Origin: Bugula neritina
Taxonomy: Eukaryota; Bryozoa; Gymnolaemata; Cheilostomatida; Bugulidae
Length of the DNA stretch: 64,000 bases
Direction: 5' to 3'
Assembly: GCA_964035545.1 (NCBI GenBank)
Contig: OZ037773.1
Span: forward strand, 2,328,251 to 2,392,250
Shown: one piece after another, positions 1 to 64,000 of the stretch
Position numbering within the stretch: position 1 is the first letter of the stretch
Layout: each line of letters opens with the position of its first letter
Translations under genes and position numbers: made by a program
Notes under the pieces: generated by a model
Database searches by the model: none
Seen by the model: the letters and a program-made list of their open reading frames with translations, nothing else
Told to the model about the DNA's origin: nothing

Positions 1-618
1 TATATAATATCATATAAAATATATTATTATATTATATTATTTACAAAATATATATATATATTATAATAATATATTATATATTATTATATATTATATATTA
101 TATTATTATATATATATTATACAAGTATAATAATATTATATATAATATATATATATATTATAATAATATATATATATATATTAGAATAATATATTATATA
201 TTATTATATTATATATTACAATATATATATAATATATATAATATCATATAAAATATATTATTATATTATATTATTTATAATATATATATATATATATATT
301 ATAATAATATATTATATATTATTATATATTATATATTATATTATATTATATATATTATACAAGTATAATAATATTATATATAATATATATATATATATTA
401 TAATAATATATATATATATATATATTAGAATAATATATTATATATTATTATATTATATATTATATTATATATTATATTATATATTATATTATATATATAA
501 TATCATATATAATGTATTATTATATTATATATTATATTATATATGATATATATATATATATATTATAATAATATATTATACATTAATATATTATATATTA
601 TATATATATAATAATATC

Positions 619-663
<45 letters not shown>

Positions 664-820
664 ATATCATTATATATATAATGTATATAATTTAATATAT
701 AATATAATAATATATTATATATGATATTATATATATATATAATATAATATATAATATAATAATATATTATATATATTATATATGATATTATTATATATAT
801 AATATAATATATAATATAAT

Positions 821-879
<59 letters not shown>
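1..879. repeat. AT-only satellite / low-complexity tract
   Basis: The tract is almost purely A and T, built from TATATA runs and ATATTATA-type units. Larger segments recur: a block around 40-230 reappears near 270-460. It ends in an uninterrupted TA run at about 829-879. It has no coding content and strong self-complementarity. It may be a true AT satellite or a place where assembly is uncertain. Confidence 0.9.
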
Positions 880-882
<3 letters not shown>

Positions 883-1731
883 GCCAAATATTTACTACAA
901 AATTCAAAAATAGCATAAATTAAGTAGTATTGCCGTGTCTATTTGCATCCAATTAACTAGTCTTACATTTATAGCAACTGTAACGTATTTTGTGTATAAT
1001 GGTTATTGCAAGCATTATTCAATTCATATTCACAATAAAATCACAGCGAAACTTTAACTTTATAGCTTTGTATTTATGTGCATGATTGAGTTTTAATTTT
1101 TCTTTTAATTTTATGTGCATTAAAAATGTGTTTCAAAATTTTACCAATAAAAAAAATTTAAAAAAATGGACACATAAAATAGAAAAAAAAATAAAATAAC
1201 AAAAGTGGCAAAATTTTTCCTTTATAACTTATAAAAACTCGCGGTACCAATCTCGGCATAATGGCGCCCATATGATTCCGTAAGATTTGCTAATGGCAAC
1301 ACTCTTAAATATACCACACTGACATCAATAAGGATTCCACTTCAGTCACAAGCAGGTGACATGCCTAATGCCTATATATATATAGCTCTAAGTTTTGTTT
1401 GTATTCCTCACTTAGAACTATGACAGTGTTGAACTTCAGCTAATATGCTATCTCATGTAACCCATCACCTTGCTGCAATACTATAGTCATCAGTTGATTT
1501 GATATCTTATTTGTTTAGTTTTATTTGATATCCTTCATTAGGTTTTGGCAAAGGCAGATATAATATTAGCAGCTAGAATGTTATAAAATAGGCAAGTAAC
1601 ATATCAGTCATTGTATGTGTTGTGTTTCGCTTAACAAATGTTTAACTTAAAGTTTCTGTAGTAGCTAAAACACTTTTGTGATGAAACAAAAGACAGTTCA
1701 GGCATATAATACATGTTGCTGTGGACTTTAG
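880..1731. other. non-coding, upstream of phosphatase copy 1
   Basis: I see no convincing exon. The stretch is AT-rich with short A runs. It precedes the first recognisable phosphatase exon, so it may be intron of that gene, but no earlier metal-site exon is visible. Confidence 0.5.
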
Positions 1732-2681
1732 ATGAAATACTTCATGGAGGACATGTTGTATGATGCTGGTGTAGACGTGTTTATTGCTGGACATGAGCAT
1801 TTCTATGAAAGATCTTGGCCTATTTACGACACAAAGGTTGGTTGAACTTCTTCTTTATCTGCAGGGTGATGCTTATATTGTTTCTATCAACGTTGGGAGT
1901 GCACTCTTTTGATCATTTAAAATACTAAATGAAATTTATAGTATTTAATTTTGTGTGTTAGTCGTGCTGATTTATTCTAATGTTTGTGTGGTCTTGAGCA
2001 TTTAGGAATTGTCTTTACTTACTTTGCATACTTTTATGATTTCTCAGGTGTGTAATGAGCGCTTACAGAACACAGAATTATGGGTATAGTAGGTTTCACT
2101 TTGTCAATGGGACGCATCTGCTTGTGGAATGGGTGAGTGGAGAAAGACCAATGCATCGTGAATCGAATGCGTGTCAATATGGTCATAGTTTCCTATTGCA
2201 ATTGATTTCAAGAATACCTCTGAAACAAGCTATAGATTGTACCTACCACTCTTATTTATCTTAAATAATTAGAGAAACCAGTTTTAAGTTCTCATGCACT
2301 TTATAATTTTATTTATTTGCAAAATCTTCTGTTTAATTATATAGGCCAAAGTTTAGTAAGCAAATTAATTCTCAGTTTTATACTTCAGTTGTAGTGTATT
2401 TTATTCGCTTAGATATTTAGCAAAAGTGGTTTACGGAGTTAGCAGTAAAATTGAAAATCTTTGCATCCTATATTTTTATCTATATGTAGAGTTTTTTAAC
2501 CTATTTCCATTAGCATCTGTATTCGACCTTCAGGTTAGCAGGGGCAGATAATTCTACTGTTTATGCTCTGTAGGTTGACGATGAGCAGGATGGTAAAGTA
2601 ACAGATTCCAACTGGATTATTAAACATAAGCATGGAGCTGGCACTTACGACTGTCACCTCAGAGAAGGGAAACGCTGGTAG
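1732..2681 (+). pseudogene. purple acid phosphatase 3' exons, copy 1 (divergent, exon missing)
   Basis: Three exon-like segments match the C-terminal end of metazoan purple acid phosphatases (ACP7/PAPL type, metal-dependent phosphoesterases). Exon A is 1732-1836, with a TTTAG acceptor and a GTTGGT donor; it encodes the metal-site motif GHEHFYERSWP. A partial exon C lies at about 2048-2132 and encodes SAYRTQNYGYSRFHF...HLLVEW. Exon D is 2574-2681, encodes VDDEQDGKVTDSNW and ends with TAG. Compared with the copies near 8.4, 22.9 and 54.8 kb, the ~72-nt exon B (CNGSYDHPY) is absent between A and C, and the first ~16 residues of exon C are missing. This copy is the most diverged. I see no upstream exons for the N-terminal part. 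It is probably a degraded 3' fragment; less likely it is the tail of a gene that starts left of the window. Confidence 0.7.
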
Positions 2682-3462
2682 GCATCATATAGTTGACAAA
2701 GCAACTGCTTTATGCCAAGTGTTGGCGGTAACTGACTCACTGCTAATTTTTATGTTTTAAAAGTTGAATTTCCTTGACCAGCTTATCCAAGGGCTCTCTG
2801 CTTTTATATCATCATCATGTTTAAAATGCAATTAATTTATGAATAGTTATATATGTTTACATTGGTATTTAACTAAATTTCATAACATAGGAGGGCAAAA
2901 GCGTCTTATGTTTTGATAGATTTTGTATTTCTACAATCCGGAACATTCATGTGCAAAACATTCTCTAGTTTTTTTATTGATATTACTATTAAATGGTGGA
3001 ATACTTTTAAATATTCTGTATTTTTTTCAATCATTGATATTTGAAATGTAAGTTAACCCATTATTTTTTCACATGGATTAAAGACAGAGTTTTACACTAT
3101 AACTTTGCAATGCAAAGAAAAAAATTTATTTTCACAAATGCACCAGTTTTTTTAACAATCTCATATCTTGTGACACTAAGGTAAATGATATTTATATTTA
3201 CTTCAGTACATATTTATTTAGCCAAAATATAGACTGCATAATCCATCTTTAATGATGAAAGCATTGTGATGCACTGTTTCACAAATATAGATTTATTGTA
3301 CTTGTTTGCGGAGACTATTGATAAATATTTCAACAACTTATATCTGCATTTACAGTTGACATCTACAGTAAACGCTGTAATCAATGAATTTACAAGAGAG
3401 TTATCTCCCCTCTGTACAATTTTTCCATGAAATAGTCGGACTAGGAGTCACAGTGTGGATAT
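2682..3462. other. non-coding flank
   Basis: This is AT-rich sequence 3' of phosphatase copy 1. No exon, RNA gene or repeat family was recognised. Confidence 0.5.
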
Positions 3463-4031
3463 AAAAATTGACAGGTGGGTGGAGCCTATGGCACAATATC
3501 ATATTGCTTTCCTGGATGTATCTGTAATTCTCTCAGTACAGCCACAATCTTTTGTTGTAGCATCTAGAATGTCAACTTTTAGTATGCAGACATTCTATAG
3601 TATCCTTATGAGTCACACCACTTTCTAATTTATTCTGACCAACAGAACGTTTTCCCCCCAGCTTTGAAAACTACAAACTCAGAGTTATCTTCCCCTAGTT
3701 TAGGAAGTTTCCTTTTTACTCAATATTAATGCTTTTTATCAATTTGGTTGACATTGCTCTAGTATAAATTGAAGTTTAACTTGGTTTTATTAGCTGATAG
3801 CTCATTTGTAATAGATAAAGGAAATACTGCTTCAAACACAGGAACATGGAACTTTTCATCTTTGAAATAGCTATATTAGCATTTAATACGTTTTATTGTT
3901 GTTTGATACCAAAATATATGTACTCTGCCAGTTACACACAATAACAAAATGCAACTTTATAGCCTTCAGATAAAGAATATTTTAGAATAATGAGAGCAGA
4001 AATGAGTGAACGGGAATATTTGTTTACTTAG
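3463..4031. repeat. long inverted repeat, left arm of H2B cassette 1
   Basis: This ~570-bp arm is the reverse complement of 6449-7038. The outer end reads AAAAATTGACAGGTGGGTGG and the matching right end reads CCACCTGTCAATTTTTTG. Shared inner landmarks include the GTTTGATACC/GGTATCAAAC and TTATCTGAAGG/CCTTCAGATAA stretches. The arms enclose about 2.4 kb holding the H2B promoter and gene. Confidence 0.85.
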
Positions 4032-5292
4032 TAGGCTATATGCATGTTACCAACTGTTGCTAGACATCAAGCTACCTAGCCTGCTGCATAATAATTATAA
4101 TACTTTTAATATCTAGGCTATTTCTACAATGATACATGGCTATGCTAAAACTTCTTTTGTATAAAACTAGCAGAATAATACTACAATAATAACAATGATA
4201 ATGATAATGCTTTTTCATGTTTATAAATACATGGCACACCTGTCTAAAGCATACATGTTATAAATTCCTCAATAGAATCTCAGAATGAAAATGCTTCATC
4301 AAGTAGGAAACAACAACATCAACTTCACACTGAGCTGTATAAAGAAATGTTTGAAATACAATTTATTAAACTCTGTGTGTATAATTGCTATTTAATTTTA
4401 ATTACTGAAATATTAAGTTTGAGAGTTGGAGCCAAAATTTAAAGAAGGCTAATTAAAAAGACAGTATAACCTACATCAAATTGAAATTACCTAACCATCT
4501 TCAAAATTGTATTCCTCAAATTACTCCAAGTTGTTAATTTTGCTCCCAACAACTAGTTGATGTAGAATATAAAAATTTTATAGCAAAAATACTGAACACA
4601 TGTATAATTAATGTTTTCATGAACATATGCATTTTGCACTTAGCTCCTTTGACCTGTACAATTATAGCTTAATTCCCAAAATATTTCTTTTTTTCGTCAG
4701 AAAATATTTTGTTTATATAGCCTATTTTGAATATCTGCTTAATATGTGTATATTGTATTATTTGTAGGCTAACAATATTAATTTTTCTTATAGGCCATTC
4801 TCACACCTGTGATTTCTTGATAAGAAAAATATCCAGGCTCTGCATCAAGAAGAACCTATCTATACCTTGAATGGTAGGAGTTCAGCTATTCCCATGTACT
4901 TGGTTATTTAGGTAGGTTATCTGCAATTTACACACTGTATATGAGTAAATGCACAAGTGCCGCTATGTGAACTTATGAATAGATTGGTGAGCACAATACT
5001 GATTATTTGGAGTGAGTAATGTTTTTTTTTTGAAAGAAATATTTAATAATTCTCATTTTGCCTTACAAAAGTGACCAAACTTTTTAAAAAGTTTAAAGTT
5101 CTGGTTAAATAAAAATAAATAAGCTATGCACTAATGATGATATATACAAAGTTAGGTCAAAATCTACATTATATCAATAATTGTTGAAAAGTACAATATT
5201 ATTTTGAAGTTTAAAGTAATTTATTGGAATTCAACTCAAAGTTGCCTATACCAATTTCCCCAACAGTTTGACGTGGCTATATTGTATAAGAT
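4032..5292. other. H2B upstream block
   Basis: No coding sequence is seen. The block is repeated nearly intact upstream of the H2Bs at 43.1 and 51.9 kb, and in reverse upstream of the chimeras (16.1-16.6 and 34.8-35.9 kb). It therefore travels as part of the histone cassette. Confidence 0.7.
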
Positions 5293-5436
5293 ATGCAAAT
5301 TAGATTGTTCTACGAGTTTCATTGGTCTAGGACAAATAATTGTTTTCAATGTAAACATTAGGGCACACTAAGGCGTCAGTTTAAGCTACCGCCATCTGAT
5401 TGGATAATTTCTAACTACTGTTGATACATATAAATA
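5293..5436 (+). promoter_or_regulatory. H2B-type promoter (copy 1)
   Basis: The ATGCAAAT octamer at 5293-5300 is the classic H2B element. Inverted CCAAT boxes (ATTGG) follow at about 5321 and 5399, and a TATAAATA box lies at 5429-5436, about 100 bp before the ATG. The same order is present at every cassette. Confidence 0.85.
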
Positions 5437-5535
5437 CAGAGTGCTCTAAGATCTGAACATCATTTAGCATCAAACTACTGTTGCAGTCACTACATCGAGA
5501 ACAAGCATTCAACATTATCACTATAACTGAACAGC

Positions 5536-5910
5536 ATGCCTCTTAAAGTTAGCTACAAAGGTGCCAAGAAAGCAGCAAAGGCTAAAGCAGCTCCAATGTC
5601 TGGAGACAAGAGAAAACAAATAAAAGGCAATGGAAGTTACAGCACATACATTACTTACAACGTGTTGAAGCAAGTCCACCAAGACACTGGTGTATCTAGC
5701 AGCGCCATGAGGATCATGGAGAGCTTTGTCAATGATATGTTCCATATAGTAGTGAATGAAGCATCTAGATTGGCAGACTACAACAGGAAGTCCATGATAA
5801 CAAGCCGAGAGGTAGAGACTGTCCTGAAGCTGATTCTGCCAGGAGAGTTAGCTAAGCATGCCTAGGCTGAGGGTACAAAGGCTGTAACTAAATACGCCAG
5901 CTCCAAGTAA
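5536..5910 (+). pseudogene. histone H2B, divergent, copy 1 with premature stop
   Basis: This is a core nucleosomal histone H2B of 124 codons compared with its sisters. The reading frame is [19 protein letters not shown]..., then the histone fold [23 protein letters not shown]-like region and the [22 protein letters not shown] segment. Codon 110, GAG (Glu) in the copies at 19.8, 43.1 and 51.9 kb, is TAG here (5863-5865). That removes the last 15 residues, including the AVTKY segment around the ubiquitinated lysine of known H2Bs. Promoter and 3' stem-loop are intact, so transcription is still expected. It may be a recent pseudogene or make a tail-less H2B; the start is the same as in the intact copies. 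Confidence 0.85.
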
Positions 5911-5939
5911 TCTCTCCAAGCTCCATCACTAACCCCAAC

Positions 5940-5955
5940 GGCCCTTTTCAGGGCC
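5940..5955 (+). terminator. histone mRNA 3' stem-loop
   Basis: The sequence GGCCCTTTTCAGGGCC is a perfect 6-bp stem with a TTTC loop, flanked by AAC and ACTAA. This matches the stem-loop that directs 3' end processing of replication-dependent histone mRNA. Confidence 0.95.
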
Positions 5956-6448
5956 ACTAATGTTTACTTGAAGAGTTGTTCAAACTTATGAATAATAAAT
6001 TATTGATAAAACTTCTAGATATATATTGGGCTATATAAAGTTTGCAATGCACTCACTTATCAACATGTTCTATTTAAAATCTAAAATATGTAAAATAGTT
6101 TATACATAAACAACTGAATAAAAAGTATAATCTTATATCAGGCATAACCTACATCCCAGTAATTGTCCATCCCAGACTTCACAAATCAAAATAGTTATGT
6201 TGAAGTAGACTCCTGGTGCAACTTGTTCAGGTGCTGTTGTGTATAATAAACACGAATGGGTAGGTGGCCCATACTATAACTTATCGAAATCAAATCTTGC
6301 ATCACTTATAACATTGAAGAGAAGTCAGATATTATCACAATATTCTAATAGTGTAATTCCCTCTATTGTTTAATAGCAGGTTCTATTCAATTATGATATA
6401 TTGAGCTCTCTCTACAGTAGTAGTAACATGTGAAGACTTTGAGTATAC
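5956..6448. other. H2B 3' flank
   Basis: This is non-coding sequence common to all cassettes. It also appears inverted beside the chimeras (for example 13.98-14.29 kb). Confidence 0.6.
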
Positions 6449-7038
6449 AAGTAAGCAAATATTCTTGTTTACTTATTTCTGCATTGTTTAATAGGGTAGT
6501 TCTTATTATTTTAAAATATTTTTTATCTGAAGGCTATAAAGTTGCATTTTGTTATTGTGTGTAACTGGCAGAGTACACATATTCCGGTATCAAACAACAA
6601 TAAAACGTATTAAATGCTAATATAACTATTTCAAAGATGAAAAGTTCCATGTTCCTGTGTTTGAAGCGGTATTTCCTCTATCTATTACAAATGAGCTATC
6701 AGCTAATAAAACCAAGTTAAACTTCAATTTATACTAGAGCAATGTCAACCAAATTGATAAGAAGCATTAATATTGAGTAAAAAGGAAACTTCCTAAACTA
6801 GGGGAAGATAACTCTGAGTTTGCAGTTTTCAAAGCTGCGGAAAACGTTCTGTTGGTCAGAATAAATTAGAAAGTGGTGTGACTCATAAGGATACTATAGA
6901 ATGTCTGCATACTAAAAGTTGACATTCTAGATGCTACAACAAAAGAGTGGCTACTGAGAGAATTACAGATAGGCTACATCCAGGAAAGCAATATGATATT
7001 GTGCCATGCATAGGCTCCACCCACCTGTCAATTTTTTG
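6449..7038. repeat. long inverted repeat, right arm of H2B cassette 1
   Basis: Reverse complement of 3463-4031, with a few small indels. The outer end is CCACCTGTCAATTTTTTG. Confidence 0.85.
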
Positions 7039-7161
7039 TCACAAGTTTTTTGAGATACAGTTTTACAGGTTTACAATACTTCTAAAAAATATGCTAAAAG
7101 TATTACATTACACAAACAATACTCACAGTATATGATGTAGCATATGCTCTCAGTTTATCAT

Positions 7162-7902
7162 CACGGGCTTTCCATGGATCCATCTCAGCTAGATCGATCT
7201 GAAAAATGTGCTCAGATCAATCTATTTTTCATGACGATGTAAAATCGATCTGGCGTAGTTGCCTTCTCTTGAGTTAATACATTTTTCGAAGATAATTTGA
7301 TTACCCACCTGAGTCTAGAAATTAACGCCAGCCAAAATAAACTATATGCAGCCAAGCTTTTTCAGTAAAGTAATTTGGTCAATTTATAATAATTAATTTT
7401 AATCTTTTAGCTTGACAGCTTGTATAATAACATTAATAGCTGTCTTGCAGACTATTTATAAACTTACAGGTTTGTTAGGTTTGAAATTACACGGCAATAA
7501 CTTTAATGAAAGTAAGATTTACCAGCCACTTGAATTTAATTTAAATGCTTCCATTTTTTGTATACCTTCTATCATCTATACTTTAATATAATTTAGTTTT
7601 CTTAGTCATTGTACTGAAAATTAAAGTTTTGGCATCTGAAAAAGTGGTTTTCGTAATTATCAAGTACTTTGCTTTATACCAATTAGCAGTAAGTTATCAT
7701 TTTTATTAGAGGACAAAATTTTAGCAAACAGTCTTTTTCTACTTCTCATATCGATCTATCTTCCTTCTTTTCATGGTCTTATTGCCTTGAGATTGATCTG
7801 AGTTCAAGCTCCACAGACTGACCAGCTCAGATCTATGGAGATTGATCTTCCCAAATTTTCCATGGATTGATCTCACTGAGATCGATCCATGGAAAGCCGG
7901 TG
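7162..7902. mobile_element. 0.74-kb TIR element (family T), copy 1
   Basis: The left end is CACGGGCTTTCCATGGATCC. The right end, read in reverse complement, is CACCGGCTTTCCATGGATCG. These imperfect terminal inverted repeats extend to about 27 bp. Subterminal AGATCGATCT/AGATTGATCT motifs recur on both sides. There is no transposase ORF, so it looks like a non-autonomous DNA transposon (MITE). It interrupts the 25-bp minisatellite; no clear target-site duplication could be read. Copies lie at 21412, 44735 (partial) and 53506. Confidence 0.7.
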
Positions 7903-8200
7903 TATGTAGCATAATTATGCTCTCAGTTTATTAGGTAGCATGAACTCTTAGTCTATGATGTAGCATAATATACTCTCAGTCTATAATGTAACATATACTC
8001 TCAGTCTATAATGTAACATATGCTCTCAGTTAATAAAGGAGTGTATGCTCTCATGTATATAATTTAGCATACTTTCAGCCTATGATGTAGCATGCTCTCA
8101 GTCTATGCTGTAGCATACTTTCTGTCTATATGATATAGATTGCTATCAGTCTATGATGTAGTGTATGTTCTCAGTCTATATACTCTCAGTATACTGCAAT
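7903..8200. repeat. 25-bp minisatellite, degenerate
   Basis: About eleven diverged units start GATGTAGCATA and end CTCAGTCTAT. They lie directly upstream of phosphatase exon A. Confidence 0.85.
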
Positions 8201-8205
8201 CATAC

Positions 8206-8262
8206 ATACATACATACATACATACACACATACATACACACATCCACGTATACATACACACA
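8206..8262. repeat. short (CATA)n microsatellite
   Basis: Five to seven CATA units are followed by CACA/CATA variants. It is homologous to the 85-unit tract at 22449. Confidence 0.9.
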
Positions 8263-8349
8263 ACCATACTCAATTCTCACTTAGATCTACCCGGTGAAAC
8301 ATCGTATATCTACTGTATCCACAAGTGATTTAGTAACTCTGTGTTGCAG

Positions 8350-10423
8350 CTGAGATATGCCTTAGAAGACACTCTGTATGAGGCCGGAGTGGACATGTAT
8401 ATTTCTGCCCATGAGCACTCCTATGAGCGGGCCTGGCCTATCTATGACAGAAAGGTATTCCCTGTCTGTTGTGCTTATATGTTGGGAAAGGGAGTTTTCT
8501 CCTCATGTAGATATGTACGTAGTCTATAATGTAGCATGCACTCTCAGTCTATGATGTAGCATATACTCTCAGTCTATGATGTAGTGTAAGCTCTCAGTCT
8601 ATGATGTAGCATATACTCTCAGTCTATGATGTAGCATATGCTCTCAGTCTATGATGTAGCATATACTCTCAGTACTACAATCAGTATGTTTCAAGCTTCT
8701 AAATTTGAGTTTGAAAGTTCTCTGTCTCTCAGCTGCCGATTGCTGTCCAACAGACATAATAGACACAATATCGGATATATGAGGTGCATCCAGAATTGCA
8801 AATTTTTAATATTATGTCAATTTGTCCCCTCTCTAAAAAAGCAACATGTTTTAAATCATGTAAAATCCTCATTTTATGCTATTTATTGATAGAAATAGAT
8901 TGTATAAATTTGTACTCACATTGTAGATATGTAATGGGAGTTATGACCACCCGTACACTGAACCAAAATAATGCACCTGTTCATATTATAACTGGATCAG
9001 CTGTAAGTCAACCACTTGCTAGCACTTGACCTCTCTGTGTATTAATTTCTGTTATATTTATGACTTTTCATATCTACAATGCAGTGTATTGTTTGTTGCT
9101 AAGGGCATGCAAAGCGGCCATGATGCATTTGAACCGGAAGTGCCATTTTGGAGTGCGTACCGCACACAGAACTATGGGTACAGTCGTCTGCATCTAACCA
9201 ACGCTACACATATGCTTGTGGAATGGGTAAGTGTTGCGATTGTACATGTTCAGGGGAGAGTAACTCCTGGCCAATTCTCTCTTTCAATGCAAAGTTGTAA
9301 ACAATAAGTGAAGTATAATTACTTCTTTAATAATTAGTTATAGATTGGTCCATTCTAGTGGAAAGCTCCATTTTGGTTTTTTAAATCGGGATTCTGTTTT
9401 TTTATGAGTTTAGTTTTATGAGAGACTAAAACTAAAATAATCTTTCATATTTCCCCAAGTTAGAGTAATATTAAACCATTAAAATGTAGCTCATTCAGAA
9501 AAATTGTAGTTTGACTTTCGTGTTTAGGCTCAAAGACACATCTTTCATATGGCATTAGCTTGTGTCAATACTCATTTTTCATTTGACCATTTTGCATTTA
9601 ATGCTGTATTACATTGCATGATTATATAATAAGTTTTTGTCTTTATTAAAAACTAAAATAACCTGGTATCCCAGCTGTGATGCTCACTTTAGTCAAGCCC
9701 CCTACCTCCTCCCCTAACAACTAAGTTAGGTATCTTGAAAATGTTTCATTTTATTTTAGCTCTTTAGACAATTTTGGTTATTAAAGTCACTGCGACCTAA
9801 TTTATTAGTATATATTAAACATAATCAAACTGTTTGAACAAGAAATCATAAATATAAAGATAGAAACCACAAAAGCCATTAAAACACTCCCAAGAGTTAT
9901 CTATTCTCTGTTTTCACGATGATTTGACTGTCTAGTTAACTATAGCTGTCTAAAAAGCTAAACAAAGGTCAACAATTTTTTCTGTTTCCCACATCAGTCA
10001 TACTCAGTCGCAGAAGGTAGGGCTGTAACTGAACCTAACATCTTGCACATGTACGTATGTATGTTGCTAATTACAAAGCTCACTAGAACCTTCTCAACAA
10101 TTTCTCATCTTTTCTCAGCTGATACTATTTGAATAAGCAGCAGGTATTGGATGTTATAGCTGTCAGGACTATATATATAACAAGTCACAGACATGCAGAA
10201 TATTATTTCCAGTTACAATATGAACAGTTTACACATAAACTTGTATGAGTGAGTGATGACAACAGCTCTCTTCAACATGAGCAAATCATTCTAGTGTAGG
10301 CTCTCCTCCTTTCAAGTTGACGATGAACAGGATGGTAAAGTAACAGACTCAATCTGGGTTATAAAAAATAAACACGGAGCTGGCACTTATGATTGTCACC
10401 TCAAAGAGGAGAAACGCTGGTAA
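8350..10423 (+). pseudogene. purple acid phosphatase 3' exons, copy 2 (frameshift, splice defect)
   Basis: Four terminal exons of a metallophosphoesterase of the purple acid phosphatase family are present. Exon A is 8350-8454 (LRYALEDTLYEAG..., with the metal-binding AHEHSYERAWP). Exon B is 8927-9002 (ICNGSYDHPYT...APVHIITGSA). Exon C is 9104-9226 (GMQSGHDAFEPEVPFW...MLVEW). Exon D is 10316-10423, ending TAA. Exon B has four extra bases compared with the copy at 23628, giving a frameshift and a TAA in frame. The acceptor of exon D reads CAA where the other copies have CAG, so the normal AG is lost. Both lesions indicate a pseudogene. No N-terminal exons are seen upstream. Confidence 0.8.
8520..8675. 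repeat. 25-bp minisatellite inside phosphatase intron, copy 2
   Basis: Six or so units of the GATGTAGCATA...CTCAGTCTAT type follow immediately after exon A, so the exon is embedded in the array. Confidence 0.9.
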
Positions 10424-11226
10424 TCTCCCCCAACTACTGCTGTTACATATTGAGCTAAGATGGTGCTTGTAATTCATAGAAGAAACTTTTAACTTAATAT
10501 TGTCATTATGAAACTGGGCTCAATCATTTAGTCTATTAGTAATAGTCAAAAGTCAAACTGCAATAAATTAGTGTCAGTACAGTTATAATTCTCAAGTGTC
10601 AACTATAATATAGTGCGCGTATATAGTATGTGTGTAGAATATAATATATAATAATATATATTATAATATAGTTGCATACTTCATATTACTATTTTATTTC
10701 ACTAATGAACATCTAGTATCTTGTTTTATGTGCTTATCAAAACTTAAAATTTTACAAGTCTTCATAAGCCGTAAACCAAGCTGCTTCCACATTATATATT
10801 TTTGCTGATGTGCGTTATATAAAATGAATTATCTGTTGATATTTTATGCAAGAGGTGGCTTCTTTATTTTATATACATATATCTCATTTGTGTTTATAAT
10901 ATGTATGATTTTGATATGGGTTTCTAAATAATAAATATGCTGTTTATATCATGTACAACTTGCGCTGTACTATAGTATATTATATTATATATTACTATAA
11001 TATTATGTCGTACTATTTTATACAGTGTTGTATAATATTACTGAGCTATGCTATATACTATAATATATTACTTAACTATAATACATAATATTACTGTGTC
11101 ATAATATGATAGTAACTCTGCTATATATACTGTATTATATGATATTACTGCACTGATCAGAGCATACTATATTGGTGCTACATACTATATACTATCAGTA
11201 CTGTTAGTATAGTAGTTAGTAGCTTG
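10424..11226. other. AT-rich spacer between phosphatase and GPCR
   Basis: The spacer contains a possible AATAAA for the phosphatase at about 10561-10566 and many TATAATATTA stretches. The block is repeated in units 2 and 3. No gene was seen. Confidence 0.6.
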
Positions 11227-11491
11227 TCATAATATAGATCTAATTTCCTGCTGGATGGTCAGTAGCATTTGCTCTGTAATTAATATGCACTTGAAATCTG
11301 CCAGCATTTCGATACCCAGTCCGTTTTGTTGCTTGACCTTGACACTTGTAACGGAATCAATATTGAACATTTCTGTAAGATGTAAAATTTTAATTAAACG
11401 AGTTAGGTACATAAATTTAAAGTATTTCATCAGTAAAAGCAGTCAGCTTGTTTGTGTTTTGGAGTGAGGCAGTCTATGAGAAACTAGTCTG
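11227..11491. promoter_or_regulatory. conserved region upstream of GPCR 1
   Basis: This ~265-bp block is preserved upstream of four GPCR copies (26041, 27733 and 57834 are the others) and is probably 5' leader or promoter sequence. A 67-codon frame on the minus strand (MKYFKFMYLTRLIKIL...) stays open in all four, in one with a 6-bp in-frame repeat. I do not recognise that peptide and do not call it a gene. Confidence 0.4.
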
Positions 11492-12427
11492 ATGGAGAAT
11501 AGCAGCGTTCTGTGCGGTGACATCACTGACTTTTGTGTAGACTCTACTAGATCCGCAGCGTTTTCATCTTTCAACATTTTCAGTGTTATATTCAACATCA
11601 TCAATTTGGTTTTCCTGAAGAAGTTAGACAAATCCAAAAGAAACGCATCATTTTGGATAATAGTGAACATCGGTATCTGTGACGTTGTGACTTGCTCCTC
11701 CTTTTCTCTGGCAGTCAGCTGTGAATTGAACAGACAAATCATAACTTTACCAGCAGTTGGTGCTCGAACCTTTCAAGTTATAGTGATTACATTTGGCTTT
11801 GTCTCAATTGTTGCTAGAAATTTTGTATTGGAGACTGGCGGCTATGAGCGATACGTCTCCATCTGTCAGCCTTATCAAGTGAGCTATAACAAAGTGGTTA
11901 GCAATATGAAACTCTTCTTGGCCATTGTTTGGATATTTACCTTTGCTCTTATGACTATCACTATTGCCACTGATACCACCAAGTATTGCTTTGGTGAGTT
12001 CGGAGCTATCCCAAATGACTCCAATCCACAGACTAGTGTTGCGTTTGTTGGATCCATTACAACAGCTTTTGTCATCTCTGTCATCTGCTTATCTAAGACT
12101 TGGAGAGAGTTGAAGAGAATGCAGTCCAGAAGTACAGTTCCAGGAAAAGATGATCTGATAGTGAAGAGATCTGCCCAGTATATTATAATAATCTTCATCA
12201 CTCTTTACTTGTCCTACATTCCAACAGCCATATCCTTAGTTTGTAATAACCTTAATGATAGTTTAAAGGGCTTAGGATATTTGGCCAGATGGATTTCTTT
12301 CTATTACATTACAATTTTTAGCATTCTTAATGTTGTAATATATTTCATCATGACCCCAGGCTACCGTATTCATGTGATGAATTTACTCATGTTGAAGACT
12401 CCAACAGTTGGTCAAATTAAATCTTAG
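11492..12427 (+). CDS. class A-like GPCR, copy 1 (311 aa, intronless)
   Basis: This is a putative seven-helix plasma-membrane receptor that would signal through G proteins; ligand unknown. Hydrophobic segments lie at about residues 23-43, 53-76, 92-117, 138-160, 182-202, 226-251 and 265-288. Diagnostic features are E-R-Y at 119-121 in the DRY position, W147 in helix 4, SYIP in helix 6 at the CWxP position, and NVVIY (280-284) at NPxxY. N3 is a possible N-glycosylation site. The usual cysteine 25 residues before the DRY arginine is absent (Gln95), so it is divergent. The single exon and short tail resemble invertebrate chemoreceptor-type expansions. The start ATG follows an in-frame-stop region and is conserved in all copies. 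It is nearly identical to the copy at 58099. Confidence 0.8.
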   Translation: MENSSVLCGDITDFCVDSTRSAAFSSFNIFSVIFNIINLVFLKKLDKSKRNASFWIIVNIGICDVVTCSSFSLAVSCELNRQIITLPAVGARTFQVIVITFGFVSIVARNFVLETGGYERYVSICQPYQVSYNKVVSNMKLFLAIVWIFTFALMTITIATDTTKYCFGEFGAIPNDSNPQTSVAFVGSITTAFVISVICLSKTWRELKRMQSRSTVPGKDDLIVKRSAQYIIIIFITLYLSYIPTAISLVCNNLNDSLKGLGYLARWISFYYITIFSILNVVIYFIMTPGYRIHVMNLLMLKTPTVGQIKS

Positions 12428-12602
12428 ACCATTACTATGATACAAGTTGTTGTAGTAGTTTTGTTAAACAATGTTCATGCTTGCTACATATTGTAACCAT
12501 AATTGTTTGATGTTGCTATGACAACATGAGAAATAATATATTTTGTTATGATATTTAAAAAACCCGCCATGAAAAAGATATGTTGTGTAGAGTAATGCTT
12601 TG

Positions 12603-12608
12603 AATAAA
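12603..12608 (+). terminator. poly(A) signal of GPCR 1
   Basis: AATAAA lies about 175 bp after the stop and is conserved at 29117 and 59210. Confidence 0.6.
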
Positions 12609-14291
12609 TGTTAAATGTATTCTGTATTCCTATTAAATTGTGAACAAAATTTACAAAGGAAAGAAGTGTAGGAGTTGGCGGAACAGGAAGTTAGTGGTCT
12701 GAGTCCCGTCACATGATATGTTTGAAAGAGTATCCACTCATAGTTTCTCCTGCATGTGCAGCGTTTAAAAAATTTCTCAGCAGGCTTTAAATTAAAACCT
12801 TTTCATTAGATGTTCTCACGATAAACACTATAAACTTATATAATTATGAGCTTTTCGAGGCTTCGAATACACTTGCATATATGTTAATATAATATGGAAG
12901 CAATCGGTATATTATCAGCTCTGTGTAATGCCTAGATAGCTTTCCAACCAGAATGCACTGTTTTCAAAACAAAAAATGAATATGCAATTGATAACTCTAT
13001 AGTCTATACTCCGTACCAATAATTTCCGCGTGTGTAGCCCCTCTACGCCTCATAAAGAGGATAACTTGTAAAAGGTTGATAATAATAATATGTTCTTTAC
13101 GCTACCAGTCTATGCAACGCAGACACTCTTGAAATATTCAACAGCTACTAAAATTTAGGTTGCAGGCAAATTGGCGATCAACAATATTGAGGGGGGGGGA
13201 ATAAAGCTATTTGATTAGCAAGTCTCATGAGTATTTTGTAAGTCTCAAATAATTATTTATATTTCATCTTTATATATACTGGAACTTATTTATTTAACAT
13301 GATAGCTCATTTTTTCACTTTATTATTTTATTTAATAAAAGTGAAGTTTATTTTGTATCAAACATAATATTATATAACAGCTTCCAAGTGGGTTCAAGTC
13401 ATAATGATCACTTTGTTTTCACCTAGACCATGTAGTTAAGCAAATGGTTAGTTTGAAACACCCTGCTGGGTGAGTATGGAGATAACAGAGCTTAATCTAG
13501 CCAAGAAATGTAAAGCATAGCTATAGCATTAAATACAGTTGTTACGCACTAGCTTGGTACATCATACTTCACTATAATTATACTAATAGTAAGCAGCAGC
13601 TTTGGAACTCAAATTCTTAGGGTTGAATAGTAGATGTGGTGAGATCCATAACTAAAGCTGCACAGAAAAGCTAAATGTATTAGGAGTTCTACAGTTGATA
13701 TAATATTTGTGCGCATACTACATAATTTAATTTTTGTTAGGAGAAGGCTGATTCTAGCTTTCAACTGGTCCACTACTCCAGTCTAGCCAAGGTTCACCAA
13801 GGTTTAAGCTTTGAATTTTCTAGAGTCTAGACAAGCATTATCTGTGGATTATTGGTGTAAGTTATGAATCCTATCATAAATCTACTATACAGCTCACTGC
13901 AGCTCTAATAACTCTACTTCTGTAATGGTGTGACTGCAGGTAAAATCTGAACAGTAGCTATGAGTTGCTAAGGTGCCACCCATTAATGTTTATTATAGAC
14001 AACAGCAACTAAACAAATTGCACCAGGAGTCTGCTTCAACATAACTATTTTGATTTGTGAAGTCTGGGATGGACAATTCCTGGAATGCAGGTTAAGCCTG
14101 ATAGAAGATTATACTTTTTACTCAGTTGTTTATGTATACACTATACTTTACATAGTTTATATAAATTTAAATAGAACATGTTGATGAGTGAGTGCATTGC
14201 AAACTTTATAGAGCCCAATATATATCTAGAAGGTGTATCAATAATTTATTATTCAAAGGTTTGAACAACTCTACAAGTAAACATTTAAAGT
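12609..14291. other. GPCR downstream block
   Basis: Non-coding. It includes a G9 run (13191-13199) and the CTACACGC... locus that carries AC repeats in inverted copies. The block recurs inverted at 17.9-19.1, 38.2-39.6 and 47.9-49.6 kb. The last 300 bp are the inverted H2B 3' flank. Confidence 0.6.
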
Positions 14292-14307
14292 GGCCCTGAA
14301 AAGGGCC
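14292..14307 (-). terminator. histone mRNA 3' stem-loop of chimera 1
   Basis: On the minus strand it reads GGCCCTTTTCAGGGCC, a perfect stem, 44 nt after the chimera stop codon. The flanks AAC and ACTTT are like those of H2B. Confidence 0.95.
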
Positions 14308-14350
14308 GTTGGGGTTAGTAGCGGAGCTTGGAGAGATTACTAACAGGTTG

Positions 14351-15801
14351 TCATAGACTAGAATGCGAGATTTCTTCGTCCACATGTCGACTGAGAAGTA
14401 GTTGCAGCAAAGTATTTTGTCTTTGCTTTACCTGTATAAAAAAATATTATACGTTAACAAATGGAACTGTTGTTAACATGGGTTTTTTAATAAATTGTAG
14501 TAGCTACAGATTAGAAATAAGTTTGCTTATTTTGCAATCAAGAAACAAAATTATCTTTCATAATTGTTGCCTACCTCATGAGTTGCTCGGCTTTGTAACT
14601 GTGAAGCCAGTTGGGTTAATATTTTGTCACTAAGGGTAAACCTTTCGCCACACTCCAAAGCTGCAGTCTTCAATGCTCTTAGAAGTATCTTGTCCTCAGC
14701 TCTAAAAGTATACCATCCCCATATTGCATGATTTATATTCTTCAACTTCAACAATGCATTTAAATGTAAAGTGCCACTGAAAGTACTGTGATAAAACTGT
14801 GGGTTTGAATGTAGCTAGTTGCCCTGCATGCTATAGTTATGAAGAACAGGTCGAAAAATTGTGTATAAATTATGGTAGCTTTATTGTGTAGAATAATATA
14901 ATAGGTCTGCATCCAGCGAGCTCCAGTAGTAGACTGAACTACACTGGAACTCGCTGGCTTTTATATACAAGCAGAACAAAGACATTCCTTTGTTGCAGAA
15001 ATGCCAACGATTCAAATTTCAACAGAGTAAAATATCTTAGTTCTCTTCCAAAGCTCTTTTCTAGTGGCCTATAGGTTCATTTTAAGTTACAAACGAAGAT
15101 TAGGTGAGTCAGATTTCACTTTTAGAAAGTAAGCTTCTGCACCAATATGCAATTTCAACGATTTTCAGTTTGACTATTAAAAGGGGTACTTTTTTCAGCA
15201 AAGGTATAAACAAAACTTCAGTACAGGGCGTCAACTTTATAACATTAAGTTTATACAATAGAGGAATTACCTTGTCCACGGTGCTATGACTGGTTGACCT
15301 GGGAGAGGTAAAGCTGGTGTGAGCTCCTTGGGGTCTGTACGGAGAGTAATGACCTCTGCAAATAACATCAGAAAGTAAAGATTATGCACAATTTACAAGT
15401 TGAAAAGAGAAATTTAGCAGCATAGGCTGAAGAAGTGCAATCTGAAACTTGCATTTACAGGAGTACAGCCGGTCACACATTACACTTCATCGGCCAATGT
15501 TATAGAGTTGAGTTTGAGCCAACATGATACACTCTACTTAAACAAACATTGGCTTGGGTATATTACAATACAGAAAAAAAATTTCTACACTCAAAACTCT
15601 ATAAAACTTACCATTACTGAGAGATAAATGACAGCCTTTAGTGTCATCATCACCTTCCTCATTCAGCTGACTCGGTGGGGGATCCAAGTGACGGTAATAG
15701 GCAGGTCTCAGGCCCCTGCGAGGTCCAGTACGTCCAGACATTCGAGCTGCTTTAGCTTTTCCTGCTTTCTTGGCACCTTTGTAGCTAACTTTAAGAGGCA
15801 T
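14351..15801 (-). CDS. H2B-promoter chimera with Myb/SANT-like domain, copy 1
   Basis: Four exons on the minus strand give a 160-aa protein. Exon 1 (15612-15801) starts [20 protein letters not shown], as in the H2Bs here, keeps MSG, then changes to GPRRGLRPAYYRHLDPPP and an acidic NEEGDDD stretch. Exon 2 is 15271-15355 (VITLRTDPKEL...). Exon 3 is 14575-14701 and exon 4 is 14351-14431. All junctions are GT-AG and the phases (1, 2, 0) join cleanly. Residues from about 89 (APWTRAEDKILLRALKTA) to 145 look like one Myb/SANT repeat: W-T-R-x-E-D, then helices ending in a THEVKQR-type third helix. By family resemblance this is closest to the C-terminal domain of GON4L/YARP proteins; that assignment is inference. 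The histone fold is wholly absent. Promoter and stem-loop are of H2B type. The protein would be nuclear and possibly protein-binding. Confidence 0.7.
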
Positions 15802-15898
15802 GCTATTCAGTTAGTGATAATGTTGAATTCTTGTTCTTGATGTAATGACTGCAACAATAGTTTGATGCTAAATGATGTTCAGATCTTAGGGCACTCTG

Positions 15899-16042
15899 TA
15901 TTTATATGTATCAACAGTAGTTAGAAATTATCCAATCAGATGGCGGTAGCTTAAACTGCCGCCTTAGTGTGCCCTAATGTTTACATTGAAAACAATTATT
16001 TGTCATAGACCAATGAAACTCGTAGAGCAATCTAATTTGCAT
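15899..16042 (-). promoter_or_regulatory. H2B-type promoter of chimera 1
   Basis: On the minus strand: octamer ATGCAAAT at 16035-16042, CCAAT motifs between, and TATAAATA at 15899-15906, about 100 bp before the ATG at 15801. Confidence 0.85.
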
Positions 16043-16720
16043 ATCTTATACAATATAGCCAAGACAAACTGTTGGGGAAATAGGTAGGCAACTTCGAGTT
16101 GAATTCCAATAAGTTACTCTAAACTTTGAAATAATATTGTACTTTTCAACAATTATTGATATAATGTAAATTTTGACTTAAGTTTGTATATAACATCATT
16201 ATAGTGCATAGCTTATTTATTTTTATTTAGCCAGAACTTTAAACTTTTTAAAAAGTTTGGTCACTTTTAAAAGGCAAAACGTGAATTATTAAATATCTCT
16301 TTAAAAAAAAACATTACTCACTCCAAATAATCAGTATTGTGCTCACCAATCTATCCATAAGTTCACATAGTGGCACTTGTGTATTTACTCATATACAGTG
16401 TGAAAACTGCAGATAACTTCATTACTAGTATGACTATAAAATTACCTAAATAACCATGGGAATAGCTGAACTCCTATCATTCAATACAAGCAAGGTATAG
16501 ATAGTTTCTTCTTGATGCACAGCCTGGATATTTTTCTTATTAAGAAATCACAGGTGTGAGAATGGCTAAGGAAATTATTATTTTTAGCCTACAATTAATA
16601 AACTATACACAGATTAAATAAATAATTAAAATAGGCTATAGCAAACTATAGATATGTAGCTATACTTAACTAAAACTTCAGGTTAATTATAATATTGTGT
16701 TTATTAGAAATAATGTAATG
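16043..16720. other. inverted H2B upstream block
   Basis: This is the reverse-complement equivalent of about 4.6-5.29 kb. No gene was seen. Confidence 0.65.
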
Positions 16721-17035
16721 TCATATATTTACGAACTCAATCATACTCTTTCTAATGAAATGGCTTCCAATATGATTACCCAGCCAACAGTTTATACTAG
16801 CATTGGGTAGAGAGTAGACAACTCTAGATAAAAACAATTTGTAAAAAGTATAGGGTGTGGTGCGGGCAGGAATTGTGTGGTTGTAGATACTATGATCTGT
16901 TTGACTAGATTGTTTAAAGTAGAGACAGGGGAATACATGTGTTAGAAATAAACATGTCCTACGTTTGTTTAATAATTGTTTAGGAATTTTTATGAGTAGT
17001 AATTTGTATTTTAAATATACATGCATAGATCCCAC
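16721..17035 (-). pseudogene. possible LINE reverse-transcriptase C-terminal fragment
   Basis: A 104-codon open frame contains HSIYNHTIPARTTPYTFYKL followed by FLSRVVYSLPN. This loosely matches the end of CR1/Jockey-like LINE ORF2 proteins, where a SFxxRxxxxWNxLP motif is common. No other RT motif is visible around it. It could equally be a chance frame, and no sister copy exists in the window. Confidence 0.25.
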
Positions 17036-17443
17036 TGTCAGTTATAATGCATTATAAATATTTGTAAAGATTTTGGTTGTTCCCCATAATAAATGTATTT
17101 TTATAGAGAATCTAAGCTTATGCAGCCTAATAGCTTGCATATATTGCTTACTTCAGTTAAAACCATTATAAAATATAATTATGTATAATAAATCTGTATG
17201 TTTATAGTTTCTTACATGTAGTTAAACATTTGTATATTGTTGAGGTTTTAATAAACTTGGGAAAAATTGCCCTATAAACCAATACTATATTAAAGTGCCA
17301 TGCAAACAAAATTTTAAAAAAATTACAACCCAAAGTTGAAATCATTTTAAGGTTGAATGTTTTACCTTGCTTACTCCTAAAAGTAAGCTTTTTATGTAGT
17401 TGAATTAGATTTTTATTTATAGTATGCTATCTAGCTAAAATTG
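17036..17443. other. non-coding flank shared with 36.05-36.26 kb
   Basis: It contains a stretch from GTAGTTAAACATTTGTATAT to AGTAAGCTTTTTATG that recurs upstream of the truncated H2B at 36.7 kb. No gene was seen. Confidence 0.5.
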
Positions 17444-17590
17444 CGATCCACCATAACAAGTCAGGAAATACAGGCTGCTGTGAAGCTCATTTTGCTGTCA
17501 CAGCCTAGTTCTTTCTGCATGGAGAAAGAGCTAACTTTGCTGTAAGTGAAGGTGGCCAAAGGTGTCAGAAAATACACCAGTGAAAAATAG
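17444..17590 (+). pseudogene. histone H2B C-terminal remnant
   Basis: Two pieces are readable. RSTITSQEIQAAVKLILL (17444-17499) matches the loop 2 / helix 3 region of canonical H2B. A second piece, AKGVRKYTSEK plus TAG (about 17555-17590), matches the H2B C-terminus, after a small rearrangement that breaks the frame. A tRNA-like sequence begins at the stop codon. Confidence 0.7.
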
Positions 17591-17664
17591 TTGCCCCACC
17601 AGGATTCGAACCTGGGTGCTCTGGTTTGCTAACAAACGTGCTAACCATCGACCACAGAGGCAAC
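17590..17664 (-). tRNA. tRNA-like sequence, identity unclear (possibly pseudo-tRNA)
   Basis: On the minus strand the ends GTTGCCT and GGGCAAC form a 7-bp acceptor stem. The A box is TGGTCGATGG (one base shorter than TGGTCTGATGG at 47.5 kb). A perfect B box GGTTCGAATCC lies in a paired T arm (CCAGG/CCTGG). The anticodon arm does not pair fully; the loop reads TAGCAAA. There is no intron and no SINE tail. It is 75 nt here. A decayed tRNA or a tRNA-derived repeat head is likeliest. Confidence 0.4.
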
Positions 17665-19130
17665 TAGAATACAGCAACACTATACACTTTAGGAACAGTG
17701 TTTTTTTGAATAAACTCTTGTGGAGCTTATTAGTTTATATTATTGCAATGTAAATAAAACACCATCATTGAACTCTGCCATGAAATGTTTCATTGAATGT
17801 TATAAAGTATTGCAGCAGCTTTGGGGCTCTTTGCAAATATGTTCAAATTTTACCTGCACTCACACCATTGCAAAAAATAGGGTTATGAGAACTGTGAGTT
17901 GAATAGTAGATATGATAGGATTCATAACTTACACCAATAATCTGTAGATAATACTTGTCTAGAGTCTAGAAAATTCCAAACCTAAACAAATATTTTTTTT
18001 ATTAAGGATTACCCACCCTGAACCTCCGCTAGACTGGAGTAGCCATACTCACCTAGCATGGTGTTTCAAACTAACCATTTACTTGACTATACGTGGTCTA
18101 GGTCAGAACTCAAGTGATCATTGGCTTGAACCTACATGGAAGCTGTTATAGAATATGTTTGATACAAAATAAACTTGGTGTTTATTAAATAAAAAGTGAA
18201 GGGAAAAAAATTAGCTATCTGTTAAATAAATGAGTTCCAGCTAGTATATATAAAGATGAAACATAAATAATTATTTGAGACTTACAAAATACTCATGAGA
18301 CTTGCTATTCAAATAGCTTTATTCCGCCCCCCCCCCCTCGAATATTGCTGATCGCCAATTTGCCTGCAACCTAAATTTTAGTAGCTGTTGAATATTTCAA
18401 GAGTGTCTGCATTGCATAGACTAGTAGCGTAAAGAACATATTATCAACCTTTTACAAGTTATCCTCTTTATGAGGCGTAGAGGGGCTACACACACACAGG
18501 GATTATTGGTATAGACTACAGAGTTATCCATTGCATATTCATTTTTTGTTTTGAAAACAGTGCATTTTGGTTGGAAAGTAATTTATGCATTACACAGAGC
18601 TGATAATATTATACTGATTGCTTTCATATTATGTCAATATATTATATGCAAGTGTATTCGTAGCACCAAAAAGTTCATATGAGTTTAGAGTGTCTATTGT
18701 GAGAACCTCTGATGAAAAGTTTTTAATTTAAAGCCTGCTAAGAAAATATTTACATGTGGCACATGAGAAGTTATGAGTGGATACTCTTTTGAACATAGCA
18801 GGTGTGTGGACTAAAACCACTAACTTAGTGTCAATTCACTAACTCCTGCGCCAAGACTGATTTCCTTTGTAACCTTTCTTTTCAATTTAATACTAATTAA
18901 CATAAAAATTAACTTTAAAACATTTATTAAGAGCATTACTTAACACAACATGTCTTTTTCATGACTGACTTTTAAATATCATAACATAATATACGATTTC
19001 ATAATTTAATTCATGTTGCCATGTCAACTTCATACAATTATGGTTACAATATATAATCATTCTTCCACATTAAAACTACAGCAAGCATGAACGTTTAACA
19101 AAAATACAGTTATTTTATTATAGTAATGAT
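17665..19130. other. inverted GPCR downstream block
   Basis: Reverse complement of roughly 12.45-13.9 kb, including a C run at about 18327 and a short ACACAC tract at 18487. No gene was seen. Confidence 0.65.
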
Positions 19131-19230
19131 TTAAGATTCAATTTGGCCTGACTGTTGGAGTCTTCAACATGAGTAAATTCATCACATGAGTACGGTAGCC
19201 TGGGGTCATGATGAAATATATTATTACATT
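19131..19230 (-). pseudogene. GPCR C-terminal fragment, inverted
   Basis: On the minus strand it reads NVIIYFIMTPGYRTHVMNLL then MLKTPTV, matching the last ~33 residues of the GPCRs, with a frameshift before the stop. It is fused at about 19231-19241 to the H2B upstream block. Confidence 0.8.
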
Positions 19231-19544
19231 AAAAAAAAAATGCCCACAATTATGATTATTTGGAGTGCGTAATGTTTTTTTTTGAAAGAAATATTTAATA
19301 ATTCTCATTTTGCCTTACAAAAGTGACCAAACTTTTTAAAAAGTTTAAAGTTCTGGTTAAATAAAAATAAATAAGCTATGCACTAATGATGTTATATACA
19401 AAGTTAGGTCAAAATCTACATTATATCAATAATTGTTGAAAAGTACAATATTATTTTGAAGTTTAAAGTAATTTATTGGAATTCAACTCAAAGTTGCCTA
19501 TACCAATTTCCCCAACAGTTTGACGTGGCTATATTGTATAAGAT
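19231..19544. other. H2B upstream block, 5' truncated
   Basis: Equivalent to 5010-5292. The left inverted-repeat arm of this cassette is missing because of the junction with the GPCR fragment. Confidence 0.7.
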
Positions 19545-19686
19545 ATGCAAATTAGATTGTTCTCCGAGTTTCATTGGTCTATGACAAATAATTGTTTTCA
19601 ATGTAAACATTAGGGCACACTAAGGCTTCAGTTTACGCACGCCATCTGATTGGATAATTTCTAACTACTGTTGATACATATAAATA
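19545..19686 (+). promoter_or_regulatory. H2B-type promoter (copy 2)
   Basis: Octamer ATGCAAAT at 19545-19552, inverted CCAAT boxes, and TATAAATA at 19679-19686. Confidence 0.85.
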
Positions 19687-19783
19687 CAGCGTGCCCTAAG
19701 ATCTGAACATCATTTAGCATCAAACTACTGTTGCAGTCCCTACATCGAGAACAAGCATTCAACATTATCACTAACTGAACAGC

Positions 19784-20158
19784 ATGCCTCTTAAAGTTAG
19801 CTCCAAAGGTGCCAAGAAAGCAGCAAAGGCTAAAGGAGCTCCAATGTCTGGAGACAAGAGAGAACAAAGAAAAGGCAAAGGAAGTCCCAGCACATACATT
19901 ACTTACAATGTGTTGAAGCAAGTCCACCAAAACACTGGTGTATCTAGCAGCGCCATGAGGATCATGGAGAGCTTTGTCAATGATATGTTCCATATAGTAG
20001 TGAATGAAGCATCTAGATTGGCAGACTACAACAGGAAGTCCATGATAACAAGCCGAGAGGTAGAGACTGTCCTGAAGCTGATTCTGCCAGGAGAGTTGGC
20101 TAAGCATGCCGAGGCTGAGGGTACAAAGGCTGTAACTAAATACGCCAGCTCCAAGTAA
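19784..20158 (+). CDS. histone H2B, divergent, copy 2 (124 aa)
   Basis: A nucleosome core histone that would pair with H2A in chromatin. It has a lysine/alanine-rich tail (residues 1-20) and an unusual [17 protein letters not shown] linker where ordinary H2B has a run of Lys/Arg. The histone fold spans residues 37-101 ([20 protein letters not shown]..., [20 protein letters not shown]), followed by the C-terminal helix with AVTKYASSK. The lysine of AVTKY (the H2B ubiquitination site in known species) is kept. Substitutions in normally near-invariant positions include FHIVVNEAS for FERIAGEAS and ADYNRKSMI for AHYNKKSTI. It is intronless and has its own octamer/TATA promoter and stem-loop, so replication-dependent expression is expected. 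Confidence 0.92.
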
Positions 20159-20185
20159 TCTCCAATCTCCATCACTAACCCCAAC

Positions 20186-20201
20186 GGCCCTTTTCAGGGC
20201 C
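20186..20201 (+). terminator. histone mRNA 3' stem-loop
   Basis: Perfect GGCCCTTTTCAGGGCC, 27 nt after the stop. Confidence 0.95.
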
Positions 20202-20695
20202 ACTAATGTTTACTAGAAGAGTTGTTCAAACTTATGAATAATAAATTATTGATAAACCTTCTAGATATATATTGGGCTATATAAAGTTTGCAATGCACTC
20301 ACTTATCAACATATTCTATTTAAAATCTAAAATATGTAAAAAAGTGTATACATAAACAACTGAATAAAAAGTATACTCTTCTATCACGCGTGACCTGCAT
20401 TCCAGGAATTGTCCATCCCAGACTTCACAAATCAAAATAGTTATGTTGAAGCAGACTCCTGGTGCAACTTGTTCAGGTGCTGTTGTGTATAATAAACACG
20501 AATGGGTGGGTGGCCCATACTATAACTTATCAAAATCAAATCTCGCATCACTTATAACATTGAAGAGAAGTCAGATATTATCACAATATTCTAATAGTGT
20601 AATTCTCTCTATTGTTTAATAGCAGGTTCTATTCAATTATGATATATTGGGCTCTCTCTACAGTAGTAGTAACATGTGAAGACTTTGAGTATACA
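20202..20695. other. H2B 3' flank
   Basis: Same block as 5956-6448; non-coding. Confidence 0.6.
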
Positions 20696-21282
20696 AGTAA
20701 GCAAATATTCTTGTTTACTTATCTCTGCATTGTTTAATAGGGTAGTTCTTATTATTCTAAAATACTTTTTATCTGAAGGCTATAAAGTTGCATTTTGTTA
20801 TTGTGTGTAACTGGCAGAGTACATATATTTTGGTATCAAACAGCAATAAAACGTATTAAATGCTAATATAACTATTTCAAAGATAAAAAGTTTCATGTTC
20901 CTGTGTTTGAAGCGGTATTTCCTCTATCTATTACAAATGAGCTATCAGCTAATAAAACCAAGTTAAACTTCAATTTATAATAGAGCAATGTCAACCAAAT
21001 TGATAAAAAGCATTAATATTGAGTAAAAAGGAAACTTCCTAAACTAAGGGAAGATAACTCTGAGTTTGTAGTTTTCAAAGCTGCGGGGAGGGGGGAAACG
21101 TTCTGTTGGTCAGAATAAATTAGAAAGTGGTGTGACTCATAAGGATACTATAGAATGTCTGCATACTAAAAGTTGACATTCTAGATGCTACAACAAAAGA
21201 GTGGCTACTGAGAGAATTACAGATACATCCAGGAAAGCAATATGATATTGTGCCATAGGCTCCACCCACCTGTCAATTTTTA
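20696..21282. repeat. inverted-repeat right arm, H2B cassette 2
   Basis: Homologous to 6449-7038. The partner arm on the left is missing. It contains a G-rich GGGGAGGGGGGAAA insertion at about 21085. Confidence 0.8.
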
Positions 21283-21411
21283 GTCACAAATTTATTGAGA
21301 GATAGTTTTATAGGTTTACAATACTTCTAAAAAATATTCTAAAAGTATTACATTACACAAACAATTGCATACTCACAGTATACGATGTAGCATATGCTCT
21401 CAGTCTATAAT

Positions 21412-22153
21412 CACGGGCTTTCCATGGATCCATCTCAGCTAGATCGATCTGAAAAATGTGCTCAGATCAATCAATTTTTCATGACGATGTAAAATCGATC
21501 TGGCGTAGTTGCCTCCTCTTGAGTTAATACACTTTTTGGAGATAATTTGACTACCCACCTAAGTCTAGAAATTATCGCCAGCCAAAATAAACTATATGCA
21601 GCCAAGGTTTTTCAGTAAAGTAATTTGGTCAGTTTATAATAATTAGTTTTAATTTTTTAGCTTGACAGCTCGTATAATAACATTAATAGCTGTCTTGCAG
21701 ACCATTTATAAACTTACAGGATTGTTAGGTTTGAAATTACACGGCAAATAACTCTAATGAAAGTAAGATTTACTAGCCACTTGAATTTAATTTAAATGCT
21801 TCCATTTTTTGTATACCTTCTATCATCTATACTTTAATATAATTTAGTTTTCTTAGTCATTGTACTGAAAATTAAAGTTTTGGCATCTGAAAAAGTGGCT
21901 TTCGTAATTATCAAGTACTTTGCTTTATACCAATTAGCAATAAGATATTATTTTTATTAGAGGACGAAATTTTAGCAAACAGTCTTTTTCTACTTCTCAT
22001 ATCGATCTATCTTCCTTCTTCCCATGGTCTTGTTGCCTTGAGATTGATCTGAGTTCAAGCTCTACAGACCGACCAGCTCAGATCTATGGAGATTGATCTT
22101 CCCCGTTTTTCCATGGATTGATCTCAGTGAGATCGATCCATGGAAAGCCGGTG
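21412..22153. mobile_element. TIR element family T, copy 2
   Basis: Same ends (CACGGGCTTTCC... and ...GGAAAGCCGGTG) and subterminal AGATCGATCT motifs as the copy at 7162. It is inserted at the same place, so it was present before the block was duplicated. Confidence 0.7.
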
Positions 22154-22159
22154 TATGTA

Positions 22160-22440
22160 GCATAATTATGCTCTCAGTTTATTAGGTAGCATGAACTCTT
22201 AGTCTATGATGTAGCATATACTCTCAGTCTATGATGTAGCATATACTCTCAGTCTGTAATGTAGCATATGCTCTCAGTTAGTAAAGGAGTGTATGCTCTC
22301 ATGTATATAATGTAGCATACTTTCAGCCTATGATGTAGCATGCTCTCAGTCTATGCTGTAACATACTTTCTGTCTATATGGTATAGTTTGCTATCAGTCT
22401 ATGATGTAGTGTATGTTCTCAGTCTGTATACTCTCAGTAT
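22160..22440. repeat. 25-bp minisatellite upstream of exon A
   Basis: About eleven units of the GATGTAGCATA...CTCAGTCTAT type. Confidence 0.9.
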
Positions 22441-22448
22441 ACTGCAAT

Positions 22449-22758
22449 CATACATACATACATACATACATACATACATACATACATACATACATACATA
22501 CATACATACATACATACATACATACATACATACATACATACATACATACATACATACATACATACATACATACATACATACATACATACATACATACATA
22601 CATACATACATACATACATACATACATACATACATACATACATACATACATACATACATACATACATACATACATACATACATACATACATACATACATA
22701 CATACATACATACATACATACATACATACATACATACATACATACATACATACATACA

Positions 22759-22792
<34 letters not shown>

Positions 22793-22804
22793 CATACATA
22801 CATA
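22449..22804. repeat. (CATA)85 microsatellite
   Basis: An uninterrupted CATA run at 22449-22788 is followed by an imperfect extension. Sister loci have about five units (8206) and four (54668). Confidence 0.98.
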
Positions 22805-22925
22805 CACACATACACACATCCACATATACATACACACAACCATACTCAATTCTCACTTAGATCTACCTGGTGAAACATCGTGTATCTACTGTATCCACAA
22901 GTGAGTTAGTAACTCTGTGTTGCAG

Positions 22926-24914
22926 CTGAGATATGTCTTAGAAGACACGCTGTACGAGGCCGGAGTGGACATGTATATTTCTGCCCATGAGCACTCCTAT
23001 GAGCGGGCCTGGCCTATCTATGACAGAAAGGTATTCCCTGTCTGCTGTGTTTATATGTTAGGAAAGGGAGTTTTCTCCTCATGTAGATATGTACGTAGTC
23101 TATGATGTAGCATGCACTCTCAGTCTATGATGTAGCATGTGTTCTCAGTCTATGATGTAGCATATACTCTCAGTCTATGATGTAGCATGTGCTCTCAGTC
23201 TATGATGTAGCATATACTCTCAGTCTATGATGTAGCATATACTCTCAGTCTATGATGTAGCATGTGCTCTCAGTCTATGATGTAACATATACTCTCAGTC
23301 TATGATGTAGCATATACTCTCAGTCTATCATGTAGCATAAACTCTCAGTCTATGATGTAGCATATACTCTCAGTACTACAATCAGTATGTTTCAAGCTTC
23401 TGAATTTGAGTTTGAAAGTTCTTTGTCTCCCGGCTGCCGATTGCTGTCCAACAGACATAATAGACACAATATCGGATATATGAGGTGCATCCAGAATTGC
23501 AATTTTTAATATTATGTCAATTTGTCCCCTCTCTAAAAAAGCAACATGTTTTATATGGTGTAAAATCCTTATTTTAGCTATTTATTTATAGAAATAGAAT
23601 GTATAAAAATTTGTACTCGCATTGTAGATATGTAATGGGAGTTATGACCACCCGTATACGGACCCCAGTGCACCTGTTCATATTATAACTGGATCAGCTG
23701 TAAGTCAACCACTTGCTAGCACTTGACCTCTCTGTGTATCACTTTCTGTTATATTTATTACTTTCCATATCTAAAATGTAGTGTATTGTTTGTTGCAAAG
23801 GGCATGCAAAGCGGCCATGATGCATTTGAACCGGAGGTGCCATTTTGGAGCGCGTACCGCACACAGAACTATGGGTACAGTCGTCTGCATCTAACCAACG
23901 CTACACATATGCTTGTGGAATGGGTAAGTGTTGCGATTGTACACGTTCAGGGAAGAGTAACTCCTAGCCAATTCTCTCTTTCAATGCAAAGTTGTAAACA
24001 ATAAGTAAAGTATAATTACTTCTCTAATAATTAGTTATAGATTGGTCCATTCTAGCGAAAAGCTCCATTTGGGCTTTTTTAAACAGTGGTTCTGTTTTTT
24101 TTATGAGTTTAGTTTTATGAGAGACTAAAACTAAAATAATTTTTCTTTTTTCTCCCTAGTTAGAGTATTATTATGTTAAATCATTCAACTGTAGCTCATT
24201 TAGAATGAATGGTGTATGTATTATTGCAGTATATTCACATAAGAAAGATTTTAGTTTGACTCTCTTTCAGGCTCAAAGGTGCATTTTTCATATGCCATTA
24301 GTTTGTGTCCATACTCATTTTTCATCGAACCATTTTGCATTTAATACTGTATTACATTGCATGATTATATAATAAGTTTTCTTCTTTAATTAATTACAAA
24401 ATAACTGGTCACCTTGTATCGCTGCTATGATGCTCATTTAAGTCAAGCCCCCTACCTCTTCCCTAACAACTAAGTTAGGTAACTTGAAAATTTTTCATTT
24501 AATTTTTAGCTCTTTAGACAATTTTGGTTATTAAAGTCACTGCGACCTAATTTATTAGTATATATTTAACATAATGAAACTGTTTGAACCAAAAATCATA
24601 AATATAAAGATAGAAACCACAAAAGCCATTAAAACACTCCCAAGAGTTATATATCCTCTGTTTTCACAATGATTTGACTGTCTAGTTAACTATAGCTGTC
24701 TAAAAAGCTAAACAGAGGTCAACAAATTTTTCTGCTTCCCACATCAGTCATATACTCAGTCGCAGAAGGTAGGGCTGTAACTGAACCTAACATCTTGCAC
24801 ATGTACGTATGTTGCTGATTAAAAACTCTACTAGAACCTTCTCAACAATTTCTCACCATTTCTCAGCTGATACTATTTAGATGAGAAGCAGGTATTGGAT
24901 GTTATAGCTGTCAG

Positions 24915-24984
<70 letters not shown>

Positions 24985-25227
24985 CAAGTCACAGACATGC
25001 AGAATATTGTTTCCAGTTACAATATGAACAGTTTACACATAAACTTGTATGACTGGGTGATGACAACAGCTCTCTTCAACATGAGCAGATCATTCTAGTG
25101 TAAGCTGTCCTCCTTTCAGGTTGACGATGAACAGGATGGTAAAGTAACAGACTCACTCTGGGTTATAAAGAATAAACATGGAGCTGGCACTTATGATTGT
25201 CACCTCAAAGAGGAGAAACGCTGGTAA
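22926..25227 (+). CDS. purple acid phosphatase 3' exons, copy 3 (all splice sites intact)
   Basis: This is the C-terminal quarter of a purple acid phosphatase (binuclear metal phosphoesterase, ACP7/PAPL-like; usually secreted or lysosomal). Exon A is 22926-23030 (AHEHSYERAWPIYDRK, with metal-ligand histidines), exon B is 23628-23699 (ICNGSYDHPYTDPSAPVHII), exon C is 23801-23923 (GMQSGHDAFEPEVPFWSAYR...), and exon D is 25120-25227, ending in TAA. All four are phase 0, with GT donors and AG acceptors, joining to 111 codons. The exon C acceptor (GCAAAG) is weak. No exon for the earlier metal-ligand motifs is recognisable in the 2.7 kb upstream, which is filled by minisatellite and element T. It is therefore a 3' fragment unless it is spliced to distant exons. 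An AATAAA lies at 25366-25371. Confidence 0.7.
23095..23370. repeat. 25-bp minisatellite downstream of exon A
   Basis: Eleven well-conserved units of the GATGTAGCATA...CTCAGTCTAT type, continuing the array on the other side of exon A. Confidence 0.95.
24918..24983. repeat. (TA)33 microsatellite in phosphatase intron
   Basis: A pure TA run. The sister loci at 10171 and 56769 have only a handful of units. Confidence 0.97.
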
Positions 25228-26040
25228 TCTTCCCCAACTACTGCCGTTTCATATTGAGCTAAGATGGTGCTTATAATTCATTGAAGAAACTTTTAACTTA
25301 ATATTGTCATTATGAAGCTGGGCTCAATCATTTAGTCTATTAGTAATAGTCAAAAGTCAAACTGCAATAAATTAGTGTCAGTACAGTTATAATTCTCAAG
25401 TGTCAACTATAATATAGTACGCGTATATAGTATCTGTGTAGAATATAATATATAATTATATATTATATAATATATTAAATAAAGTTGCATACTTTATATT
25501 ACTATTTTATTTCACTAATGAGCATCTAGTATTTTGTTTTATGTGCTTATCAAAACTTAAAAGTTTACAAGTCTTCATAAGACGTAACCCACACGTACTC
25601 GTGCTGCTTCCCAATTATATATTTTTACTGATGCGCGCTACATAAAATAAATTATCTGTTGATATTTTATGCAAGAGGTGGCTTCTTTATTTTATATACA
25701 TATATCTCATTTGTGTTTATAATATTTATGATTTTGATATGAATTTCTAAATAATAAATATGTTTTTTATATCATGTACAACTTGAGCTGTACTATAGTA
25801 TATTATATTCTATATTATTATGTCGTACTATATTATACAGTGTTGTATAATATTACTGAGCTATGCTATACTATAATATATTACTTAACTATGATACATA
25901 ATGTTACTGTGTTATAATATGATAGTCACTCTGCTATATAATGCACTGTATTATATGATATTGCTGCACCTATCAGAGCATACTATATTGGTGCTACATA
26001 CTATACTATCAGTACTGTTAGTATAGTAGTTAGTAGCTTG
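25228..26040. other. AT-rich spacer phosphatase-GPCR
   Basis: Homologous to 10424-11226; non-coding. The conserved GPCR leader block follows at 26041-26305. Confidence 0.6.
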
Positions 26041-26305
26041 TCATAATATAGATCTAATTTCCTGCTGGATGGTCAGTAGCACTTGCTCTGTAATTAATAT
26101 GCACTTGAAATCTGCCAGCATTTCGATACCCAGTTTGTTTTGTTGCTTGACCTTGACACTTGTAACAGAATCAATATTGAAAATTTCTGTAAGATGTAAA
26201 ATTTTAATTAAACGAGTTAGGTACATAAATTTAAAGTATTTCATCAGTAAAAGCAGTCAGCTTGTTGGTGTTCTGGAGTGAGGCTGTATGTGAGAAACTA
26301 GTCCG

Positions 26306-26560
26306 ATGGAGAATAGCAGCGTTCTGTGCGGTGACATCACTGACTTTTGTGTAGATTCTACTAGATCCGCAGTGTTTTTATCTTTTAACATTTTTAGTGT
26401 TATATTCAACATCATCAATTTGGTTTTCCTGAAGAAGTTAGACAAATCCAAAAGAAACGCATCATTTTGGATAATAGTGAACATCGGTATCTGTGACGTT
26501 GTGACTTGCTCCTCCTTTTCTCTGGCAGTCAGCTGTGAATTGAACAGACAAATCATATAA
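26306..26560 (+). pseudogene. GPCR copy 2, truncated by deletion
   Basis: The first 83 residues (helices 1 and 2) match the intact GPCRs to ELNRQII. The sequence then jumps to the block that lies 1 kb further down in copy 1 (equivalent of 12770), creating an immediate TAA. Helices 3-7, the stop and the poly(A) signal are lost, so it cannot be a receptor. The upstream leader is intact and may still be transcribed. Confidence 0.9.
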
Positions 26561-27732
26561 CATAAATTTCTTAGCAGGCTTTGAATTAAAACCTTTTTAT
26601 TAGATGTTCTCACGATAAACACTATAAACTTATATAATTATGAGCTTTTCGAGGCTTCGAATACACTTGCATATATGTTAATATAATATGGAAGCAATCA
26701 GTATATTATCAGCTCTGTGTAATGCCTAGATAGCTTTCCAACCAGAATGCACTGTTTTCAAAACAAAAAATGAATATGCAATTGATAACTCTATAGTCTA
26801 TACTCTATACCAATAATCCCCTTGTGTGCTAGAGTAGCCCCCTATACGCCTCATAAAGAGGATAACTTGTAAAAGGTTGATAATATGTTCTTTACGCTAC
26901 CAGTCTATGCAACGCAGACACTCTTGAAATATTAAACAGCTACTAAAATTTAGGTTGCAGGCAAATTGGCGATCAACAATATTGAGGGGGGGGGAATAAA
27001 GCTACTTGAATAGCAAGTCTCATGAGTATTTTTTAAGTCTCAAATAATTATTTATGTTTCATCTTTATATATACTGGGACTTATTTATTTAACTGATAGC
27101 TAATTTTTTCCCTTCATTTTTTATTTAATAAAAGCCAAGTTTATTTTGTATCAAACATATTATATAACAGCTTCCAAGTGTGTTCAAGTCATTATGATCA
27201 CTTTGTTTTCACCTAGACCATGTAGTTAAGCAAATGGTTAGTTTGAAACACCGTGCTGGGTGAGTATGGAGATAACAGAGCTTACTGTCTACATAAACAT
27301 GTATAAATATATATTTACTATAGACCTAATCTAGTCAAGAAATGTGAAAAGAGCAACAGCTAGCAATAAATACAGTTGTTACTCACTACCTTGGTACATC
27401 ATACTTCACTATATTATACTATTAGTAAGCAGCAGCTTTGGAACTCAAATTCTTTGAGTTGAATAGTAGATGTGGTGTAGTATATTATATTCTATATTAC
27501 TATATTATGTCGTACTATTTTATACAGTGTTGTATAATATTACTGAGCTATGCTATACTATAATATATTACTTAACTATAATACATAATGTTACTGTGTC
27601 ACAATATGATAGTAACTCTGCTATATACTGTATTATATGATATTACTGCACTGATCAGAGCATACTATATTGGTGCTCCATACTATATATATACTATCAG
27701 CACTGTTAATTAGTATAGTAGTTAGTAGCTTG
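26561..27732. other. GPCR downstream block joined to a second GPCR upstream block
   Basis: Non-coding, with a G9 run at 26986-26994. At about 27478 it switches to the AT-rich GPCR upstream spacer, marking the join of two tandem GPCR units. The GPCR leader block follows at 27733-28003. Confidence 0.65.
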
Positions 27733-28003
27733 TCATAATATAGATCTAATTTCCTGCTGGATGGTCAGTAGCATTTGCTCTGTAATTATTATGCACTTGA
27801 ATTCTGCCAGCATTTCGATACCCAGTCCGTTTTGTTGCTTGACCTTGACCTTGACACTTGTAACGGAATCAATATTGAACATTTCTGTAAGATGTAAAAT
27901 TTTAATTAAACGAGTTAGGTACTTAAATTTAAAGCATTTCATCAGTAAAAGCAGTCAGCTTGTTGGTGTTTTGGAGTGAGGCAGTATGTGAGAAACTAGT
28001 CTG

Positions 28004-28939
28004 ATGGAGAATAGCAGCGTTCTGTGCGGTGACATCACTGACTTTTGTGTAGACTCTACTAGATCCGCAGTGTTTTCAACTTTCAACATTTTCAGTGTTA
28101 TATTCAACATCATCAATTTGGTTTTCCTGAAGAAGTTAGACAAATCCAAAAGAAACGCATCATTTTGGATAATAGTGAACATCGGTATCTGTGACGTCGT
28201 GACTTGCTCCTCCTTTTTTCTGGCAGTCAGCTGTGAATTGAACAGACAAATCATAACTTTACCAGCCGTTGGTGATCGAACCTTTCAAGTTATAGTGATT
28301 ACATTTGGCTTTGTCTCAATTGTTGCTAGAAATTTTGTAGTGGCGACTGGCAGCTATGAGCGATACGTCTCCACCTGTCAGCCTTATCAAGTGAGCTATA
28401 ACAAAGTGGTTAGCAATATGAAACTCTTCTTGGCCATTGTTTGGATATTTACTTTTGCCCTTATTACTATCACTATTGCCACTGATACCACTAAGTATTG
28501 CTTTGGTGAGTTCGGAGCTATCCCAAATGACTCCAATCCACAGACTAGTGTTGCGTTTGTTGGATCCATTACAACAGCTTTTGTCATCTCTGTCATCTGC
28601 TTATCTAAGGCTTGGAGAGAGTTGAAGAGAATGCAGTCTAGAAGTACAGTTCCAGGACAAGATGATCTGATAGTGAAGAGATCTGCCCGGTATATTATAA
28701 CAATCTTCATCACTCTTTACTTGTCCTACATTCCAACAGCCATATCCTTAGTTTGTAATAACCTTAATGATATTTTAAAAGGCTTAGGATATTTGGCCAG
28801 ATGGATTTCTTTCTATTACATTACAATTTTTAGAATTTTTAATGTAATAATATATTTCATCATGACCCCAGGCTACCGTATTCATGTGATGAATTTACTC
28901 ATGTTGAAGACTCCAACAGTCGGTCAAATTGAATCTTAG
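28004..28939 (+). CDS. class A-like GPCR, copy 3 (311 aa, intronless)
   Basis: Full-length paralogue of the receptor at 11492, with the same layout: seven hydrophobic segments, ERY at 119-121, W147, SYIP in helix 6, and NVIIY at the NPxxY position. It has more amino-acid differences than copies 1 and 5 have from each other, for example VGDRT, NFVVATGSYERYVSTCQ and IFRIFNV. The leader carries one extra TTGACC repeat. A poly(A) signal lies at 29117-29122. Function and ligand are unknown. It sits in tandem 1.7 kb after the truncated copy. Confidence 0.8.
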   Translation: MENSSVLCGDITDFCVDSTRSAVFSTFNIFSVIFNIINLVFLKKLDKSKRNASFWIIVNIGICDVVTCSSFFLAVSCELNRQIITLPAVGDRTFQVIVITFGFVSIVARNFVVATGSYERYVSTCQPYQVSYNKVVSNMKLFLAIVWIFTFALITITIATDTTKYCFGEFGAIPNDSNPQTSVAFVGSITTAFVISVICLSKAWRELKRMQSRSTVPGQDDLIVKRSARYIITIFITLYLSYIPTAISLVCNNLNDILKGLGYLARWISFYYITIFRIFNVIIYFIMTPGYRIHVMNLLMLKTPTVGQIES

Positions 28940-30697
28940 ATCATCACTATAATACAAGTTGTTGTAGTAGTTTTGTTAAACAATGTTCATGTTTGCTATA
29001 TAAATTGTAACCATAATTGTTTGATGTTGCTATGACAACATGATAAATAATATATTTTGTTATGATATTTAAAAAACCTGCCATGAAAAAGATATGTTGT
29101 GTAGAGTAATGCTTTGAATAAATGTTAAATGTATTCTGTATTCTTATTAAATTGTGAACAAAGTTTACAAAGGAAAGAAGTGTAGGAGTTAGCGGAACAG
29201 GAAGTTAGTGGTCTGAGTCCCCACACCTGATATGTTTAAAAGAGTATCCACTTATAGTTTCTCCTGCATGTGCAGCGTTTAAAAAAATTTCTTAGCGAGC
29301 TTTAAATTAAAACCTTTTCATTAGATGTTTTCACGATGAACACTATAAACATATATAATTATGAGCTTTTCCAGGCTTCGTATACACTTGCATATATGTT
29401 AATATAATATGGAAGCAATCAGTATATTATTATCAGCTCTGTGTAATGCCTAGATAGCTTTCCAACCAAAATGCACTGTTTTCAAAACAAAAAATGACTA
29501 TGCAATTGATAACTCTATAGTCTATACCAATAATCCCTGTGTGCTAGAGTAGCCCCCTATACGCCTCATAAAAAGGATAACTTGTAAAAGTTTGATAATG
29601 ATCTTTACACTACCAATCTATGCAACTAAGACACTCTTTAAATATTCAACAGCTATACCAAGGTTTAAGTTGCAAGCAAATTGGCAATCAACAACATTGG
29701 GAAAATAAAACTACTTGAATAGCAAGTCTCGCATGAGTACTTTGTAAGATTCAAATAATTATTTATGTTTCATCTTTATATTATATATACTGGTACTTAC
29801 TAGCTAATTAGCTAATTTTTTCACTTCATTTTTTATTCAAAAAAAGCCAAGTTTATTTGGTATCAAACAGATTATATAACAGCTTCCATGTGGGTTCAAG
29901 CCATCATGATCACTTTGTTCTGACCTAGACCACGTATAGTCAAGCAAGTGGTTAGTTTGAAACACCATGCCGGTTGAGTATGGAGATAACAGAGCTTACT
30001 GTCTACATAAACATGTATAAATATATATTTACTATAGACCTAATCTAGTCAAGAAATGTGAAAAGAGCAACAGCTAGCAATAAATACAGTTGTTACTCAC
30101 TAGCTTGGTACATCATACTTCACTATATTATACTATTAGTAAGCAGCAGCTTTGGAACTCAAATTCTTTGAGTTGAATAGTAGATGTACTGGTGAGATTT
30201 ATAACTAAAGCTGCACAGAAAAGCTAAATGTTTTAGGAGTTCTACAATGAATATAATATTTGTGCGCATATTACATATTTTAATTTTTGTTAGGAGAAGG
30301 CTGATGCTAGCTTTCAACTGGTCCACTACTCCAGTCTAGCCAAGGTTCACGGTGTGGGTAATCCTTAATAAACAAACTTGTTTAGGTTTAGAATTTTCTA
30401 GACTCCAGACAAGTATTATCTGTGGATTATTGGTGTAAGTTATGAATCCTATCATTACTATTCAACTTACAGTTCTTATAACTCTATTTTTTGCAATGGT
30501 GTGACTGCAGATAAAATTTGAACATAATTGCAATGAGCTCCAAAGCTGCTGCATTACTTTATATCATTCAATGAAACATTTGGCAGAGTTCAATGATGGT
30601 GTTTTCTTTACATTGCAATAATATAAACTAATAGCTCAACACGAGTTTATTCAAAAGACCACTGTTTATAAAGTTTGTATAGTGTTACTATTTTCTA
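28940..30697. other. GPCR downstream block
   Basis: Non-coding; homologous to 12.43-13.9 and 59.0-60.8 kb. No gene was seen apart from the poly(A) signal at 29117. Confidence 0.6.
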
Positions 30698-30764
30698 GTT
30701 GCCCTTGTAGTCTAATGGTTTGCTCACTTGTTTGCAAACCAGAAGCCCAGGTTCGAATGGAACT
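30698..30764 (+). tRNA. tRNA-like sequence, 3' truncated
   Basis: It starts GTTGCCCTTGTAGTCTAATG, retains TTTGCAAACC and the B box GGTTCGAAT, then loses the 3' half of the T arm and acceptor. It is a decayed version of the complete sister at 60807. Confidence 0.35.
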
Positions 30765-30767
30765 ATT

Positions 30768-31003
30768 TTTCACTGGTGTATCTTCTGACACCTTTGGTCA
30801 CCTTCACTTTCAGCAAGGTTAGCTAAATATCCAGGTAGAATCAGCTGCACAGCAGTCTGCACTCTCTACTATCACTGCTAGTGATAATACTTTAGTGAGG
30901 GGTCTGGATGCCTCCCAGCTACTTTTTTCAAATACTTCATTAATGAAGCTGTCTACGGTTGTCCAGCACGTAGCTTTCCTCTTTTTTGTCTGCGCACTTT
31001 TTT
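30768..31003 (-). pseudogene. degenerate histone H2B, minus strand
   Basis: Read on the minus strand, pieces of canonical H2B appear in order: a basic AQTKKRKA stretch, SFINEVFEKSSWEASR, VQTAVQLILPGYLANLA and KGVRRYTS. Frameshifts and gaps separate them. It is an old H2B, closer to canonical H2B than the intact divergent copies. Confidence 0.75.
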
Positions 31004-31034
31004 CGCTGGGCTATATCTATACTTGTGTTTATAC

Positions 31035-31067
31035 ATGCAAATTAGATAGTTCTACTAATTTTATTGG
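31035..31067. promoter_or_regulatory. orphan histone-type promoter
   Basis: ATGCAAAT at 31035-31042 and ATTGG at 31063-31067, with the same spacing and neighbouring bases (TTAGATAGTTCTACTA) as the H2B promoters. No gene follows on the plus strand; the decayed H2B lies on the other side. Confidence 0.6.
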
Positions 31068-33046
31068 TCAATAATGAAGAAGTGTTTTGTTGTTATTTTT
31101 TTATAGTGATAATAATATTATGGATCGAAATTTTCAGATCATATCTAAGAATTTAAAATTCTATAATTCTACAAAAATAGTTTGTAAAAGTATGAAATAT
31201 CAACCTATACAAAAGTAAAGAATAATAGCGTATTATAACGCAGTACGGTATACCAAGCTATAGTGAAACAACTGCATTTAATGGTTATAGCTGTTGCTCT
31301 TATGCCATTTCTCAACCATAAGATTAGGTTTAGTAAATATATATGTATATAATATGGTAAGCTCTGTTCTCATGCAAGTCCTCAATTCATATAGATGCAA
31401 TAAAGAGACTAGACTAGTCGTTGTATTTTCTTGGAGGTGCAACAGTAAATGCAACCAGTGATAAATGTCTTACACCAATGTTCCACTATATAATATCCTG
31501 ATTATTGAAATGCTTGTTTACAGCGAGCTGTTAGATTCTACCCAAGAATTGATGTCTTCTGGATAACCCAATTAATTTACCAATTATCCATTAGGTACCA
31601 TTTGGTGGTTTTTTTAAAGCTACTGCTCATAAAAAATCTTTGTGTTTTTTCTCTGTTGAGATCAGAAATTTTGTACGTAACTGTATTAGTGTACGGTACT
31701 TAAGCACTATTTTAGCCCAGTGAGGTGTGCATCCTTTTTCAAAAGTTTTTTGTAAGTAATTCTATTGTTGTCTCTAGCTTTTAGATTTATTTATTCAGCA
31801 TCACCCATGATGACCTTTCACTAAACTAGCAAAGTGGACCAGTTGAAAGCTAGCATCAGCTTTTTCATTACAGAAATTAAAATATATATTATGTAATATG
31901 GGCTGATATTAATTGCAGGGCTCATAGTATATTTAGCTATACTGTGCAGCTTTAGTTTAATAGAGTTGCTGTGGGTTGCTTTACAATAATCATACAATAA
32001 TTTTGCTTTATCTAATTTGTATGGTAATATTTCTTTTTAGCTGAAACAACTTATTGCTTCAAAACCACTGTTCTTAGAGTTGTCTTCTATATTAATAGAT
32101 AAGTGTGACTTTAATATCTGAAGCTATGTAGAGCATCTGCCACCCAATGACCTGCAAAAGATATTATTTATTGATTATTAATATTATTAATAATATTTAT
32201 ATTATTATTATATAATAATTATTAATAATCATTAAGATATTAATAATTATTATTATTATAGTACACTATATTCTAATGAACTACCACCTTGTGCACATAC
32301 AAAAAGGATGTTTATTTCATATTTCTGAGGTGACAATCCATAAACATGTTAATATTGTAAATTTAGAACAGCTCTGCCATGACGGGTGTAATGTAAAAGA
32401 AAGCAGCCCTGTTAAACTAAAGCTGAGCAGAAAATGAACTGCTGTAGATATATATAATTAGCCCTGCACTCATTGTGTGTGGATATTACATAATATATAT
32501 ATTATTACACTTTTTGTAAGGAAAAAGCTGATGGTACCTTCCAACTGATCCACTACTGGTGTAAAATAATCTAGAGGGTATAATAAACAAGTATTATCTG
32601 TGGATTATTGGTCTTATAAGTTATGAATCCTTTCATATCTACTATTCAACTTACAGTTCTTATAACTCTATTTCTGTAATGGTGTGACTGCAGGTAAAAT
32701 TTGAACAGTAGCTATGAGTTGCTAAGGTGCCACTCATTCGTGTTCATTATAGACAACAGCAACTAAACAAATTGCACCATGAGTCTGCTTCAACATAACT
32801 ATTTTGATTTGTGAAGTCTGGGATGGACAATTCCTGGAATGCAGGTTGAGCATGATAGAAGATTGTACTTTTTATTCAGTTGTTTATGTATACACTATAC
32901 TTTACATAGTTTCTATAAATTTTAAATAGAACATGTTGATGAGTGAGTGCATTGCAAACTTTATAGAGCCCAATATATATCTAGAAGGTTTATCAATAAT
33001 TTATTATTCAAAGGTTTGAACAACTCTACAAGTAAACATTTAAAGT
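31068..33046. other. intergenic block shared with 61.1-62.7 kb
   Basis: Non-coding. It holds a self-complementary ATTATTAATAATAT tract at about 32160-32262 and, in the last 300 bp, the inverted H2B 3' flank. Confidence 0.6.
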
Positions 33047-33062
33047 GGCCCTGAAAAGGCCC
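33047..33062 (-). terminator. histone stem-loop of chimera 2, one mismatch
   Basis: On the minus strand it reads GGGCCTTTTCAGGGCC. The third base pair is G-G instead of C-G. The loop and flanks are unchanged. Confidence 0.85.
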
Positions 33063-33105
33063 GTTGGGGTTAGTAGTGGAGCTTGGAGAGATTACTAACA
33101 GGTTT

Positions 33106-34542
33106 TCATAGACTAGAATGCGAGATTTCTTCGTCCACATATCGACTGAGAAGTAGTTGCAGCAAAATATTTTGTCTTTGCTTTACCTGTATAAAAAAAT
33201 ATTATACGTTAACAAATGGAACTGTTGTTAACATGGGTTTTTTAATTAATTGTAGTAGCTACAGGTTAGAAATAAGTTTGCTTATTTTGCAATCACAAAA
33301 CAAAATTATCTTTCATAATTGTTGCCTACCTCATGAGTTGCTCGACTTTGTAACTGTGAAGCCAGTTGGGTTAATATTTTGTCACTAAGGGTAAACCTTT
33401 TGCCACACTCCATAGCTGCAGTCTTCAATGCCCTTAGAAGTATCTTGTCCTCAGCTCTAAAAGTATACCATCCCCATATTGCATGATTTATATTCTTCAA
33501 CTTCAACAATGCATTTAAATGTAAAGTGCCACTGAAAGTACTTTGATAAAACTGTGGGTTTGAATGTAGCTAGTTGCTTTGCATGCTATAGTTATGAAGA
33601 ACAGGTCGAGAAAATTAGTATAAATTAGGGTAGCTTTATTGTGTAGAATGATATAATAGGTCTGCATCCAGCGAGCTCCAGTAGTAGACTGAACTACGCT
33701 GGAACTCACTGGCTTTTATATACAAGCAGAACAAAGACATTCCTTTGTTGCAGAAATGCCAACGTTTCAAATTTCAACAGAGTAAAATATCTTAGCTCTC
33801 TTCCAAAGCTCTTTTCTAGTAGCCTATAGGTTCATTTTTAGTTACAAAGATTAGGCGAGTCAGATTTCACTTTTAGAAAGTAAGCTTCTGCACCAATATG
33901 CAATTTCAACGATTTTCAGTTTGACTATTAAAAGGGGTACTTTTTTCAGCAAAGGTATAAACAAAACTTTAGTACAGGGCGTCAACTTTATAACATTAGG
34001 TTTATACAATAGAGGAATTACCTTGTCCACGGTGCTATGACTGGTTGACTTGGGAGAGGTAAAGCTGGTGGGAGCTCCTTGGGGTCTGTACGGAGAGTAA
34101 TGACCTCTGTAAATAACGTCAGAAAGTAAAGATTATGCACAGTTTACAAGTTGAAAAGAGAAGTTTAGCAGCATAGGCTGAAGAAGTGCAATCTGAAACG
34201 TGCATTTACAGGAGTACAGCCAGTCACACATTACACTTCATCGGCCAATGTTATAGAGTTGAGTTTGAGCCAACATGATACAATCTACTTAAACAAACAT
34301 TGGCTTGGGTATATTACAATACAGAAAACAATTTTCTACACTCAAAACTTACCAATACTGAGAGATGAATGACAGTCTTTAGTGTCATCATCACCTTCCT
34401 CATTCAGCAGACTCGGAGGGGGATCCAAGTGACGGTAATAGGCAGGTCTCAGACCCTTGCGAGGTCCAGCACGTCCAGACATTCGAGCTGCTTTAGCCTT
34501 TCCTGTTTTCTTGGCGCCTTTGTAGCTAACTTTAAGAGGCAT
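33106..34542 (-). CDS. H2B-promoter chimera with Myb/SANT-like domain, copy 2
   Basis: Complete paralogue of the gene at 14351-15801. Exons are 34353-34542, 34022-34106, 33330-33456 and 33106-33186, of identical lengths (190, 85, 127, 81 nt), all with GT-AG sites, giving 160 aa. The N-terminus [20 protein letters not shown] is H2B-like. The Myb/SANT-like core PWTRAEDKILLRALKTAAME is unchanged apart from Leu to Met and Glu to Lys (GKR). Differences are mostly conservative (GLRP kept; TGPRRG to AGPRKG). No stop or frameshift occurs. It has an H2B-type promoter and a slightly imperfect stem-loop. Confidence 0.7.
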
Positions 34543-34642
34543 GCTGTTCAGTTAGCGATATTAATGTTGAATGCTTGCTCCCGATGTAATGACTGCAACA
34601 GTAGTTTGATGCTAAATGATGTTCAGATCTTAGAGCACTCTG

Positions 34643-34786
34643 TATTTATATGTATAAACAGTAGTTAGAAATGATCCAATCAGATAGCGGTTGCTTAAAC
34701 TGCCGCCTTAGCGTGCCCTAATGTTTACATTGAAAACAATTATTTGTCATAGACCAATGAAACTCGTAGAACAATCTAATTTGCAT
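34643..34786 (-). promoter_or_regulatory. H2B-type promoter of chimera 2
   Basis: On the minus strand: octamer ATGCAAAT at 34779-34786 and TATAAATA at 34643-34650, with CCAAT motifs between. Confidence 0.85.
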
Positions 34787-36721
34787 ATCTTATACAATAT
34801 AGCCACGCCAAACTGTTGGGGAACTAGGTAGGCAACTTCGAGTTGAATTCCAATAAGTTACTCTAAACTTTGAAATAATATTTTACTTTTCAACAATTAT
34901 TGATATGATGTAGATTTTGACTTAAGTTTGTATATAACATCATTATAGTGCATAGCTTATTTATTTTTATTTAACCAGAACTTTAAACTTTTTCAAAAGT
35001 TTGGTCACTTTTATAAGGCAAAACGTGAATTATTTAATATCTCTTTGAAAAAAAACATTACTCACTCCAAATAATCAGTATTGTGCTCACCAATCTACAC
35101 ATAAGTTCACATAGTGGCACTTGTGCATTTACTCATATACAGTGTGTAAATTGCAGATAACTTCATTACTGACCAGTATGACTATAAAATTATCTAAATA
35201 ACCGTGGGAATAGCTGAACTCCTATCATTCAATACAAGCAAGGTATAGATAGGTTCTTCTTGATACACAGCCTGGATATTTTTCTTATCAAGAAATCACA
35301 GGTGTGAGAATGGCTAAGGAAATTAATATTTTTAGCCTACAAATAATAAACTATACACAGATTAAATAAATAATTAAAATAGGCTATAGCAAACTATTTT
35401 CTGACAAAAAAAAGGAATCTTTTGCAAAAAGCTCTAATTATACAGGTCAAAGGAGCTAGGTGCAAAACGAATATGTTCATGAAAGCATTAATTATACATG
35501 TGTTCAGTATTTGTGCTATAAAATTTTTATATTTTATATCAACTAGTTGTTGGGAGCAAAATTAACAACTTGGAGTAATTTGAGGAATACAATTTCATTG
35601 GAGATGGTTAGGTAATTTCAATTTGATGTAGGTTATACTGTCTTTTTGATTATCCCTCTTTAAATTTTGGCTCCAACTCTCAAATTTAATATTTCAGTAA
35701 TTAAAAATAAATAGCAATTTATATACACACAGAGTTTAATAAATTGTATTTCAAACATTCCCTTATACAGCTCAGTGTGAAGTTGATGTCACTGGTTCCT
35801 ACTTGATGAAGCATTTTCATTCTGAGATTCCATTGAGGAATTTATAACATGTTATATGCTTTAGACAGGTGTGCCATAAACATGGAGAAACTATGACTCT
35901 GTGGTATATATATAAAATGAGGCATTTAAAAGGTGATTCTCCCACTTTTATTCATATTATACATATGCACATAAAGTAATGTTATGTGTTATGTCTTTGA
36001 GGGCCACATAAAAGTTAAGCTGGTGGCCCTTCTTAAATGTAGTTAAACATTTGTATATTGTTGAGGTTTTAATAAACTTGAGAAAAATTGCCCTACATAA
36101 GCAAATACTATATTAGAATGCCATGCAATCGAAATTTTAAAAGAATTACAACCCAAAGTAGAAATCATTTTTAGGTTGAATGTTTTACCTTGCTTACTCC
36201 TAAAAGTAAGCTTTTTATGTAGTTAAATTAGATTTTTATTTATAGTATGCTATCTAGCTAAAAGATTCTTGCTGTTAGTTTTGCTTTAATTGAAGCGCAA
36301 ATAATATACATATAGTATGGGAAAGTTTATAATGATATACCTTTTTGTAGCAGACTATGTAACCTATAATATAGTGTAGATATTTAAACTTATACTGACG
36401 CATTTGAATTAGTATAGGAGCCAATATTACATAATATATATATATATATGTTATACTTTTTGTAATGAATAAGCTGGTCCGCTATACTGGTGTAGAACTT
36501 TCTAGAGAGTCTAGACAAGTATTATCTACAGATTATTGGTGTAATTTAGGAATAATCCTATCATGTCTACTATTCAACTCACAGTTCTTATAACTGTGTT
36601 TTTATAATGGTGTAACCAGGCAAAATTTGAACATATTTGCAATCAGCTCCAAAGCTGCCTCACACTGTCCATGTTTATAGACAACAGCACCTGAACAAGT
36701 TGCATCAGGTGTCTGCTTGGA
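34787..36721. other. inverted H2B upstream block and mixed flank
   Basis: 34.8-35.88 kb is the reverse complement of about 4.23-5.29 kb. From 35.9 kb it changes to unrelated AT-rich sequence, including a GGGCCAC...GTGGCCC hairpin (36001-36029). The last ~60 bp before 36719 resemble inverted H2B 3' flank. No gene was seen. Confidence 0.6.
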
Positions 36722-37039
36722 GCAGCCCGTACTGGCGATAAGAAAAAGAAAAGGAAGAGAAAAGAAAGCTATGGAATCTATATTTATAGAGTATTGAAAC
36801 AGGTTCACCCTGACACTGGTGTCTCCGGCAAGGCAATGAGTGTAATGAATAGTTTCATCAATGATGTGTTTGAAAGAATTGCTGGAGAGGCATCGAGACT
36901 TGCTCACTATAATAAAAAATCCACCATTACCAGCCGGGAAGTTCAGACTGCAGTGAGGTTAATCCTTCCGGGAGAATTATTGAAACACGCTGTATCTGAA
37001 GGTACAAAGGCTGTGACTAAATACACCAGCTCCAAGTAA
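36722..37039 (+). pseudogene. canonical-type histone H2B, 5' truncated
   Basis: An open frame encodes 105 residues very close to textbook H2B: a basic [20 protein letters not shown] stretch, [19 protein letters not shown], the [20 protein letters not shown] region and AVTKYTSSK. The first ~18 residues, ATG, TATA box and octamer are gone. Upstream sequence is an inverted piece of H2B 3' flank with an in-frame TGA and no ATG. An internal ATG at 36794 would give only 81 residues. The 3' stem-loop is intact. This is the only near-canonical H2B here, and it appears non-functional. Confidence 0.8.
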
Positions 37040-37068
37040 TCTCTCCAAGCTCCACTACTAACCCCAAC

Positions 37069-37084
37069 GGCCCTTTTCAGGGCC
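37069..37084 (+). terminator. histone mRNA 3' stem-loop
   Basis: Perfect GGCCCTTTTCAGGGCC, 29 nt after the stop of the truncated H2B. Confidence 0.95.
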
Positions 37085-37511
37085 ACTAATGTTTACTTGT
37101 TCAAACCTGTGAATAATAAACTATTGATAAACCTTCTAGATATATATTGGGCTCTATAAAACTTGCAATGCACTCACTTATTAACATGTTCTATTTAAAA
37201 TCTATGTAAAATATGTAAAATAGTGTAGGCTACACATAAACAACTGAATAAAAAGTATAATCTTCTATCATGCTTAGCCTGCATTCCAGGAACTGTCCAT
37301 CCCTGACTTTACAAATTAAAATAGTTATGTTGAAGCAGACTCCTGGTGCAATTTGTTCAGGTGCTGTTGTCTATAATAAACACTTATATAGCTACTGTTC
37401 AGATTTTACCTGCAGTCACACCATTACAGAAGTAGAGTTATAAGAGCTGCAGTGAGCTGTATAATAGATATGATAGGATTCATAACTTACACCAATAATC
37501 TACATATAATA
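37085..37511. other. H2B 3' flank
   Basis: Non-coding; same block as 5956-6240, then mixed sequence. Confidence 0.6.
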
Positions 37512-37848
37512 GGGGTAAGGGGGGGGGCACAATGGTCATAGGGGTAAAAAAAGCCGGCCAAATTGTGAGAGAACTTATTGACTTAGAGTTGTGATTTTCT
37601 TTCATAAAAAACGTATATGAACATAATTATTCAGCCATTGTAGTTTCAACACTTGCGGAACATACGTGTTGAAAAGGCAAGTAAAAAACTGTTTTTTCCT
37701 ACTTTTTGTAAATTTTTTAAGAGGTCGTTAAAGCTTTATAACTTTTTACACTCAAAGGTAGCAAGCCTAGATTTTACTGATATTGTTGCCATTGCTTGTC
37801 TCTACATTGCTTAACTAGTATAACTGCAAACTCTAAAATGCATTTTCT
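37512..37848 (+). mobile_element. G-run TIR element, left 337 bp only
   Basis: It begins GGGGTAAGGGGGGG...CACAATGG after a TA dinucleotide and follows 45282-45618 closely, ending abruptly at a tRNA-like remnant. The right terminus is absent. Confidence 0.7.
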
Positions 37849-37891
37849 GGTTTGCAAACTAACGTGCTAAACATTAGACCACAGAGGCAAC
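37848..37891 (-). tRNA. tRNA-like 5' half remnant
   Basis: The minus strand holds GTTGCCTCTGTGGTCTAATG and the region up to the anticodon arm. The T arm and 3' acceptor are missing. Confidence 0.35.
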
Positions 37892-39648
37892 TAGGAAATA
37901 GCAACACTACAAACTTTAGCAACATTCTTTTTTTTAATAAACTCTTGTGAAGCTATTAGTGTATATTATTGCAATGTAAATAAAACACCATCATTGAACT
38001 CTGCCAAATGTTTTATTGAATGTTATAAAGTAATGCAGCAGCTTTGGGGCTCATTGCAAATGTGTTCAAATTTTATCTGCAGTCACACCATTGCAAAAAA
38101 TTAAGTTATAAGAACTGTAAGTTGAATAGTAATGATAGGATTCATAACTTACACCAATAATCTGTAGATAATACCTGTCTAGAGTCTAGAAAATTCTAAA
38201 CTTAAACAAATATATTTATTAAGGATTACCCACAATGAACCTTGGCTAGACTGGAGTAGTGGACCAGTTGAAAGCTAGCATCAGCCTTCTGACAAAAATT
38301 AAAATATGTAATATGCGCACAAATATTATATTTATTGTAGAACTCCTAATACATTTAGCTTTTCTGTGCAGCTTTAGTTATGAATCTCACCACATCTACT
38401 ATTCAACTCAAAAAATTTGAGTTCCAAAGCTGCTGCTTACTATTAGTATATAGTGAAGTATGATGTACCATGGTAGTGAGTAACAACTGTGTTTATTGCT
38501 AGCTGTTGCTCTTTTCACATTTCTTGACTAGATTAGGTCTATAGTAAATATATATTTATACATGTTTATGTAGACAGTAAGCTCTGTTATCTCCATACTC
38601 ACCCAGCATGGTGTTTCAAACTAACCATTTGCTTAACTACATGGTCTAGGTGAAAACAAAGTGATCATAATGACTTGAACACACTTGGAAGCTGTTATAT
38701 AATATGTTTGATACAAAATAAACTTGGCTTTTATTAAATAAAACAATAAAGTGAAAAAATGAGCTATCATGTTAAATAAATAAGTTCCAGTATATATAAA
38801 GATGAAACATAAATAATTATTTGAGACTTACAAAATACTCATGAGACTTGCTATTCAAATAGCTTTATTTCCCCCCCCCCTCGAATATTGTTGATCGCCA
38901 ATTTGCCTGCAACCTAAATTTTAGTAGCTGTTGAATATTTCAAGAGTGTCTGCGTTGCATAGACTGGTAGCGTAAAGAACATATTATCAACCTTTTACAA
39001 GTTATCCTCTTTATGAGGCGTAGAGGGGCTACACACACACACACACACACAGAGATTATTGGTATAGAGTATAGACTATAGAGTTATCAATTGCATATTC
39101 ATTTTTTGTTTTGAAAACAGTGCATTCTGGTTGGAAAGTTATCTAGGCATTACACAGAGCTGATAATATACTGATTGCTTCCATATTATATTAACATATA
39201 TATGCAAGTGTATTCGAAGCCTCGAAAAGCTCATAATTATATAAGTTTATAGTGTTTATCGTGAGAACATCTAATGAAAAGGTTTTAATTTAAAGCCTGC
39301 TAAGAAATTTTTTACATGCTGCACATGCAGGAGAAATTATGAGTGGATACTCTTTCGAACATAACAGGTGTGGGAACTCAGACCACTAACTTCCTGTTCC
39401 GCTAACTCCTACACTTTTTTCCTTTGTAAATTTTGTTCACAATTTAATAGGAATACAGAATACATTTAACATTTATTCAAAGCATTACTCTACACAACAT
39501 ATTTTTTCATGGCGGGTTTTTTAAATATCATAACAAAATATATTATTTATCATGTTGTCATAGCAACATCAAACAATTATGGTTACAATATGTAGCAAGC
39601 ATGAACATTGTTTAACAAAACTACTACAACTTGTATTATAGTAATGAT
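37892..39648. other. inverted GPCR downstream block
   Basis: Reverse complement of 12.43-13.9 kb, with a C10 run at 38871 and (AC)10 at about 39031-39051. No gene was seen. Confidence 0.65.
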
Positions 39649-39927
39649 CTAAGATTCAATTTGACCGACTGTTGGAGTCTTCAACATGAGTAAATTCATC
39701 GCATGAATACGGTAGCCCGGGGTCATGACGAAATATATTACAACATTAAGAATGCTAAAAATTGTAATGTAATAGAAAGAAATCCATCTGGCCAAATATC
39801 CTAAGCCCTTTAAAATATCATTAAGGTTATTACAAACTAAGGATATGGCTGTTGGAATGTAGGACAAGTAAAGAGTGATGAAGATTATTATAATATACTG
39901 GGCAGATCTCTTCACTATCAGATCATC
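39649..39927 (-). pseudogene. GPCR 3' fragment, inverted (helices 6-7)
   Basis: On the minus strand, DDLIVKRSAQYIIIIFITLY through MTPGYRIHAMNLL to the stop matches the last 92 residues of the GPCRs without lesions. It lacks helices 1-5. The break is at codon 220, where GPCR downstream sequence is attached. Confidence 0.9.
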
Positions 39928-40893
39928 TGTTTGATACAAAATAAACTTGGTTTTTTTCAAATAGAAAATAAAGTGAAAAAATTAGCCATTAGTCAAATAA
40001 ATAAGTTCCAGTATGTATAAAGATTAAACATAAATAATTATTTGAATATTACAAAATACTCGTGAGACTTGCTATTCAAGTAGCTATTTTTCCCCCAATT
40101 ATTGTTGATCACCAATTTGTCTGCAACTTAAACCTTGGTAACTGTTGAATATTTAAAGAGTGTCTCAGTTGCATAGAGTGGAAGTGTAAATATCATTATC
40201 AAACTTTTACAAGTTATCCTCTTTATGAGGCGTATAGGGGGCTACTCTAGCACACACGGATTATTGGTATAGACTATAGAGTTATCAATTGCATATTTAC
40301 TTTTTAATTTTGAAAATTGTGCATTTTAGTTGGAAAGTTATCTATGCATTGCACAGAGCTCATAATATACTAATTACTTTCATATTATGTCAATATATTA
40401 TATGCAAGTGTATTCGTAGCACCAAAAAGTTCATATGAGTTTAGAGTGTCTATTGTGAGAACCTCTGATGAAAAGATTTTAATGTAAAGCCTGCTAAGAA
40501 CATATTTACATGTGGCACATGAGAAATTATGAGTGGATACTCTCTTGAACATAGCAGGTGTGTGGACTAAAACCACTAACTTAGTGTTAATTCACTAACT
40601 CCAGCGCCAAGACTGATTTCCTTTGTAACCTTTCTTTTCAATTTAATACTAATTAATATAAAAATTAACTTTAAGACATTTATTTAGAGCACTATAACTT
40701 AACACGACATATCTTTTTCATGACTGATTTTTTAAATATCGTAGCAAAATATACTATTAATTGATATTTCAATTCATGTTGCCATGGCAACTTCAAACAA
40801 TTGCAGTTACAATGTGGTCATTCTTTGACATTAAAATGAGCAAGTATGAACATTGTTTACCAAAACTACAACAACTTTTATTATAGTAATGAT
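39928..40893. other. second inverted GPCR downstream block
   Basis: A more diverged minus-strand copy of the same block, in tandem with the previous one. No gene was seen. Confidence 0.6.
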
Positions 40894-41073
40894 TTAAGAT
40901 TCAATTTGGCCTGACTGTTGGAGTCTTCAACATGAGTAAATCCATCACATGAATACGGTAGCCTGGGGTCATGATGAAATATATTATTACATTAAAAATG
41001 CTAAAATGTGTAATGTAAAAGAAGGAAATCCATCTGACCAAATATCTTAAGTCTTTTGAAATATCATCAAGAC
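40894..41073 (-). pseudogene. GPCR 3' fragment, inverted, diverged
   Basis: The minus strand matches the last ~60 residues with small deletions and a frameshift (LDDISKDLRYLVRW, then YFIMTPGYRIHVMDLLMLK). It is joined at 41074 to the inverted GPCR upstream AT-rich spacer. Confidence 0.75.
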
Positions 41074-41333
41074 ATCAATTATAGTATAGCATAGCTCAGT
41101 AATATTATGTACATTACTGTATATAGTATAGTAAGACATAATATAGTAATATAGAATATAATATACTATAGTACAGCTCAAGTTGTACATGATATAAACA
41201 ACATACTTATTATTTAGAAATTCATATCAAGATGATACATAATATTATAAAAACAGATGACATATATTATTTCTTACTACTTTATATACAACACTGTATA
41301 AAATAGTAAGACATAATATAGTAATATAGAATT

Positions 41334-41643
41334 TATTAATGCTTTTTATCAATTTGGTTGACACTATTCTAGTATAAATTGAAGTTTAACTTGGTTTTAT
41401 TAACTGATAGCTCATTTCTAATAGATAGAGGAAATACCGCTTCAAACACAGGAACATGAAACTTTTCATCTTTGAAATAGCTATATTAGCATTTAATACG
41501 TTTTATTGTTGTTTGATACCAGAATATGTGTATTCTGCCAGTTACACACAATAATAAAATGCAACTGTATAGCCTTCAGATAAAAAATATTTTAGAATAA
41601 TGAGAGCAGAAATGAGTGATCAGGAATATTTGTTTACTTAGTA
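41334..41643. repeat. inverted-repeat left arm, H2B cassette 3 (truncated)
   Basis: Homologous to 3722-4031. The outer half is replaced by AT-rich GPCR spacer. It pairs with part of 44020-44603. Confidence 0.8.
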
Positions 41644-42863
41644 GGCTATATGCATGTTACCAAGTATTGCTAGACATCAAGCTACCTAGCCTGCTGCATA
41701 ATAATTATAATACTTTTAATATCTAGGCTATTTCTACAATCATACATGGCTATGCTAAAACTTCTTTTGTATAAAACTAGCAGAATAATACTACAATAAT
41801 AATAATGATAATAATAATGCTTTTTCATGTTTATAAATACATGGCACACCTGTCTAAAGCATACATGTTATAAATTCCTCAATAGAATCTCAGAATGAAA
41901 ATGCTTCATCAAATAGGAAACAACAAGATCAACTTCACACTGAGCTGTACAAGGGAATGTTTGAAATACAATTTATTAAACTCTGTGTGTATAATTGCTA
42001 TTTAATTTTAATTACTGAAATATTAAGTTTGAGAGTTGGAGCCAAAATTTAAAGAAGGCTAATTAAAAAGACAGTATAACCTACATCAAATTGAAATTAC
42101 CTAACCATCTCCAAAATTTTATTCCTCAAATTACTCCAAGTTGTTAATTTTGCTCCCAACAACTAGTTGGTATAGAATATAAAAATTTTATAGCACAAAT
42201 ACTGAACACATGTATAATTAATGTTTTCATGAACATATGCATTTTGCACCTAGCTCCTTTGACCTGTACAATTATAGCTTTTTCCAAAATATTCTTTTTT
42301 TTCGTCAGAAAATATTTTGTTTATATAGCCTATTTTAATTATTTGCTTAATATGTGTATATTGTATTATTTGTAGGCTAACAATATTAATTTTCCTTAGG
42401 CCATTCTCACACCTGTGATTTCTTGATAAAAAAATATCCAAGCTCTGCATCAAGAAGAACCTATCTATACCTTGAATGGTAAGAGTTCAGCTATTCCCAT
42501 GTACTTGGTTATTTAGGTAGGTTGTCTGCAATTTACACGCTGTATATGAGTAAATGCACAAATACCACTATGTGAACTTATTGATAGATTGGTGCCCACA
42601 ATTATGATTATTTGGAGTTCGTAATGTTTTGCCTTATAAAAGTGACCAAACTTTTTAAAAAGTTTAACGTTCTGGTTAAATAAAAACAAATAAGCTATGC
42701 ACTAATGATGTTATATACAAAGTTAGGTCAAAATCTACATTATATCAATAATTGTTGAAAAGTACAATATCATTTTGAAGTTTAAAGTAATTCATCGGAA
42801 TTCAACTCAAAGTTGCCTATACCAATTTCCCTAAAAGTTTGACTTGGCTATATTGTATAAGAT
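41644..42863. other. H2B upstream block
   Basis: Same as 4032-5292; non-coding. One deletion lies near 42628, where the TTTTTTTGAAAGAAATATTT stretch is missing. Confidence 0.65.
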
Positions 42864-43007
42864 ATGCAAATTAGATTGTTCTACGAGTTTCATTGGTCTA
42901 TGACAAATAATTGTTTTCAATGTAAACATTAGGGCACACTAAGGCTTCAATTTACGCAACCGCCATCTGATTGGATAATTTCTAACTACTGTTGATACAT
43001 ATAAATA
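42864..43007 (+). promoter_or_regulatory. H2B-type promoter (copy 3)
   Basis: Octamer ATGCAAAT at 42864-42871, inverted CCAAT motifs, and TATAAATA at 43000-43007. Confidence 0.85.
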
Positions 43008-43104
43008 CAGAGTGCCCTAAGATCTGAACATCATTTAGCTCCAAACTACTGTTGCAGTCACTACATCGAGAACAAGCATTCAACATTATCACTAACTGAA
43101 CAGC

Positions 43105-43479
43105 ATGCCTCTTAAAGTTAGCTCCAAAGGTGCCAAGAAAACAGAAAAGGCTAAAGCAGCTCCAATGCCTGGAGACAAGAGAAAACAAAGAAGAGGCAAA
43201 GGAAGTTACAGCGCATACATTACTTACAACGTGTTGAAGCAAGTCCACCCAGACACTGGTGTATCTAGCAGCGCCATGAGGATCATGGAGAGCTTTGTCA
43301 ATGATATGTTCCATATAGTAGTGAATGAAGCATCTAGATTGGCAGACTACAACAGGAAGTCCAAGATAACAAGCCGAGAGGTAGAGACTGTCCTGAAGCT
43401 GATTCTGCCAGGAGAGTTAGCTAAGCATGCCGAGGCTGAGGGTACAAAGGCTGTAACTAAATACGCCAGCTCCAAGTAA
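43105..43479 (+). CDS. histone H2B, divergent, copy 3 (124 aa)
   Basis: Intact H2B of the divergent type. The linker is [19 protein letters not shown], more basic and closer to ordinary H2B than copies 2 and 4, and loop 1 keeps HPDTGVSS. The fold continues with [20 protein letters not shown], then [14 protein letters not shown] (Lys where canonical H2B has Thr) and AVTKYASSK. It is intronless; the ATG context, promoter and stem-loop match the other cassettes. It is expected to be a replication-dependent core histone. Confidence 0.92.
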
Positions 43480-43508
43480 TCTCTCCAAGCTCCATCACTA
43501 ACCCCAAC

Positions 43509-43524
43509 GGCCCTTTTCAGGGCC
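43509..43524 (+). terminator. histone mRNA 3' stem-loop
   Basis: Perfect GGCCCTTTTCAGGGCC, 29 nt after the stop. Confidence 0.95.
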
Positions 43525-44019
43525 ACTAATGTTTACTTGAAGAGTTGTTCAAACTTATGAATAATAAATTATTGATAAACCTTCTAGATATATATTGGGC
43601 TATATAAAGTTTGCAATGCACTCACTTATCAACATGTTCTATTTAAAATCTAAAATATGTAAAATAGTTTATACATAAACAACTGAATAAAAAGTATAAT
43701 CTTCTATCACGCTTAACCTGCATTCCAGGAATTGTCCATCCCAGACTTCACAAATCAAAATAGTTATGTTGAAGCAGACTCCTGGTGCAATTTGTTCAGT
43801 TGCTGTTGTCTACAATAAACACCAATGGGTGGGTGGCACCATACTACAACTTATCAAAATCAAATCTTGCATCACTTATAACATTGAAGAAAAGTCAGAT
43901 ATTATCACAATATTCTAATAGTGTAATTCTCTCTATTGTTTAATAGCAGGTTCTATTCAATTATGATATATTGAGCTCTCTCTACAGTAGTAGTAACATG
44001 TAAGGACTTAGAGTATACA
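43525..44019. other. H2B 3' flank
   Basis: Non-coding block as at 5956. Confidence 0.6.
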
Positions 44020-44603
44020 AGTAAGCAAATATTCTTGTTTACTTATTTCTGCATTGTTTAATAGGGTAGTTCTTATTATTCTAAAATATTTTTTATCTGA
44101 AGGCTATAAAGTTGCATTTTGTTATTGTGTGTAACTGGCAGAGTACACATATTCCGGTATCAAACAACAATAAAACGTATTAAATGCTAATATAACTATT
44201 TCAAAGATGAAAAGTTTCATGTTCCTGTGTTTGAAGCGGTATTTCCTTTATCTATTACAAATGAGCTATCAGCTAATAAAACCAAGTTAAACTTCAATTT
44301 ATACTAAAGCAATGTCAACCAAATTGATAAAAAGCATTAATATTGAGTAAAAAGGAAACTTCCTAAACTAGGGGAAGATAACTCTGAGTTTGCAGTTTTC
44401 AAAGCTGCGGGGAGGGGGGGGGGAAACGTTCTGTTGGTCAGAATAAATTAGAAAGTGGTGTGACTCATAAGGATACTATAGAATGTCTGCATACTAAAAG
44501 TTGACATTCTAGATGGTACAACAAAAGAGTGGCTACTGAGAGAATTACTGATAAGCAAATATGATATTGTGCCATGCATAGGCTCCACCCACCTGTCAAT
44601 TTT
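44020..44603. repeat. inverted-repeat right arm, H2B cassette 3
   Basis: Homologous to 6449-7038, with an expanded G run near 44412. Confidence 0.8.
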
Positions 44604-44734
44604 TAGTCACAACTTTATTGAGAGATAGTTTTATAGGTTTAAAATACTTCAAAAAAGTATTCTAAAAGTATTCTAAAAGTATAACAATTGCATACTCTCA
44701 GTCTATGATGTAGCATATGCTCTCAGTCTATAAT

Positions 44735-45281
44735 CACAGGCTTTCCATGGATCCATCTCAGCTAGATTGATCTGAGAAATGTGCTCAGATCAATCAAATT
44801 TCCATGACGATGTAAGATTGATCTTGCGTAGTTGCCTCCTCTTGAGTTAATACATTTTTTAAAGATAATTTGTCCACCCATGCACCTGAGTGATTAAAGC
44901 TACCGCGATTGAAAAACAGGATTGCGGTAGTCTAGAAATTAACGCCATCCAAAATAAACTATATATGCAGCAAAGCTTTCCCAGTAAAGTAATTTGGCTA
45001 ATTTATAAATATTAATTTTAATCTTTTAGCTTGACAGCTTGTATAACATTAATAGCTGTCTTGCAGACTATTTATAAACTTACAGGATTGTTAGGTTTGA
45101 AATTACACAGCAAATAACTAATGAAAGTAAGATTTACTAGCCACTTGAATTTAATTTAAATGCTTCGAATTTTTGTACACCTTCTCTCATCTATACTTCA
45201 ATATAATTTAGTTTTCTTAGTCATTGTACTGAAAATTAAAGTTTTGGCATCGGAAAAAGTGGCTTTCGTAATTATCAAGTA
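44735..45281. mobile_element. TIR element family T, copy 3, right end lost
   Basis: The left ~550 bp match 7162-7680. A ~40-bp insertion at about 44890 forms a CCGCGATT...GATTGCGG hairpin. The element stops at ATTATCAAGTA, where the G-run element starts. Confidence 0.7.
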
Positions 45282-46584
45282 GGGGTAAGGGGGGGGGGCA
45301 CAACGGTCATAGGGGTACAAAATGCCGGCCAAATTGTGAGAGAACTTATTGACTTAGAGTAGCGATTTTTTTTTTCATAAAAAGATATCGACATAATTAT
45401 TCAGCCATTGTAGTGTCAACACTTGCGGAATATACGTGTTGAAAAGGCGAGTGAAAAACTGTTTTCTCCTACTTTTTGTAAAATCTTTAAGACGTCATTA
45501 AAGCTTTATAACTTTTTACACTCAAAGGTAGCAAGCCTAGATTTTACTGATATTGTTGCCATTGCTTGTCTCTACATTGCTTAACTAGTATAACAGCAAA
45601 CTCTAAAATATATTTTCTTTGAGCTACATTTATTTTCAATTTGGCCACATGGGGCACAATGGGCCACCTGATTATTGCACCCTGATCACTATTATTAGTT
45701 TGTTTGCCCAAAAAGTTGGTTGAAATGTTACTAAAATCTATAGATATAGCCATTTCTAACCTTTTTGTAAAATATCGAAGACATCATGGTAAGACTACAA
45801 AACTACGAGGTGAAGTGCCATTATAAATATATACAGCTTTGCCATTTTATACATAATACAAAACATTCTGCTGTTGCTACTATAGTAGATATAGTCATGA
45901 TGCATATTATATATTATATCATTGAGGGAATATACATGTATTTGACTAAAATAAATTGCGATTTGCTCATTTGCTCCTCCCCCCCCCCCTCTGACTTCCG
46001 TACTTCAGCCACAAACCGAAGCCATGCACCTTAGCTACAGTTCATAGAAAAAAGTCCACTCAGAATTTTGTAGTACATGTTACTAAAGTTTTTTTCTGAT
46101 AAAAGTTCCTCTGAAGTGTAAATAAAAAAAAACATTTTCAGTTCTAAACAGTAATGATAATGGCACAGTAGAATCGAGTGATGTGCAATTGGTTTTGCGT
46201 TCCTCTGCTATCCGCGGTGGCACAAACTGTATAGCCAAAACATGAATTTTGCTTTAGATCTGAAAGAATATTTTTATTTGTTTGTAATATTAAATAAATG
46301 AAGATCAGGTGCAACAAAATCTGCAAAGTTTCAATATATTTGTTGTGCCCCACCCAGTGGCCCATTGTAACCCCGTACAGGGGCACAATGGGCCGATTTT
46401 TTCGTCATAAAAAATTCATTATTCTGAAAGTTGTGAGAGAGATAGAAACAACTAAATGATACCTGTAATAGACAACAGATGCAGCATTTAGACTACAAAT
46501 TATTGAACTAGTAACTCGAAAAACAGACGAATGAGAGCAAGAAATGCAAAATTCAGCCCGTTGTGCCCCCCCCCCTTAAGCCCC
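45282..46584. mobile_element. 1.3-kb G-run TIR element flanked by TA
   Basis: Left end: GGGGTAAGGGGGGGGGG then CACAACGG. The right end in reverse complement: GGGGCTTAAGGGGGGGGGG then CACAACGG. TA flanks both sides. Internally GGGGCACAATGGGCC recurs at about 45651 and 46380. The longest frames (69, 80 and 82 codons) show no transposase motif. It looks like a non-autonomous DNA element with TA target sites, as for Tc1/mariner-type families. The two flanks belong to different duplicated blocks, so it lies on a rearrangement breakpoint. Confidence 0.65.
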
Positions 46585-47092
46585 TATAATTAATATAATA
46601 TAAAAATTTTATAGCACAAATACTGAACACATGTATAATTAATGTTTTCATGAACATATGCATTTTGCACCTGGCTCCTTTGACCTGTACAATTATAGCT
46701 TAATTCCCAAAATATTTCTTTTTTGTCAGAAAATAGTTTGCTATACAGCCTATTTTAATTATTTATTTAATCTTTGTATAGTTTATTATTTGTAGGCTAA
46801 AAATATTAATTTCCTTATAGGCCATTCTCACACCTGTGATTTCTTGATAAGAAAAATATCCAGGCTGTGCATCAAGAAGAAACTATCTATACCTTGCTTG
46901 TATTGAATGATAGGAGTTCAGCTATTCCCATGCATGCACTTGGTTATTTAGATATTTTTATATAGTCATATACCAGCAATGAAGTTATCTGCAATTTACA
47001 CACTTTGAGATCTGAACATCATTTAGCATCAAACCACTGTTGCAGTCATTACATCAAGAACAAGCATTCAACATTACCACTAACTGAACAGC
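46585..47092. other. H2B upstream block with promoter deletion
   Basis: It follows 4570-4930, then at about 47005 jumps straight to the transcribed leader (equivalent of 5451). Octamer, CCAAT and TATA are deleted. Confidence 0.7.
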
Positions 47093-47473
47093 ATGACTCC
47101 TAAAGTTAGCTCCAAAGGTGCCAAGAAAGCAGGAGAGGCTAAAGCAGCTTCTAAGTCTGGAGACAAGAAAAAGAAGAGTAAAAGAAAAGAAAGTTAAAGC
47201 ACATATATTTACAAGGTACTGAAGCAAGTGCACCCAGACACTGGAGTATCTAGCAAAGCCATGAACATTATGAACAGCTTTGTCAATGATATGTGTTCAA
47301 AAAAATTGCGATCCACCATAACAAGGCAAGAAATACAGACTGCTGTGAAGCTCATTTTGCTGTAAGATTTGGCTAAACACCCTGTCACAGCCTAGTTCTT
47401 TCTGGAGAGAGAGCTCACTTTGCTGTAAGTGAAAGTGGCCAAAGGTGTCAGAAAATACACCAGTGAAAAATAG
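47093..47473 (+). pseudogene. histone H2B pseudogene, promoterless
   Basis: It starts [19 protein letters not shown], then a canonical-like basic stretch DKKKKSKRKES followed by TAA. After the stop come [30 protein letters not shown], a deletion of helix 2, [17 protein letters not shown], another stop, and the decayed C-terminus AKGVRKYTSEK ending in TAG at 47471-47473. At least two stops and one deletion make it non-functional. The basic stretch shows the ancestor was closer to canonical H2B. Confidence 0.9.
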
Positions 47474-47548
47474 TTGCCCCACCAGGATTCGAACCTGGGT
47501 GCTCTGGTTTGCTAACAAACGTGCTAACCATCAGACCACAGAGGCAAC
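47473..47548 (-). tRNA. tRNA-like sequence, identity unclear
   Basis: 76 nt on the minus strand. Acceptor GTTGCCT/GGGCAAC (7 bp), D stem GTG/CAC, A box TGGTCTGATGG, and T arm CCAGG-TTCGAAT-CCTGG. The anticodon stem has one mismatch and the loop TAGCAAA lacks T33, so decoding identity is uncertain. It directly abuts the H2B pseudogene stop. Confidence 0.45.
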
Positions 47549-49647
<2,099 letters not shown>

Positions 49648-49837
49648 TTAAGATTCAATTTGGCCTGACTGTTGGAGTCTTCAACATGAGTAAATTCATC
49701 ACATGAATACGGTAGCCTGGGGTCATGATGAAATATATTATTACATTAAAAATGCTAAAATAAATGCTAAAATGTGTAATGTAAAAGAAAGAAATCCATC
49801 TGACTAAATATCCTAAGTCTTTTGAAATATCATCAAG
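49648..49837 (-). pseudogene. GPCR 3' fragment, inverted, diverged
   Basis: Last ~60 residues of the GPCR on the minus strand, with indels (a 14-bp duplication AAATGCTAAAATAA near 49749). Like the fragment at 40894, it is joined to inverted GPCR spacer on its right. Confidence 0.75.
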
Positions 49838-50097
49838 ACATCAATTATAGTATAGCCTAGCTCAGTAATATTATATACATTACTGTATATAGTAGTAAGA
49901 CATAATATAGTAATATATAATATAATATACCATAGTACAGCTCAAGTTGTACATGATATAAACAACATACTTATTGTTTAGAAATTCATATCAAGATGAT
50001 ACATAATATTATAAAAACAGATGACATATATTATGTCTTACTACTTTATATACAACACTGTATAAAATAGTAAGACATAATATAGTAATATAGAATT

Positions 50098-50405
50098 TAT
50101 TAATGCTTTTCATCAATTTGGTTGACATTGCTCTAGTATAAATTGAAGTTTAACTTGGTTTTATTAGCTGATAGCTCATTTGTAATAGATAGAGGAAATA
50201 CCGCTTCAAACACAGGAACATGAAACTTTTTATCTTTGAAATAGTTATATTAGCATTTAATACGTTTTATTGTTGTTTGATACCAGAATATGTGTACTCT
50301 GCCAGTTACACACAATAACAAAATGCAACTTTATAGCCTTCAGATAAAAAATATTTTAGAATAATGAGAGCAGAAATGAGTGAACAGGAATATTTGTTTA
50401 CTTAG
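50098..50405. repeat. inverted-repeat left arm, H2B cassette 4 (truncated)
   Basis: Homologous to 3722-4031, starting at TAATGCTTTT as in cassette 3. It pairs with part of 52793-53380. Confidence 0.8.
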
Positions 50406-51656
50406 TAGGCTATATGCATGTTACCAACTGTTGCTAGACATCAAGCTACCTAGCCTGCTGCATAATAATTATAATACTTTTAAAATCTAGGCTATTTCTA
50501 CAATCATACATGGCTATGCTAAAACTTCTTTTGTATAAAACTAGTAGAATAATACTACAATAATATAAATGATAATAATAATGCTTTTTCATGTTTATAA
50601 ATACATGGCACACCTGTCTAAAGCATACATGTTATAAATTCCTCAATGGAATCTCAGAATGAAAATGCTTCATCAAGTAGGAAACAACAACATCAACTTC
50701 ACACTGAGCTGTACAAGGGAATGTTTGAAATACAATTTATTAAACTCTGTGTGTATAATTGCTATTTATTTTTAATTACTGAAATATTAAATTTGAAACT
50801 TGGAGCCAAAATTTAAAGAAGGCTAATTAAAAAGACAGTATAACCTACATCAAATTGAAATTGCCTAAACATCTCCAAAATTTTATTCCTCAAATTACTC
50901 CAAGTTGTTGATTTTGCTCCCTACTAGTAGTTTATATAATATAAAGATTTTATAGCACAAATACTGAACACATGTATAATTAATGCTTTCATGAACATAT
51001 GCATTTTGCACCTAGCTCCTTTGACCTGTACAATTATAGCTTTTTCCAAAGTATTCTTTTTTTGTCAGAAAATAGTTTGTTTATATAGCCTATTTTAATT
51101 ATTTGCTTAATATGTGTATATTGTAGTATTTGTAGGCTAACAATATTAATTGTCCTTAGGCCATTCTCACACCTGTGATTTCTTGATAAAAAAATATCCA
51201 GGCTGTGCATCAAGAAAAACCTATCTATACCTTGAATGGTAGGAGTTCAGCTCTTCCTATGTACTTGGTAATTAAGGTAGGTTACCTGCAATTTACACAC
51301 TGTATATGAGTAAATGCACAAGTGCCACTATGTGAACTTATTGATAGATTGGTGCCCACAATTATGATTATTTGGAGTGCGTAATGTTTTTTTTTGAAAG
51401 AAATATTTAATAATTCTCATTTTGCCTTACAAAAGTGACCAAACTTTTTAAAAAGTTTAAAGTTCTGGTTAAACAAAAATAAATAAGCTATGCACTAATG
51501 ATGTTATATACAAAGTTAGGTCAAAATCTACATTATATCAATAATTGTTGAAAAGTACAATATTATTTTGAAGTTTAAAGTAATTTATTGGAATTCAACT
51601 CAAAGTTGCCTATACCAATTTCCCCAACAGTTTGACGTGGCTATATTGTATAAGAT
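50406..51656. other. H2B upstream block
   Basis: Same block as 4032-5292; non-coding. Confidence 0.65.
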
Positions 51657-51800
51657 ATGCAAATTAGATTGTTCTCCGAGTTTCATTGGTCTATGACAAA
51701 TAATTGTTTTCAATGTAAACATTAGGGCACACTAAGGCGTCAGTTTACGCAACCGCCATCTGATTGGATAATTTCTAACTACTGTTGATACGTATAAATA
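51657..51800 (+). promoter_or_regulatory. H2B-type promoter (copy 4)
   Basis: Octamer ATGCAAAT at 51657-51664, inverted CCAAT motifs, and TATAAATA at 51793-51800. Confidence 0.85.
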
Positions 51801-51897
51801 CAGCGTGCCCTAAGATCTGAACATCATTTAGCATCAAACTACTGTTGCAGCCACTACATCGAGAACAAGCATTCAACATTATCACTAACTGAACAGC

Positions 51898-52272
51898 ATG
51901 CCTCTTAAAGTTAGCTCCAAAGGTGCCAAGAAAGCAGCAAAGGCTAAAGGAGCTCCAATGTCTGGAGACAAGAGAGAACAAAGAAAAGGCAAAGGAAGTC
52001 CCAGCACATACATTACTTACAATGTGTTGAAGCAAGTCCACCAAGACACTGGTGTATCTAGCAGCGCCATGAGGATCATGGAGAGCTTTATCAATGATAT
52101 GTTCCATATAGTAGTGAATGAAGCAGCTAGATTGGCAGACTACAACAGGAAGTCCACCATAACAAGCCGAGAGGTAGAGACTGTCCTGAAGCTGATTCTG
52201 CCAGGAGAGTTAGCTAAGCATGCCGAGACTGAAGGCACAAAGGCTGTGACTAAATACGCCAGCTCCAAGTAA
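51898..52272 (+). CDS. histone H2B, divergent, copy 4 (124 aa)
   Basis: Intact, and almost identical to copy 2 (19784). It has the same reduced-charge linker [17 protein letters not shown]. Differences include QDTG for QNTG, SFINDM for SFVNDM, EAARLAD for [15 protein letters not shown] (the canonical Thr) for KSMITSRE, and AETEG for AEAEG. The histone fold and AVTKYASSK tail are complete. The near-identity of gene and flanks with the 19-kb cassette points to recent duplication or gene conversion. Confidence 0.92.
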
Positions 52273-52299
52273 TCTCCAATCTCCATCACTAACCCCAAC

Positions 52300-52315
52300 G
52301 GCCCTTTTCAGGGCC
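52300..52315 (+). terminator. histone mRNA 3' stem-loop
   Basis: Perfect GGCCCTTTTCAGGGCC, 27 nt after the stop. Confidence 0.95.
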
Positions 52316-52792
52316 ACTAATGTTTACTTGAAGAGTTGTTCAAACTTATGAATAATAAATTATTGATAAACCTTCTAGATATATATTGGGCTATATAAAG
52401 TTTGCAATGCACTCACTTATCAACATGTTCTATTTAAAATCTAAAATATGTAAAAAAGTTTATACATAAACAACTGAATAAAAAGTATAATCTTCTATCA
52501 CGCGTAACCTGCATTCCAGGAATTGTCCATCCCAGACTTCACAAATCAAAATAGTTATGTTGAAGCAGACTCCTGGTGCAATTGGTTCAGGTGCTGTTGT
52601 GTATAATAAACACGAATGGGTGGGTGGCCCAAATCAAATCTCGCATCACTTATAACATTGAAGAGAAGTCAGATATTATCACAATATTCTAATAGTGTAA
52701 CTCTCTCTATTGTTTAATAGCAGGTTCTATTCAATTATGATATATTGAGCTCTCTCTACAGTAGTAGTAACATGTGAAGACTTTGAGTATAC
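52316..52792. other. H2B 3' flank
   Basis: Non-coding block as at 5956. Confidence 0.6.
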
Positions 52793-53380
52793 AAGTAAGC
52801 AAATATTCTTGTTTACTTATTTCTGCATTGTTTAATAGGGTAGTTCTTATTATTCTAAAATATTTTTTATCTGAAGGCTGTAAAGTTGTATTTTGTTATT
52901 GTGTGTAACTGGCAGAGTACATATATTTTGGTATCAAACAACAATAAAACGTATTAAATGCTAATATAACTATTTCAAAGATGAAAAGTTTCATGTTCCT
53001 GTGTTTGAAGCAGTATTTCCTTTATCTATTACAAATGAGCTATCAGCTAATAAAACCAAGTTAAACTTCAATTTATAATAGAGCAATGTCAACCAAATTG
53101 ATAAAAAGCATTAATATTGAGTAAAAAGGAAACTTCCTAAACTAAGGGAAGATAACTCTGAGTTTGCAGTTTTCAAAGCTGCGGGGAGGGGGGGAAACGT
53201 TCTGTTGGTCAGAATAAACTAGAAAGTGGTGTGACTCATAAGGATACTATAGAATGTCTGCATACTAAAAGTTGACATTCTAGATGCTACAACAAAAGAG
53301 TGGCTACTGAGAGAATTACAGATACATCCAGGAAAGCAATATGATATTGTGTCATAGGCTCCACCCACCTGTCAATTTTT
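52793..53380. repeat. inverted-repeat right arm, H2B cassette 4
   Basis: Homologous to 6449-7038. Confidence 0.8.
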
Positions 53381-53505
53381 AGTCACAAGTTTTTTGAGAG
53401 ATAGTTTTATAGGTTTACAATACTTCTAAAAAATATTCTAAAAGTATTACATTACACAAACAATACTCACAGTATATGATGTAGCATATGCTCTCAGTCT
53501 ATCAT

Positions 53506-54250
53506 CACGGGCTTTCCATGGATCCATCTCAGCTAGATCGATCTGAAAAATGTGCTCAGATCAATCAATTTTCCATGACGATGTAAGATTGATGTTGCGT
53601 ATTTGCCTCCTCTTGAGTTAATACATTTTTCGAAGATAATTTGACCACCCACCTGAGTCTAGAAATTAACGCCAGCCAAAATAAACTATATGCAGCCAAG
53701 CTTTTTCAGTAAAGTAATTTGGTCAATTTATAATAATTAATTTTAATCTTTTAGCTTGACAGCTAGTATAATAACAATAATAGCTGTCTTGCAGACTATT
53801 TATAAACTTACAGGATTGTTAGGTTTGAAATTACGCGGCAAATAACTCTAATGAAAGTAAGATTTACTAGCCACTTGAATTTAATTTAAATGCTTCCATT
53901 TTTTGTATACCTTTTATCATCTATACTTCAATATAATTTAGTTTTCTTAGTCATTGCACTGAAAATTAAAGTTTTGGCATCTGAAAAAGTGGCTTTCGTA
54001 ATTATCAAGTACTTTGCTTTATACCAATTAGCAATAAGATATCATTTTTATATTAGAGGACGAAATTTAAACAAAGCAGTCTTTTTCTACTTCTCATATC
54101 GATCTATCTTCCTTCTTTCCATGGTCTTATTGCCTTGAGATTGATCTGAGTTCAAGCTCTACAGACCGACCAGCTCAGATCTATGGAGATTGATCTTCCC
54201 CGTTTTTCCATGGATTGATCTCACTGAGATCGATCCATGGAAAGCCGGTG
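53506..54250. mobile_element. TIR element family T, copy 4
   Basis: Complete, 745 bp, with the same termini and insertion position as 7162 and 21412. An 82-codon frame inside (53890) is not similar to any transposase I know. Confidence 0.7.
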
Positions 54251-54254
54251 TATG

Positions 54255-54655
54255 TAGCATAATTATGCTCTCAGTTTATTAGGTAGCATGAACTCTTAGT
54301 CTATGATGTAGCATGCTCTCAGTCTATGATGTAGCATATACTCTCAGTCTGTAATGCAGCATATACTCTCAGTCTATGATGTAGCATATACTCTCAGTCT
54401 ATTATGTAGCATATGCTCTCAGTCTATGATGTAGCATTTACTCTCAGTCTATAATGTAACATATACTCTCAGTCTATAATGTAGCATATACTCTCAGTTA
54501 ATAAAGGAGTGTATGCTCTCATGTTTATAATTGAGCATACTTTCAGCCTATGATGTAGCATGCTCTCAGTCTATGCTGTAGCATACTTTCTGTCTATATG
54601 ATATAGTTTGCTATCAGTCTATGATGTAGTGTATGTTCTCAGTCTGTATACTCTC
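54255..54655. repeat. 25-bp minisatellite upstream of exon A, copy 4
   Basis: About sixteen GATGTAGCATA...CTCAGTCTAT units, followed by four CATA repeats at about 54668. Confidence 0.9.
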
Positions 54656-54808
54656 AATATACTGCAATCATACATACATACATACACACATACACACATC
54701 CACGTATACACACACACTTGAACCATACTCAATTCTCACTTAGATTTACCTGGTGAAACATCGTGTATCTACTGTATCCACAAGTGATTTAGTAACTCTG
54801 TGTTGCAG

Positions 54809-57022
54809 CTGAGATATGCCTTAGAAGACACGCTGTACGAGGCCGGAGTGGACATGTATATTTCTGCCCATGAGCACTCCTATGAGCGGGCCTGGCCTAT
54901 CTATGACAGAAAGGTATTCCATGTCTGTTGTGTTTATATGTTGGGAAAGGGAGTTTTCTCCTCATGTAGATATGTACGTAGTCAATGATGTAGCATGCAC
55001 TCTCAGTCTATGATGTAGCATGTGCTCTCAGTCTATGATGTAGCATATACTCTCCGTCTATGATGTAGCATGTGCTCTCAGTCTATGATGTAGCATATAC
55101 TCTCAGTCTATTGTGTATAGCATATACTCTCAGTCTATTATGTAGCATATACTCTCAGTCTATGATGTAGCATATACGCTCAGTCTATGATGTAGCATAT
55201 ACTCTCAGTCTATGATGTAGCATATACTCTCAGTCTATGATGTAGCATATACTCTCAGTCTATTATGTAGCATATACTCTCAGTACTACAATCAGTATGT
55301 TTCAAGCTTCTAAATTTGAGTTTGAAAGTTCTTTGTCTCTCGGCTGCCGATTGCTGTCCAACAGACATAATAGACACAATATCGGATAATATGAGGTGCA
55401 TCCAGAATTGCAATTTTTAATATAATGTCAATTTGTCCCCTCTCTAAAAAAGCAACATGTTTTATATCATGTAAAATCCTCATTTTAAGCTATTTATTTA
55501 TAGAAATAGATTGTATAAATTTGTACTCACATTGTAGATATGTAATGGGAGTTATGACCACCCGTACACGAACCCCAGTGCACCTGTTCATATTATAACT
55601 GGACCAGCTGAAAGTCAACCACTTGCTAGCACTTGACCTCTCTGTGTATTACTTTCTGTTATAATTATTTATGACTTTTCATATATACAATGCAGTGTAT
55701 TGTTTGTTGCAAAGGGCATGCAAAGCGGCCATGATGCATTTGAACCAGAAGTGCCATTTTGGAGTGCGTACCGCACACAGAACTATGGGTACAGTCGTCT
55801 GCATATAACCAACGCTACACATATGCTTGTGGAATGAGTAAGTGTTGCGATTGTACACGTTCAGGGGAGAGTAACTCCTGGCCAGTTCTCTCTTTCAATG
55901 CAAAGTTGTAAACAATACATAAAATATTATTACATCTCTAATAACTAATTATAGATTGGTCCATTCTAGTGGAAAGCTCCATTTTTTAAACAGTGATTCT
56001 GTTCTTATGAGTTTAGTTTCATGAGAGACTGAAACGAAAACAATATTTCATTTCCCCAAGTTAGAGTAATATTAAACCATTTAAATATAGCTCATTCAGA
56101 AAAATTGTAGTTTGACTATCGTGTTTAGGCTCAAAGGCACATCTTTCATATGGCATTAGCTTGTGTCAATACTCATTTTTCATTGAACCATTTTGCATTT
56201 AATACTGTATTACATTGCATGATTATATAATAAGTTTTTTTCTTTGTTAAAAACTGAAATAACCTGGTATCCCAGCTGTGATGCTCACTTTAGTCAAGCC
56301 CCCTACCTCCTCCCCTAACAACTAAATTAGGTATCTTGAAAATGTTTCATTTTATTTTAGCTCTTTAGACAATTTTGGTTATTAAAGTCACTGCGACCTA
56401 ATTTATTAGTATATATTTAACACAATCAAACTGTTTGAACCAAAAACAGTAAATATAAAGATAGAAACCACAAAAGCCATTAAAACACTCCCAAGAGTTA
56501 TCTATTCTCTGTTTTCATGATGATTTGATTGTCTAGTTAACTATAGCTGTCTGAAAAGCTAAACAAAGGTCAACAAATTTGTGTGCTTCCCACATCAATC
56601 ATACTCAGTTGCAAAAGGTAGGGCTGTAACTAAACCTCACATCTTGTAAATGTATGTATGTTGCTAATTACAAACTTTACTAGAACCTTCTCAACAATTT
56701 CTCACCCTTTCTGTTAGCTGATACTATTTAGATGAGAAGCAGGTATTGGATGTTATAGCTGTCAGGACTATATATGTAACAAGTCACAGACATGCAGAAT
56801 ATTATTTCCAGTTACAATATGAACAGTTTACACATAAACTTGTATGACTGGGTGATGACAACAGTTCTCTTCAACATGAGCAGATCATTCTAGTGTAGGC
56901 TCTCCTCCTTTCAGGTTGACGATGAACAGGATGGTAAAGTAACAGACTCAATCTGGGTTATAAAGAATAAACACGGAGCTGGCACTTATGATTGTCACCT
57001 CAAAGATGAGAAACGCTGGTAA
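54809..57022 (+). pseudogene. purple acid phosphatase 3' exons, copy 4 (stop and lost donor)
   Basis: Exon A 54809-54913 (AHEHSYERAWP), exon B 55538-55609 (ICNGSYDHPYTNPSAPVHII), exon C 55715-55837 and exon D 56915-57022 (VDDEQDGKVTDSIWVIKNKH..., ending TAA). Two lesions are visible. The exon B donor reads GAAAGT instead of GTAAGT (55610-55615), and the last codon of exon C is TGA instead of TGG (55835-55837). Reading frames are otherwise open, so inactivation is recent. Confidence 0.8.
54985..55285. repeat. 25-bp minisatellite downstream of exon A, copy 4
   Basis: About twelve units, continuing the array on the far side of exon A. Confidence 0.95.
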
Positions 57023-58098
57023 TCTCCCCCCAACTACTGCTGTTTCATATTGAACTAAGATGGTGCTTGTAATTCATTGAAGAAACTTTTAACTAAAGGC
57101 GCTCAATATTGTCATTATATGAAACTGGGCTCAATCATCTAGTCTATTAGTAATAGTAAAAAGTCAAACTGCAATAAATTAGTGTCAGTACAGTTATAAT
57201 TCTCAAGTGTCAACTATAATATAGTGCGCGTATATAGTATGTGTGTAGAATATAATATATCATAATATATATCATAATATAGTTGCATACTTTATATTAC
57301 TATTTTATTTCACTAATGAACATCTAGTATTTTGTTTTATGTGCTTATCAAAACTTAAAATTTTACAAGTCTTCATAAGCCGTAAACCAAGCTGCTTCCC
57401 ATTTATATATTTTTACTGATGTGCGTTACATAAAATGAATTATCTGTTGATATTTTATGCAAGAGGTGGCTTCTTTATTTTATATACATATATCTCATTT
57501 GTGTTTATAATATGTATGATTTTGATGCAAATTTCTAAATAATAAATATGTTGTTTATATCATGTACAACTTGAGCTGTACTATAGTATAATTATTATAT
57601 TCTATATTATTATGTCGTACTATTTTATACAGTGTTGTGTAATATTACTGAGCTATGCTATACTATAATATATTACTTAACTATAACACATAATGTTACT
57701 GTGTCATAATATGATAGTCAGTCTGCTATATATACTGTATTATATGATATTACTGCACCTATCAGAGCATACTATATATTGGTGCTACATACTATATACT
57801 ATCAGTACTGTTAGTATAGTAGTTAGTAGCTTGTCATAATATAGATCTAATTTCCTGCTGGATGGTCAGTAGCATTTGCTCTGTAATTAATATGCACTTG
57901 AAATCTGCCAGCATTTCCATACCCAGTCTGTTTTGTTGCTTGACCTTGACACTGGTAACAAAATTAATATTGAACATTTCTGTAAGATGTAAAATTTTAA
58001 TTAAACGAGTTAGGTACATAAATTTAAAGTATTTCATCAGTAAAAGCAGTCAGCTTGTTTGTGTTCTGGAGTGAGACTGTATGTGAGAAACTAGTCTG
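57023..58098. other. spacer and conserved GPCR leader
   Basis: AT-rich spacer as at 10424, then the conserved leader block at 57834-58098. No gene was seen. Confidence 0.6.
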
Positions 58099-59034
58099 AT
58101 GGAGAATAGCAGCGTTCTGTGCGGTGACATCACTGACTTTTGTGTAGACTCTACTAAATCCGCAGCGTTTTCATCTTTCAACATTTTCAGTGTTATATTC
58201 AACATTATCAATTTGGTTTTCCTGAAGAAGTTAGACAAATCCAAAAGAAACGCATCATTTTGGATAATAGTGAACATCGGTATCTGTGACGTTGTGACTT
58301 GCTCCTCCTTTTCTCTGGCAGTCAGCTGCAATTTGAACAGACAAATCATAACTTTACCAGCAGTTGGTGCTCGAACCTTTCAAGTTATAGTGATTACATT
58401 TGGCTTTGTCTCAATTGTTGCTAGAAATTTTGTATTGGAGACTGGCAGCTATGAGCGATACGTCTCCATCTGTCAGCCTTATCAAGTGAGCTATAACAAA
58501 GTGGTTAGCAATATGAAACTCTTCTTGGCCATTGTTTGGATATTTACCTTTGCTCTTATGACTATCACTATTGCCACTGATACCACCAAGTATTGCTTTG
58601 GTGAGTTCGGAGCTATCCCAAATGACTCCAATCCACAGACTAGTGTTGCGTTTGTTGGATCCATTACAACAGCTTTTGTCATCTCTGTCATCTGCTTATC
58701 TAAGACTTGGAGAGAGTTGAAGAGAATGCAGTCCAGAAGTACAGTTCCAGGAAAAGATGATCTGATAGTGAAGAGATCTGCCCAGTATATTATAATAATC
58801 TTCATCACTCTTTACTTGTCCTACATTCCAACAGCCATATCCTTAGTTTGTAATAACCTTAATGATATTTTAAAGGGCTTAGGATATTTGGCCAGATGGA
58901 TTTCTTTCTATTACATTACAATTTTTAGCATTCTTAATGTTGTAATATATTTCATCATGACCCCAGGCTACCGTATTCATGTGATGAATTTACTCATGTT
59001 GAAGACTCCAACAGTTGGTCAAATTAAATCTTAG
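58099..59034 (+). CDS. class A-like GPCR, copy 5 (311 aa, intronless)
   Basis: Full-length and nearly identical to copy 1 (11492). The few residue changes include Lys for Arg at 20, CNLNRQ for CELNRQ, GSYERY for GGYERY and NDILKG for NDSLKG. The seven hydrophobic segments, ERY 119-121, W147, SYIP and NVVIY are all present. A poly(A) signal lies at 59210-59215. The flanks are also nearly identical to unit 1 over several kilobases, indicating a recent duplication. Confidence 0.8.
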   Translation: MENSSVLCGDITDFCVDSTKSAAFSSFNIFSVIFNIINLVFLKKLDKSKRNASFWIIVNIGICDVVTCSSFSLAVSCNLNRQIITLPAVGARTFQVIVITFGFVSIVARNFVLETGSYERYVSICQPYQVSYNKVVSNMKLFLAIVWIFTFALMTITIATDTTKYCFGEFGAIPNDSNPQTSVAFVGSITTAFVISVICLSKTWRELKRMQSRSTVPGKDDLIVKRSAQYIIIIFITLYLSYIPTAISLVCNNLNDILKGLGYLARWISFYYITIFSILNVVIYFIMTPGYRIHVMNLLMLKTPTVGQIKS

Positions 59035-60806
59035 ACCATTACTATGATACAAGTTGTTGTAGTAGTTTTGTTAAACAATGTTCATGCTTGCTACATATTG
59101 TAACCATAATTGTTTGATGTTGCTATGACAACATGAGAAATAATATATTTTGTTATGATATTTAAAAAACCCGCCATGAAAAAGATATGTTGTGTAGAGT
59201 AATGCTTTGAATAAATGTTAAAAGTATTCTGTATTCCTATTAAATTGTGAACAAAATTTACAAAGGAAAGAAGTGTAGGAGTTGGCGGAACAGGAAGTTA
59301 GTGGTCTGAGTCCCGTCACATGATATGTTTGAAAGAGTATCCACTCATAGTTTCTCCTGCATGTGCAGCGTTTAAAAAATTTCTCAGCAGGCTTTAAATT
59401 AAAACCTTTTCATTAGATGTTCTCACGATAAACACTATAAACTTATATAATTATGAGCTTTTCGAGGCTTCGAATACACTTGCATATATGTTAATATAAT
59501 ATGGAAGCAATCGGTATATTATCAGCTCTGTGTAATGCCTAGATAACTTTCCAACCAGAATGCACTGTTTTCAAAACAAAAAATGAATATGCAATTGATA
59601 ACTCTATAGTCTATACTCTATACTCTGTACCAATAATTTCCGGGTGTGTAGCCCCTCTACGCCTCATAAAGAGGATAACTTGTAAAAGGTTGATAATAAT
59701 ATGTTCTTTACGCTACCAGTCTATGCAACGCAGACACTCTTGAAATATTCAACAGCTACTAAAATTTAGGTTGCAGGCAAATTGGCGATCAACAATATTG
59801 AGGGGGGGGGGGAATAAAGCTATTTGAATAGCAAGTCTCATGAGTATTTTGTAAGTCTCAAATAATTATTTATATTTCATCTTTATATATACTGGAACTT
59901 ATTTATTTAACATGATAGCTCATTTTTTCACTTTATTGTTTTATTTAATAAAAGCCAAGTTTATTTCGTATCAAACATATTATATAACAGCTTCCAAGTG
60001 GGTTCAAGTCATTATGATCACTTTGTTCTGACCTAGACCATGTAGTCAAGCAAATGGTTAGTTTGAAACACCATGCTGGGTGAGTGTGGAGATAACAGAG
60101 CTTACTGTCTACATAAACATGTATAAATATATATTTACTATAGACCTAATCTATATAGTCAAGAAATGTGAAAAGAGCAACAGCTAGCAATAAATACAGT
60201 TGTTACTCACTACCTTGGTATATCATACTTCACTATATTATACTATTAGTAAGCAGCAGCTTTGGAACTCAAATTCTTAGGGTTGAATAGTAGATATGGT
60301 GAGATTCATAACTAAAGCTGCACAGAAAAGCTAAATGTATTAGGAGTTCTACAATAAATATAATATTTGTGAGCATATCACATATTTTAATTTTTGTCAG
60401 GAGAAGGCTGATGCTAGCTTTCAACTGGTCCACTACTCAGGTCTAGCGAAGGTTCACTGTGGGTAATCCTGAATGAATAAATTTGTTTGAATTTAGAATT
60501 TTTCTAGAGTCTAGACAAGTATTATCTGTGGATTATTGGTGTAAGTTATGAATCCTATTAAATCTACTATTCAACTCACAGCTCTTATAACTCTGTTTTT
60601 TATAATGGTGTGAGTGCAGGTAAAATTTGAACACATTTGCAATGAGCCCCAAAGCTGCTGCATGACTTTATAACATTCAATGAAACATTTGGCAGAGTTC
60701 AATGATGGTGTTTTCTTTACATTGCAATAATGTAAACTAATAGCTCAACACGAGTTTATTCAAAAGACCACTGTTTATAAAGTTTATATAATGTTACTAT
60801 TTTCTA
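59035..60806. other. GPCR downstream block
   Basis: Homologous to 12.43-13.9 and 28.9-30.7 kb, with a G11 run at about 59803. No gene was seen. Confidence 0.6.
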
Positions 60807-60892
60807 GTTGCCCTTGTAGTCAAATGGTTTGCTCACTTGTTTGCAAACCAGAAGCCCAGGTTAGAATCCTGGTCAAGGCAACTATTTTTCAC
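60807..60892 (+). tRNA. tRNA-like sequence, sister of 30698
   Basis: Ends GTTGCC and GGCAAC pair. The A-box-like region is TAGTCAAATGG, the loop TTGCAAA would place GCA (Cys) after T33, and the B box is altered to GGTTAGAATCC. At 86 nt it is longer than the minus-strand copies. Probably a decayed tRNA. Confidence 0.35.
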
Positions 60893-60980
60893 TGGTGTAT
60901 TTTCTGACACCTTTGGTCACCTTCACTTACAGCAAAGTTAGCTAATGCTTCTGGCAGAATAAGGTTGACAGCTGTCTTTA
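60893..60980 (-). pseudogene. histone H2B C-terminal remnant, minus strand
   Basis: The minus strand reads TAVNLILPEALAN, then a decayed KGVRKYTSEK-like end that abuts the tRNA-like sequence, as at 30.8 kb. Confidence 0.65.
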
Positions 60981-61059
60981 CTCTCTACTCTCACTGTTAG
61001 GCACGTTGATGGGCTAAACTATACGGAATGCAAGCTCGCACAGTTACTTGTGTTTATAC

Positions 61060-61092
61060 ATGCAAATTAGATAGTTCTACTAGTTCCATTGG
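61060..61092. promoter_or_regulatory. orphan histone-type promoter
   Basis: ATGCAAAT at 61060-61067 and ATTGG at 61088-61092, as at 31035. No gene follows. Confidence 0.6.
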
Positions 61093-62708
61093 TCAATCAT
61101 GAAGAAGTGTTTTGTAAATTTTATTTTCTATAGTGATAATAATATTATGGAGCGCAATTCTCAGATTATATCTAAGAATTTAAAATTATATAATTCTACA
61201 AAAATAGCTTGTACAAGTATGAAATATCAACCATATACAAAAGTAAAGAATAATAGTGTATTATAACGCAGTACGGTATACCAAGCTATAGTTTTAAAAC
61301 TAATGCTCATAAAAAATCTTTGTGTTTTTTCTCTGTTGAGATCAGAAATTTTGTACGTAACTGTATTAGTGTACGGTACTTAAGCACTATTTTAGCCCAG
61401 TGAGGTGTGCATCCTTTTTTAAAAGTTTTTTGTAAGTAATTCTACTGTTGTCTCTAGCTTTTAGATTTATTCATTCAGCATCACCCATGATGACCTTTCA
61501 CTAAACTAGCAAAGTGGACCAGTTGAAAGCTAGCATCAGCTTTTTCATTACAGAAATTAAAATATATATTATGTAATATGGGCTGATATTAATTGCAGGG
61601 CTCATAGTATATTTAGCTATACTGTGCAGCTTTAGTTTAATAGAGTTGCTGTGGGTTGCTTTACAATAATCATACAATAATTTTGCTTTATTTAATTTGT
61701 ATGGTAATATTTCTTTTTAGCTGAAGCAACTTATTGCTTCAAAACCAATGTTCTTAGAGTTGTCTTCTATATAAATAAATAGGTGTGACTTTAATATCTG
61801 AAATTATGTAGAGCATCTGCCACCCAATGACCTGCAAAAGATATTATTTATTGATTATTAATATTGTTAATAATATTTATATTATTATTATATAATAATT
61901 ATTAATAATCATTAAGATATTAATAATAATTATTATTATAGTACACTATATTCTAATGAACTACCACCTTGTGCACATACAAAAAGGATGTTTATTTCCT
62001 ATTTTTGAGGTGACAACCCATAAACATGTTAATATTGTGAATTTAGAACAGCTCTGCCATGATGGGTGTAATGTAAAAGAAAGCAGCCATGTTAAGCTAA
62101 AGCTGAGCAGAAAATGAACTGTAATTAGCCCTGCACTCATTGTGCGTGGATATTACATAATATATATATTATTACACTTTTTGTAAGGAAAAAGCTGATG
62201 GTAGCTTCCAACTGATCTACTACTGGAGTAAAATAATCTAGAGGGTATAATAAACAAGTATTATCTGTGGATTATTGGTCTGATAAGTTATGAATCCTTT
62301 CATATCTACTATTCAACTCACAGCTCTTATAACTCTATTTCTGTAATGGTGTGACTGCAGGTAAAATTTGAACAGTAGCTATGAGTTGCTAAGGTGCCAC
62401 CCATTCGTGTTCATTATAGACAACAGCAACTGAACAAATTGCACCAGGAGTCTGCTTCAACATAACTATTTTGATTTGTGAAGTCTGGGATGGACAATTC
62501 CTGGAATGCAGGTTAAGCATGATAGAAGATTGTACTTTTTATTCAGTTGTTTATGTATACACTATACTTTACATAGTTTATATAAATTTTAAATAGAACA
62601 TGTTGATGAGTGAGTGCATTGCAAACTTTATAGAGCTCAATATATATCTAGAAAGTTTATCAATAATTTATTATTCAAAGGTTTGAACAACTCTACAAGT
62701 AAACAAGT
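61093..62708. other. intergenic block shared with 31.1-33.0 kb
   Basis: Non-coding, with the self-complementary ATTATTAATAATAT tract at about 61850-61940 and inverted H2B 3' flank at the end. Confidence 0.6.
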
Positions 62709-62724
62709 GGCCCTGAAAAGGCCC
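62709..62724 (-). terminator. histone stem-loop of chimera 3, one mismatch
   Basis: On the minus strand it reads GGGCCTTTTCAGGGCC, with the same G-G third pair as chimera 2. Confidence 0.85.
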
Positions 62725-62767
62725 GTTGGGGTTAGTAGTGGAGCTTGGAGAGATTACTAACAGGTTG

Positions 62768-64000
62768 TCATAGACTAGAATGCGAGATTTCTTCGTCCAC
62801 ATATCGACTGAGAAGTAGTTGCAGCAAAGTATTTTGTCTTTGCTTTACCTGTATAAAAAAATATTATACGTTAACAAATGGAACTGTTGTTAACGTGGGT
62901 TTTTTAATTAATTGTAGTAGCTACAGATTAGAAATAAGTTTGCTTATTTTGCAATCACAAAACAAAACTATCTTTCATAATTGTTGCCTACCTCATGAGT
63001 TGCTCGACTTTGTAACTGTGAAGCCAGTTGGGTTAATTTTGTGTCACTCAGGGTAAAACTTTCGCCAGACTCCATAGCTGCAGTCTTCAATGCCCTTAGA
63101 AGTATTTTGTCCTCAGCTCTAAAAGCATACCATCCCCATATTGCATGATTTATATTCTTCAACTTCAACAATGCATTTAAATGTAAAGTGCCACTGTAAG
63201 TACTGTGATAAAACTGTGGGTTTGAATGTAGCTAGTTGGTTTGCATGCTATAGTTATGAAGAACAGGTCGAGAAATTGAGTATAAATTACGGTAGCTTTA
63301 TTGTGTAGAATAATATAATAGGTCTGCATCCAGCGAGCTCCAGTAGTAGACTGAACTACACTGGAACTCACTGGCTTTTATATACAAGCAGAACAAAAAC
63401 ATTCCTTTGTTGCAGAAATGCCGAAATGTTTCAAATTTCAACAGAGTAAAATATCTTAGTTCTCTTCCAAAGCTCTTTTCTAGTAGCCTATAGGTTCATT
63501 TTAAGTTAGAAAGTAAGCTTCTGCACCAATATGCAATTTCAACGATTTTCAGCTTGACTATTAAAAGGGGTACTTTTTTCAGCAAAGGTATAAACAAAAC
63601 TTCAGTACAGGGCGTCAACTTTATAACATTAAGTTTATACAATAAAGGAATTACCTTGACCACGGTGCTATGACTGGTTGACTTTGGAGAGGTAAAGGTG
63701 GTGTGAGCTCCTTGGGGTCTGTACGGAGAGTAATGACCTCTGCAAATAACGTCAGAAAGTAAAGATTATGCACAGTTTACAAGTTGAAAAGAGAAGTTTA
63801 GCAGCATAGGCTGAAGAAGTGCAATCTGAAACGTGCATTTACAGGAGTACAGCCAGTCACACATTACACTTCATCGGCCAATGTTATAGAGTTGAGTTTG
63901 AGCCAACATGATACAATCTACTTGAACAAACATTGGCTTGGGTATATTACAATACAGAAAACAATTTTCTACACTCAAAACTTACCATTATTGAGAGATG
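62768..64000 (-). CDS. H2B-promoter chimera with Myb/SANT-like domain, copy 3 (5' end outside window)
   Basis: Exon 4 is 62768-62848, exon 3 is 62992-63118, exon 2 is 63655-63739, and the 3' end of exon 1 is 63986-64000, cut by the window. Exons 2-4 have the same lengths and splice sites as copies 1 and 2 and are open. The domain reads PWSRAEDKILLRALKTAAME, then SGESFTLSDTKLTQLASQLQ. It therefore carries a few more changes (T to S, CGER to SGES, KIL to TKL), but the W-S/T-R-x-E-D core is kept. The H2B-like start must lie just right of the window if the copy is complete. Confidence 0.65.

Follow-up and report, generated by a model that had tools for sequence, protein, structure and literature searches.

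Putative H2B-GON4L chimeric genes, with a captured SANT/Myb domain, in a histone H2B array of the bryozoan Bugula neritina

In both human and fly, the GON4L-type SANT domain is a binding partner of NPAT/Mxc, the protein that serves as scaffold of the histone locus body. New chimeric genes formed by duplication at the DNA level are a recognised class. In the GON4L/YARP proteins (Mute in Drosophila and Udu in zebrafish), PAH repeats are followed by a C-terminal SANT domain (PMC7449961, PMC13001340). The SANT domain of YARP and FLASH is reported to bind the C-terminus of NPAT, with the YARP contacts localized by NMR on helices I and III (PMC7432317). Fly Mute is described as a repressor of the core histone genes outside S phase that is also needed for the full expression of H1, H2a and H2b, and the same source states that the importance of the Mute-Mxc contact for histone control is uninvestigated (PMC13001340). 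On the side of the histone genes, some human H2B genes are reported to give spliced polyadenylated transcripts, and introns in a histone gene to prevent proper processing at the stem-loop (PMC3661734, citing Pandey 1990). Although chimeric genes are known as a kind, the pairing of H2B with GON4L is, as far as the literature searched extends, undescribed: full-text searches on histone fusion or chimeric genes, on bryozoan histones and on GON4L gave, among the papers listed, no report of a fusion between a histone and a domain of the histone locus body.

The window analysed here is a stretch of 64,000 nucleotides of chromosome 9 (C9) of the Bugula neritina assembly tzBugNeri2.1. The interval 14292..16042, read on the minus strand, starts as an H2B gene, with a promoter (15901..16042) composed of an octamer ATGCAAAT (16042-16035), two inverted CCAAT boxes (16014-16010 and 15936-15932) and a TATAAA element (15906-15901). 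Exon 1 (15612..15801) contains the H2B tail (approximately 15801-15730), a few nucleotides of filler and, from about 15726, a sequence derived from GON4L. It is followed by intron 1 (15356..15611, GTAAGT..TTGCAG), exon 2 (15271..15355), intron 2 (14702..15270, GTAATT..TTTTAG), exon 3 (14575..14701), which corresponds to the region of the SANT/Myb helices I and II, intron 3 (14432..14574, GTAGGC..ATACAG) and exon 4 (14351..14431), which contains the SANT helix III, the C-terminal tail and the stop codon of the parent gene. The H2B 3' UTR (14292..14339) starts with TAATCTCTCC and includes the stem-loop GGCCCTTTTCAGGGCC (14307-14292; 30.7 bits with Rfam RF00032, gathering score 34), and an AATAAA is localized 41 nt past this stem-loop (14245..14250). 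The limits of the four exons (15801-15612, 15355-15271, 14701-14575 and 14431-14351), their clean GT-AG junctions, the H2B promoter elements and the return to the H2B 3' UTR at AG|TAATCTCTCC agree with the preliminary description of this locus. The predicted product, encoded by 483 nt including the stop, is a protein of 160 amino acids composed of an H2B N-terminal tail and a SANT/Myb domain. Positions 1-310 of the interval (1-302 in one comparison) are 89-96% identical to six H2B genes of the array, and the promoter elements, the leader, the tail codons (about 24), the 3' UTR and the stem-loop are those of replication-dependent H2B genes; in contrast to these genes, the histone fold is absent, the coding sequence is interrupted by three predicted GT-AG introns, and four of the five copies described below have a damaged stem-loop. 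Intron 2 also contains a dispersed repeat of 216 nt (14787-15002), with copies, 79-94% identical, on the chromosomes C1 to C7.

The remaining part of the gene has a counterpart on chromosome 4. The segment C4:17595101-17596551 covers the chimera from the 26th codon of exon 1 to exon 4. Frame and exon borders agree between the two, the sole deviation being a single in-frame codon by which they differ in exon 4. In the five copies described below, intron 1 displays 73-75% and intron 3 84-86% identity with the parent introns, and in intron 2 the homology comprises the two ends and one inner block (comparison made with copy L003). As introns 1 and 3 are still 73-86% similar to those of the parent, the capture occurred at the DNA level, and an origin as a retrocopy was rejected since the parent introns are retained. 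It is almost certain, judging from this alignment, that the body of an H2B gene (codons from approximately 24 onwards, stop included) has been replaced by the last four exons, the introns and the stop of a GON4L/YARP-like gene.

Open stretches on the same strand precede the parent segment and contain, 1.6 kb upstream of it, a PAH repeat (C4:17593380-17593520; 25 bits, above the cut-off), and a second candidate upstream of the segment reaches 20.6 bits for a cut-off of 21.3. The search of the whole genome with the PAH profile gave six matches, namely the parent locus on C4 and five at one locus of C3, the latter probably being SIN3-like in view of its number of PAH repeats. The order, strand and distance of the PAH and SANT exons on C4 suggest that they form one gene. 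The capture of a GON4L/YARP-like segment inside an H2B gene, proposed in the preliminary description together with a search for a parental gene, is thus borne out by parent exons that still carry their introns, with a PAH repeat upstream. The chimera resembles GON4L/YARP by its predicted C-terminal SANT/Myb domain (PF21227 as best Pfam match, below the cut-off), of which this gene is the parent. It differs by the H2B tail, by its location inside a histone array and by the absence of the remainder of GON4L and of the PAH repeats, for which the profile search found no match in the 160 amino acids.

At the 3' joint, the parent reads CTCGTTAG|ACTTG, the H2B genes CCAAG|TAATC and the window copy (L001) CTGTTAG|TAATC, the dinucleotide AG being common to both parents. 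At the 5' joint, H2B reads TCTGGA in four of the six genes and CCTGGA in one, the parent reads CCGGACCTCGC, and the whole fits a joint at GGA; the copies of the window carry here the filler TCTGGACGTACTGGACCTCGC or a close variant. In view of the short shared bases at the joints, we read the fusion as a template switch or an end joining. Two identified parents, short shared joint bases and amplification in an array are also what characterizes new genes of chimeric origin that arose by duplication at the DNA level, and the present case is a clear example of a new gene made from a histone gene at the DNA level in which both parents and both joints are visible.

A nucleotide search of the whole genome with the 1751-nt interval (40 of 631 candidates scored, at least 48 matches) detected at least five full-length copies of the chimera: L001 and four others at 93-95% identity. 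All are on the minus strand of C9 between 2.298 and 2.444 Mb, spread over 145 kb, and three are wholly or partly included in the window. The second copy, L002, occupies 33047..34786 (exons 34542-34353, 34106-34022, 33456-33330 and 33186-33106; stem-loop 33062-33047), and the third, L004, occupies 62709..64000 (exons 63739-63655, 63118-62992 and 62848-62768; stem-loop 62724-62709), its exon 1 being mostly outside the window. The five copies all have exons of 190, 85, 127 and 81 nt, GT-AG introns, an open frame of 160 codons and the complete promoter set (octamer, two inverted CCAAT and TATAAA), with 241 nt between the octamer and the ATG (244 in L002). Upstream of the octamer, the homology with H2B loci continues for about 600 nt in three of the six loci compared and for a shorter distance in the remaining ones; on the other side, it goes on for about 316 nt past the stem-loop in five of the six. 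With H2B homology on both flanks, the chimera sits within an H2B unit. An artefact of assembly has a practically negligible probability, given five distinct copies over 145 kb in an assembly with approximately 132-fold HiFi coverage (PMC11480708) and the annotation of the same fusion protein in an independent assembly.

This protein, the hypothetical protein EB796_011615 of B. neritina (157 amino acids, named P0001 hereafter), was the single match among 58 candidates scored from a database of 5.8 billion proteins. It displays the same fusion of an H2B tail with a SANT domain and was matched over its full length. The prefix EB796 is presumably that of the published US draft assembly. This draft was obtained from two Virginia colonies of type S, and its genes were predicted by AUGUSTUS with transcriptome hints (PMC7576161). 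The identity of P0001 with the five copies is 81-85%, and with the parent 79% over 134 positions; in 16 columns P0001 has the residue common to the five copies and not that of the parent, and in five columns it sides with the parent and with none of the copies. Its sequence is absent from the assembly of the window, where the closest match reaches 84% (exon 1), and it differs from the window copies by a whole codon at the junction, the frame staying open. At this place, its residues S-G-P-R-K would fit a direct GGA joint, P0001 being known here as a protein only. We read P0001 as a probable diverged copy or allele of the chimera; an origin from a different named species was rejected, the protein being annotated as B. 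neritina from the US assembly. An alignment-based protein search (4630 candidates) recovered P0001 only, and a query made of the GON4L C-terminal part (a rough exon concatenation of 719 amino acids) gave no hit among 3303 candidates at E<=0.001, a search whose length limits may hide full-length relatives. The recurrence of the 1751-nt structure with equal exon lengths, added to the fusion found in an independent annotation, rules out chance.

Spliced histone transcripts are unusual, and the H2B-like start and exons 2-4 could belong to separate transcripts, or the introns could stay unspliced, in which case only a shortened peptide or a noncoding transcript would result. We regard this as very unlikely: the splice dinucleotides, the exon lengths and the frame are kept in all five copies, the splice sites are those of the parent, and P0001, predicted with AUGUSTUS and transcriptome hints and seen as protein only, spans the equivalents of all four exons. 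The 160-residue product announced by the preliminary description has an open frame in the five copies and an equivalent in P0001, and on balance the chimera probably gives a spliced protein.

The domain is assigned chiefly by its descent from the gene on C4, to which PF21227 as top Pfam hit and weak profile scores are added. The five copies, P0001 and the parent all have PF21227 as their best Pfam match, below the cut-off of 27 bits in each case (five copies: 14.5-16.7 bits, E 0.007-0.035; P0001: E 0.018; parent: E 3.3e-5); in the window copy, it covers residues 90-146 of the product, encoded around exon 3. The profile search proposed earlier points to the expected family, with scores that stay under the threshold. 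For comparison, PF21227 reaches 98 bits on a human GON4L stretch, of which the 31 residues checked all agree with PMC7432317, and hhalign of the chimera against this human stretch and a mouse stretch gave E 3.2e-4 with a probability of 38%. Searches of PDB sequences returned one hit for the chimera (E 0.63) and one for the parent domain (E 0.12) and did not retrieve the GON4L or FLASH structures, and modelling with AlphaFold gave low scores (pTM 0.31 and 0.27), with no clean three-helix bundle. With PF21227, a six-frame search of the own genome found no match at the C4 parent or at the chimeras, presumably since exon borders split the domain. Its single match is localized at C1:20830901-20830987 (22.1 bits in the protein scan, cut-off 27), in a short frame that reads ..FQLVNRYASAVSHRYRNLVKY with a stop immediately after. 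This frame looks like SANT helices II-III at an extreme C-terminus, as in the layout of FLASH, and constitutes a possible lead to FLASH. FLASH (CASP8AP2) also ends in a SANT/Myb domain, one that binds NPAT in histone locus bodies (PMC7432317), but it is of large size and binds LSM11 by its N-terminal part, whereas the chimera has 160 amino acids and its parent domain lies beside PAH repeats. From what is published on its relatives, the captured domain is the one by which GON4L and FLASH are connected to NPAT, the organiser of histone gene expression; neither this nor the existence of several copies figured in the preliminary description.

Fourteen YARP positions were compared with the chimera, the helices being aligned by hand and the interface residues G2171, A2172, E2208 and A2209 lying outside this mapping. 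Seven are kept (R2157, D2160, L2164, V2192, R2195, L2199 and L2202) and seven are changed in the five copies (R2161K, I2163L, C2167L, Q2168K, M2200L, F2203L and F2196Q). The NPAT-contact position F2196 is Leu in the parent and Gln in all five copies and in P0001, which also has Ile at 2192 and 2203. A search for NPAT itself with an N-terminal query, run with no positive control, matched nothing in the genome. Divergent H2B genes are used in the germ line of other animals. The H2B genes that best match the chimera form a divergent family, with 63-64% identity to a fly-type H2B, and H2B genes with 87-88% identity to it are found elsewhere on C9 and on C5. The product might act independently of NPAT, as a chromatin or DNA-binding protein whose basic H2B tail and Myb-like fold would contact DNA or nucleosomes, possibly in germ-line cells. 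The divergence of the H2B family is in line with this idea, the change of F2196 to Gln in all chimeras could weaken the known NPAT contact, and DNA binding is modelled as compatible with SANT domains (PMC7432317). We nevertheless hold it to be improbable, since most of the NPAT-facing hydrophobic positions compared remain hydrophobic.

The preliminary description also mentioned a perfect histone stem-loop. This is correct for L001, and for L001 only: the stem-loops of L002, L004 and L005 contain a G-G mismatch (19.2-19.4 bits with RF00032), and that of L003 carries a further change and has no RF00032 match at E<=1. Among the H2B genes of the window, five stem-loops exceed the gathering score (34.1-38.1 bits). 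The AATAAA is present 36-41 nt past the stem-loop in all five copies (36 in L004), and also in the H2B genes of the array that were compared. SLBP is present in the genome, where its profile has two matches above the cut-off, one of them interrupted by a stop; a search for the U7 snRNA gave no match, and its controls were blank too, hence it is uninformative. Because introns are reported to block the processing at the stem-loop and four of the five stem-loops are damaged, an mRNA ending at the stem-loop is the less likely form, and a polyadenylated message, perhaps not strictly restricted to S phase, appears likelier.

The frames of the copies were compared with each other and with the parent. 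Against the parent, counting gave dS 0.33-0.40, dN 0.12-0.14 and omega 0.31-0.42, and a codon model with omega=1 fits worse than a free omega (p=0.033), values to which selection on the parent itself also contributes. When the five copies are compared with each other, omega=1 is not rejected (2dlnL 0.07, p=0.79), the variable sites are distributed as 11, 18 and 14 over the three codon positions, and the exons are as variable as the introns (43/483 vs 57/917, p=0.08). Indels are distributed otherwise: none in 483 coding nt against eight in 917 intron nt (P=0.034), none of the eight being a multiple of three, and 21 events when all the noncoding stretches compared, flanks included, are counted (P=0.004). 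In a star-like simulation of random substitutions, the copies remain stop-free in 9.5% of trials (P=0.095), and the absence of stops alone is a weak sign of constraint.

Decayed relatives also exist in the array. Within 260 kb, plus-strand pieces at 80-91% identity correspond to exon 1-2 (one piece), exon 3 (five) and exon 4 (five), localized at C9:2301305-2321550, 2395638-2408908 and 2445754-2454361, and two additional places similar to exon 3 are found just outside the 260 kb. In the trees of exon 3 and exon 4, which do not include the exon 1-2 piece, the decayed pieces are separated from the five intact copies with a support of 100. Decayed pieces beside intact copies, and apart from them in the trees, indicate that the family turns over. 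The decayed pieces are kilobases apart, with what we think are retroelement-like frames between them.

These data bear on a serious alternative to which we give a little over one third of the weight, namely that the chimeras are neutral passengers: a chimeric duplication would hitch-hike in a fast-turning H2B array, its frames being open since they are young and encoding no useful protein. The lack of excess change at third positions, the omega near 1 among copies, the equal variability of exons and introns, the older fragments, the damaged stem-loops and the simulated frequency of stop-free copies all agree with it. Against it stand the lack of exon indels, the omega below 1 relative to the parent (selection on the latter included) and P0001, a diverged US protein whose frame is likewise open and which differs by an entire codon at the junction. 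The integrity of the frames favours a selection as protein and the substitution pattern among copies does not.

The explanation that we prefer, with two fifths of our confidence and still tentatively, is that the chimeras form a family transcribed from the H2B promoter into a spliced and mainly polyadenylated RNA that encodes a competitor of GON4L able to dock on NPAT. Transcription would start at the H2B promoter, and the spliced RNA would end mainly by polyadenylation at the AATAAA just beyond the stem-loop. The product would be small and nuclear, with a basic tail, and in the histone locus body its SANT/Myb domain would dock on NPAT, at the C-terminal helix of the latter. A protein reduced to SANT would compete there with full-length GON4L, and perhaps with FLASH, for NPAT, and this competition would couple the output of the H2B array to the GON4L-dependent control of histone genes. 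The role of competitor is deduced from a product devoid of the PAH repeats and of the rest of the large GON4L and, taken by itself, is possible while staying below an even chance. Given the two effects of Mute, such a competitor could push histone expression either way. It is more speculative, and rather unlikely, that the histone array has in this manner evolved its own multi-copy feedback competitor or tuner by means of a docking domain captured under a histone promoter, perhaps in connection with a divergent H2B set that might serve the germ line. If it is made, a natural SANT-only protein coming from a histone locus would be a ready tool for the question of the Mute-Mxc contact.

Concerning the rest of the array, divergent H2B genes are found in the window at 5536-5907 (interrupted by an in-frame TAG), 19784-20155, 43105-43476 and 51898-52269, and a less divergent H2B (78%) at C9:2199774. 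Generic H1, H2A, H3 and H4 sequences have no match at E<=1e-6 within 260 kb of the array. Two more H2B relatives are present at 36719-37036 and 47093-47380; one has a more canonical fold with no start and the other contains stop codons. A second chimera carrying the H2B fold, assembled from scattered pieces of H2B 75-124, was considered and rejected, these pieces carrying stops. In L003, positions 483-563 form an inverted repeat matched by several microRNA families below their gathering scores and mostly on both strands, which is probably a palindromic repeat. Finally, intact frames of 311 codons, which resemble a rhodopsin-like receptor as read from their sequence, are intercalated between the histone units at 11492-12424, 28004-28936 and 58099-59031; they are 94-99% identical to the first, and more copies and fragments are distributed along the array.
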